Positions 1 to 35,154 of a DNA stretch of 35,154 bases are shown here, piece after piece (positions within the stretch are counted from its first letter, which is position 1; every line of letters starts with the position of its first letter). Source of the DNA: Actinomycetes bacterium (GTDB lineage: Bacteria; Actinomycetota; Coriobacteriia; Anaerosomatales; Anaerosomataceae); assembly GCA_021373175.1 (NCBI GenBank), contig JAJFTE010000137.1, forward strand, positions 1 through 35,154. The letters are read 5' to 3'. Under the pieces are notes generated by a model. It had not been told where the DNA came from, did no database searches, and saw only the letters and a list, made by a program, of their open reading frames with translations. Made by a program: the position numbers and the translations under genes.

Positions 1-840
1 GTGCACGCCAACGCGGCGGTCATCGTCTTCTGGCGGGTGGCGTTCGCGGGGATCTTCGTCATCGTGCTCTTGGCATCACGGCGCAGACTCGGCGCGTTCT
101 TCGGGCTTCCCAAGCGGCGGCGCAACGCCATCATCGCCATGGGTGCCCTGCTCTCGGTCAACTGGATGCTCTACCTCGGCTCGCTCCAGCTCACCAAGGT
201 ATCGGTCGCCGTGCTCATCGGATACTGCGGCCCGGTCTTTGTCGCGGTGCTGACGCCGCTCATCGGCCACGAGCGGTTCGACCGGCGGCTCGTGGCGCCC
301 CTCGTGCTCGCGCTCGGGGGCATCGCCATCATCGTGAATCCCTCGACTCTCTCGATCACCTCGCCCCGCCACCTGCTTGGCGCGGGTCTGGCGCTCGGAT
401 CGGCGGTGACGTATTCGCTCACCATCCTGATCGGGAAGCGCCTGCTGCAAGGCGTTCCGGCTACCGTCTACACGTTCGGCGAGTACCTCGGAGCGCTCGC
501 GGTGCTGCTGCCCGTCGTCGTGTTCATGAAGGGCCCCGCGCAGCCGGTCGAGTGGGGCGCACTGCTCGTCCTGGGCGTGGTGGACACCTCGCTCACCGGG
601 CTGCTGTTCCTCTCGGGCCTTCGCCACGTGCGCGCCGACCATGCGGCGGTGCTCACGTACGCCGAACCGGTGAGCGCGATCGTCTTCTCGGCCATCTTCC
701 TTAACGAGCCCATCACGCTCGTGACGGCGCTCGGTGCCACACTCGTTGTGGCGGGTGGCGCGATGGTGGCTAGAATGGAACCACAGCAAGGGCTTGAGAC
801 GCCGGGTCTTGTGCCCGATGTGCTACCCGAGGAGAGCTGA
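1..840 (+). CDS. EamA/DMT-family membrane transporter, 5' end cut by window
   Basis: Probable inner-membrane drug/metabolite transporter of the EamA type; the substrate cannot be told from sequence. The 279 visible residues are highly hydrophobic and show about nine membrane segments arranged as two related EamA halves, with an internal boundary near residue 125. The second half ends with the usual pattern of a YAEPVSA-type segment followed by an LNEP motif near residue 238. Family members normally start with one more membrane helix before the FWRVAF segment seen here at residues 10-15. The GTG at base 1 is therefore probably an internal codon, and roughly 25-30 residues lie outside the window. 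The pgi gene follows three bases after the stop, so the two are probably co-transcribed. Identification as a DMT transporter is secure; the role is not. Confidence 0.85.
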   Translation: MHANAAVIVFWRVAFAGIFVIVLLASRRRLGAFFGLPKRRRNAIIAMGALLSVNWMLYLGSLQLTKVSVAVLIGYCGPVFVAVLTPLIGHERFDRRLVAPLVLALGGIAIIVNPSTLSITSPRHLLGAGLALGSAVTYSLTILIGKRLLQGVPATVYTFGEYLGALAVLLPVVVFMKGPAQPVEWGALLVLGVVDTSLTGLLFLSGLRHVRADHAAVLTYAEPVSAIVFSAIFLNEPITLVTALGATLVVAGGAMVARMEPQQGLETPGLVPDVLPEES

Positions 841-843
841 GCG

Positions 844-2490
844 ATGGATGCGCTGAACCGGCTCACACAAGCCGAGGCCGTCAGACGCCTCGCCGACCGC
901 GACGCGAGCCTTTTCACGGACAGCATCGACGGCCGGATCCCGATCATGCAGCGCCTGGGGTGGACTGACCTCGCGAAAAAGGCACCGGGGCGCTTCGTGC
1001 TGCTCGCCAACCTCGCGCGGGCGATCGTCGAGGAGGGCGCAACCGACGTCGTCCTGCTGGGGATGGGCGGCTCGTCACTCGCACCGCTCGTGCTGGCGCG
1101 GTCGATCGGCTCGGCTCCCGGTATGCCGCGCCTGCACGTTCTGGACACCACGTCGCCTATCGTGGTGGCCCGCCTGCTGGAATCGCTCGACGCCGCAGGC
1201 ACCTTCGTGGTCGTCTCGAGCAAATCGGGAACCACCATCGAGCCGCTGTCGCTCTACGCGATCTTCCGCGGCTGGCTGGAAGAGGCGCTCCCGCGACCGG
1301 TGGCCGGAAGGCACTGCTTCGTGATCACGGACCCCGGAACGCCGCTCGAGAAGCTCCGCCAGCGCGACCTCATGCGCCTGACGCTGAACGCGCCGCCGAC
1401 CGTCGGAGGGCGCTTCTCGGCCCTCAGCATGTTCGGGCTGGCCCCCGCCGCGCTCATCGGGATCGACCTGGAGGCGCTCGTATCGCGCGCCGCTGCGATG
1501 GAGGCCGCCTGCCAGCTCCCGACTGCCGAGAACCCCGCGGCATTGCTCGCCGCCTGGCTGACAGACGCCTATGAGAACGGCCGCGACAAGCTCACGATCG
1601 TGACCTCCTCGACGCTCGCGGCGTTCGGCCTGTGGGCCGAGCAGCTGGTCGCGGAATCGCTCGGCAAGGACGGCCGCGGCATCGTGCCGGTGATCGAGTC
1701 CGAGCCGCGGACGCCCGTCGCGTACGGCGATGACCGTGCGGTCGCGGTCCTCCGTCTCGAAGACGACGACGCGCTCGCCTCATGGTCGCGCGATGCGACG
1801 CCCGCATATCCGGTCTTCGAGCTCACTGCACGCGACGCATACGACCTCGGCGCCGAATTCGTGCGCTGGGAGCACGCGATCGCCCTGACGGGCTTCCTGC
1901 TTGGCGTGAACCCGTTCAACGAGCCCAACGTCGCCGAGGCGAAAACCGCGACCGCGACCATCCTTACAGGCGGCACGAGCGTGCCGCCCGCGACAGCCGA
2001 CTTCGACGGCTCGTGGGTCACCTTCGCGGGGGCGCTCCGGGCCGAGGCCTCACCGCCGGTGAGCCGCACGAACGCGCTGCGAAGCCTTCTCGGCGCCGCG
2101 AATGAGGGCGACTACATCGCTGTGCTGGCGTACCTGCCGGATGACGAGGCGCTTCTCGGACCACTGCGCCGCGCAGCGAAGAGCGTCGAGGACGCTACCG
2201 GCCGTGCTGTCTGCGTTGAACTGGGCCCGCGGTACCTGCACTCCACCGGGCAGCTGCACAAGGGCGGTCCGAACTCCGGCGTCTTCCTGCTCATCACCGC
2301 GCGGGACCGCACCGACCTCGAGATCCCGGGCGAGCGGTTCGGCCTGGCGGCGCTTCATCGCGCGCAGGCCGAAGGCGATCTGGTGACACTCGCCGCACAC
2401 GATCGGCGCGTGATGCGCGTCGACCTGCCCTCCTCGGAGCATGGCGTTGTATCCGCGCTTGCGGAAGATATCGCCAACGTCACTCGTTAA
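844..2490 (+). CDS. pgi: Glucose-6-phosphate isomerase, stand-alone domain of the Tal-Pgi type
   Basis: Cytosolic isomerase interconverting glucose 6-phosphate and fructose 6-phosphate. The protein has 548 residues. Sugar-phosphate-binding SIS features are visible: GMGGSSLAPL near residue 75 and the phosphate-contacting SSKSGTTIEP near residue 130. The C-terminal GPRYLHSTGQLHKGG segment carries the family's late catalytic region. These motifs resemble the PGI half of bifunctional transaldolase/phosphoglucose isomerase proteins more than they resemble E. coli Pgi. No transaldolase domain is present upstream, since the preceding gene is a membrane transporter. The ATG at 844 is preceded by GAGGAGAG, a good ribosome-binding site. 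The gene is the last on the plus strand before a convergent gap. Function is confidently assigned; kinetic preferences are unknown. Confidence 0.9.
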   Translation: MDALNRLTQAEAVRRLADRDASLFTDSIDGRIPIMQRLGWTDLAKKAPGRFVLLANLARAIVEEGATDVVLLGMGGSSLAPLVLARSIGSAPGMPRLHVLDTTSPIVVARLLESLDAAGTFVVVSSKSGTTIEPLSLYAIFRGWLEEALPRPVAGRHCFVITDPGTPLEKLRQRDLMRLTLNAPPTVGGRFSALSMFGLAPAALIGIDLEALVSRAAAMEAACQLPTAENPAALLAAWLTDAYENGRDKLTIVTSSTLAAFGLWAEQLVAESLGKDGRGIVPVIESEPRTPVAYGDDRAVAVLRLEDDDALASWSRDATPAYPVFELTARDAYDLGAEFVRWEHAIALTGFLLGVNPFNEPNVAEAKTATATILTGGTSVPPATADFDGSWVTFAGALRAEASPPVSRTNALRSLLGAANEGDYIAVLAYLPDDEALLGPLRRAAKSVEDATGRAVCVELGPRYLHSTGQLHKGGPNSGVFLLITARDRTDLEIPGERFGLAALHRAQAEGDLVTLAAHDRRVMRVDLPSSEHGVVSALAEDIANVTR

Positions 2491-2821
2491 CCGCAGTACG
2501 CGAGGTGCCGGCCCTCAGTGCTCACTGAAAGCCGACACCCCTATCTCACTCGGGTCCCCTGGGGGTGGGACCCGGTGTGACCGCTATTCCGCGGCGAACT
2601 TCGCGCCCGGTCGAGCTGGAAGGTGACCGGAACCCGACACGACAAGGGTAGCGTTACGTTCGAAACGCTGACGAGAATCTCACCGCGGACGGTCGGTGAA
2701 ACTCGGCGTATGGCGCGATGACAGCCGCGAACGGAACCACGGCAGGCCACACGAACCGAAACGACCGCGTGCGGTTCACGCGACAAGCCTTCACCGCCGC
2801 GAAACCGGCCCCGAGCGGTGC
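2491..2821 (-). other. Convergent intergenic region carrying an array of seven hairpins; possible structured RNA or terminator region
   Basis: No convincing protein is encoded in these 331 bases between convergent genes. At least seven inverted repeats lie in series: 2504-2539 (16 paired positions, loop 4), 2551-2574 (8 bp, loop 8), 2607-2630 (6 bp, loop 12), 2650-2669 (6 bp, loop 8), 2675-2704 (11 paired positions, loop 8), 2724-2743 (6 bp, loop 8) and 2766-2782 (6 bp, loop 5). In the 2504, 2675 and 2724 hairpins the imperfect positions are G-U wobbles if the minus strand is transcribed, but A-C mismatches on the plus strand. This suggests minus-strand RNA. None is followed by a strong U-run. 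It could be a 3' UTR/terminator zone of the downstream end of the minus-strand operon, a small RNA, or a mobile repeat. I do not recognise a known RNA family. Confidence 0.4.
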
Positions 2822-3274
2822 CTAGAAGAAGACGTGCCGCACGCTCAGCCGCTCACCGGCGATGTCGATGACAGCCACCGAGGGCGCAGAGCCGTCTCTC
2901 GGCTGGCAGGCGGAGCCTGGGTTCACATACAAGATGCCGTCGATCTCGCGAGCGGCCGCAACGTGTGTGTGGCCGTAGACTACGATGTGCACGCCCTCCG
3001 GTACTCCCCCGCGAACAAGTTCCGGCAGCTTGTGTCCCACCAGGATCCCACGATCGCCGCACTGCACGACGAGCCGCACGGGAAGCCTGCCGTGCGACCA
3101 CCCGCGGTCTGTATTGCCCTCGACCGCCGAGACGGGCGCGATGCGTGCGAGGTCATCGAGTACGGCCTGGCCGCCGACATCACCTGCGTGGATGATACGC
3201 TCGGCACCGGCGAGCGCGCGGTGCGCGTCACCGGAGAGCACCCCATGTGTGTCCGAGATAACCCCGACTCGCAC
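2822..3274 (-). CDS. YfcE/MJ0936-family metallophosphoesterase
   Basis: Small cytosolic metal-dependent phosphodiesterase of 150 residues, the usual length for this family. The calcineurin-like metal-binding blocks appear in order: SDTHG near residue 7 (D-x-H), HAGDVG near residue 30 (GD), EGNTD near residue 53 (GN-D), VGHK near residue 79 (GH) and YGHTH near residue 100. Relatives hydrolyse phosphodiesters such as bis-p-nitrophenyl phosphate in vitro with Mn; the physiological substrate is unknown. The gene starts four bases after the stop of the LytR-type regulator and is the last gene of the long minus-strand run. It is therefore probably co-transcribed with the LytS/LytR pair. Downstream is the hairpin-rich convergent gap. 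Confidence 0.85.
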   Translation of the reverse strand: MRVGVISDTHGVLSGDAHRALAGAERIIHAGDVGGQAVLDDLARIAPVSAVEGNTDRGWSHGRLPVRLVVQCGDRGILVGHKLPELVRGGVPEGVHIVVYGHTHVAAAREIDGILYVNPGSACQPRDGSAPSVAVIDIAGERLSVRHVFF

Positions 3275-3278
3275 GATG

Positions 3279-3986
3279 CTACAGCCCCAGTGCCCGCTTC
3301 AACATCGGTACCCGGCGCCTCGAAGCCGGAACCTGCGTACCTGCCTTGTCCTTCAGCGTCAGCAGCATGGTCCCGCCATACATGGGCACGACCTCTTTGA
3401 CCTGGGCCAGGTTGACCACAAATCGCCGATGCGCGCGGAAGAAGCCCTGCGACTCGAGCCTGCTCTCAAGCTGCGCCAGCGATGCCGTGGAAAGATAGCG
3501 CTCCTCGGCTGTATAGATGTAGGAGTAGTCGTCCTTCGCCATGACGTAGTAGATGTCGTCCACCTGCAGAAGAAGCTTACGACCGCCCTTCTCGACAGGG
3601 ATGCGTTCGACGCGCGCCGGCGCCTCCTCGGAAGGACGCAGGCGGTCGATAGCCGCCCGCAGGCGCTCGACCTCGACCGGCTTCACAAGGTAGTCGGTAG
3701 CGGCGACTTCGAATGCCTTGACCGCGTGCTCGCTGTGCGCAGTCACGAAGATGATCGCGGGCTGACGATCGAGGGAGCCAAGGACCTCGGCCAGCCGCAT
3801 GCCGGAGAGCCCGGGCATGTCGATGTCAAGAAAGACGACGTCGTATGGGATCGCCTTGATGAGCTGCAGCGCTTCGGGCGCGTTGGAAGCCTCGCCCACC
3901 ACCTCGATGCCGCCCGCGTCCTCAAGGAGGAAACGGAGTTCTGAACGGGCGGGTGCCTCGTCGTCTACCACCAGTGCCTTAAGCAT
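3279..3986 (-). CDS. LytTR-family response regulator
   Basis: DNA-binding response regulator of 235 residues. Residues 1-120 form a CheY-like receiver with the acidic pair VVDDE near residue 8, phospho-acceptor Asp54 in FLDIDMPG, and a Lys in the LVKPVEVE segment. Residues about 135-235 are a LytTR DNA-binding domain containing YVMAKDDYSYIYT and RAHRRFVVNL. The ATG at 3986 gives the normal MLKALVVDDE opening and has a GTGAGGG-type ribosome site. An ATG 12 bases upstream is possible but weaker. The start overlaps the end of the kinase gene by eight bases, which points to translational coupling. Targets of such regulators include cell-envelope or autolysis genes in other bacteria; no lrgAB-like target is present here. 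Confidence 0.92.
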   Translation of the reverse strand: MLKALVVDDEAPARSELRFLLEDAGGIEVVGEASNAPEALQLIKAIPYDVVFLDIDMPGLSGMRLAEVLGSLDRQPAIIFVTAHSEHAVKAFEVAATDYLVKPVEVERLRAAIDRLRPSEEAPARVERIPVEKGGRKLLLQVDDIYYVMAKDDYSYIYTAEERYLSTASLAQLESRLESQGFFRAHRRFVVNLAQVKEVVPMYGGTMLLTLKDKAGTQVPASRRRVPMLKRALGL

Positions 3987-5307
3987 CGTCACCCTCACCG
4001 GTTGGGGTGTCGGCCAGCGTGAGTGTCGCGGTGACCGTGGTCCCGATCCCTTCCTCGCTCACAACGCTGAGCCCGCTGCCACTACTAAAGCGTCCTCGAA
4101 GCCTATCGTCCACGTTCTTGAGCGCTATGCCTAGCCCCTTGCCATAGCCAGCCTCAAGGATGCGGGGGAGAACGCTCGTGGCGATACCGACGCCGTCGTC
4201 CGCGACCGAGAGGATGAGCGATGTGCCCAGAAGCCGCGCGCTCACCGAGATGTGCAGCGGCCCATCGGGACGCATGCCGTGTTGCACGCAGTTCTCGACC
4301 AGCGGCTGGACGATGAACGCTGGCACGAGGGCTCGGCTCGCGTCGGCATCGACATCCTCGGTGACCTGAATGCGATCGCCGAACCGGGCGTGCTCGAAGA
4401 CCAGGTAGCTGCGCGCGTACTCGAGTTCTCGCTCGAGCGGCACGAGCTCCTCGTTCTCCTCAAGTGTGCGTCGGTAGAACCGTGCGAACTCCCTGAGCAA
4501 GTCCCGGGCCTGCGGCGGATCGGTTCGGATGAGGCTCGCGATCGTGTTGATGGTGTTGAACATGAAATGTGGATTGATCTGTGCCTGGAGCGCCTTGAGC
4601 TCCATCCGGCAGGCGAGTTCGGTCTGGCGCTCGAGTTCCGAGAGTTCGAGCTCCGTCGAGAGAAGGCGCGCGAGCCCCTCCACCATCGTGACTTGCGTCT
4701 CGTTGAGCAATCGCGGTGTGGTGTAGTAGAACTTGAGCGTGCCGACCGGCTGACTCCTGATCAGCAGCGGCACCACGATCGCTGCGCGAAGCAGACAGCC
4801 CGCGCGCGGGCAGCCGATCTCTTCGCGCGTCGCCAGGATGCGGTGCTCGTTCGTCTCGATCGCCTCGCGTGTAGCGCGCGTGAGGATGGGGCCGCCCACT
4901 TCGTGATGATCTTCGCCGACGCCCGCGAATCCGAGCACCCGCTCGGTATCCGTGATCGCAACAGCCGCCGCCTCAGTCTGGGCTAACGCAAGCCGGCAAA
5001 CCGCCTGCGCGGTCTCTTGATCGAGTCCACGCCGCAGATAGGCAAGGCTGCGGTCGGCGATCTCAAGGATCTGGTGCGACTGCAGCGCCTTCAGGTGGTC
5101 CGGGCGCGTAACGAACCGCCCCACGACGGATCCCATCGCAACGAGGACAAGCCCGGCCACCACCGTTGTGAAGACCGGGCGCGGGACGTCGACGACGAGC
5201 GATGCCGCTGCCACGATGCCGATCACGAACGTGGCGAACATGAGCACGAGATCGATGACCCAGGCCCTACGGCTCGATATCGATCGTAGTGCCCCAGGAC
5301 CCGGCAT
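3979..5307 (-). CDS. LytS-type sensor histidine kinase with GAF domain
   Basis: Membrane sensor kinase of 442 residues from the chosen ATG. Two hydrophobic helices lie near residues 17-38 and 47-66, a GAF-like sensory domain spans about 90-220, and a His_kinase/HATPase pair fills the rest. The phosphorylated His lies in QINPHFMFNTIN (about residue 247), and ATP-binding blocks are VENCVQHG and VADDGVGI. The start at 5307 overlaps the GNAT stop as TGATG, a typical coupled start. A GTG at 5334 would add nine residues but has a poor ribosome site. The GAF domain contains a CPRAGC segment near residue 166 that could bind metal or respond to redox; this is inference. The partner regulator overlaps its 3' end. 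Confidence 0.9.
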   Translation of the reverse strand: MPGPGALRSISSRRAWVIDLVLMFATFVIGIVAAASLVVDVPRPVFTTVVAGLVLVAMGSVVGRFVTRPDHLKALQSHQILEIADRSLAYLRRGLDQETAQAVCRLALAQTEAAAVAITDTERVLGFAGVGEDHHEVGGPILTRATREAIETNEHRILATREEIGCPRAGCLLRAAIVVPLLIRSQPVGTLKFYYTTPRLLNETQVTMVEGLARLLSTELELSELERQTELACRMELKALQAQINPHFMFNTINTIASLIRTDPPQARDLLREFARFYRRTLEENEELVPLERELEYARSYLVFEHARFGDRIQVTEDVDADASRALVPAFIVQPLVENCVQHGMRPDGPLHISVSARLLGTSLILSVADDGVGIATSVLPRILEAGYGKGLGIALKNVDDRLRGRFSSGSGLSVVSEEGIGTTVTATLTLADTPTGEGDDA

Positions 5308-6131
5308 CAGCGCACTGCCATAACGAGAAAGCACGATGCGCCGAGCAACTCGCGGAACCCGCTCTTAGCGTACAACGCACGTGACGGCACGTTCTCCTCC
5401 TGCGTATAAAGCGTCACAGCCCGGGCGCCAGCCCGCGCCATGTGCGCCACCGCGTCGCCGAGCAGCAGGGAGCCGATACCGTGGCCCCGCTCCTCGGGCA
5501 GTACCGCCAGGCGTCCGAGCATGCCTTCGCCCCGGTTGACGGTGCACAGAGTATAGCCGATGACCGAAGCGCCCCGCACGGCCACGACCGCGCGCTCAGA
5601 CACGAGATAGCCGCGAAGCATACGCGCGTCGAACCGCCAGAACGCATCGAAACACGTGCTGTCGAGAGCCGCTATCGCCGCGACGTCAGGCAACCCGGCA
5701 ACTGAAAGATCGACCCCGTCCACCGCCGTGGGCGCGGTGCCAGCCGCCCTGTCGAGGCGCAGGGTGATCCCCCGGTGTATGACCTCCATCCCGGCAGCCA
5801 GGTACGGCTGGACCATGCTCTCCGGAACAAGTGGGCTCAGCACGCCCTCGAAGCCGTGCGTCCGCGCGAGCCAAACGACGTCCCCGATAATCGCGGGGAT
5901 GTCACGCTCGGCGCACCACAGTCCCTGTATCGCAAGCAGCCGCGAATGATCGCGCCACGCGCCCAGCAGCGCAGCGTCGCCCGCTTCGCTCACCTGAACG
6001 CGCCACGGCGCCTCATGCCAGGCGGCTTCGAATTCCGCGCGGCCGGCGAAGGTGCGCGTCGGGCGCACAGCGCCCCAAACCGCTCCGAGGTCGCGTTCGC
6101 CAGCGGTTCGCATCGCGTGCAAGCGAATCAC
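5307..6131 (-). CDS. GNAT-family N-acetyltransferase
   Basis: Predicted acetyl-CoA-dependent acyltransferase of 274 residues, longer than a single GNAT domain of about 150. The C-terminal half (about 140-274) is clearly GNAT: a LAVLPEERGHGIGSLLL segment carries the R-x-x-G-x-G acetyl-CoA pyrophosphate loop, followed by the YTQEENVPSRALYAKSGF block common near the end of the fold. The N-terminal 130 residues may be a second, diverged GNAT half, as in tandem-domain family members. The substrate is unknown. The GTG start at 6131 overlaps the TSUP stop as GTGA and its stop overlaps the kinase start, so it sits inside a tightly coupled cluster. Confidence 0.8.
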   Translation of the reverse strand: MIRLHAMRTAGERDLGAVWGAVRPTRTFAGRAEFEAAWHEAPWRVQVSEAGDAALLGAWRDHSRLLAIQGLWCAERDIPAIIGDVVWLARTHGFEGVLSPLVPESMVQPYLAAGMEVIHRGITLRLDRAAGTAPTAVDGVDLSVAGLPDVAAIAALDSTCFDAFWRFDARMLRGYLVSERAVVAVRGASVIGYTLCTVNRGEGMLGRLAVLPEERGHGIGSLLLGDAVAHMARAGARAVTLYTQEENVPSRALYAKSGFRELLGASCFLVMAVR

Positions 6132-6925
6132 AACACGCCTGCCTCGGCAAGCGCAAGCGAGACGCCGACCAGCAGCAACAGCACCGCGAATGCGATCTTG
6201 ATCGCACGCTCCCCCGCGATCGCTGTGATCTTCGCGCCGATGAGCGCGCCGGGCACGACCCCGAGTGCCAGCAGTCCCGCGAGCCCAAGATCGACATGCC
6301 CGAGAAGCGTGTGCGTGATGCTGCCGGGGATCGAAAGCAGCGTGACGACGACAAGCGACGTGCCGATGGCTCGCTTGATGTCAAAACCGAACCAGCGCAC
6401 CAGGGCGGGCACAACGATGAAGCCACCGCCGAGCCCCAGGAAGCCCGAGTACAGTCCGGTGGTCACGCCCAAGACCGCGAGACCCCACCAGCGGTGCTGC
6501 ACGACACGGTGCGGCTCGGCGGGGAGCGCCACCAGCTCCGGCGGCGCGGTAGGCGTGCGCAGCGCGAGGAACATCATGTCGATCGACATGTAGCCGATCA
6601 CCACGGCCGTGGCATACATGAGGAACGTGCCGCCGACGATGCGCGTGGCGAGCGCGCCGGCGACCGACGCTCCCGCTCCCCATGCCCCCATGATGATCCC
6701 GGAACGCATATCGACCAGCCCGCGATGATGATACGACCAGGCACCGGCGATAGCCGTGGGCAGGACCACCGGAAGAGGCGTTCCGACCGCTATGAGTGCC
6801 GGACGGCCAAGCAGCAGTCGGATGGCCGGCGTGGTCACGATACCGCCGCCGATCCCGAACAGCCCGGAAAGCACGCTCGAAACGAAGCCGATCGTGACGG
6901 CCAGCAGGGATTGCGCCGCGCCCAT
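6128..6925 (-). CDS. TSUP (TauE/SafE) family membrane transporter
   Basis: Integral membrane protein of 265 residues with about eight hydrophobic helices. It shows the duplicated TauE/SafE signature: LSGLFGIGGGIVTTPA near residue 20 and YSGFLGLGGGFIVVPAL in the second half. Family members export or import sulfite, sulfoacetate or other organosulfur anions; the substrate here is not evident. The ATG at 6925 overlaps the TAA of the glycosyltransferase gene as TAATG. A longer open frame begins upstream at 7021, but its first 32 residues are Arg/His-rich, lie inside the neighbouring gene and do not resemble the family, so the shorter start is preferred. Confidence 0.88.
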   Translation of the reverse strand: MGAAQSLLAVTIGFVSSVLSGLFGIGGGIVTTPAIRLLLGRPALIAVGTPLPVVLPTAIAGAWSYHHRGLVDMRSGIIMGAWGAGASVAGALATRIVGGTFLMYATAVVIGYMSIDMMFLALRTPTAPPELVALPAEPHRVVQHRWWGLAVLGVTTGLYSGFLGLGGGFIVVPALVRWFGFDIKRAIGTSLVVVTLLSIPGSITHTLLGHVDLGLAGLLALGVVPGALIGAKITAIAGERAIKIAFAVLLLLVGVSLALAEAGVL

Positions 6926-8166
6926 TAGTCCGTCCGGATGACCGGGAAGCGCCCGGTGATGGCACTGCGATCGACCCTGCGCTCGCCGGTGAGCAGCGGC
7001 TTGAGCGCGACGTCTTCCCACAGCCTGTCCGTGAACAGCGGCCAGCGACGCTGGAACACGAAGTACCGCTCGCAGTTGTCCCTGGCAAACGATGACGCGG
7101 CGGCAACCGCCGTGCGCGCGATGCCGAGGTACTCCTTGCGCTCGTGGCCGTGGAGCGCTCGCAGCACAGCGGTCACCCTCGCACGCCAGCCGATGGAGGA
7201 GTCGACGAAGCGGCCCGGATACGGCTCGAGCGAGTCGGGTGTCACCTGCCGCAGGTCCACCTGCGACTTGGAGAACTCGAGCTTGCGGTGCTCATAGATG
7301 AAACGGAACACGTCTTGCCGGAAGGCTCGAGCTTCGCTCGGCAAGGCGGGCGGATGGTGGATGACCGACCATTCGCCGTCCAGGAACACATCGCCACCGT
7401 GCATGCGCGTGTTGATGACGTAATCGATGTCTTCTCCGCGAACGACCCACGGATCGAATGAGACGTTCATGAACATGTCGCGATGAATCGCGAGGCAGCC
7501 GCCGAACGCGACGGCGCTCGGCCGAATCCGCGGCGGTGCCGCTACGACTGCGAGCGCTTCATTGTAGGCATCGTCCTGACGCCAGAACATGTCCGACCAT
7601 GGCGCCGTACCCGCCACCTGATAGCGACCTTCCTCATCGGTGTAGTACCCGCTCTTCGCGAGGACGACTTTGCCACCGGCCGTCGTCTCACCGATGCCTT
7701 CAGCGGCGATCTCGAGGAATCCGGGATCCGTGATGATTTGGTCGTCGTCCACGAACACCACGAGGTCGCAGCCAAGGGTCGCAGCCACTGAGAGGCCGAC
7801 ATTGCGCACCCCGCCGTAACTTGCGAGCCCCACTCCGGGTATCACGTCCGCGAATTCCAGCTGCTCCATGCGCCGGTGCAGCGAGCCCATCTCGGCGGGA
7901 CCGACCACAAGCGAGTCAAGGGCGGGGAAATCGGCGAGGATGCCGCGGACGCGGTCCTCGGCCTCGTGCTCGATCGAGGCGGATGACGCGGCGACGATGA
8001 CGACGACTTTGCCGAGGCCACGCACGGACTCGAGCGAGCGCAGACAACCAGGCAGCATGCCATCGTCATCGATGGGTGTCGGGTGATCATAGACGAATGG
8101 TCCCTGGTCACCGCCACGAACCCGCCTACGGGTCCAGAAAGTCGGTATGACGACGCACGGTTCCAC
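6925..8166 (-). CDS. Glycosyltransferase family 2-like protein
   Basis: Predicted GT-A fold glycosyltransferase of 413 residues. VVIPTFW at the N-terminus is the nucleotide-binding first strand. LVVFVDDDQ near residue 140 holds the DxD-type metal-binding acidic cluster, and RGEDIDYV near residue 245 resembles the catalytic ED motif of GT2 enzymes. No membrane anchor is seen, so it is probably cytosolic or peripheral. The start is chosen at GTG 8166 because AGAAGGAG lies seven bases upstream. A TTG at 8214 would add 16 polar residues without a clear ribosome site. The donor and acceptor are unknown. It follows the selenoprotein-like gene by 48 bases and overlaps the TSUP start by one base. Confidence 0.8.
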   Translation of the reverse strand: MEPCVVIPTFWTRRRVRGGDQGPFVYDHPTPIDDDGMLPGCLRSLESVRGLGKVVVIVAASSASIEHEAEDRVRGILADFPALDSLVVGPAEMGSLHRRMEQLEFADVIPGVGLASYGGVRNVGLSVAATLGCDLVVFVDDDQIITDPGFLEIAAEGIGETTAGGKVVLAKSGYYTDEEGRYQVAGTAPWSDMFWRQDDAYNEALAVVAAPPRIRPSAVAFGGCLAIHRDMFMNVSFDPWVVRGEDIDYVINTRMHGGDVFLDGEWSVIHHPPALPSEARAFRQDVFRFIYEHRKLEFSKSQVDLRQVTPDSLEPYPGRFVDSSIGWRARVTAVLRALHGHERKEYLGIARTAVAAASSFARDNCERYFVFQRRWPLFTDRLWEDVALKPLLTGERRVDRSAITGRFPVIRTD

Positions 8167-8214
8167 GTGGGACTCCTTCTGTTCTGCCTCTTTTGGTCTG
8201 ACGCACAGCGACAA

Positions 8215-8868
8215 TCATACCCCCCGGGCACGCTCTGCGCGTGTGCGGTCGTCAGTCGTTCGCGCACACTGCGCCATGACCTCTCGCATCACGCGATACG
8301 GCTGCGTCCCCAGCATGAGACGCGAGCATGCAAACGCCGCCGGCGTCGTGCCCACGCCCAGGCTCAGCGCAAGCTGGGCAAAGGCACGCAGGCGCTCCTC
8401 GTACGTGTCGGCTTTCCACGCTGCGATCACTTCGGCATCCTGCAGCCCCTGCTGCAGCGCGATGCCGAGCAGGACCGTCCGGTCCCCGATGTCGCGACCT
8501 TCGCCGAAATACGCCGAGTAAATCGCCGCATGGACAGCGGCATGAACAGCCGCGCCGTGGTCGCGCGCCACCTCGGCCATCAAGATCGCCAGATGTGTTT
8601 TGGGCAGGTGGTCGGGCAGCACCATGGGCTCACCGGCTTCACGGGCCTGCCGTAGCAGCTGCGCCTCGACGTGCTCCGGATGGCTCAACCCGCTTCCGGA
8701 TGCTGAGACACCTTCCTCGGGCATGTCGGGCCGCAGCTCAAAAGGAATCGGCATGACAGGGACGCCGAACTCCGCACTCAGCTGCTCGTACCGGAACCGG
8801 TCGACGTAGCAGAACGGTCAAGCGTAGTCGAAGAAGAGCAGTACCGGCTGTACCGGCACGCCGCTCAC
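8215..8868 (-). CDS. DsbA/FrnE-like thioredoxin-fold oxidoreductase with in-frame TGA (probable selenocysteine)
   Basis: Probable thiol/selenol oxidoreductase of 217 residues, with no signal peptide and so likely cytosolic. From GTG 8868 the frame reads LLFFDYA, then TGA at 8820-8818 (codon 17), then PFCYVDRF, and runs open to a TGA stop at 8217. FrnE/DsbA relatives have C-P-F-C or C-P-Y-C at exactly this place, so reading TGA as selenocysteine gives U-P-F-C. Downstream family features are intact: PFELRPDMPEEG at residues 42-53 and a late GTTP segment carrying the probable cis-Pro. The GTG overlaps the amrS stop as GTGA. An annotation starting at ATG 8754 would lose the active site. A point nonsense mutation is the alternative, but the intact frame and the adjacent hairpin argue against it. 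Confidence 0.82.
8782..8812 (-). promoter_or_regulatory. Candidate bacterial SECIS hairpin
   Basis: Starting five bases after the in-frame TGA, the minus strand can fold as CTGCT with AGCAG (5 bp), CGT with ACG (3 bp) and ACCG with CGGT (4 bp), separated by a one-base and a two-base bulge on the 5' side. The apical loop is GTTC. The loop lies about 20 bases after the TGA and begins with G. Both features agree with known bacterial selenocysteine insertion elements such as that of fdhF. The element lies inside the coding sequence, as bacterial SECIS elements do. The fold was drawn by eye, without energy calculation. Confidence 0.6.
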
Positions 8869-9872
8869 AGCCCCAACCCGAGCGGCTGGCCGCAGCTGCC
8901 ACAGCTGCCGCCATCGAGGTTGGTCGTGACCACCAGGTAGCCGTCGCGCTCGATCACGGTCCGGCCACACGCCGGGCAGCGTGTGTCTTCGGTGCCCGAA
9001 TCGTTCACATTGCCGAGGAAGACGAAGTGCAGCCCTTCCTCGGCACCGATCTCGACCGCACGCTTAAGCGTCCCGATCGGGGTGGGTGGCAGGTGCGCGA
9101 GCTCGACGTACGGGAAGAAACGCGTGATGTGCCAGGGCGTGTCCGGACCCAGGTCTCGCGCGATCCACGCCGCGATCCCGCGAATCGTCTCCTCGTCGTC
9201 GTTGATCGTGGGGATGACGTTTGTGACGACCTCCACGTGCATCTGCCAGGTCTTCTTCGCCCGCACCGCCATATCCAGCACGGGCTGGACCGAGCGGACC
9301 TTGCACAGGGTGCGGTACGTGCGGTCGTTAAAGCCCTTTACGTCGACGCGCCAGACGTCGATGACCTCCCCGAGCGTGTCAAGGCCCGCCTGCGTGATGT
9401 AGCCGTTCGTGACCATCACCGTGTATAGACCCGCGTCCTTCGCCGCACGCGCGGTATCCAAAACGTACTCGACCCAGATGACCGGCTCATTGTAGGTGAA
9501 TGCCACGCCCTCGCAGCCGTACTGGCGCGCCATGCGCACCGCGTCGACGGGAGAAAGCGGCGTCAGCCCGCCCTCCTCGGGCGCAGCGCGGCTGATCTGC
9601 CAGTTCTGGCAGTGTGAGCAGCGCATAGTGCACCCGACGCTGCCAAGCGAGAACGCCTTTGTGCCCGGCCGGAAATGGAACACCGGCTTCTTTTCGATCG
9701 GATCCACGCAAACCGACGAGACCATCCCGTACGTGAGGGCGATGAGGCGGCCGTGACGGTTCTCCCGAACGCCGCAGACCCCCGTCTTACCGGCAGCGAT
9801 ATGGCAGTCGTGCGGACAGAGCAGGCAATGCACCCGCTCGCCTTCGGCTTCCCAGAGCAGCGCCTCGTGCAT
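8865..9872 (-). CDS. amrS: AmmeMemoRadiSam-system radical SAM enzyme
   Basis: Radical S-adenosylmethionine protein of 335 residues. The cluster-binding C-x3-C-x2-C is at Cys81, Cys85 and Cys88 (GCTMRCSHCQNWQ). The N-terminus carries a further Cys set (C16, C19, C23, C33) typical of this PflA-related family, and the C-terminus adds a zinc-ribbon-like pair of CxxC motifs (CPACG and CGSCG) near residues 303-330. The family is defined by co-occurrence with AMMECR1 and Memo domain proteins, neither of which is in the window; its reaction is not established. ATG 9872 has GGGAGGAG just upstream. The stop overlaps the start of the selenoprotein-like gene, so the two products are probably made together. 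Confidence 0.9.
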   Translation of the reverse strand: MHEALLWEAEGERVHCLLCPHDCHIAAGKTGVCGVRENRHGRLIALTYGMVSSVCVDPIEKKPVFHFRPGTKAFSLGSVGCTMRCSHCQNWQISRAAPEEGGLTPLSPVDAVRMARQYGCEGVAFTYNEPVIWVEYVLDTARAAKDAGLYTVMVTNGYITQAGLDTLGEVIDVWRVDVKGFNDRTYRTLCKVRSVQPVLDMAVRAKKTWQMHVEVVTNVIPTINDDEETIRGIAAWIARDLGPDTPWHITRFFPYVELAHLPPTPIGTLKRAVEIGAEEGLHFVFLGNVNDSGTEDTRCPACGRTVIERDGYLVVTTNLDGGSCGSCGQPLGLGL

Positions 9873-9881
9873 GGCTCCTCC

Positions 9882-11705
9882 CTAACCGGGAGCCAGCCGC
9901 ACCTGGTCCCTCCCGGCGTCCATGGCCTCCTGCAGAGCGGCTGCCGCCGCCTCCAACAGATTCATCGGGTCCGACAAGGTGTCGACTGCGGTTGCCACAC
10001 CTGCCGAGACGCTCAAAGGCCCACCGTCTGTATACCCCTCGGCGTGCGCGAAATCCGCCTCCCGGATCGCGGAGCGCAGCTTCTCGGCAACGGCGAAGGC
10101 AGCGGTCTTCCCCACGCCGGGCAGGAGCACCGCGAACTGATCGGCGACGAACCGCGCCGCCATGTCCGTCGATCGGAGTTCGGACGAGAGCAGTCCGCCA
10201 ACGGAGACCAGCACGCGATCACCGGCGGCCTCGCCAAGCGCATCGTTCAGCGCGCCGAATGCGTCGATATCGATAAGCGCGAGCGAAAGCGGCGCCTTGT
10301 AGCGCCGGTGGCGCGCCACCTCCAGCCCGAGCCGTTCCGCGAACGCCCGGCGGTTCCACAGCCCGGTGAGCGCATCGAGCGTCCGCGTCGCTTCGAGCGT
10401 CTCCTCGGCAGCGTCAAGCCGCTTTCGCTGGAGCGGAAAACACATCGCCCAGGACGAATCGCCGCCAAGGATCGCCGTGGCATGCTCGACACAGGTGTGG
10501 TAGCCGCACGCGCCGCAATCGAGAACGCTCGCGCGCGACGTGAACCCGCCCTCGGCAAGCGCATCGTCGACGTGCGCATCGCTGGGACGCGGAATACGAA
10601 CCGGATCCGCCGCGAACGAACGCACCAGGTCGACCGAGGGCAGGACCCCGAGGAGGGATCGCGTGCTCACACGCGTCGTGCCCGGCATCTCCCGGGCGGC
10701 CGACTCGATCGTGCGTTTCGCGAACAGCGAAAGCCCGGGGCTGACAGCCGGGCCGTCGATGCAGCCTTCGCAGTTGAGCATGTCGACGATCGCCGGCGCG
10801 GTCTCTCCCGAACTCATCGCCGCGAGGAGCCGGTCCAGCGCTTTGATGCCTCTTACGACGTGCACCTGCTGGTTCGTCATGTCGCGCGAGACGAGCGTCT
10901 GCCGGGGAAACCCGTCCGTGAGCGAGATTTCCTTGAAGACGACGGGCCGGCGCGAGCTCGGCTCGGCTGCCCGAGCACGCGCGGGGCGGTGCTCGGCCTG
11001 AACGATGAGCGTCCTGAGCTCGGTGAAGTCAATGGCCGCGTCAACGGCGCCACCGAACTCGGGATCGTACACCTCGTCTTTGCGCGCGTAGCACGGACTC
11101 GCATAAACGATCGCAACGTCGTCCGGATACAGCGAGCGGATGAGACGGGCTTGCGCGACGTACGGCGGTACGATCGGCGCCAGAGCGGGCGTGAGCGCCG
11201 GATAGTACTTCCGCACGAAATCCACGACCACCGGACAGGTCGAGCGCATGACGAAGAGCGCGTCCTCACGGGCGTGCAGCCGTTCGTACTCCTGCGCAAC
11301 CATCTCTTCGCCCAGAAGCGTGCTCTCCACCGAATAGAAGCCGAGCACCGAAAGCGCACGCTCGATCTGCGGCACGGTCATCGGATGGAGGGCCGAGATG
11401 AACTCAGTCGCGAGCAACGCCACCGCGCGACGCCCGCTCCTCAACAACTCGAGCACGATCGGCGTGTCATCCCTCACCACATGACCGTGAGCACCGCACT
11501 CGTTGACGCACAGGCCGCACGACACGCACTTCTCTTGAATGACTTCCGAGTGGCCCTCCACGACCCGGATGGCCTTCACCGGGCAAAGACGTACGCAGCC
11601 CCAACATTCACGGCACGCATCCTTGCGGTGCGAGATGAGCGGCTCTCGAAGCATGCCCTGCATCGCTCCCGCGCCGCTGGGTCCAGGTTCGTGAACAGTC
11701 TCCAT
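9882..11705 (-). CDS. [FeFe]-hydrogenase-like sensor fused to a degenerate GGDEF domain
   Basis: Fusion protein of 607 residues. Residues 31-75 hold two ferredoxin-type 4Fe-4S motifs (CRECWGCVRLCP and CVSCGLCVNEC). Residues about 85-370 are an Fe-hydrogenase large-subunit domain: the three H-cluster regions appear as STCP (Cys157), SPCYARKDE (Cys205) and LNCEGCIDG (Cys312/Cys315). Residues 397-422 match a C-x2-C-x4-C-x16-C iron-sulfur domain. Residues 443-600 are GGDEF-like, but the signature reads VADQF at 520-524, so cyclase activity is unlikely. The first hydrogenase motif has Thr where catalytic enzymes have the proton-transfer Cys, and the last has CxxC instead of CxxxC. This favours sensing over H2 turnover. 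METV at 11705 is chosen because upstream frame lies within queT. Confidence 0.85.
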   Translation of the reverse strand: METVHEPGPSGAGAMQGMLREPLISHRKDACRECWGCVRLCPVKAIRVVEGHSEVIQEKCVSCGLCVNECGAHGHVVRDDTPIVLELLRSGRRAVALLATEFISALHPMTVPQIERALSVLGFYSVESTLLGEEMVAQEYERLHAREDALFVMRSTCPVVVDFVRKYYPALTPALAPIVPPYVAQARLIRSLYPDDVAIVYASPCYARKDEVYDPEFGGAVDAAIDFTELRTLIVQAEHRPARARAAEPSSRRPVVFKEISLTDGFPRQTLVSRDMTNQQVHVVRGIKALDRLLAAMSSGETAPAIVDMLNCEGCIDGPAVSPGLSLFAKRTIESAAREMPGTTRVSTRSLLGVLPSVDLVRSFAADPVRIPRPSDAHVDDALAEGGFTSRASVLDCGACGYHTCVEHATAILGGDSSWAMCFPLQRKRLDAAEETLEATRTLDALTGLWNRRAFAERLGLEVARHRRYKAPLSLALIDIDAFGALNDALGEAAGDRVLVSVGGLLSSELRSTDMAARFVADQFAVLLPGVGKTAAFAVAEKLRSAIREADFAHAEGYTDGGPLSVSAGVATAVDTLSDPMNLLEAAAAALQEAMDAGRDQVRLAPG

Positions 11706-11715
11706 CAGCCCCCCG

Positions 11716-12276
11716 TTACTTCCGCGCCACGCCGAACATGTGCTCGAAACCCAGGCGGCGCAGTGCCGCCAGCACAAGCCCGCCGAGGAAGTAGACCGAC
11801 ACGACCTGGCCGGCGGCAACCGTCACCACACCGAAAGCGTACATCGTCGGCCACGAAGACGCGACATCCAAGCCGAAGAACGTGCGGTCGTAGAACCCGG
11901 TTGCGGCGAGCACGAACGGCAGGTATGCGGGCACGATCAGGGCGTTGGTCACGACCGGGCCGAGGAGCGCGACGCGAGTGCGACCGCGGAAGTGCCTCAT
12001 CCACATCGCCCCCAGCAGCGTGCCAAGTGAGCCGAACACGACATCCAGCAACGCTACGGGCCCGAACTGTGGCAACATCGCGGCGTTCGCGACCACCGAG
12101 CCCAGCGTGAGACCGGGGATGCCCGCCGGCGTAAGACACGCGACAACAGTCACCGCCTCGCTCAAACGAAGCTGCACCGGCCCAAAGCCGATCGGGCTTT
12201 GGATCATCAAGAACGTCAGGACCGCGTAGACCGCGGCGATGATGCCCGCCTGCGCCACGAATCGGGATCGGCTCAC
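11716..12276 (-). CDS. queT: QueT-family membrane transporter
   Basis: Membrane protein of 186 residues with about five hydrophobic helices, matching the QueT family of predicted queuosine-precursor transporters. The N-terminal helix AGIIAAVYAVLTFL and the segment GPVQLRLSEAVTVVACLTPA are characteristic. GTG 12276 overlaps the histidine kinase stop as GTGA and has AAGGAAG upstream. A longer frame to 12360 would run through kinase coding sequence and lacks family similarity. No preQ1 riboswitch can be placed, because the gene begins within an operon. Whether it actually carries a queuosine precursor, or another small substrate, is not visible from sequence. Confidence 0.82.
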   Translation of the reverse strand: MSRSRFVAQAGIIAAVYAVLTFLMIQSPIGFGPVQLRLSEAVTVVACLTPAGIPGLTLGSVVANAAMLPQFGPVALLDVVFGSLGTLLGAMWMRHFRGRTRVALLGPVVTNALIVPAYLPFVLAATGFYDRTFFGLDVASSWPTMYAFGVVTVAAGQVVSVYFLGGLVLAALRRLGFEHMFGVARK

Positions 12277-13790
12277 GTCACTTCCTTGGATTCCTTCACG
12301 CGATTTCGGGGCAGCGAGACCGTGAACGTCGTGCCCGAGGCGACCTTGCTGCGGACCCATATCATACCGCCGCCCGCGTCGATGATGCGTTTCGCGATGG
12401 GCAGACCAAGGCCGAATCCGCCGGTCTCTTTCGACCGGGATGCATCGCTCCTGTAGAACCGTTCGAAGATGCTCGGCAGATCCGCCTCGGGAATGCCCAC
12501 TCCGGTGTCGGTCACCTCTACCACGATACGATCGCGATGGCGGCGCGTCTTCACCTGGACACGACCGCCTGCGCCGGTGTATTTGCAGGCGTTATCGACA
12601 AGAATGCCCAGCGCCTCCTCGATGCGGTCGGGGTCGCCGTAAAGCCACAGAGGGTCCTCGTCCGGACCCACGAACTCGAGTTCCTTGCCGATATAGCGTG
12701 TTGCCGCCCCGGCTAGCACCTCACGACTGGCCGCGTTGATGTCGTATCGTACGCTGCGGAAATCGGGGACGCCTTCGCTGCGGATCATCGAGAGCAGATC
12801 GCTGCACAGGCGCGCCATGCGGCGCGACTCGCGGTCGATCGCGGCGATCGCCTCTTCACGCACTTCGGGATCCTCGGCACCCCACGCCCGCAGGATGTTC
12901 ACGTAGCCCCGGATGCCGGCGACAGGCGTGGAAAGCTCGTGCGAGACATCGGCCACGAATCGCGTCTGAGCCTCCGCGCGCCGGCTCAGACGATCGATCA
13001 GGCCGTTGAGCGAGCGCGCCAGTTCGGCGACCTCGTGCTCGCCGTCTTCGGGCAGCCGAACGTCGAGCTGCCCGGCGTCGACGGATTCGGCGGCGGTCCG
13101 CAGGTTGTCGACGAGCAAAAGCACCCGGCCCATGATGAACTGCATCATGGCGATGGCTATGATCGCCGCAAACACACTGACGATAGACATCGGCCGCCGC
13201 GCCGAGTCAAGAATGCCCTCCTCGCGCGTTGGAAGGTAGATCACGTCCATCACGCCCACGGTGTTGTCGGGGAGATCAAGCGGAACATGGACGACGTGAA
13301 CGCCCAGGTCCGCTCGTGTGAACATGCCTGTCAGCAGGTCCCTGTCAGCCGGGCTCGTTTGGAGCGGCTGACGGTTCGCAAGCGCCCGCATGCGCCCGTT
13401 GGGGTCGTTCACAATGCCGCGATCGTCACTGAACCAAACGAGTTGCAGCGGCTGAGCGGATGATTCCTTGACGTAGAGCGCGAAGGCCCCATCCTCGCCA
13501 CCGGCCACCGTGAACAGGTCGGGCACTGAGCGCATGAGAAGACGCAGCGCTTCTTGTTCGCGCTCCTGCCCGACAAGTCCTTCGGAAGCCGCCGTCAATT
13601 TGGCCGAAGTCGTCGCCTTAGCGATTCCCTCGGATGCAAGACGGGCCAGACGCCAGGTAGTGCTCTGCGCCGACTCAGCCATCCCATCGGCGATGAAGAA
13701 GTACGTCGCCAGCGTCACGCTTCCGACCATAAGCAGCGCGAAAACGATCGCCAGGTACAGCACGCGCGCCCGTATCGAAAGAGGGCGCAA
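12273..13790 (-). CDS. HAMP-containing sensor histidine kinase
   Basis: Classical membrane sensor kinase of 505 residues. Transmembrane helix 1 spans about 11-33. An extracytoplasmic sensor region of about 165 residues follows, then helix 2 at about 203-224, HAMP (225-275), a HisKA dimer domain with phospho-acceptor His284 in DVSHELSTP, and HATPase_c with VDNACKYT, VTDTGVGIP and GGFGLGLPI. The sensor part shows no recognised ligand fold. The start is TTG at 13790, directly after the TAG of the regulator gene, with AGGGG upstream. Its stop overlaps the queT start. Signals and targets are unknown. Confidence 0.92.
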   Translation of the reverse strand: MRPLSIRARVLYLAIVFALLMVGSVTLATYFFIADGMAESAQSTTWRLARLASEGIAKATTSAKLTAASEGLVGQEREQEALRLLMRSVPDLFTVAGGEDGAFALYVKESSAQPLQLVWFSDDRGIVNDPNGRMRALANRQPLQTSPADRDLLTGMFTRADLGVHVVHVPLDLPDNTVGVMDVIYLPTREEGILDSARRPMSIVSVFAAIIAIAMMQFIMGRVLLLVDNLRTAAESVDAGQLDVRLPEDGEHEVAELARSLNGLIDRLSRRAEAQTRFVADVSHELSTPVAGIRGYVNILRAWGAEDPEVREEAIAAIDRESRRMARLCSDLLSMIRSEGVPDFRSVRYDINAASREVLAGAATRYIGKELEFVGPDEDPLWLYGDPDRIEEALGILVDNACKYTGAGGRVQVKTRRHRDRIVVEVTDTGVGIPEADLPSIFERFYRSDASRSKETGGFGLGLPIAKRIIDAGGGMIWVRSKVASGTTFTVSLPRNRVKESKEVT

Positions 13791-14474
13791 CTAGCCCCTC
13801 GCAAAGAAGTAGCCGACTCCTCGGATCGTCTGAATGACTTTGTTCTCCTTGTCCCCGATCTTGGTGCGCAGGTGGCACACGAAGACCTCGATGACGTTGC
13901 TGTCCGTCGCGTGATGCCCGCCCCAGACCGACGCCAAGATCTCGTCACGGGAAATCACCCGCCCTGCGTTCCCAACGAGGTAAGCGAGCAGGTCAAACTC
14001 CTTTGCTGTCAGATCCAGCGACGTGCCCCCGATCGACGCCTCACGCTTCTCGGGGTCAATCCGAACGCCAGAGGCCTCGTACGGCGTTTGAGTCCCCGCG
14101 GCGCGAGACCGCTTGAGCAAAGCGCGCACGCGTGAGAGCAGCTCGGGGATCTCGAAGGGCTTGCGGAGGTAGTCGTCGGCTCCAGCCTCGAAACCGGAAA
14201 CCACGTCGTGGGTCTCCGCACGCGCCGTCAGCATCAGGATCGGCACCATCGAGCCCTTCTTGCGAACGTGCCGGGCAACGTCCAGTCCATCGATACCCGG
14301 GAGCATCAGGTCGAGGATGATGAGCGAGACATCATTGCTCTCAAGCAGCTCAACGGCCGTGGGACCGTCTCCTGCCCGCAGGACTTCAAACCCGGCATGC
14401 TGAAGCTCGAGTTCAACGAATCGCGCAATCGTCACGTCATCCTCGACGATGAGCACGGTGCCTTCGGCCATATG
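13791..14474 (-). CDS. OmpR/PhoB-family response regulator
   Basis: Response regulator of 227 residues. The receiver domain (1-118) has the acidic pair VEDD near residue 10, phospho-acceptor Asp54 in ILDLMLPG, and a conserved Lys in LRKPFEIPEL. The winged-helix domain (about 130-225) includes LTAKEFDLLAYLV and the late VRGVGYFF motif. ATG 14474 gives the standard opening and has GGGAGGA six bases upstream; the frame open to 14609 has no family support. It directly precedes the kinase gene (stop TAG followed at once by TTG) and lies 50 bases after asd. Regulated genes are not evident. Confidence 0.93.
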   Translation of the reverse strand, partial: HMAEGTVLIVEDDVTIARFVELELQHAGFEVLRAGDGPTAVELLESNDVSLIILDLMLPGIDGLDVARHVRKKGSMVPILMLTARAETHDVVSGFEAGADDYLRKPFEIPELLSRVRALLKRSRAAGTQTPYEASGVRIDPEKREASIGGTSLDLTAKEFDLLAYLVGNAGRVISRDEILASVWGGHHATDSNVIEVFVCHLRTKIGDKENKVIQTIRGVGYFFARG

Positions 14475-14524
14475 GTCCTCCCAATGCTGAATGTCGGGTC
14501 CGGCCGCACCCCTCTTCGCGTTCC

Positions 14525-15538
14525 TTAATAGTAGCGCTGCAGTAGCAGTTCGGCTATCTGAACCGCGTTCAACGCCGCGCCTTTGCGCAGTTGGTCCGCG
14601 ACACACCACAATTGAAGCCCGTTCGGGACGCTGCCGTCTGCACGCAGCCGCCCCACGAATACCTCGTCCGTGCCCTCAAGCAAGGCTGGCATGGGGTAGC
14701 TGCTCTCGGCAGGGTCATCGATAAGGGTCACACCGGAGGCCGCTCGCAGGGCGTCCCGCGCGGCATCCAGCGCAACCGGCGCCGAGAACTCCACCGCGAT
14801 CGATTCCGAGTGACAGCGCAATACCGGCACTCGAACGCACGTGGCAGCGACGCGGATCTCGGGGGCGTGCATGATCTTCTGCGTCTCAACGACCATCTTC
14901 CACTCCTCTTTCGTGGACCCGTCGCCGAGGAATACGTCGATGTGCGGAATGCAGTTGAACGCGATCCGGTGCGCGAAATGCCGGACATGCAGCTCTTGGC
15001 CGGCGAGGAACTCACGGCTCTGTGTGTAAAGCTCGTCCATCGCCGCCTGACCGGCCCCTGAAGCCGCTTGATACGTCGCAACGACCACGCGCGTGATTGG
15101 CGCGATATCGGCAAGCGGCTTGAGCGCGACGACCATCTGGATCGTTGAGCAGTTCGGGTTCGCCACCACGCCCGAATGCCACCCGACATCGCCGGGGTTG
15201 ACCTCGGGCACCACGAGCGGCACGTCGTCATCCATGCGGAACGCCGATGAGTTGTCGATCATCACGCATCCCGCGTTGGTGGCAGCGTCCCTGAATCGCC
15301 TGCTCACGTCCGCGCCGGCCGAGAAGAGCGCGATGTCAACGCCTTCGAAGCTCGATGACGTCATCTCCTCGACCACGAGCTCCCCGGCACCGAACGGCAC
15401 GCGTTTGCCTGCCGAGCGCGACGACGCCAGCGCGATCACGCGTGACGCTGGGAAGCTCCGCCCCGCGAGCACCTTGAGCATCTCCACGCCCACAGCCCCG
15501 GTCGCGCCTGCCACGGCCACCACGGGGTTCGACGGCAT
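14525..15538 (-). CDS. asd: Aspartate-semialdehyde dehydrogenase
   Basis: Cytosolic NADPH-dependent enzyme making aspartate semialdehyde from aspartyl phosphate, the second step towards lysine, threonine, methionine and diaminopimelate. The 337 residues contain GATGAVG at 11-17 for NADP binding, the catalytic Cys130 in NPNCST, the SGAGQAAMDE segment, and a His-containing HIDVF segment. Length is normal for the family. ATG 15538 is preceded by GGAGGAA; an upstream ATG at 15556 would add six residues. The gene follows lysC after 21 bases, the usual pathway pairing, and is probably co-transcribed with it. Confidence 0.96.
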   Translation of the reverse strand: MPSNPVVAVAGATGAVGVEMLKVLAGRSFPASRVIALASSRSAGKRVPFGAGELVVEEMTSSSFEGVDIALFSAGADVSRRFRDAATNAGCVMIDNSSAFRMDDDVPLVVPEVNPGDVGWHSGVVANPNCSTIQMVVALKPLADIAPITRVVVATYQAASGAGQAAMDELYTQSREFLAGQELHVRHFAHRIAFNCIPHIDVFLGDGSTKEEWKMVVETQKIMHAPEIRVAATCVRVPVLRCHSESIAVEFSAPVALDAARDALRAASGVTLIDDPAESSYPMPALLEGTDEVFVGRLRADGSVPNGLQLWCVADQLRKGAALNAVQIAELLLQRYY

Positions 15539-15559
15539 CGCTTTCCTCCACGCCATGGC

Positions 15560-16819
15560 TCAGTCCCCCATTCCGCAGCCCGGCGACACCTCGACGGTGA
15601 CAGCGTCGCTGTCCAGACCGAAGGCGGTGTGGAGCGCCCTGACAGCCGTACCGACCTTCTCGGCTTCGATCACGCACGAGATCCGAATAGACGAGGTGGA
15701 GATCATGTCGATGTTCACGCCTGCCTCGGCAAGCGTACGGAACATCCGCGCCGCCACTCCCGGATGCGTCTTCATCCCCGCCCCGACGAGCGATATCTTC
15801 GCGATGGACTCGTCAACCGACCACGTTCGGGCCCCGAGTTCGGCGACGACCTGCTCGGCCGCGCGCTTGGCCCGGAGAAGATCGGTCTTCGGCGAGGTGA
15901 ACGAGATATCGGTGGTTCCGTCCTCCGAGACGTTCTGGATGATCATGTCCACGTTCACGTTGGCGTCCGACATCACGGTGAACACCAGCGCGGCCACGCC
16001 CGGGCGATCGGGAACGTCGCGGATGGTCACCTTCGCCTCGGAGGTGTCGTGCGTGACTCCCGAGATGATCGCCTGCTCCATACTGGCATCGGCCTCCTTG
16101 ACGATGGTGCCGGGATTATCGTTGAAGCTCGAACGGCAGTGAATCACCACGCCGTGATTGCGTGCGAACTCCACACTCCTCAGCTGCAACACCCCGGCTC
16201 CTGATGCCGCCATCTCGAGCATCGCTTCATAGCCGATGCTATCGAGCTTACGCGCGGCCGGGACGATCCGGGGATCGGCGGTGAACACACCGTCAACGTC
16301 TGTATAGATCTCGCACACGTCGGCGTGCGTGCCAACCGCAATGGCGACGGCCGTGGTGTCGGACCCGCCACGACCAAGCGTCGTGATCTGCCCATCTTCG
16401 GTGGCACCCTGGAACCCGGCGACGATCACGATCTTCCCTTCGGCGAGCGACGCAAGGATGCGCTCCGCCCGGACCTCCTGGATCTTCGCCTGGCCGTGCA
16501 CGGGATCGGTCACGATCCCCACCTGTGGACCCGTGAAGGAGATGGCGTCGTGTCCGTCGGCGTGGATTGCCATCGCCAGAAGCGCGATCGACACCTGTTC
16601 GCCGGTTGAGAGCAGCATGTCCATCTCACGATCGGGTGGATCGCTGCAAACCGCCGAGGCAAGCTCGACGAGCTCGTCGGTCACATGCCCCATGGCCGAG
16701 ACGACAGCCACGACGTCGTCTCCGGCGCGCTTGCGCGCGATAAGCCGTCGCGCGACCGCGCGAATCCGGTCGGGAGTGCCGATCGATGTGCCGCCATATT
16801 TCTGGACGATCCGTGCCAT
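15560..16819 (-). CDS. lysC: Aspartate kinase
   Basis: Aspartokinase, phosphorylating L-aspartate as the first committed step of the aspartate amino-acid family. The 419 residues include the kinase signature KYGGTS at residues 7-12, FTGPQVGI near 94, GRGGSDTTAV near 149, and two ACT regulatory domains over about 265-419 (VTIRDVPDRPGVAALVF and ISLVGAGMKTHPGVAARMF). The ACT pair suggests feedback control by lysine and/or threonine, as known in the family. ATG 16819 has GGAGGTG just upstream. No lysine riboswitch can fit in the 103-base gap before it. The downstream neighbour is asd. Confidence 0.96.
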   Translation of the reverse strand: MARIVQKYGGTSIGTPDRIRAVARRLIARKRAGDDVVAVVSAMGHVTDELVELASAVCSDPPDREMDMLLSTGEQVSIALLAMAIHADGHDAISFTGPQVGIVTDPVHGQAKIQEVRAERILASLAEGKIVIVAGFQGATEDGQITTLGRGGSDTTAVAIAVGTHADVCEIYTDVDGVFTADPRIVPAARKLDSIGYEAMLEMAASGAGVLQLRSVEFARNHGVVIHCRSSFNDNPGTIVKEADASMEQAIISGVTHDTSEAKVTIRDVPDRPGVAALVFTVMSDANVNVDMIIQNVSEDGTTDISFTSPKTDLLRAKRAAEQVVAELGARTWSVDESIAKISLVGAGMKTHPGVAARMFRTLAEAGVNIDMISTSSIRISCVIEAEKVGTAVRALHTAFGLDSDAVTVEVSPGCGMGD

Positions 16820-16880
16820 GGCACCTCCGGGTACGCGGGGGTGCGGTCCATCCCCACCGGTCAGCTGGACATTGGCAGAT

Positions 16881-16886
16881 AGTGTA
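16881..16886 (-). promoter_or_regulatory. Possible -10 element for lysC
   Basis: The minus strand reads TACACT, four of six matches to the -10 consensus, about 60 bases before the lysC start. No good -35 element lies 16-18 bases upstream. Weakly supported; it is offered because a promoter is expected here after a hairpin that could end the preceding transcript. Confidence 0.25.
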
Positions 16887-16898
16887 GCAGCAATCGCG

Positions 16899-16918
16899 CC
16901 GCCTGAAGCGTTCGGCGG
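16899..16918 (-). terminator. Hairpin after the HD-GYP gene, possible terminator
   Basis: The arms CCGCC and GGCGG, plus GAA pairing with TTC around a three-base GCG loop and a single bulged base, form an eight-base-pair hairpin five bases after the HD-GYP stop. There is no U-run downstream, so it may act as an mRNA 3' stabiliser or a Rho-assisted terminator instead of an intrinsic one. Confidence 0.35.
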
Positions 16919-16922
16919 GCTC

Positions 16923-19469
16923 CTACGGCCACAGGCCCAGATGGTCCGCTTGACGCCTCATCCGCTCGGGAAGCGCCTCGATGGCCTCCGCGTAAAACTG
17001 GCTGACAAGACTTGCACCGGCGGTGCGCTCGATGAACGCCGCGGCTGCTGCGATCGCCGTGCGCATCTGATACAAGGCAGGCGCACCGGAGACCTCATCG
17101 CTGGCGTCGTAGACGAGGTGGCCGGCCGTGAGCATATACGGCAGCCCTTCTTCCGCGAACGCTTCATTGATGTCCTGTTCGAGGTTCGCCGCAAGACGCG
17201 GACCGCCCAGACGCCTGAAACGTGCGAACATGCCGTCATAGACCGCGACGAACACGGCGGCAGCCTCCTCCGGACCGAACTCCTCCGGACTCGGCGCGCT
17301 CTGAGCGCCGAAGCGTCCGCCATCACCGGAGAGGACGCGAATGAACGCTTCGACGACGCGCGGGTCGAACTGCGTGCCCGAGCAGCGGCGAAGTTCGAGC
17401 ATCGCGTCTTCCTGCGAGCGCCCGCGGCGGTACGGCCGGTCTGAGACCATGGCCTCGTAGGCATCGGCGACCGTAAGCACGCGCGCGAGAAGCGGGATCT
17501 CCTCGCCCTTCAGCCCTGCCGGATACCCACGCCCGTCGTAGTGCTCGTGGTGATGCCGGACGACCGGCGCGATCGGCCAGGGGAACGCGATCGGCTTGAG
17601 AATGTTCGCGCCGATAAGCGGATGGTGCCGCATCTGGGCCATCTCTTCATCGGTGAGCTTGCCAGCCTTGAGAAGGATATCCTCGCTGATGCCGATCTTT
17701 CCGATGTCGTGCAGGTATGCCGCCATCTCAAGCGCCGTGCGCTGCTCGGGCGCTAGCGCCATCTTCTCACCGATCGCGATCGCGAGCTGGGCGACCGTGT
17801 CGGAGTGGCCGCGCGTGTACGGGTCCTTCGCGTCAACAGCCGCCGCAAGCGCCCGGACCGTGGCAAGATACGCGTCCTGCAGGCTCGAAAAGAGGTCGAT
17901 ATTGCCGATAGCGATGGTGACGTGGTTCGCGATCGTGGCCAGCAGCCGGACGTCGTCGCTGCCGAAGCGGCGCTGCGAGTCACGGCTGCCGACGGTGATG
18001 GCACCCATGGTGCCCTCTGCCGAAACGAGCGGCACGCAGAGTGCCGCAAGCGCGCCGCTCACGCTGTCGATCCTGCTGTTCGGCTCCTCGCCCACCCGCG
18101 GCGGGTTGAAGATCAAAGGACGCCCCTCGCGCACCACCCATTCGGGCATGGAGGCGCGAACCGCCGCTTCGTCTGGCCGGGGCGCAGAAGACCCGCGCAA
18201 AGACCGAACGATAAGCTGCCCGCTTTCGTGATCGCGCAACGTGACGTATCCGAGCTCGACGTTGAAGATCCGCATCGCCGAATCGAGGACCAAGTCCAGG
18301 AGCGTCTCAAGGTCCAGCGTCGAGCCGAGCGAGCGGCTCATCTCGTAGAGCGTCGCGAGCTCCAGCACCTTCTTCGTGAGGCTCTCGCTGCGCTCTCGAA
18401 GTGAGTCGGTCATAACGTTCAAGTTATCGGCCAGCCTTGTGATCTCGTTGGTCCCGCGGAACGAGACCTTTGCCGAGAAATCCCCCTCGGCTACCCGAGC
18501 GACGCTGTCGGAGAGCTCCACGAGTGGCTCCGAAACACGCCTGGCAACCCACCAGTTGAGGGTCAGGAGCACGAGCACCGCGAGCGCCGACCACATGAGG
18601 ATGAGGTTCGTTGTCGTGCGCCGCGTCTGCTCGGCAACGGTTGTCGGCATGGCGGCGACGAGATACGCTGAGCTTCCAGTGGGGTCGTTCTTGAACGAGA
18701 TGACGGCGGCCCTGAGGCTGAACATCGCGCCCCCCGCCGAGAGGGGGACCGTCTTGTTCTCGGCGATTTGCGCGAGCGCCTGCCTGACCGCGGGAACGGG
18801 CTGCCGCAGGGCGGCGGCAGTCTGACCGGAATCGCTCGGCATCGAACGAACCGCGACAGGCCGGCCGCTGCTGTCATAGATCCCGACGACGGCCACCGAC
18901 CCCTCCGAGACGCTGCGGACGAACGCGTCGTCGACGATCGAAGAAAGCGCTAGCATGAACGTCCGCCCGCCCGGACCCTTCACAGGCTGCAGGGCGGTCA
19001 GCGTGTACGACGGGCCGATGCGGATGAGGATGGGATGGCTCATCGAGAGCACGACCCGATCACGATCGGTTCCTCCGAGCGGCAATACGCCTGGCATCAG
19101 CTGGAGCCGGCCGGTGGAGGCGAGCACCGTGCCCCAATCATCGAGCAGCATGAGATTATCGGCCCCGAGCGACTGGTTAAGCAGGACGAGCACGCCGGAA
19201 AGCCGCTGCACGTCATCTTTGCTTGCGGCATCGACGAGGCGCGAATCCTCCGCGGCCATCTTGGCGCTTCGTTGCAGATCGACGCTTGTCTCTTCGAGCC
19301 GCGATCGCGTGTTGATGATGACGGACTCGACGCTCTCATCGATCCACGACTGGGTGATGCGCCCTATCAGCGTGGAAGCGACCAGCGTCGCGACGATCGC
19401 GACGACGATCGACGCGGCCACGAGCGGCACGATGATCTGGTTGTGCAGATGTCTGCCGAAGGGTCGCAT
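16923..19469 (-). CDS. Membrane HD-GYP protein with HAMP and GAF domains
   Basis: Predicted cyclic-di-GMP phosphodiesterase receptor of 848 residues. A helix at 12-36, an extracytoplasmic region to about 285 and a second helix at 287-309 are followed by HAMP (305-357), a GAF domain (about 380-525) and an HD-GYP domain (530-712). The HD-GYP domain keeps HDIGK at 587-591 and HHEHYDGRGYP near 640-650, so it should be active. The last 120 residues (about 725-848) form an extra helical region that I do not recognise. ATG 19469 lies 15 bases after the stop of the PstS-like lipoprotein gene, so the two are probably co-transcribed. That suggests the extracytoplasmic part may respond to the lipoprotein or its ligand, but this is inference. 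Confidence 0.9.
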   Translation of the reverse strand: MRPFGRHLHNQIIVPLVAASIVVAIVATLVASTLIGRITQSWIDESVESVIINTRSRLEETSVDLQRSAKMAAEDSRLVDAASKDDVQRLSGVLVLLNQSLGADNLMLLDDWGTVLASTGRLQLMPGVLPLGGTDRDRVVLSMSHPILIRIGPSYTLTALQPVKGPGGRTFMLALSSIVDDAFVRSVSEGSVAVVGIYDSSGRPVAVRSMPSDSGQTAAALRQPVPAVRQALAQIAENKTVPLSAGGAMFSLRAAVISFKNDPTGSSAYLVAAMPTTVAEQTRRTTTNLILMWSALAVLVLLTLNWWVARRVSEPLVELSDSVARVAEGDFSAKVSFRGTNEITRLADNLNVMTDSLRERSESLTKKVLELATLYEMSRSLGSTLDLETLLDLVLDSAMRIFNVELGYVTLRDHESGQLIVRSLRGSSAPRPDEAAVRASMPEWVVREGRPLIFNPPRVGEEPNSRIDSVSGALAALCVPLVSAEGTMGAITVGSRDSQRRFGSDDVRLLATIANHVTIAIGNIDLFSSLQDAYLATVRALAAAVDAKDPYTRGHSDTVAQLAIAIGEKMALAPEQRTALEMAAYLHDIGKIGISEDILLKAGKLTDEEMAQMRHHPLIGANILKPIAFPWPIAPVVRHHHEHYDGRGYPAGLKGEEIPLLARVLTVADAYEAMVSDRPYRRGRSQEDAMLELRRCSGTQFDPRVVEAFIRVLSGDGGRFGAQSAPSPEEFGPEEAAAVFVAVYDGMFARFRRLGGPRLAANLEQDINEAFAEEGLPYMLTAGHLVYDASDEVSGAPALYQMRTAIAAAAAFIERTAGASLVSQFYAEAIEALPERMRRQADHLGLWP

Positions 19470-19484
19470 CAGCGTCGGCGTCGG

Positions 19485-20318
19485 CTACTCCGCCGGGGCG
19501 AAGCCTTTGCTCTTGATCAGCTCCACCGCCTTCGCGCTTCTTGCCCACTGGAGGAACCCGTCGATCTGCTCGCCTGCGTCGGCGCCGGTCACCACGCCGA
19601 GCGGCCGCACGACTCTGTACGTCCCGTTCTCGATGTTCGCGACGGTTGGTTCCACGCCGTCCAGCTTGAGGATGTGAACCGGCACGTCTTGCGAGAGTCC
19701 GTAGCCGAGCGAGAAATACCCTATCGCCCCTGCTGTGGACTGCACCCCTTCGATCATGTCCGGTTCGTAGTACAGGTCCACAGCCTTCGGCGTTATCTTC
19801 AAGTCCGCGCCAAGAACGTATTGCCGCAGAATGATCTTCGCCGACTCGTCCTCGTTGCGATCCAGGATCGTGATTGGCAGGTCTGGGCCGCCGAGTTCGT
19901 TCCAGTTCGCGTACGTGCCCTGGTAGATGTCGCGCACCTGCTGTGACGTGAGGCCATCGAGCTGTACCGACGGGTGCGTCGCCACGACAAGGCCGTCGCG
20001 CGAGAGCGCCGTGTAGCGCAGGTGGAGCTTCTTCTCCTCGGTGGTCAGGTCACGCGAGACCGCGCCTATCTCGAGGTCACCGTTTGCGACACCCTTGATG
20101 CCGCCGCCGGAATGAAGCCCTGGCAGGTATGTGAACTCGACATCCCCGCCGGAGTAGCTCGTGGTCAAGATGCGCAGAAGCGGGAGGCACGTTCCAGAAC
20201 CCGATACGCGGACGGTTTCGCTCGCTTTGTACCCGGCGGTCTTGTCAGCCGGAGCGCACGCTGAGAGCACGAGCACGACCGTCAGGGCCGAAAGCAGATA
20301 CCGCTTGCGAGACGCCAT
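19485..20318 (-). CDS. PstS-like phosphate-type substrate-binding lipoprotein
   Basis: Secreted, lipid-anchored binding protein of 277 residues. A signal peptide ends in lipobox LSAC with Cys21 as the predicted lipidation site. The mature region resembles PstS-like proteins: VSGSGTCLPLL at the start of the fold, ISRDL-like EIGAVSRDLT near residue 90, and QQVRDIYQGTYANWNELGG near residue 122, a segment typical of the family. The pstCAB permease genes are absent, and the next gene is an HD-GYP receptor. It could be a phosphate or other oxyanion sensor protein and not a transport component. ATG 20318 has GGGAGAGGA upstream; a longer frame to 20348 adds no family similarity. Confidence 0.85.
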   Translation of the reverse strand: MASRKRYLLSALTVVLVLSACAPADKTAGYKASETVRVSGSGTCLPLLRILTTSYSGGDVEFTYLPGLHSGGGIKGVANGDLEIGAVSRDLTTEEKKLHLRYTALSRDGLVVATHPSVQLDGLTSQQVRDIYQGTYANWNELGGPDLPITILDRNEDESAKIILRQYVLGADLKITPKAVDLYYEPDMIEGVQSTAGAIGYFSLGYGLSQDVPVHILKLDGVEPTVANIENGTYRVVRPLGVVTGADAGEQIDGFLQWARSAKAVELIKSKGFAPAE

Positions 20319-20354
20319 CGACCGTCCTCTCCCAGCGCCAGTAGGCACGGCGTC

Positions 20355-20360
20355 ATTCTA
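20355..20360 (-). promoter_or_regulatory. Possible -10 element for the PstS-like/HD-GYP pair
   Basis: The minus strand reads TAGAAT, five of six matches to the -10 consensus, 37 bases before the lipoprotein start and just after the hairpin that follows porB. No convincing -35 element is seen at 16-18 bases, because that position falls in the GC-rich hairpin. Confidence 0.4.
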
Positions 20361-20364
20361 ACAC

Positions 20365-20399
20365 CACGGGGGCCCCGGACGACTCCGAAGGCCCCCGTG
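20365..20399 (-). terminator. Terminator-like hairpin after porB
   Basis: A perfect ten-base-pair stem (20365-20374 with 20390-20399) encloses a 15-base loop that can form a further CGGA/TCCG stem. It lies 27 bases after the porB stop and fits the end of the por operon. The downstream sequence has only scattered T residues. Confidence 0.6.
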
Positions 20400-20425
20400 A
20401 GAAGTGCACAACGCGGCCGGTACGG

Positions 20426-21358
20426 CTACGAACAGTTGAAGCGCGACTGAAGTGCGTCCCATTGATGGTCGACATCGCTCTGCATCTCGGCGAGCAGAGC
20501 CTCGTTCCCCGGAGCGAACAGGTGCTTGAAGCGGCCCTGCGGCTTGAGGAATTCCTCGATCGGCTTGCGATTGACCACCCTGACGGTCTGTCGCCACACA
20601 CCGTCCTCGACCTCGAAGAGCGGCCAGAAACCCGTCTGCACGGCCGACTTCGCGATCTCGACCGTCTTGTTGTACGGAATCCGCCAACCGCGAGGACATG
20701 GCGCGAAGACGTTGATGAACGCCGGGCCCTGCACGGCGAATGCCTTCTCGGCCTTGTTGGTGAGGTCTTTCCAGTGGCTGATCGACGCCTGAGCGACGTA
20801 CGGGATGTTGTGCGCGGCCATGATCGCAGTGAGGTCCTTACGGCGTTGCTGCTTGCCTTGCTGTGCCGCGCCGACCTGCGCGGTGGTTGCCCAGGCGCCT
20901 TTCGGTGTGGCCGATGAGCGCTGGATGCCGGTGTTCATGTACGCGCCGTTGTCGTAGCACACGTACACCATGTCGTGCCCGCGCTCCATCGCGCCGGACA
21001 GCGACTGCAAACCGATGTCGTATGTGCCGCCGTCGCCGCCGAAAGCCACGAACTTCACCCGCTTGTCGGCCGGGATCTTGCCCGCAGCCTTGAGGCCTTT
21101 GAACGCGGCTTCAACGCCCGACACGGTTGCGGCGGCGTTCTCAAACGCGTTGTGGATGAACGGGGTCTTCCACGCCGAGTACGGGTAGATGGTGGTCGAG
21201 ACCTCGAGGCAGCCGGTGGCACAACCCACAACGACAGGCTCGAGGCCCGCGCCGAGGAGCACCTGACGCACGGCGATCGAAGCGCCGCACCCGGCGCAGA
21301 GCCGATGGCCGCCTTCGAGACGGTCTTCACGATGGGTGAGTTCCTTCAAGTTTGCCAT
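20426..21358 (-). CDS. porB: Pyruvate:ferredoxin oxidoreductase beta subunit
   Basis: Thiamine-diphosphate subunit of the four-part 2-oxoacid:ferredoxin oxidoreductase, 310 residues. GHRLCAGCGAS near residue 20 has the CxxC that helps bind the catalytic 4Fe-4S cluster, and FGGDGGTYDIG near residue 110 is the ThDP/Mg-binding motif. Together with PorA it converts pyruvate and CoA to acetyl-CoA, CO2 and reduced ferredoxin. The ATG at 21358 sits six bases after GGAGGTGA; the GTG within that ribosome site at 21367 is an unlikely start. It is the last gene of porCDAB and is followed by a hairpin. Pyruvate is the expected substrate from gene order, though other 2-oxoacids cannot be excluded. Confidence 0.94.
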   Translation of the reverse strand: MANLKELTHREDRLEGGHRLCAGCGASIAVRQVLLGAGLEPVVVGCATGCLEVSTTIYPYSAWKTPFIHNAFENAAATVSGVEAAFKGLKAAGKIPADKRVKFVAFGGDGGTYDIGLQSLSGAMERGHDMVYVCYDNGAYMNTGIQRSSATPKGAWATTAQVGAAQQGKQQRRKDLTAIMAAHNIPYVAQASISHWKDLTNKAEKAFAVQGPAFINVFAPCPRGWRIPYNKTVEIAKSAVQTGFWPLFEVEDGVWRQTVRVVNRKPIEEFLKPQGRFKHLFAPGNEALLAEMQSDVDHQWDALQSRFNCS

Positions 21359-21370
21359 GTGCGTCACCTC

Positions 21371-22558
21371 CTAACGGGTGCCGAGATAAACGAGACCGGC
21401 CGGCGCTTCAACGCCCGAGGCGATATCGGTCAGGTCCTTGTACACGCTCTCGATAAGCTCAAGCTTCACGTCGCTGCCTCCGAGACCGTATATGTAATCG
21501 ATGACCGGCATCCGCTCGGAGCTGTCGTACAGGGCGCTCCTCACTTCGAGGAAGAGCGGACCGCCCTCGGCGCCAAACGACTCGGCGCGGTCCATGACCG
21601 CGACGGCCTTCACGCCAAGCAGCGCCTCCGCGATCTCGGCAAAGGGGAACGGCCGGAAGCACCGCACCTTCACGACACCGGCCTTCATGCCCGCATCGCG
21701 CAGACCGCGGGCGACGTGTCGCACGTTGCCAGCTGTCGAACCCAAGACGATGATCGCGACTTCGGCGTCTTCCATGCCCCACGTCTCGATCATGCCGAAC
21801 GGACGACCGGAAAGCTTCGAGAACTCGGCACCCACATCGTTTATCACCTTGCGAGAACGCTCAATCGCCTCTCGCTGCGCCTTCTTGAACTCGAAGAACG
21901 GGCCGTCGAGACCAGCGAACGAACCGTGCGTGACCGGGTTCTCCAAATCGAGCAACGGGTACTTGGGCACGTACTCGCCCACGAAAGCGCTGACCGATTC
22001 GTCGTCCATGAGCTCGACGCGATCAATGGAGTGCGTCGTGATAAAGCCGTCAAGGGTGCTCATGACAGGTAGCAGCACGTCATCGTTCTCCGCCACCCGC
22101 ACGGCCATGATCGTGTTGTCGTACGCCTCCTGTGCCGTCTCGGCGAACAGCATGACCCAGCCGGTGTCTCGCGCGCCCATGATGTCGCTGTGGTCGCAGT
22201 GGATGTTGATCGGTGCCGAGAGGGCACGATTCGCATTGGCCATCACGATCGGCAGACGCATGCCGGCGGCGATGTGCAGCTCCTCCCACATGAGGGCGAG
22301 GCCCTGTGAGGAGGTAGCCGTCATAACGCGGGCGCCGGCTGCCGAGGCGCCCACGCAGGCGCTCATGGCCGAGTGCTCCGACTCGACAGTGACATACTCG
22401 GTGTGGACGCGGCCCTTGGCCACGAACGCGGCGAACTCCTCGACGATGGTGGTCTGAGGCGTGATCGGGTACGCGGCAACGACGTCGGGCGCGCACTGGC
22501 GCATGGCCTCGGCAACCACGGTGTTACCGGTGGCGGCAACAGTCTTCTGGGTTGGCAT
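21371..22558 (-). CDS. porA: Pyruvate:ferredoxin oxidoreductase alpha subunit
   Basis: Alpha subunit of 395 residues. The N-terminal pyrimidine-binding domain has AAYPITPQT near residue 31, the hallmark of this family, followed by EYVTVESEHSAMSACVGAS. A transketolase-C-like domain follows with VVKVRCFRPFPF and an AVMDRAESFG segment. It pairs with PorB to bind ThDP at the interface. ATG 22558 is preceded by GGAGGTG, and the porD stop lies two bases upstream, so translation is probably coupled. The frame extending to 22642 overlaps porD and is not part of the protein. Confidence 0.95.
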   Translation of the reverse strand: MPTQKTVAATGNTVVAEAMRQCAPDVVAAYPITPQTTIVEEFAAFVAKGRVHTEYVTVESEHSAMSACVGASAAGARVMTATSSQGLALMWEELHIAAGMRLPIVMANANRALSAPINIHCDHSDIMGARDTGWVMLFAETAQEAYDNTIMAVRVAENDDVLLPVMSTLDGFITTHSIDRVELMDDESVSAFVGEYVPKYPLLDLENPVTHGSFAGLDGPFFEFKKAQREAIERSRKVINDVGAEFSKLSGRPFGMIETWGMEDAEVAIIVLGSTAGNVRHVARGLRDAGMKAGVVKVRCFRPFPFAEIAEALLGVKAVAVMDRAESFGAEGGPLFLEVRSALYDSSERMPVIDYIYGLGGSDVKLELIESVYKDLTDIASGVEAPAGLVYLGTR

Positions 22559-22560
22559 CT

Positions 22561-22884
22561 CTACTTCACCTCCGGAAGGTCGCAGCCCTCGGGCACCATG
22601 GTGATGGCGTCGGCAGGGCATTCGTTGGCGCACACGCCGCAACCCTTGCAGTGAGCGAGGTTGAAGGTCGTGACCTTCTCATCTTCGGCATTGATCGCCG
22701 AATCCGGGCACATGATCCAGCAGATCAGGCACTGAGTGCACGTAACGTCATCGCGCACAGGACGCTCGCTCCGCCAGCCGCCTGTCACGTAATCGCGGCT
22801 GTTGCCCGACTCGGGAATGACCGCGCCGAGGGGGAACCTATCGGACTTCCACTCGTCAAGACTTGAGACGTCCCACGTGCTCAT
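22561..22884 (-). CDS. porD: Pyruvate:ferredoxin oxidoreductase delta subunit (2[4Fe-4S])
   Basis: Ferredoxin-like electron-transfer subunit of 107 residues. Two cluster motifs are visible: CTQCLICWIMCP near residue 49 and CKGCGVCANECP near residue 79, each CxxCxxCxxxCP. The N-terminal extension with a GNSRDYVTGGWRSERP segment is typical of PorD. ATG 22884 overlaps the porC stop as ATGA. It carries electrons from the PorAB core to soluble ferredoxin. Confidence 0.95.
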   Translation of the reverse strand: MSTWDVSSLDEWKSDRFPLGAVIPESGNSRDYVTGGWRSERPVRDDVTCTQCLICWIMCPDSAINAEDEKVTTFNLAHCKGCGVCANECPADAITMVPEGCDLPEVK

Positions 22885-23459
22885 CCCACGGACACCTCCT
22901 CGTACGCGCGGGTCACGGACGCGATGTTGGCGTCGATGATGTCCTGGTTGAACTTCTTGGCGAAGGTCTTGGTGAGGTGCTCGACGATGGGCGCCACGTC
23001 GAACAGGCCCGTCGCCTTCGCAAGCGCCCCGATCATCGGCGTGTTCGGCATATCTCGCTTGAGGGTAGCGAGCGAGATGCCAGAGGCGTCCACGGAAGCC
23101 ACCCGGGCCGGGCTGTCCTGCATGCCGAGCTCCTTTCGGAGATCCGCCGGCGTCTTACAGGTGTTGACGATGATGACACCCTCATCGGTGATTCCCTCGG
23201 CTACATCAACGATCGCGAGAAGCGTCTCGTCCAGTACGACGACGACGTCCGGATTCTCGATGTTGCAGTGGATCTCGATCGGAACGCTGCTGATGCGCGT
23301 GAACGCCTTGATGGGCGCGCCCATCCGCTCGGGACCGTACTCAGGCATCGCCTGCATGTACTGGTCGAGCTCGAGCGCCGTTTCGGCCACGAGCTTGGCA
23401 GCCGTGACCGCGCCCTGACCGGCTCGCGCATGCCAACGGATCTCCGTTAGCTGCTGCAT
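22881..23459 (-). CDS. porC: Pyruvate:ferredoxin oxidoreductase gamma subunit
   Basis: Gamma subunit of 192 residues, first gene of porCDAB. The GAGQGAVTAA-like segment RAGQGAVTAAKLVAE near residue 12 and EYGPERMGAPIKAFTRIS near residue 41 are family signatures of the CoA-associated gamma domain. ATG 23459 has GGAAGGGGAG upstream. A 167-base gap separates it from recR and holds a possible promoter and an inverted repeat, so the por genes appear to form their own transcription unit. Confidence 0.95.
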   Translation of the reverse strand: MQQLTEIRWHARAGQGAVTAAKLVAETALELDQYMQAMPEYGPERMGAPIKAFTRISSVPIEIHCNIENPDVVVVLDETLLAIVDVAEGITDEGVIIVNTCKTPADLRKELGMQDSPARVASVDASGISLATLKRDMPNTPMIGALAKATGLFDVAPIVEHLTKTFAKKFNQDIIDANIASVTRAYEEVSVG

Positions 23460-23487
23460 GGTCTCCCCTTCCTCGGTGTTGCGTGCG

Positions 23488-23534
23488 GACTCCGGTCCAA
23501 ACGTGCGGGTGCGTTCGGCGGGGGACCGGGAGTC
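23488..23534 (-). promoter_or_regulatory. Inverted repeat in the por leader
   Basis: An 11-base arm at 23488-23498 pairs with a 12-base arm at 23523-23534 apart from one bulged base, enclosing 24 bases. It lies 29 bases before the porC start. If transcription starts shortly after the possible -10 at 23540-23545, this hairpin would form the very 5' end of the por mRNA. It may stabilise the message or bind a regulator. Confidence 0.4.
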
Positions 23535-23539
23535 ACATC

Positions 23540-23545
23540 AGGATA
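23540..23545 (-). promoter_or_regulatory. Possible -10 element for porCDAB
   Basis: The minus strand reads TATCCT (four of six consensus matches) 81 bases before porC. The hexamer 17 bases upstream, CGCACA, is a poor -35. This is the best placed candidate in the recR-porC gap. Confidence 0.3.
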
Positions 23546-23626
23546 CGAGGGTGTAGGCGGTGTGCGGACGGTATGCCGCCCCGAGCGGAACGATTCATCG
23601 GTGAACGGCAGCAAGAACCTGGAAAT

Positions 23627-24226
23627 CTACATTTCCCGACGAGCTTCAAGAGCCCTACCCAGGGTGACTTCGTCCGCATACTCAAGATCGCCGCCAACCG
23701 GGAGTCCCGACGCGATTCGCGTGACGCGAACGCCGAGCGGTTTCGCAAGCCGCGAGATGTACAGCGCGGTCGTCTCGCCCTCGACGTTCGGGTTCGTGGC
23801 GACGATGATCTCGTCGATGCCTCCCGCGCCGATGCGATCGATGAGCTCCCGAACACGCAACTGCTCCGGGCCGATGCCGTCGATGGGCGATATCGCCCCT
23901 TGCAGCACATGGTAGAGCCCGTGGAACTCGCCTGTGCGCTCAACGGCAACGACGTCTCGCGGCTCTTCGACAACGCAGATGATGTGCCCATCACGCCGTG
24001 GATCCGAGCAAATCTCGCAGAGGTCCGCCTCGGCAAGGTTGAAACAACGCGAACAGAAATGGATCGTGCGTTTCACTTCGACGATGGCGTCGGCGAGACG
24101 GACGGCGGACTGCTCGTCAGAACGCAAGATGTAGAACGCAAGGCGTTGCGCGGACTTTGGCCCGATACCCGGCAGCCGTTCCAGTTCCTCGAGCAGACGC
24201 GCGATGGGGGCGGCATAGAACGACAT
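23627..24226 (-). CDS. recR: Recombination protein RecR
   Basis: Recombinational repair protein of 199 residues that acts with RecF/RecO in loading RecA at gaps. The helix-hairpin-helix [16 protein letters not shown] is at residues 15-31, the zinc finger [16 protein letters not shown] at 58-73, and the Toprim domain from about 80 with [12 protein letters not shown] and [11 protein letters not shown]. Length is standard. ATG 24226 lies two bases after the ybaB stop, as is common in the dnaX-ybaB-recR gene order. Confidence 0.96.
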
Positions 24227-24228
24227 CG

Positions 24229-24546
24229 CTACATGAGTCCCGGGAGGCCAAGCCCGCCGGTGACGGCGGACATCTTGCGGCCGGCGACGTCCTGCGCCTG
24301 ATGGATGCCCTCGTTCACGGCTGCCGTGATGAGGTCCTCAAGCATGCTGACATCATCAGGATCGACAGCGGCCGCATCGATGGTGACGGAGCTCAGCACC
24401 AGATCACCGGTGACCACGACCTTCACCGCGCCACCGCCGACCGAGACCTCGATCTTCTCGTCTTTGAGCTCCTCTTGCACTCGCGCCATCTCGGTCTGCA
24501 TGTGCTGCGCCTGCTTCATGATGTTCTGCATGTTTCCGGGCTTCAT
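24229..24546 (-). CDS. ybaB: YbaB/EbfC nucleoid-associated protein
   Basis: Small DNA-binding nucleoid-associated protein of 105 residues. It begins [17 protein letters not shown], the usual helical start with a coiled-coil-like register, and continues with the conserved beta segment [21 protein letters not shown] 24546 has GGAGGTC upstream; frame extending to 24606 lies within dnaX and is Arg-rich. Its place between dnaX and recR is the standard arrangement. Confidence 0.93.
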
Positions 24547-24562
24547 GTGGGACCTCCGCGTT

Positions 24563-26263
24563 CTATTCGTTCTCTTCGTTGGGAATCTCGGACACCACTG
24601 CGGCACCGAGCTCGTCGATAAGCATACGCTCCCGCTCGGCAGGATCGCTCGGCGCCGCCTCCACGGCCGATGGCTCAGTGGCCGCGATCAACGGCGAGAG
24701 GACACCGGGTTCGGGCGCGTCCGAGCCGGCCGATCGGCCGAGGCGAAACTCCACCGGCGGCGTCATGCCCAGCACCGAAGCGATACTGCGGCGAAGCAGC
24801 TGGATGGTCTTGGCGTCGCTTGCAAGCTCCAGCGCAAGCCGCGCATCCGTCGCGAATTCGACCAGCAGCGACTCGCCGGAGACCTCGATCTCGGTCCCGT
24901 CGAACAGATGCGAGCGGGACGGGCGCAGCTTCTTGAAAGCCGCCTGGATCTCCGGCCATGCCCGCTTGACCGCAGCGACGTCGAGCGTGCCGCGCTCGAC
25001 AGGCACCGACGGCGCGTCGAGCGGCGTCGAAGGCGCAGCCGGTGCTGGCATCTCGGGCCGCGTGGCGGACGCGGCGTGCGGTGCGGTCGCATCCCGACGC
25101 GAGGGTGGCGCGATCGTGGCGCCGGACTCCAGCGCCTCAAGCCGCTCCGCCAGCGATTCCAGGGTCAGATCGGTCTCGGGGCGAGCCATGCGTGTAAGCG
25201 CGACCTCAAGGGCGAGACGCTGATCGGCGGCGTACCTCAGTTCACTCGACAGGCGGTCGAGCACGTCGAGCAAACGCACGATCCGTTCCGTTCCGAAGCC
25301 GCGGGCCTGGCGCTCGAGGCGCGTGCGATCACCGGCGGTCACGTCCACGACCTCGCCGGCTCCGGGCACGGCCGCCACGACGAACAGGTCACGAGCGTGA
25401 CGCACGAAGCCCTTCACGAACTCGGTCATATCGACCCCGCGCTCCGAGAGCTCGGCCACGAAGCGGAACGCGCCCGCCGCATCACGGTCACAGACGAGGT
25501 CGGCGGCTTCGAAGAGCACCTCAGCATCCACCTCGCCGAGCAACCCCTCGACATCCTCGAGCGTGATCTTCCCGCCCGAGAACGACGCAAGCTGTTCGAG
25601 TGTGGTGATCGCGTCGCGCATCCCGCCAAGAGCATGCTTGCCGATCAGCGAAAGCGCTGCGTCAGAAACCTCGACGCTCTCGCTCTCGGCGATGAAACGC
25701 AACCGGGACGCGATCTCTTCGACGCTCAAGCGGTGGAAGTCGAACCGCTGGCAGCGCGACTGGATCGTCTCGGGCACCTTGTGCGGATGGGTGGTGCACA
25801 AGATGAACACAGTATGCGTCGGCGGCTCTTCGAGCGTTTTGAGCAGCGCGTTGAATGCCGCGGTGGACAGCATGTGGACCTCGTCGATGATATAGACCTT
25901 CCAGTGCCCCCGCGTGGGCGCGTAGTTCACGCGACCGATAATCTCCTCGCGAACGGCGTCAACGCCCGTGCGCGAGGCGGCGTCGAGTTCGTAGACGTCG
26001 GGGTGCGTGCCGGCTGTGATCGCGATGCAGTCGTCGCACGTGCCGTCCGGCGTTCCGGTAGGCCCCTTCTCGCAGTCGAGTGCCTTAGCGAGGATTCGCG
26101 CTGTGGACGTCTTGCCCGTCCCGCGAGGGCCGGTGAACAGGTAAGCATGCGCCACGGCATCCTCATCGACGGCATTACGCAGCGTGCGCTCGATGTGGGC
26201 CTGGCCGACGACGTCCTCGAAGCTCTGTGGCCGGTACGTCCGGTACCACGATTGATGCGCCAC
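24563..26263 (-). CDS. dnaX: DNA polymerase III gamma/tau subunit
   Basis: Clamp-loader ATPase of 566 residues. The N-terminus YRTYRPQSFEDVVGQ is characteristic. Walker A GPRGTGKTS lies near residue 45, and a four-Cys zinc module spans about 64-80, followed by IIDEVHML (Walker B, near 125) and the SRC sensor motif in QSRCQRFDF near 170. After about residue 370 the chain becomes Ala/Pro-rich, consistent with the tau linker, then ends in a short globular region. GTG 26263 is preceded by AGGAGGT. I did not find a clear slippery site for a shorter gamma form. The SRP RNA gene lies just upstream. Confidence 0.96.
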   Translation of the reverse strand: MAHQSWYRTYRPQSFEDVVGQAHIERTLRNAVDEDAVAHAYLFTGPRGTGKTSTARILAKALDCEKGPTGTPDGTCDDCIAITAGTHPDVYELDAASRTGVDAVREEIIGRVNYAPTRGHWKVYIIDEVHMLSTAAFNALLKTLEEPPTHTVFILCTTHPHKVPETIQSRCQRFDFHRLSVEEIASRLRFIAESESVEVSDAALSLIGKHALGGMRDAITTLEQLASFSGGKITLEDVEGLLGEVDAEVLFEAADLVCDRDAAGAFRFVAELSERGVDMTEFVKGFVRHARDLFVVAAVPGAGEVVDVTAGDRTRLERQARGFGTERIVRLLDVLDRLSSELRYAADQRLALEVALTRMARPETDLTLESLAERLEALESGATIAPPSRRDATAPHAASATRPEMPAPAAPSTPLDAPSVPVERGTLDVAAVKRAWPEIQAAFKKLRPSRSHLFDGTEIEVSGESLLVEFATDARLALELASDAKTIQLLRRSIASVLGMTPPVEFRLGRSAGSDAPEPGVLSPLIAATEPSAVEAAPSDPAERERMLIDELGAAVVSEIPNEENE

Positions 26264-26315
26264 AGATCGTACCTCCTGCCGGGCGCCCGATGCGATTCAT
26301 GACGCCTTGAAGTAT

Positions 26316-26347
26316 ACAGGGTCGGGCTGACAAGAGCCCGACCCTGT
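26316..26347 (-). terminator. Perfect hairpin between ffs and dnaX
   Basis: A perfect 13-base-pair stem (26316-26328 with 26335-26347) with a six-base loop lies ten bases after the SRP RNA 3' end. It very probably ends or attenuates the ffs transcript before dnaX. The following minus-strand bases ATACTTC are only modestly U-rich. Confidence 0.75.
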
Positions 26348-26356
26348 CGCCCGTTG

Positions 26357-26473
26357 ACGATGCTTCCGGACCGGGCTCCGGACACCCGGCAGCGGCCGCT
26401 TATGGCTGCTTCCTTCCGGACCTGACCAGGTTCGCGACATGCCGTCGCCCGGAACCCGGTCCCGAAGCATCGT
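26357..26473 (-). ncRNA. ffs: Signal recognition particle RNA, small bacterial type
   Basis: The RNA of the co-translational membrane-targeting particle, bound by Ffh. The minus strand contains the universal loop core GGTCAGGTCCGGAAGGAAGC at about 26433-26405. The termini pair perfectly over ten bases (26357-26366 with 26464-26473), and the helix continues through GGACCGGG-type segments, giving an uninterrupted rod of about 117 nucleotides. A TATACT -10 box eight bases before the inferred 5' end supports the start. The ends are inferred from pairing and may be off by a few bases. Its place upstream of dnaX is typical in many bacteria. Confidence 0.96.
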
Positions 26474-26481
26474 GGGACGAA

Positions 26482-26487
26482 AGTATA
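26482..26487 (-). promoter_or_regulatory. ffs: -10 element of the SRP RNA gene
   Basis: The minus strand reads TATACT, five of six consensus matches, ending eight bases before the inferred RNA start at 26473. The -35 region is not a good consensus match. Confidence 0.65.
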
Positions 26488-26513
26488 GCGCGCGGTGCCT
26501 TCTTACCGCACCC

Positions 26514-26888
26514 CTACGCGCTATCGCCGAGCAGGTCTTTGATGCGACCGATCAGCTGGTCGGCATCAACGGGTTTGGTGATGTAGTCATCACACCCCGC
26601 GGCCATCGCTTTGCCGCGGTCGCCCTTCATGGAGTGGGCGGTGAGCGCAACGAGCGGGATCCCGGCGAACCGGACGTCAGACTTGATCCGGCGCGTCGCT
26701 TCATAGCCGTCGAGCTTTGGAAGCTGCACATCCATAAGGATAAGGTCGGGCACATGCTCCGAGACGGCACTGACGGCTTCTTCGCCATCCTCAGCCGCGA
26801 CGACCTCGTAACCGTTCTTCTCGAGCAAGAACGTCACCAGGTAACGGTTTTGTGGATTGTCTTCGACCAGCAGTATCGTGCGGACCAT
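26514..26888 (-). CDS. Single-domain response regulator
   Basis: Stand-alone CheY-like receiver of 124 residues with no output domain. The acidic pocket LLVEDN is at residues 6-11, the phospho-acceptor is Asp53 in LILMDVQLPK, Thr/Ala in LTAHSMKGDR near 83, and Lys in ITKPVDADQ near 104. Such proteins relay phosphate to other components or act by protein contact; a hybrid-kinase phosphorelay or cell-cycle role of DivK type is possible, but no partner is adjacent. ATG 26888 has AAGAGG upstream; a longer frame to 26969 has no family support. Confidence 0.9.
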   Translation of the reverse strand: MVRTILLVEDNPQNRYLVTFLLEKNGYEVVAAEDGEEAVSAVSEHVPDLILMDVQLPKLDGYEATRRIKSDVRFAGIPLVALTAHSMKGDRGKAMAAGCDDYITKPVDADQLIGRIKDLLGDSA

Positions 26889-26972
26889 CGCCACGCCTCT
26901 TCTCATGTTGGCCCGCCACCCCCGCGACAGGCATGGCGACACAATGCCCCTTGGTTCTGACATCGTCAAGCG

Positions 26973-27001
26973 ATTCTAACGAGCACGTGCCCGACTGACA
27001 T
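26973..27001 (-). promoter_or_regulatory. Possible promoter of the single-domain response regulator
   Basis: On the minus strand ATGTCA (27001-26996) is followed after 17 bases by TAGAAT (26978-26973), matching four and five of six consensus bases. A second option, TTGACG-17-CATTGT, lies just downstream at 26969-26941. Confidence 0.45.
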
Positions 27002-27199
27002 GCCTACCGGCCTCTCCGGGAAGCTGCTCTACCGGATGGCAATTGAGCCACAGGTCATCGTAGTACAAGGGCGTTGCGGTGGTCGCCAGCGAGTCAACGG
27101 GGCATCGCGCGATACCCAAAGCTGCCACCGCGGCACACGTTCAGCAAGGGCAAGGAACCTGAACGTCGCCCGTACCAAGCGCTCCGCCTGACATTCCTC

Positions 27200-27205
27200 T
27201 ACGAT
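27200..27205 (+). promoter_or_regulatory. Possible -10 for a leaderless ABC ATPase mRNA
   Basis: TACGAT ends six bases before the ATG at 27212. In actinobacteria this spacing would place transcription start on the A of the ATG, giving a leaderless message. The lack of a good ribosome-binding site before this start agrees. No -35 consensus is seen. Confidence 0.4.
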
Positions 27206-27211
27206 GGACGC

Positions 27212-27994
27212 ATGACCATCCCGCTGCTCGAACTCCGCAATGCCACCGTCCTGCGCGACGGGCACACCATCCTGCAGATCGACCACCTCGTACTGAACGA
27301 GGGCGAGCACGTCGCCATCCTCGGACCGAACGGATCGGGCAAGTCGACACTCGTGGGCCTGCTCACGCGAGATGTGCGGCCGGTCTACCGGCCGGAAAGC
27401 CCGTGCGTCCTGCTGCGCGGCCGTGCGCTGTGGAACCTGATGGAGGCCAGGCGCCTTCTTGGCGTCGTCTCCAACGTGCTTCAGGAGGAGTACGACCGCC
27501 GTGTGACCGTGCGCGACGCGGTGCTCTCGGGCTACTTCGGGTCGATCGGCCTGTACCGCGATCCTGAGCTCACCGAGCCGATGCGCGCCCGTGCCGAGGA
27601 GTTCCTGGTGCTCCTCGGCGTCTCAGCGAACGCGGAGCGCACGATGGACACGCTCTCGACCGGCGAGGCGCGACGGGCGCTCATCGCGCGTGCGCTCGTG
27701 CACGACCCGGCCGCGCTCGTGCTCGACGAGCCGTGCGATGGTCTCGACCCGCACGCCACGTGGAGCTTCCTCAAGACGCTTCGCGAGCTTGCCACCCCGA
27801 CGCGCTCGCTTCTGCTCGTCACGCATCACGTGGACGACATCATCCCGCAGGTCTCGCGCGTCATTATGCTGCGAGACGGGCGCATCGTGGCTGACGGCCC
27901 AAAGGACAAGGTCATGACATCCGAGCGGATCTCGACGCTCTTCGGCTTCCCCGCGACGCTCGAAGAGCGAGACGGTGTCTACCGGCTCTGGTAG
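27212..27994 (+). CDS. ABC transporter ATP-binding protein without adjacent permease
   Basis: ABC ATPase of 260 residues. Walker A GPNGSGKST near residue 37, the signature LSTGEARRALIARAL near 146, Walker B ALVLDEP near 168 and the H-loop LVTHHVDD near 200 are intact, so it should hydrolyse ATP. No permease or binding-protein gene flanks it; both neighbours are transcribed leftward. The sequence resembles ModF-like or iron/siderophore-type ATPases in the GEARRALIARALVHDP region, but the substrate is not assignable. ATG 27212 gives the normal MTIPLLELRNATV opening; upstream frame to 27074 is not family-like. Confidence 0.87.
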   Translation: MTIPLLELRNATVLRDGHTILQIDHLVLNEGEHVAILGPNGSGKSTLVGLLTRDVRPVYRPESPCVLLRGRALWNLMEARRLLGVVSNVLQEEYDRRVTVRDAVLSGYFGSIGLYRDPELTEPMRARAEEFLVLLGVSANAERTMDTLSTGEARRALIARALVHDPAALVLDEPCDGLDPHATWSFLKTLRELATPTRSLLLVTHHVDDIIPQVSRVIMLRDGRIVADGPKDKVMTSERISTLFGFPATLEERDGVYRLW

Positions 27995-30925
27995 CTACTT
28001 GAGGACAGCGATGACCGCGTTGCGCGCGGGTTGGGTGACCGCGGCGGTCGAGCCGAGGAATCGCACGTGCGCCGCGTCGTCGTAGTTCGCCTGAAGCAGC
28101 GTGCGGATCCTGGAATCGAGATACGTCGGCGGCGTGAGCACCACGAGCGACTTCGATGAGCCCTGCAGCGGCCCTGCGGCAACCGCGTCCGGGAACGTGG
28201 CACCGGTCGCGACACCCACATTCGCAAACGAGAATCCCTCCTCGGCCACTGCCCACCGGGTGAACGCGACGGTCATCGAGTACTTGTCGGTGGCGGACGC
28301 GACGCGTCTGACGGTGATGCCGCTCATGCCGGCAAGTGCAGTCTGAACAGCGGTCGGGACGCTCGTGGTCGAGCCGACGATGTCGAGTTCGGTCACACCG
28401 AGAGCCGTAATCGTGTCGCGCAGAGCCGCATCCGCTCCAGAGCGACCCACGAGCAGGATCGGCCGCGCGCCGCCATAGGCAACCGGTGAAGCCAGCAGCG
28501 CATCCGGGAAGTCCTGACCCGTGGTGACGAACGCCTTGCCCGAATACGGCGTCCCCTTCGCTGAGAGCACCGTCTTCACCTGGCGTGCGATGAGGTTCGC
28601 CGTGGCGTAGCGGTCCTTGCCCCCGAGCCGCTTCACGTTCGCGCTGCCCACAAGCGCTTTGAGGTCCGCCTCCGTCTGTGCCGAGACAACCACGGTGCTC
28701 CCCGTGATGTAGACCTTCCGGGTGGTGTGACCCTGGGTAAGGCGCACGATCTCCGAGCGCACGTACGAGGAGAGTCCGCCCGTGGGCTTCACGAGGAGTA
28801 TGGGGCACTTCGCGGCACCGGCGAGCCCGCCTGCACCGAGCGCGTCGGGATAGTTCGCTCCGGTGGAGATGATGACGGTGTCACAGGAGCCAGCGGCGAA
28901 TGCCGCCCTGGAGACGGCGAGCGCCGTGGCGTACCGGTCTGAGCCCGCGATCTCGACCCAGCTGAATGCCCGCATTGCCGGGTTGTAGACGATCGTTCGC
29001 TCAGTGGTGAGCGTGTTGAGCGCGAGATCCCGGTACTGCACGGCCACCGTTGCGGTGCCCTCGGCCTCGGCTATCGAGATCGTGCGTTGCGCGGCGTATG
29101 CGATCCACGACCCGTAGGTGGTGCCGTAGGGCGCGATTCGCATCTGCGTCGCACCGGTCACCGCCGAGTCGACGGTCACGGTCGTGGTGTTGGTCTCGGC
29201 ACTGCCGCCGTTCAAGGTGAACGTCCCGCTCGGCGCGGTGACGTCGACACGGACTCGCCGCTCCTGCGGATCGCTCCAGTTGCCCGATTCGTCGCATGCG
29301 CTCACGTGGAGGTACCATTCGCCGTCAGCAAGCCCGCTGAACGTGCAAGTGGTCGCCGCTCCCTGGGGCGTGGTGTCAGGTCGTGTACCGGAGGTGTGGT
29401 CAAGTGCGTACGAGTAGGTGACGGCTCCAGTGTCGGTCGCATTCCACGAGAAGGTCACGTCGTGGTTCGGATACCAGGTGACATCCGAGGGATGCGTGGA
29501 TGACGTGACCGCACCCATTTCCGGCGGTGTCGCGTCGCCGGAGAAGCCGTAGATCCAGCGGACGCCGGCGATGTCGTCCTGCGTGAGCGTCCTGCGCTGC
29601 GTGCCTGCAGGAATCATCCCGTACATGATCTTCGACTCGCTTGCATCACCGGGGCCGTATTGGTCGCCCAGGCAGAACGAGTGGCCCAGCTCGTGAACCG
29701 CAACGGACTGGATGTCGAAGGTGCCACTCGTGCCGTTGTTCCAGCTCCAGGCGTCGTTGAAGACGATGTCGGATTCCACGAGCGTGTTGTACGAGGGGCC
29801 GCTGTAGTACCAGTAGCGGTTCCAGGCAAGGATGTTCGAAGACGTGAATCCGCTGCTCGCCCAGTAGATGTCGTTGTGGCCATCGGTGCCCGGCGTTGGA
29901 TTGACGGTCGACGCACACGTCCCGCCGTTGCCGAAAGTGAAGTTCGACACGGCGCTCCAGGTCGCGGCAGCAGCGTCGATAAGCGGGACTTCGGCCGTTG
30001 TGGCGTCCGCGCAGTTCGGATTGATGCGGTAGGTCTCCGAGAGCGTTCCCGGTGCCCATCTCGATCCGCCGAAGGAGAAGCCGACGTCGTAGCTGAAGCC
30101 GGCGCTCGTGAGCCCGGAGCCGTTCGTGACGGCGACCGCACCGCTGCTGGCGTTTACCGGCACCTCACAGGTGATAGACGTGTCAGACCAGGAGTCTACG
30201 CTCGCCAGAACAACGGTCTCTGAATCGCAGTAGAACGCGACGCTTCCTGCCATCGCGCCGAAGCCGGTGCCCGAGATCGTCACTGCGTCACCGGTACCCG
30301 CGCTCACATCCGAGGGCGACATGGCCGAGATAGCCGGCGTCGCAAGCGGCGATATGACTGCGGCCGCCGCATCGGCGGCCCGGGCGACGACGGTCTCGGC
30401 GAGGGTCTCGGCGAGGGTCATCGAGGTGCCGGTCGCCGCACGCACACGGCGCTTGAGGGAGGAAAGCGGCTCCCGGGAAGAGCCCACGCGGTCGCCCGCG
30501 AGCGCGAGCGCGCCCTGGGCAGCTCCGAAGACCTGGCCGTTCGCGCCGAGGAACACCACGTAGCGACCGCCGCGAGTGAATGTGGGAACCTCGGTGACAA
30601 CCAGGCCGATGCCGTCCACTTCGCCACCCGGCTGCGTGATGGTGACGGTATTGCCGGAGGTCCCGGTGATGGCATCGGAGATGCTCAGGGTGACATCGGT
30701 CACGATGCCCGAGCGGGGACCGACGGATGGATTCACTGCGCGAGAGACGGTCGAGATGCAGTCGGCGACGACCACGGCTCGCGCTCCACGCGACATGGCG
30801 TCGATGGAGAGCGGAACGCTCGCGCCGAACGCGGGGACAGCCGCGAGGAGCACGATTAAGAATGCGAGCGCCAGAGCGGCAGTGGCCACCGATGCGGTAT
30901 GGCAGAGTCGAGTTCTACTGAGCAT
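27995..30925 (-). CDS. Secreted CWB2-repeat protein with matrixin-like metalloprotease domain
   Basis: Exported surface protein of 976 residues. A signal peptide ends near residue 35 (AVPAFGA). After an N-terminal region (about 35-150) come an IPT/TIG domain (about 195-280), a metzincin-like domain (about 288-459) with VHELGHSFCLGD at 410-421 and a later SKIMYGM Met-turn, two Ig/fibronectin-like domains (about 464-648), and three cell-wall-binding type 2 repeats (about 655-976; for example GSDRYATA and GKDRYATA). The zinc motif fits HExxHxxxxxD, but the usual Gly at position eight is Cys. CWB2 repeats tie proteins to wall polymers in Gram-positives. ATG 30925 is chosen; a GTG at 30976 would put 17 polar residues before the signal peptide. 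Confidence 0.87.
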   Translation of the reverse strand: MLSRTRLCHTASVATAALALAFLIVLLAAVPAFGASVPLSIDAMSRGARAVVVADCISTVSRAVNPSVGPRSGIVTDVTLSISDAITGTSGNTVTITQPGGEVDGIGLVVTEVPTFTRGGRYVVFLGANGQVFGAAQGALALAGDRVGSSREPLSSLKRRVRAATGTSMTLAETLAETVVARAADAAAAVISPLATPAISAMSPSDVSAGTGDAVTISGTGFGAMAGSVAFYCDSETVVLASVDSWSDTSITCEVPVNASSGAVAVTNGSGLTSAGFSYDVGFSFGGSRWAPGTLSETYRINPNCADATTAEVPLIDAAAATWSAVSNFTFGNGGTCASTVNPTPGTDGHNDIYWASSGFTSSNILAWNRYWYYSGPSYNTLVESDIVFNDAWSWNNGTSGTFDIQSVAVHELGHSFCLGDQYGPGDASESKIMYGMIPAGTQRRTLTQDDIAGVRWIYGFSGDATPPEMGAVTSSTHPSDVTWYPNHDVTFSWNATDTGAVTYSYALDHTSGTRPDTTPQGAATTCTFSGLADGEWYLHVSACDESGNWSDPQERRVRVDVTAPSGTFTLNGGSAETNTTTVTVDSAVTGATQMRIAPYGTTYGSWIAYAAQRTISIAEAEGTATVAVQYRDLALNTLTTERTIVYNPAMRAFSWVEIAGSDRYATALAVSRAAFAAGSCDTVIISTGANYPDALGAGGLAGAAKCPILLVKPTGGLSSYVRSEIVRLTQGHTTRKVYITGSTVVVSAQTEADLKALVGSANVKRLGGKDRYATANLIARQVKTVLSAKGTPYSGKAFVTTGQDFPDALLASPVAYGGARPILLVGRSGADAALRDTITALGVTELDIVGSTTSVPTAVQTALAGMSGITVRRVASATDKYSMTVAFTRWAVAEEGFSFANVGVATGATFPDAVAAGPLQGSSKSLVVLTPPTYLDSRIRTLLQANYDDAAHVRFLGSTAAVTQPARNAVIAVLK

Positions 30926-30956
30926 GCGTACGTCTTCCCGTTCGCGTACCGAAGGT

Positions 30957-30995
30957 TTCAGGGCTTGTATCGGCACGACGCGCCCGAACCCTGAA
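30957..30995 (-). promoter_or_regulatory. Inverted repeat upstream of the CWB2 protein gene
   Basis: Seven-base arms TTCAGGG (30957-30963) and CCCTGAA (30989-30995) lie 32 bases before the chosen start, with 25 bases between. A second hairpin, GTGCGA-ACGG-TCGCAC at 31001-31016, follows the methyltransferase stop and could help end that transcript. No clear promoter is seen. Confidence 0.25.
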
Positions 30996-31033
30996 CCCGC
31001 GTGCGAACGGTCGCACTTCGCCCACGGGAAGCG

Positions 31034-31804
31034 TCAGGGCTTCTCGGCGCAGAACACGAGCTGCCGGATCACGAACGAAAGATCGTCGCCGTCGCCTTCC
31101 GGTGCCATCCACGCGAGGGCAACCTCGCTGGCGTCGGCCAGCATCTCGCGCAGGCGCACTACCGTCTCGGCGCTGCACGACTGCATGCGCGTCCACTCGG
31201 TGAGCGCCATCCGCTTCTCGAAGTGGGCGGACTCGCCGAGCGAAAGGCGCGAGCGACGCACCACCTCGGCCCATGCGGACTGAGAGAGCGCGCGGCTGTG
31301 ACTGGGGTCGCGGAGGCGATCGAAGAGGTTCACGAACGCCGCCGATGCGGCGCTCTCGGGCACGCACTGGTCCTGCAGCACGAAGCGTCCGCCCGGCCGA
31401 AGCACGCGAGCGACCTCGTCGACGGAGCGCTGGATGTCAGGGAAGTGGTGGGCGGCGATGCGGCAGGTCACGAGGTCGAAGGACTCGTCCGCAAACGGCA
31501 GGGCCTCAGCATCGCCGAGAACGAACTCGATGCCCGCGATGCCGCGCTCCTCGGCAAGCCCACGGGCCGCGTCGAGCATCTCGGGCGTGAGGTCGAGCGC
31601 GACCATCCCCGCAACGAGCGGGGCGACGGCGATGGCGGTATGCCCGCCGCCGGTCGCGACGTCGAGGGCGACCCACTCGGGCTGCGCGTGCGTGAGTTCG
31701 ACGAGCTTGTCGAGGTCGGCGCCGGCCGCGTGGGTCGGGCTCTTCACGTACTCATCGGCGTGCTCGGCGAAACGCTCCCGAGAGAGCGACTTCGGGTCCG
31801 TCAC
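31034..31804 (-). CDS. Class I SAM-dependent methyltransferase
   Basis: UbiE/Methyltransf_11-like enzyme of 256 residues, cytosolic. Motif I DVATGGGHTAIAV lies near residue 48, the acidic residue after strand 2 is in VALDLTPEML near 68, and VLGDAEALPFADESFDLV near 95 is the typical post-motif segment, followed by RVLRPGGRFVLQD. The acceptor is unknown. GTG 31804 overlaps the psuG stop as GTGA, so it is translationally coupled to the pseudouridine catabolic genes. AAGGAGA lies upstream. A role in nucleoside metabolism is suggested only by position. Confidence 0.88.
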   Translation of the reverse strand: MTDPKSLSRERFAEHADEYVKSPTHAAGADLDKLVELTHAQPEWVALDVATGGGHTAIAVAPLVAGMVALDLTPEMLDAARGLAEERGIAGIEFVLGDAEALPFADESFDLVTCRIAAHHFPDIQRSVDEVARVLRPGGRFVLQDQCVPESAASAAFVNLFDRLRDPSHSRALSQSAWAEVVRRSRLSLGESAHFEKRMALTEWTRMQSCSAETVVRLREMLADASEVALAWMAPEGDGDDLSFVIRQLVFCAEKP

Positions 31805-32718
31805 CGGTCTCCTTCCGCAAGCGCGCCCGCAACCTTAGCCGCAAGCCGCACGTTGTTGTACACGAGTTCTTTGTTCGCTTCCTCGCTCGCACCTCCTGTG
31901 AGCGCGTGGATCCTGCCGAGCAGAAACGGCGTGACGGCCTTGCCGCGCACGCCACGCTCAGCCGCCTCGGCAAGCGCAGTCTCGATGACGCCATCGATCT
32001 CGGCGTGCGGGATCTCATGCTCGGCCGGGATCGGGTTCGCGACCACCACACCGCCGGAGATGCCGAGTTCGCGTCGGGCGCGCACAACGGCGGCGATCTC
32101 CTCGGCCGAGTCGAGACGCGCGTCAACCCCGAAACCGCTCGTCCGGGTGTAGAACGCTGGGAACTCGCCGGTCTGGTAGCCGAGGACCGGCACCCCGTGC
32201 GTCTCGAGGTACTCCAGTGTGAGGCCGAGGTCGAGCACCGACTTCGCGCCCGCGCACACGACCGCGACGTCGGTATGCGCGAGCTCTTCCAGGTCGGCCG
32301 AGATATCGAAGCTCGTCTCGGCACCTCTGTGCACGCCGCCGATGCCGCCGGTCGCGAAGACGCGGATGCCGGCCATCGCGGCGACCATCATCGTGGCGGC
32401 GACGGTCGTGGCGCCATCGCTGCCGCAAGCGACGAGCGTGGCGAGGTCGCGCCGGCTCGCCTTCGCGACGCCGGCGGTCGTTGCCAGATACTCGAGGCCG
32501 ATGCTGTCGAGCCCCACGCGGATGACACCGCCGATGAGCGCGATCGTGGCTGGCACGGCGCCCTCTTCCCTGGCGACGAGCTCAGCGGCAACCGCGCATT
32601 CGAGGTTCGCCGGGTACGGGAACCCGTGGCTGATGATGGTTGATTCAAGCGCGACCACGGGCTCGCCGGCATGAAGCGCGGCGCGAACGTCGGGAGCGAT
32701 CAGCAGGTGTTCGGTCAC
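31801..32718 (-). CDS. psuG: Pseudouridine-5'-phosphate glycosidase
   Basis: Cleaves the C-C bond of pseudouridine 5'-phosphate to uracil and ribose 5-phosphate. The 305 residues carry the family's VVALESTIISHGFPYPANLE-like N-terminal block near residue 21, the ATGGIGGVHRGAE segment near 120, and GAKSVLDLGLTLEYLET near 156, which contains a conserved Lys. Length is normal. GTG 32718 overlaps the psuK stop as GTGA. Together with PsuK it forms a complete two-step route for recycling pseudouridine from RNA turnover. Confidence 0.95.
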   Translation of the reverse strand: MTEHLLIAPDVRAALHAGEPVVALESTIISHGFPYPANLECAVAAELVAREEGAVPATIALIGGVIRVGLDSIGLEYLATTAGVAKASRRDLATLVACGSDGATTVAATMMVAAMAGIRVFATGGIGGVHRGAETSFDISADLEELAHTDVAVVCAGAKSVLDLGLTLEYLETHGVPVLGYQTGEFPAFYTRTSGFGVDARLDSAEEIAAVVRARRELGISGGVVVANPIPAEHEIPHAEIDGVIETALAEAAERGVRGKAVTPFLLGRIHALTGGASEEANKELVYNNVRLAAKVAGALAEGDR

Positions 32719-33629
32719 GACAACATCCCTTCCATGATCTCAAGGGCAGCATCTTCGGCGATTCGGTCGCTCACGGTGCGCTCGCTGCGAAGCGCAAGGG
32801 CTGCCATCGCCGAGGCGAACGCCGCGGCGTGCGCGGTATCGAAACCTGCGAGCTCGGCGTAGACGAGACCCGCCATGTACGCGTCCCCGGCACCGGTCGC
32901 GTTCACGACCGTGGCGGGCGGCGGCACGAAGCGCACGCGCTCGGCACCCGAGGCGAACAGCGCACCGGCCACGCCGCCGGTGATGACCACCCGGCTGGCA
33001 CCGGCCGCGATAAGCGCGTCCACCGCGGTCTCCACGGCGCCCGGGGCGGTGCCGGTGAGCGAGGCGGCCTCGATCTCGTTCGTCTTGAGGGTGTGAAGCG
33101 TGCCCAGAACGCCGCGAGCGCGCGGTGCTTTCGCGACCGAGACGGTGTCGAGCATGATGCGCCGGTCGCCCCAGCGCTCGGGCACATGCGCGATCGTCTC
33201 CTCGGACAGATTGGTGTCAAGCACCACAAGCGCGGCATCATCGAGCGCCGCGGCGTGCGCGTCCAGCGCCTCGGGGGTGAGCGCTTCAAGCGCACGCATG
33301 TCCGAGATCGCCAGCGCGAGATCGCCGCGCTCGTCCATGATCGCGAGGTAGCGCGGCGCGGCAAGCCCGGGCGAGGGAACCGGGAAGAGCTCGACGCCGG
33401 CATCGCTGCAGCTCGCCGCGATCTCATCGGCGCCAGGACCTTCGCCGGGCGCAGCGATCAGCCGTGTGACCACGCCGAGCCGCGCGAGGTTCTCGGCGAT
33501 ATTGCGCCCGACGCCGCCGGGGCTCGTGCGAACGTGCCCGGGATTCGAGTCGCGCGGTACGAGCGAGCGTTCGGTGAAGCCGAGGATATCGACGTTGGCT
33601 CCACCTATCACCGTGACCGGACCGCGCAT
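32715..33629 (-). CDS. psuK: PfkB-family kinase, probable pseudouridine kinase
   Basis: Ribokinase-like carbohydrate/nucleoside kinase of 304 residues. The N-terminal IGGANVDILG and SPGGVGRNIAENL motifs bind substrate; NATGAGDAYMAGL in the last third carries the anion hole and catalytic Asp of the PfkB family. Adjacency and overlap with psuG support pseudouridine as substrate. ATG 33629 is preceded by AGGAGGC; the frame open to 33686 adds residues with no family match. The family is certain; substrate is inferred from context. Confidence 0.9.
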   Translation of the reverse strand: MRGPVTVIGGANVDILGFTERSLVPRDSNPGHVRTSPGGVGRNIAENLARLGVVTRLIAAPGEGPGADEIAASCSDAGVELFPVPSPGLAAPRYLAIMDERGDLALAISDMRALEALTPEALDAHAAALDDAALVVLDTNLSEETIAHVPERWGDRRIMLDTVSVAKAPRARGVLGTLHTLKTNEIEAASLTGTAPGAVETAVDALIAAGASRVVITGGVAGALFASGAERVRFVPPPATVVNATGAGDAYMAGLVYAELAGFDTAHAAAFASAMAALALRSERTVSDRIAEDAALEIMEGMLS

Positions 33630-33693
33630 CGGCGCCTCCTGACTGCGTTTGCCTGCGACCCATCCTACCCCTGCGGCGCAAAGCACGATCGCG

Positions 33694-34425
33694 TCAGCCG
33701 TGGTTGTTGCCCTTACGGCTGGCCTGGATGATCTTCACCGCATCGTCGCACGAATCAGTCATGCTCACGAGTTCGATATCGGCAGCGGCGATGGTTCCCT
33801 CAGCGACCAGACGCTCGAGGAAGAACCCCATCATGGGCTTCCAGAACTCCACGCCCATGAGCACGATGGGGAACGGCTCCATCTTGCCGGTCTGGATGAG
33901 CGTCATGGCCTCGAAGAGCTCATCGAGTGTCCCGAACCCACCCGGCATGATGACGAACGCCCGCGAGTACTTCACCATCATCACCTTGCGCACGAAGAAG
34001 TGCTCGAAGGTCATGACGCGGTCGAGGTACGGGTTCGGCCGCTGCTCGTGCGGCAAGTGGATGTTGGCGCCGAGAGACAACCCACCAGCCTCACGCGCGC
34101 CGCGGTTCGCCGCCTCCATGATGCCAGGGCCGCCCCCCGTCATGACGCCGTATCCCGCCTCGGCAAGCGAGCGTCCCATCTGCCGGGCCAGCTCGTAGTG
34201 CGGATGATCCTCGCGAAATCGTGCCGAGCCGAACACCGTGACCATCGGCACGTCCACGTTGAGGAATTCAAACCCGCGCAGGAACTCGAGGAAGATGCGC
34301 ACCGCGCTCTCGACGTTCTCGGCATGTCCATGACCTCCGGCGAGGAACTCGGCTTCGGCGCCCTCGACCTGCTCGAGCAATGACGGCGGGTAGGCGTCAA
34401 GATCGTTCGGGTTGGACTCAGACAT
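33694..34425 (-). CDS. LOG-family (TIGR00730) nucleotide-processing protein
   Basis: Rossmann-fold protein of 243 residues. The family motifs MTGGGPGIMEAANRGA near residue 95 and MPGGFGTLDELFEA near residue 157 (PGGxGTxxE) are intact, so it is expected to hydrolyse the N-glycosidic bond of nucleotides such as cytokinin riboside phosphates or purine/pyrimidine 5'-monophosphates. The N-terminal 45 residues are an extra acidic stretch. ATG 34425 has GGAGGTC upstream. A frame reaching 34767 crosses the divergent MerR remnant and is spurious. The psuK gene starts 64 bases downstream, and a shared role in nucleotide salvage is possible. Confidence 0.9.
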   Translation of the reverse strand: MSESNPNDLDAYPPSLLEQVEGAEAEFLAGGHGHAENVESAVRIFLEFLRGFEFLNVDVPMVTVFGSARFREDHPHYELARQMGRSLAEAGYGVMTGGGPGIMEAANRGAREAGGLSLGANIHLPHEQRPNPYLDRVMTFEHFFVRKVMMVKYSRAFVIMPGGFGTLDELFEAMTLIQTGKMEPFPIVLMGVEFWKPMMGFFLERLVAEGTIAAADIELVSMTDSCDDAVKIIQASRKGNNHG

Positions 34426-34502
34426 GTGACCTCCTCGGCTGACGTGCCTCTCATGGTACCAGGAGCCCTGCCGGGGAGAATCACCGGGTGCTGACTCTGA
34501 TA

Positions 34503-34514
34503 TTACGTGAGGGT
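34503..34514 (+). promoter_or_regulatory. Remnant TipA/MerR-type operator-promoter
   Basis: TTACGTGAGGGT, followed by TCTACCC, looks like the right half and -10 side of the CCTCACG-type palindromic operator that precedes many TipA-like MerR genes. The left half (CTCTGATA) is degenerate. It sits only about 15 bases before codons matching the middle of a MerR protein. Confidence 0.35.
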
Positions 34515-34528
34515 CTACCCTTCGGCAG

Positions 34529-34936
34529 GTGCTGTTCTTCAAGGAGTTCGGCTTCGGGCTGGAGGACATCAAGCGGCAGATGCACGATCCGCTGTTCGAC
34601 CGCCGGGAGCCGTTGCTGCTGCAACACCGCATGCTCGCGGACAAAGCGGCGCAGCTCGAGAGCCAGCAGATCGGCTCCCGCACGGCCGCGCTCATGGACG
34701 CCGGCCTTGCCGCCGACGACCCGCGTGCGACGGATCTCGCCGAGCGGGCCGGGCTGCAGATTGACACGTGGTTCTACCCCTGCCCGCACGAGATGCACGT
34801 GAACCTCGCCGAGATGTACATCGCGGACCCGCGCTTCACGGCACCATACGAGAAGATCCGGGAGGGCATGGCGCGCTGCTGGCACGACGCCACTCTCGCG
34901 GCCGCACGCGGCCGCGAGAGGCCTGCGGTCCCCTGA
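34529..34936 (+). pseudogene. Decayed MerR/TipAS-type regulator
   Basis: The open frame begins VLFFKEFGFGLEDIKRQM, which matches MerR proteins from about residue 50 onward, the end of the DNA-binding domain. The winged-helix start is missing: an in-frame TGA occurs at 34508 and a MerR-type promoter remnant sits immediately upstream. The TipAS-like C-terminal block (WFYPCPHEMHVNLAEMYIADPRF) is recognisable, but about 60 residues expected between HRMLADKAAQLE and the SRTAALMDAG segment are absent. Two deletions best explain this. An intact short effector-only protein from GTG 34529 is the alternative; it would lack DNA binding. It is divergent from the LOG gene. Confidence 0.6.
34893..34920. 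repeat. Perfect 12-bp inverted repeat at the end of the MerR remnant
   Basis: CTCTCGCGGCCG (34893-34904) pairs perfectly with 34909-34920 around a CACG loop. It lies inside the last codons of the MerR remnant, between convergent transcripts from that remnant and the cold-shock gene. It may act as a bidirectional terminator hairpin, but no U-run follows on either strand. Confidence 0.5.
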
Positions 34937-35000
34937 ACGCCGAAGGGCAGCCCCTCGATGGGACCCGCCCCCCTGCTGCGCGCTATGTGTTCCGCGAAGC

Positions 35001-35154
35001 TTAGAGCTTGCGGACGTTGCTCGCCTGCATCTTGCCGTTCTGGCCGGTGGTCACATCGAACTCCACGGCCTGGCCCTCATCGAGGGTCTTGAAGCCCTCG
35101 CCCTGGATCTCGGAGAAGTGGACGAACAGATCGTCGCCGTCCTCACGCGAGATG
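35001..35154 (-). CDS. Cold-shock protein, C-terminal part
   Basis: The last 50 or so residues of a CspA-like OB-fold nucleic-acid-binding protein; the 5' end lies beyond the window. The minus strand encodes [20 protein letters not shown], containing the RNP2-type FVHFS motif, then [20 protein letters not shown] and the ending ASNVRKL before TAA at 35003-35001. These are standard for the family. Such proteins bind single-stranded RNA/DNA and act as RNA chaperones; cold induction cannot be judged from this part. Confidence 0.93.

Follow-up and report, generated by a model that had tools for sequence, protein, structure and literature searches.

The gene at 8215-8868, on the minus strand of the window (the whole analysed stretch of 35,154 nucleotides), was predicted to encode a probably cytoplasmic FrnE-type, i.e., DsbA-fold, thiol/disulfide oxidoreductase. 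Its attacking residue would be selenocysteine (Sec), encoded by an in-frame TGA at 8820-8818. From the sequence comparisons, this reading was given a probability of about 95%. An earlier note had proposed a Sec-containing FrnE/DsbA oxidoreductase, and the proposal was supported by the sel genes of the genome, the codon alternation among relatives, and the fold and profile matches. The features of the locus are listed in Table 1.

Table 1. Features of the FrnE-type locus in the window.
Feature	Position	Strand	Remarks
Hydrogenase-like large-subunit domain + GGDEF	9882..11819	-	Upstream, same cluster; start approximate
AmrS, AmmeMemoRadiSam radical SAM enzyme (TIGR04337)	8865..9872	-	Upstream neighbour, retained in most relatives
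Predicted Sec-containing FrnE/DsbA-like oxidoreductase gene	8215..8868	-	217 codons + stop; frame, Pfam match, alignment
TGA predicted to be read as selenocysteine, residue 17, motif U-P-F-C	8818..8820	-	TGA/TGC/TGT alternation, 38 copies
SECIS-like hairpin	8785..8805	-	Apical loop GGTTCC about 8798-8793, 19 nt past TGA
Glycosyltransferase-like gene	6925..8166	-	Downstream; sequence motifs only; adjoins FrnE-type gene in relatives
TauE/SafE-type exporter	6128..7021	-	Downstream, same cluster

The minus-strand frame opens with GTG 8868-8866, runs for 16 codons to the TGA at 8820-8818, and stays open for a further 200 codons until the TGA stop at 8217-8215. On re-reading, this was exactly the frame described earlier. 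The GTG start and the AmrS stop codon (TGA 8867-8865) overlap, and ATG was found at the aligned position in two close relatives. The read-through protein gave one Pfam match only, i.e., DSBA (PF01323, residues 9-196, E 1.7e-21), which spans the TGA. Orthologues from 37 other genomes also align across codon 17, which is either TGA or a Cys codon in each. Because this single DSBA match and the orthologue alignments cross the TGA, the observed frame is more than chance. No relative was found in a viral scan.

Under the standard code, the ORF is reduced to ATG 8754 to 8215 (179 aa), so the truncated start at 8754 that had been expected was borne out. The existence of this ORF would allow two products, i.e., a short leader peptide with the TGA as its stop, plus the 179-aa protein. 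However, the short form would lack the active site together with the first strand, both among the best-conserved parts, and the Cys orthologues run uninterrupted through codon 17. The two-product reading was considered extremely improbable.

Codon 17 was surveyed in 69 genomes of the same order, including that of the window, and a copy of the gene was found in 39. The matching contigs were labelled as Coriobacteriia, Anaerosomatales and Actinomycetota MAGs. Among the 38 readable copies, window included, codon 17 was TGA in 21, TGC in 10 and TGT in seven, and TAA or TAG in none. The alternation suggested for checking was thus recovered as 21 TGA versus 17 TGC/TGT, and other stops or frameshifts at the site, which would have spoken against Sec, were seen in 0 of the 38. 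The active-site motif across orthologues was F-[FY]-D-Y-[AT]-[UC]-[PQ]-F-C, and C/U17, C20, T175, P176, C181 and C201 were invariant in the 29 aligned sequences. A maximum-likelihood tree was built from the 38 proteins; on it, seven changes between Sec and Cys are required (6-7 in bootstrap trees), at least two of them forced by strongly supported branches. Some additional stop codons in the survey were dismissed. The second of "2 TGA" in L010-L012 is the ordinary end-of-gene TGA, after which the frame continues toward the next gene, and nothing suggests a second Sec; the "1 TAG" of L017 is the normal C-terminal stop, not codon 17.

The TGA could also be a nonsense change or sequencing error in an ordinary Cys enzyme, with the true product starting at 8754 or absent. 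Outright loss of the gene in many relatives and a C-terminal remnant alone in one indicate that decay does occur at this locus. Nevertheless, 21 genomes from many families have TGA at codon 17 with both flanking frames intact, TAA or TAG never takes its place, and the hairpin downstream is maintained under synonymous constraint. A pseudogene was therefore regarded as very improbable, and the Sec reading was preferred.

The SECIS-like hairpin covers codons +5 to +11 past the TGA and has up to seven pairs, a single bulged base and a loop of six bases, RGUUCM. The core pairs were formed in 104 of 105 cases in the 21 TGA genes versus 67 of 85 in the 17 Cys genes, and the loop GU was present in 21/21 versus 2/17. 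The pairing of the TGA genes was matched by none of 2000 synonymous-codon shuffles. One stem pair fails in L084, where re-pairing is possible, and one stem pair showed a double change from C-G to G-C, a single event in one genus. The hairpin agrees with the reported geometry of bacterial SECIS elements, i.e., a spacing of 16-37 nt and a loop of 3-9 nt with G in its first two positions (PMC13188914).

Folding energy was less distinctive. With the lower stem left out, the 21 nt of the window fold at -7.5 kcal/mol and some relatives only at -5.2 (bSECIS limit -7.5), and the 67-nt window stretch past the TGA folded no better than shuffles (z -0.06). The support for the putative hairpin lies in the comparison of genes, not in folding energy. 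At gathering cut-offs, Rfam reported no SECIS in the window. A bacterial small SRP RNA (Rfam RF00169) is located elsewhere in the window at 26366-26461 on the minus strand.

The codon context also differed between the two groups. Codon +8 lies in the loop and was TTC (Phe) in 21/21 TGA genes versus 1/17 among the Cys genes. This pattern would be expected of an RNA constraint on the protein; this Phe may be a residue dictated by the RNA loop. The Ala codon preceding the TGA (8821-8823 in the window) was GCT in all 16 Ala cases among Sec genes versus 2 of 16 among Cys genes, against a background of 72/642 Ala codons elsewhere in these genes. An upstream context effect of GCT before the Sec TGA is possible. 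Of the Cys genes, L031, L033, L036 and L038 retain the full stem without the loop GU, and L023 retains the loop. Because of this leftover structure, a change from Sec to Cys is suggested for some Cys genes, with the tree being unrooted for direction.

The genome of the window (2.15 Mb, 144 contigs, 98.9% complete) was searched for the Sec machinery, and selA, selB, selC and selD were all present. selB, with SelB above the curated cut-off, and tRNA-Sec (selC, anticodon TCA; detected with Infernal as well as ARAGORN) were on contig C124. selA and selD were on contig C63, and selD, which was above the cut-off, itself contains an in-frame TGA close to the N-terminus. With SelA, SelB, SelD and tRNA-Sec all in the genome, the absence of selB, selC or selD, named beforehand as counter-evidence, was not observed.

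These genes also bear on whether the TGA is decoded as another amino acid, or simply read through, without Sec. The frame alone does not identify the inserted residue. However, the same organism uses TGA as a stop, e.g., at 8217-8215 and in AmrS at 8867-8865, the alternative residue of the relatives is always Cys, and both the Sec machinery and the SECIS-like hairpin are present. Decoding without Sec was judged very unlikely, and insertion of Sec remains the favoured reading.

In the profile search of draft genomes, a full SelB was missing in 6 of the 21 genomes with the TGA gene. SelB C-terminal pieces, SelA and tRNA-Sec were present in G033 and G067, and SelA in G034. Neither SelA nor a clear SelB was found in the drafts G009, G066 and G068; of the Sec genes searched for, G009 had a Sec-type SelD alone, G066 a SelD fragment with TGA alone, and G068 none. 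A tRNA-Sec match of G009 above the Rfam cut-off was rejected as tRNA-Ser. Likewise, many genomes gave selB matches of about 200 bits that were assigned to EF-Tu rather than SelB, because their coverage was limited to positions 1-270. Since the TGA genomes with missing sel genes are drafts of 82-96% completeness, the missing genes are likely assembly gaps. selA and selB tended toward contig ends in the window's genome (C63, C124), G033, G034 and G067, as if the assemblies break between them.

An AlphaFold2 model built on the 29-sequence alignment had a mean pLDDT of 89.8. Among the best solved fold matches were FrnE of Deinococcus radiodurans (5xwh, TM 0.77, 24% identity) and SCO1869 of Streptomyces coelicolor (3gl5, TM 0.79, 26% identity), and the same two were the best natural proteins in the PDB profile search. 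The FrnE assignment was borne out by both searches. The protein has the features of PF01323, i.e., the DSBA-like thioredoxin domain, UxxC/CxxC and the Thr-Pro of the cis-Pro loop (T175-P176). It resembles SCO1869 as a DsbA-fold oxidoreductase by fold; SCO1869 itself is listed merely as a probable DsbA oxidoreductase. It resembles D. radiodurans FrnE (PDB 5cnw, 5xwh) by fold and profile match, but the first Cys of the CP(W/F)C active site of that enzyme (PMC8945050) is replaced by the predicted Sec. The orthologue alignment also lacks the C-terminal CxxxxC of D. radiodurans FrnE, and two other Cys, Cys181 and Cys201, are invariant in it. CxxxxC occurs in many FrnE proteins but not in all and is therefore no defining feature of the family (PMC8945050).

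Based on these features, a catalytic mechanism was proposed. SelB with Sec-tRNA would decode UGA at codon 17. By the established pattern of the DsbA-fold family, position 17 holds the nucleophile that attacks, and Cys20 is the resolving residue. The selenolate of Sec17 would attack a disulfide or an oxidised thiol of the substrate, Cys20 of U-P-F-C would resolve the intermediate, and the invariant cis-Pro loop T175-P176 would shape the site as in DsbA-fold enzymes. In vitro, D. radiodurans FrnE acts as a disulfide isomerase and as a reductase, and loss of this protein causes sensitivity to diamide and cadmium (PMC8945050). Greater reactivity would be expected of the Sec form, whose predicted role is probably that of a reductase in the cytoplasm of an anaerobe. 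The redox chemistry and expression of the Sec enzyme are predictions from sequence.

The gene order, i.e., hydrogenase-like/GGDEF, AmrS, FrnE-type gene, glycosyltransferase-like gene and TauE, was found in nearly all loci. The protein at 9882-11819 of the window has 4Fe-4S and hydrogenase-like large-subunit domains fused to GGDEF and lies beside AmrS across the order. The glycosyltransferase-like gene gave no Pfam match, and its real start is probably GTG 8166, after AGAAGGAG. In G067 and G068, the FrnE-type gene is kept and AmrS is missing. AmrS directly adjoins the glycosyltransferase-like gene in 19 of the 20 inspected genomes without a copy, including G004, which belongs to the window's own genus. 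In the 20th (G044), AmrS is followed by a remnant of some 36 C-terminal residues (L102 301-408) and then the contig end; this remnant is a decayed copy. The Sec enzyme might be a dedicated redox partner of AmrS and the hydrogenase-like/GGDEF protein, the cluster forming one redox-sensing or protein-modifying system with Sec, Cys and gene loss as alternative settings, although this was considered rather unlikely.

DsbA-like selenoproteins of COG2761 were reported in 2005 as nine sequences in the Sargasso Sea set (PMC1088965). DsbA-like selenoproteins are also included among the bacterial selenoprotein families (PMC1794560), and the "DsbA-like protein form 1" (PF01323, UxxC) is in the list of a 2026 review (PMC13188914). 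By description, the present gene is like these in its Pfam domain, UxxC motif and bacterial SECIS type, and differs in lineage and gene neighbourhood. Among open-licence papers, no selenoprotein studies on Anaerosomatales or Coriobacteriia were found. Because COG2761/PF01323 UxxC selenoproteins are already published, the gene adds to a known family; it is a well-supported member in a lineage for which no prior description was found.

The reading of this TGA has a practical meaning for annotation. When a gene caller takes every TGA for a stop, the active site of the enzyme is cut off, and so the enzyme would be missed or mis-annotated in the order. Because the gene is linked to AmrS, it offers a testable lead on the role of this radical SAM enzyme. 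Furthermore, the locus is a good natural series for studying selenocysteine loss, because the Sec, Cys and absent states all occur at a single fixed position in the chromosome and some Cys genes retain hairpin-like traces.
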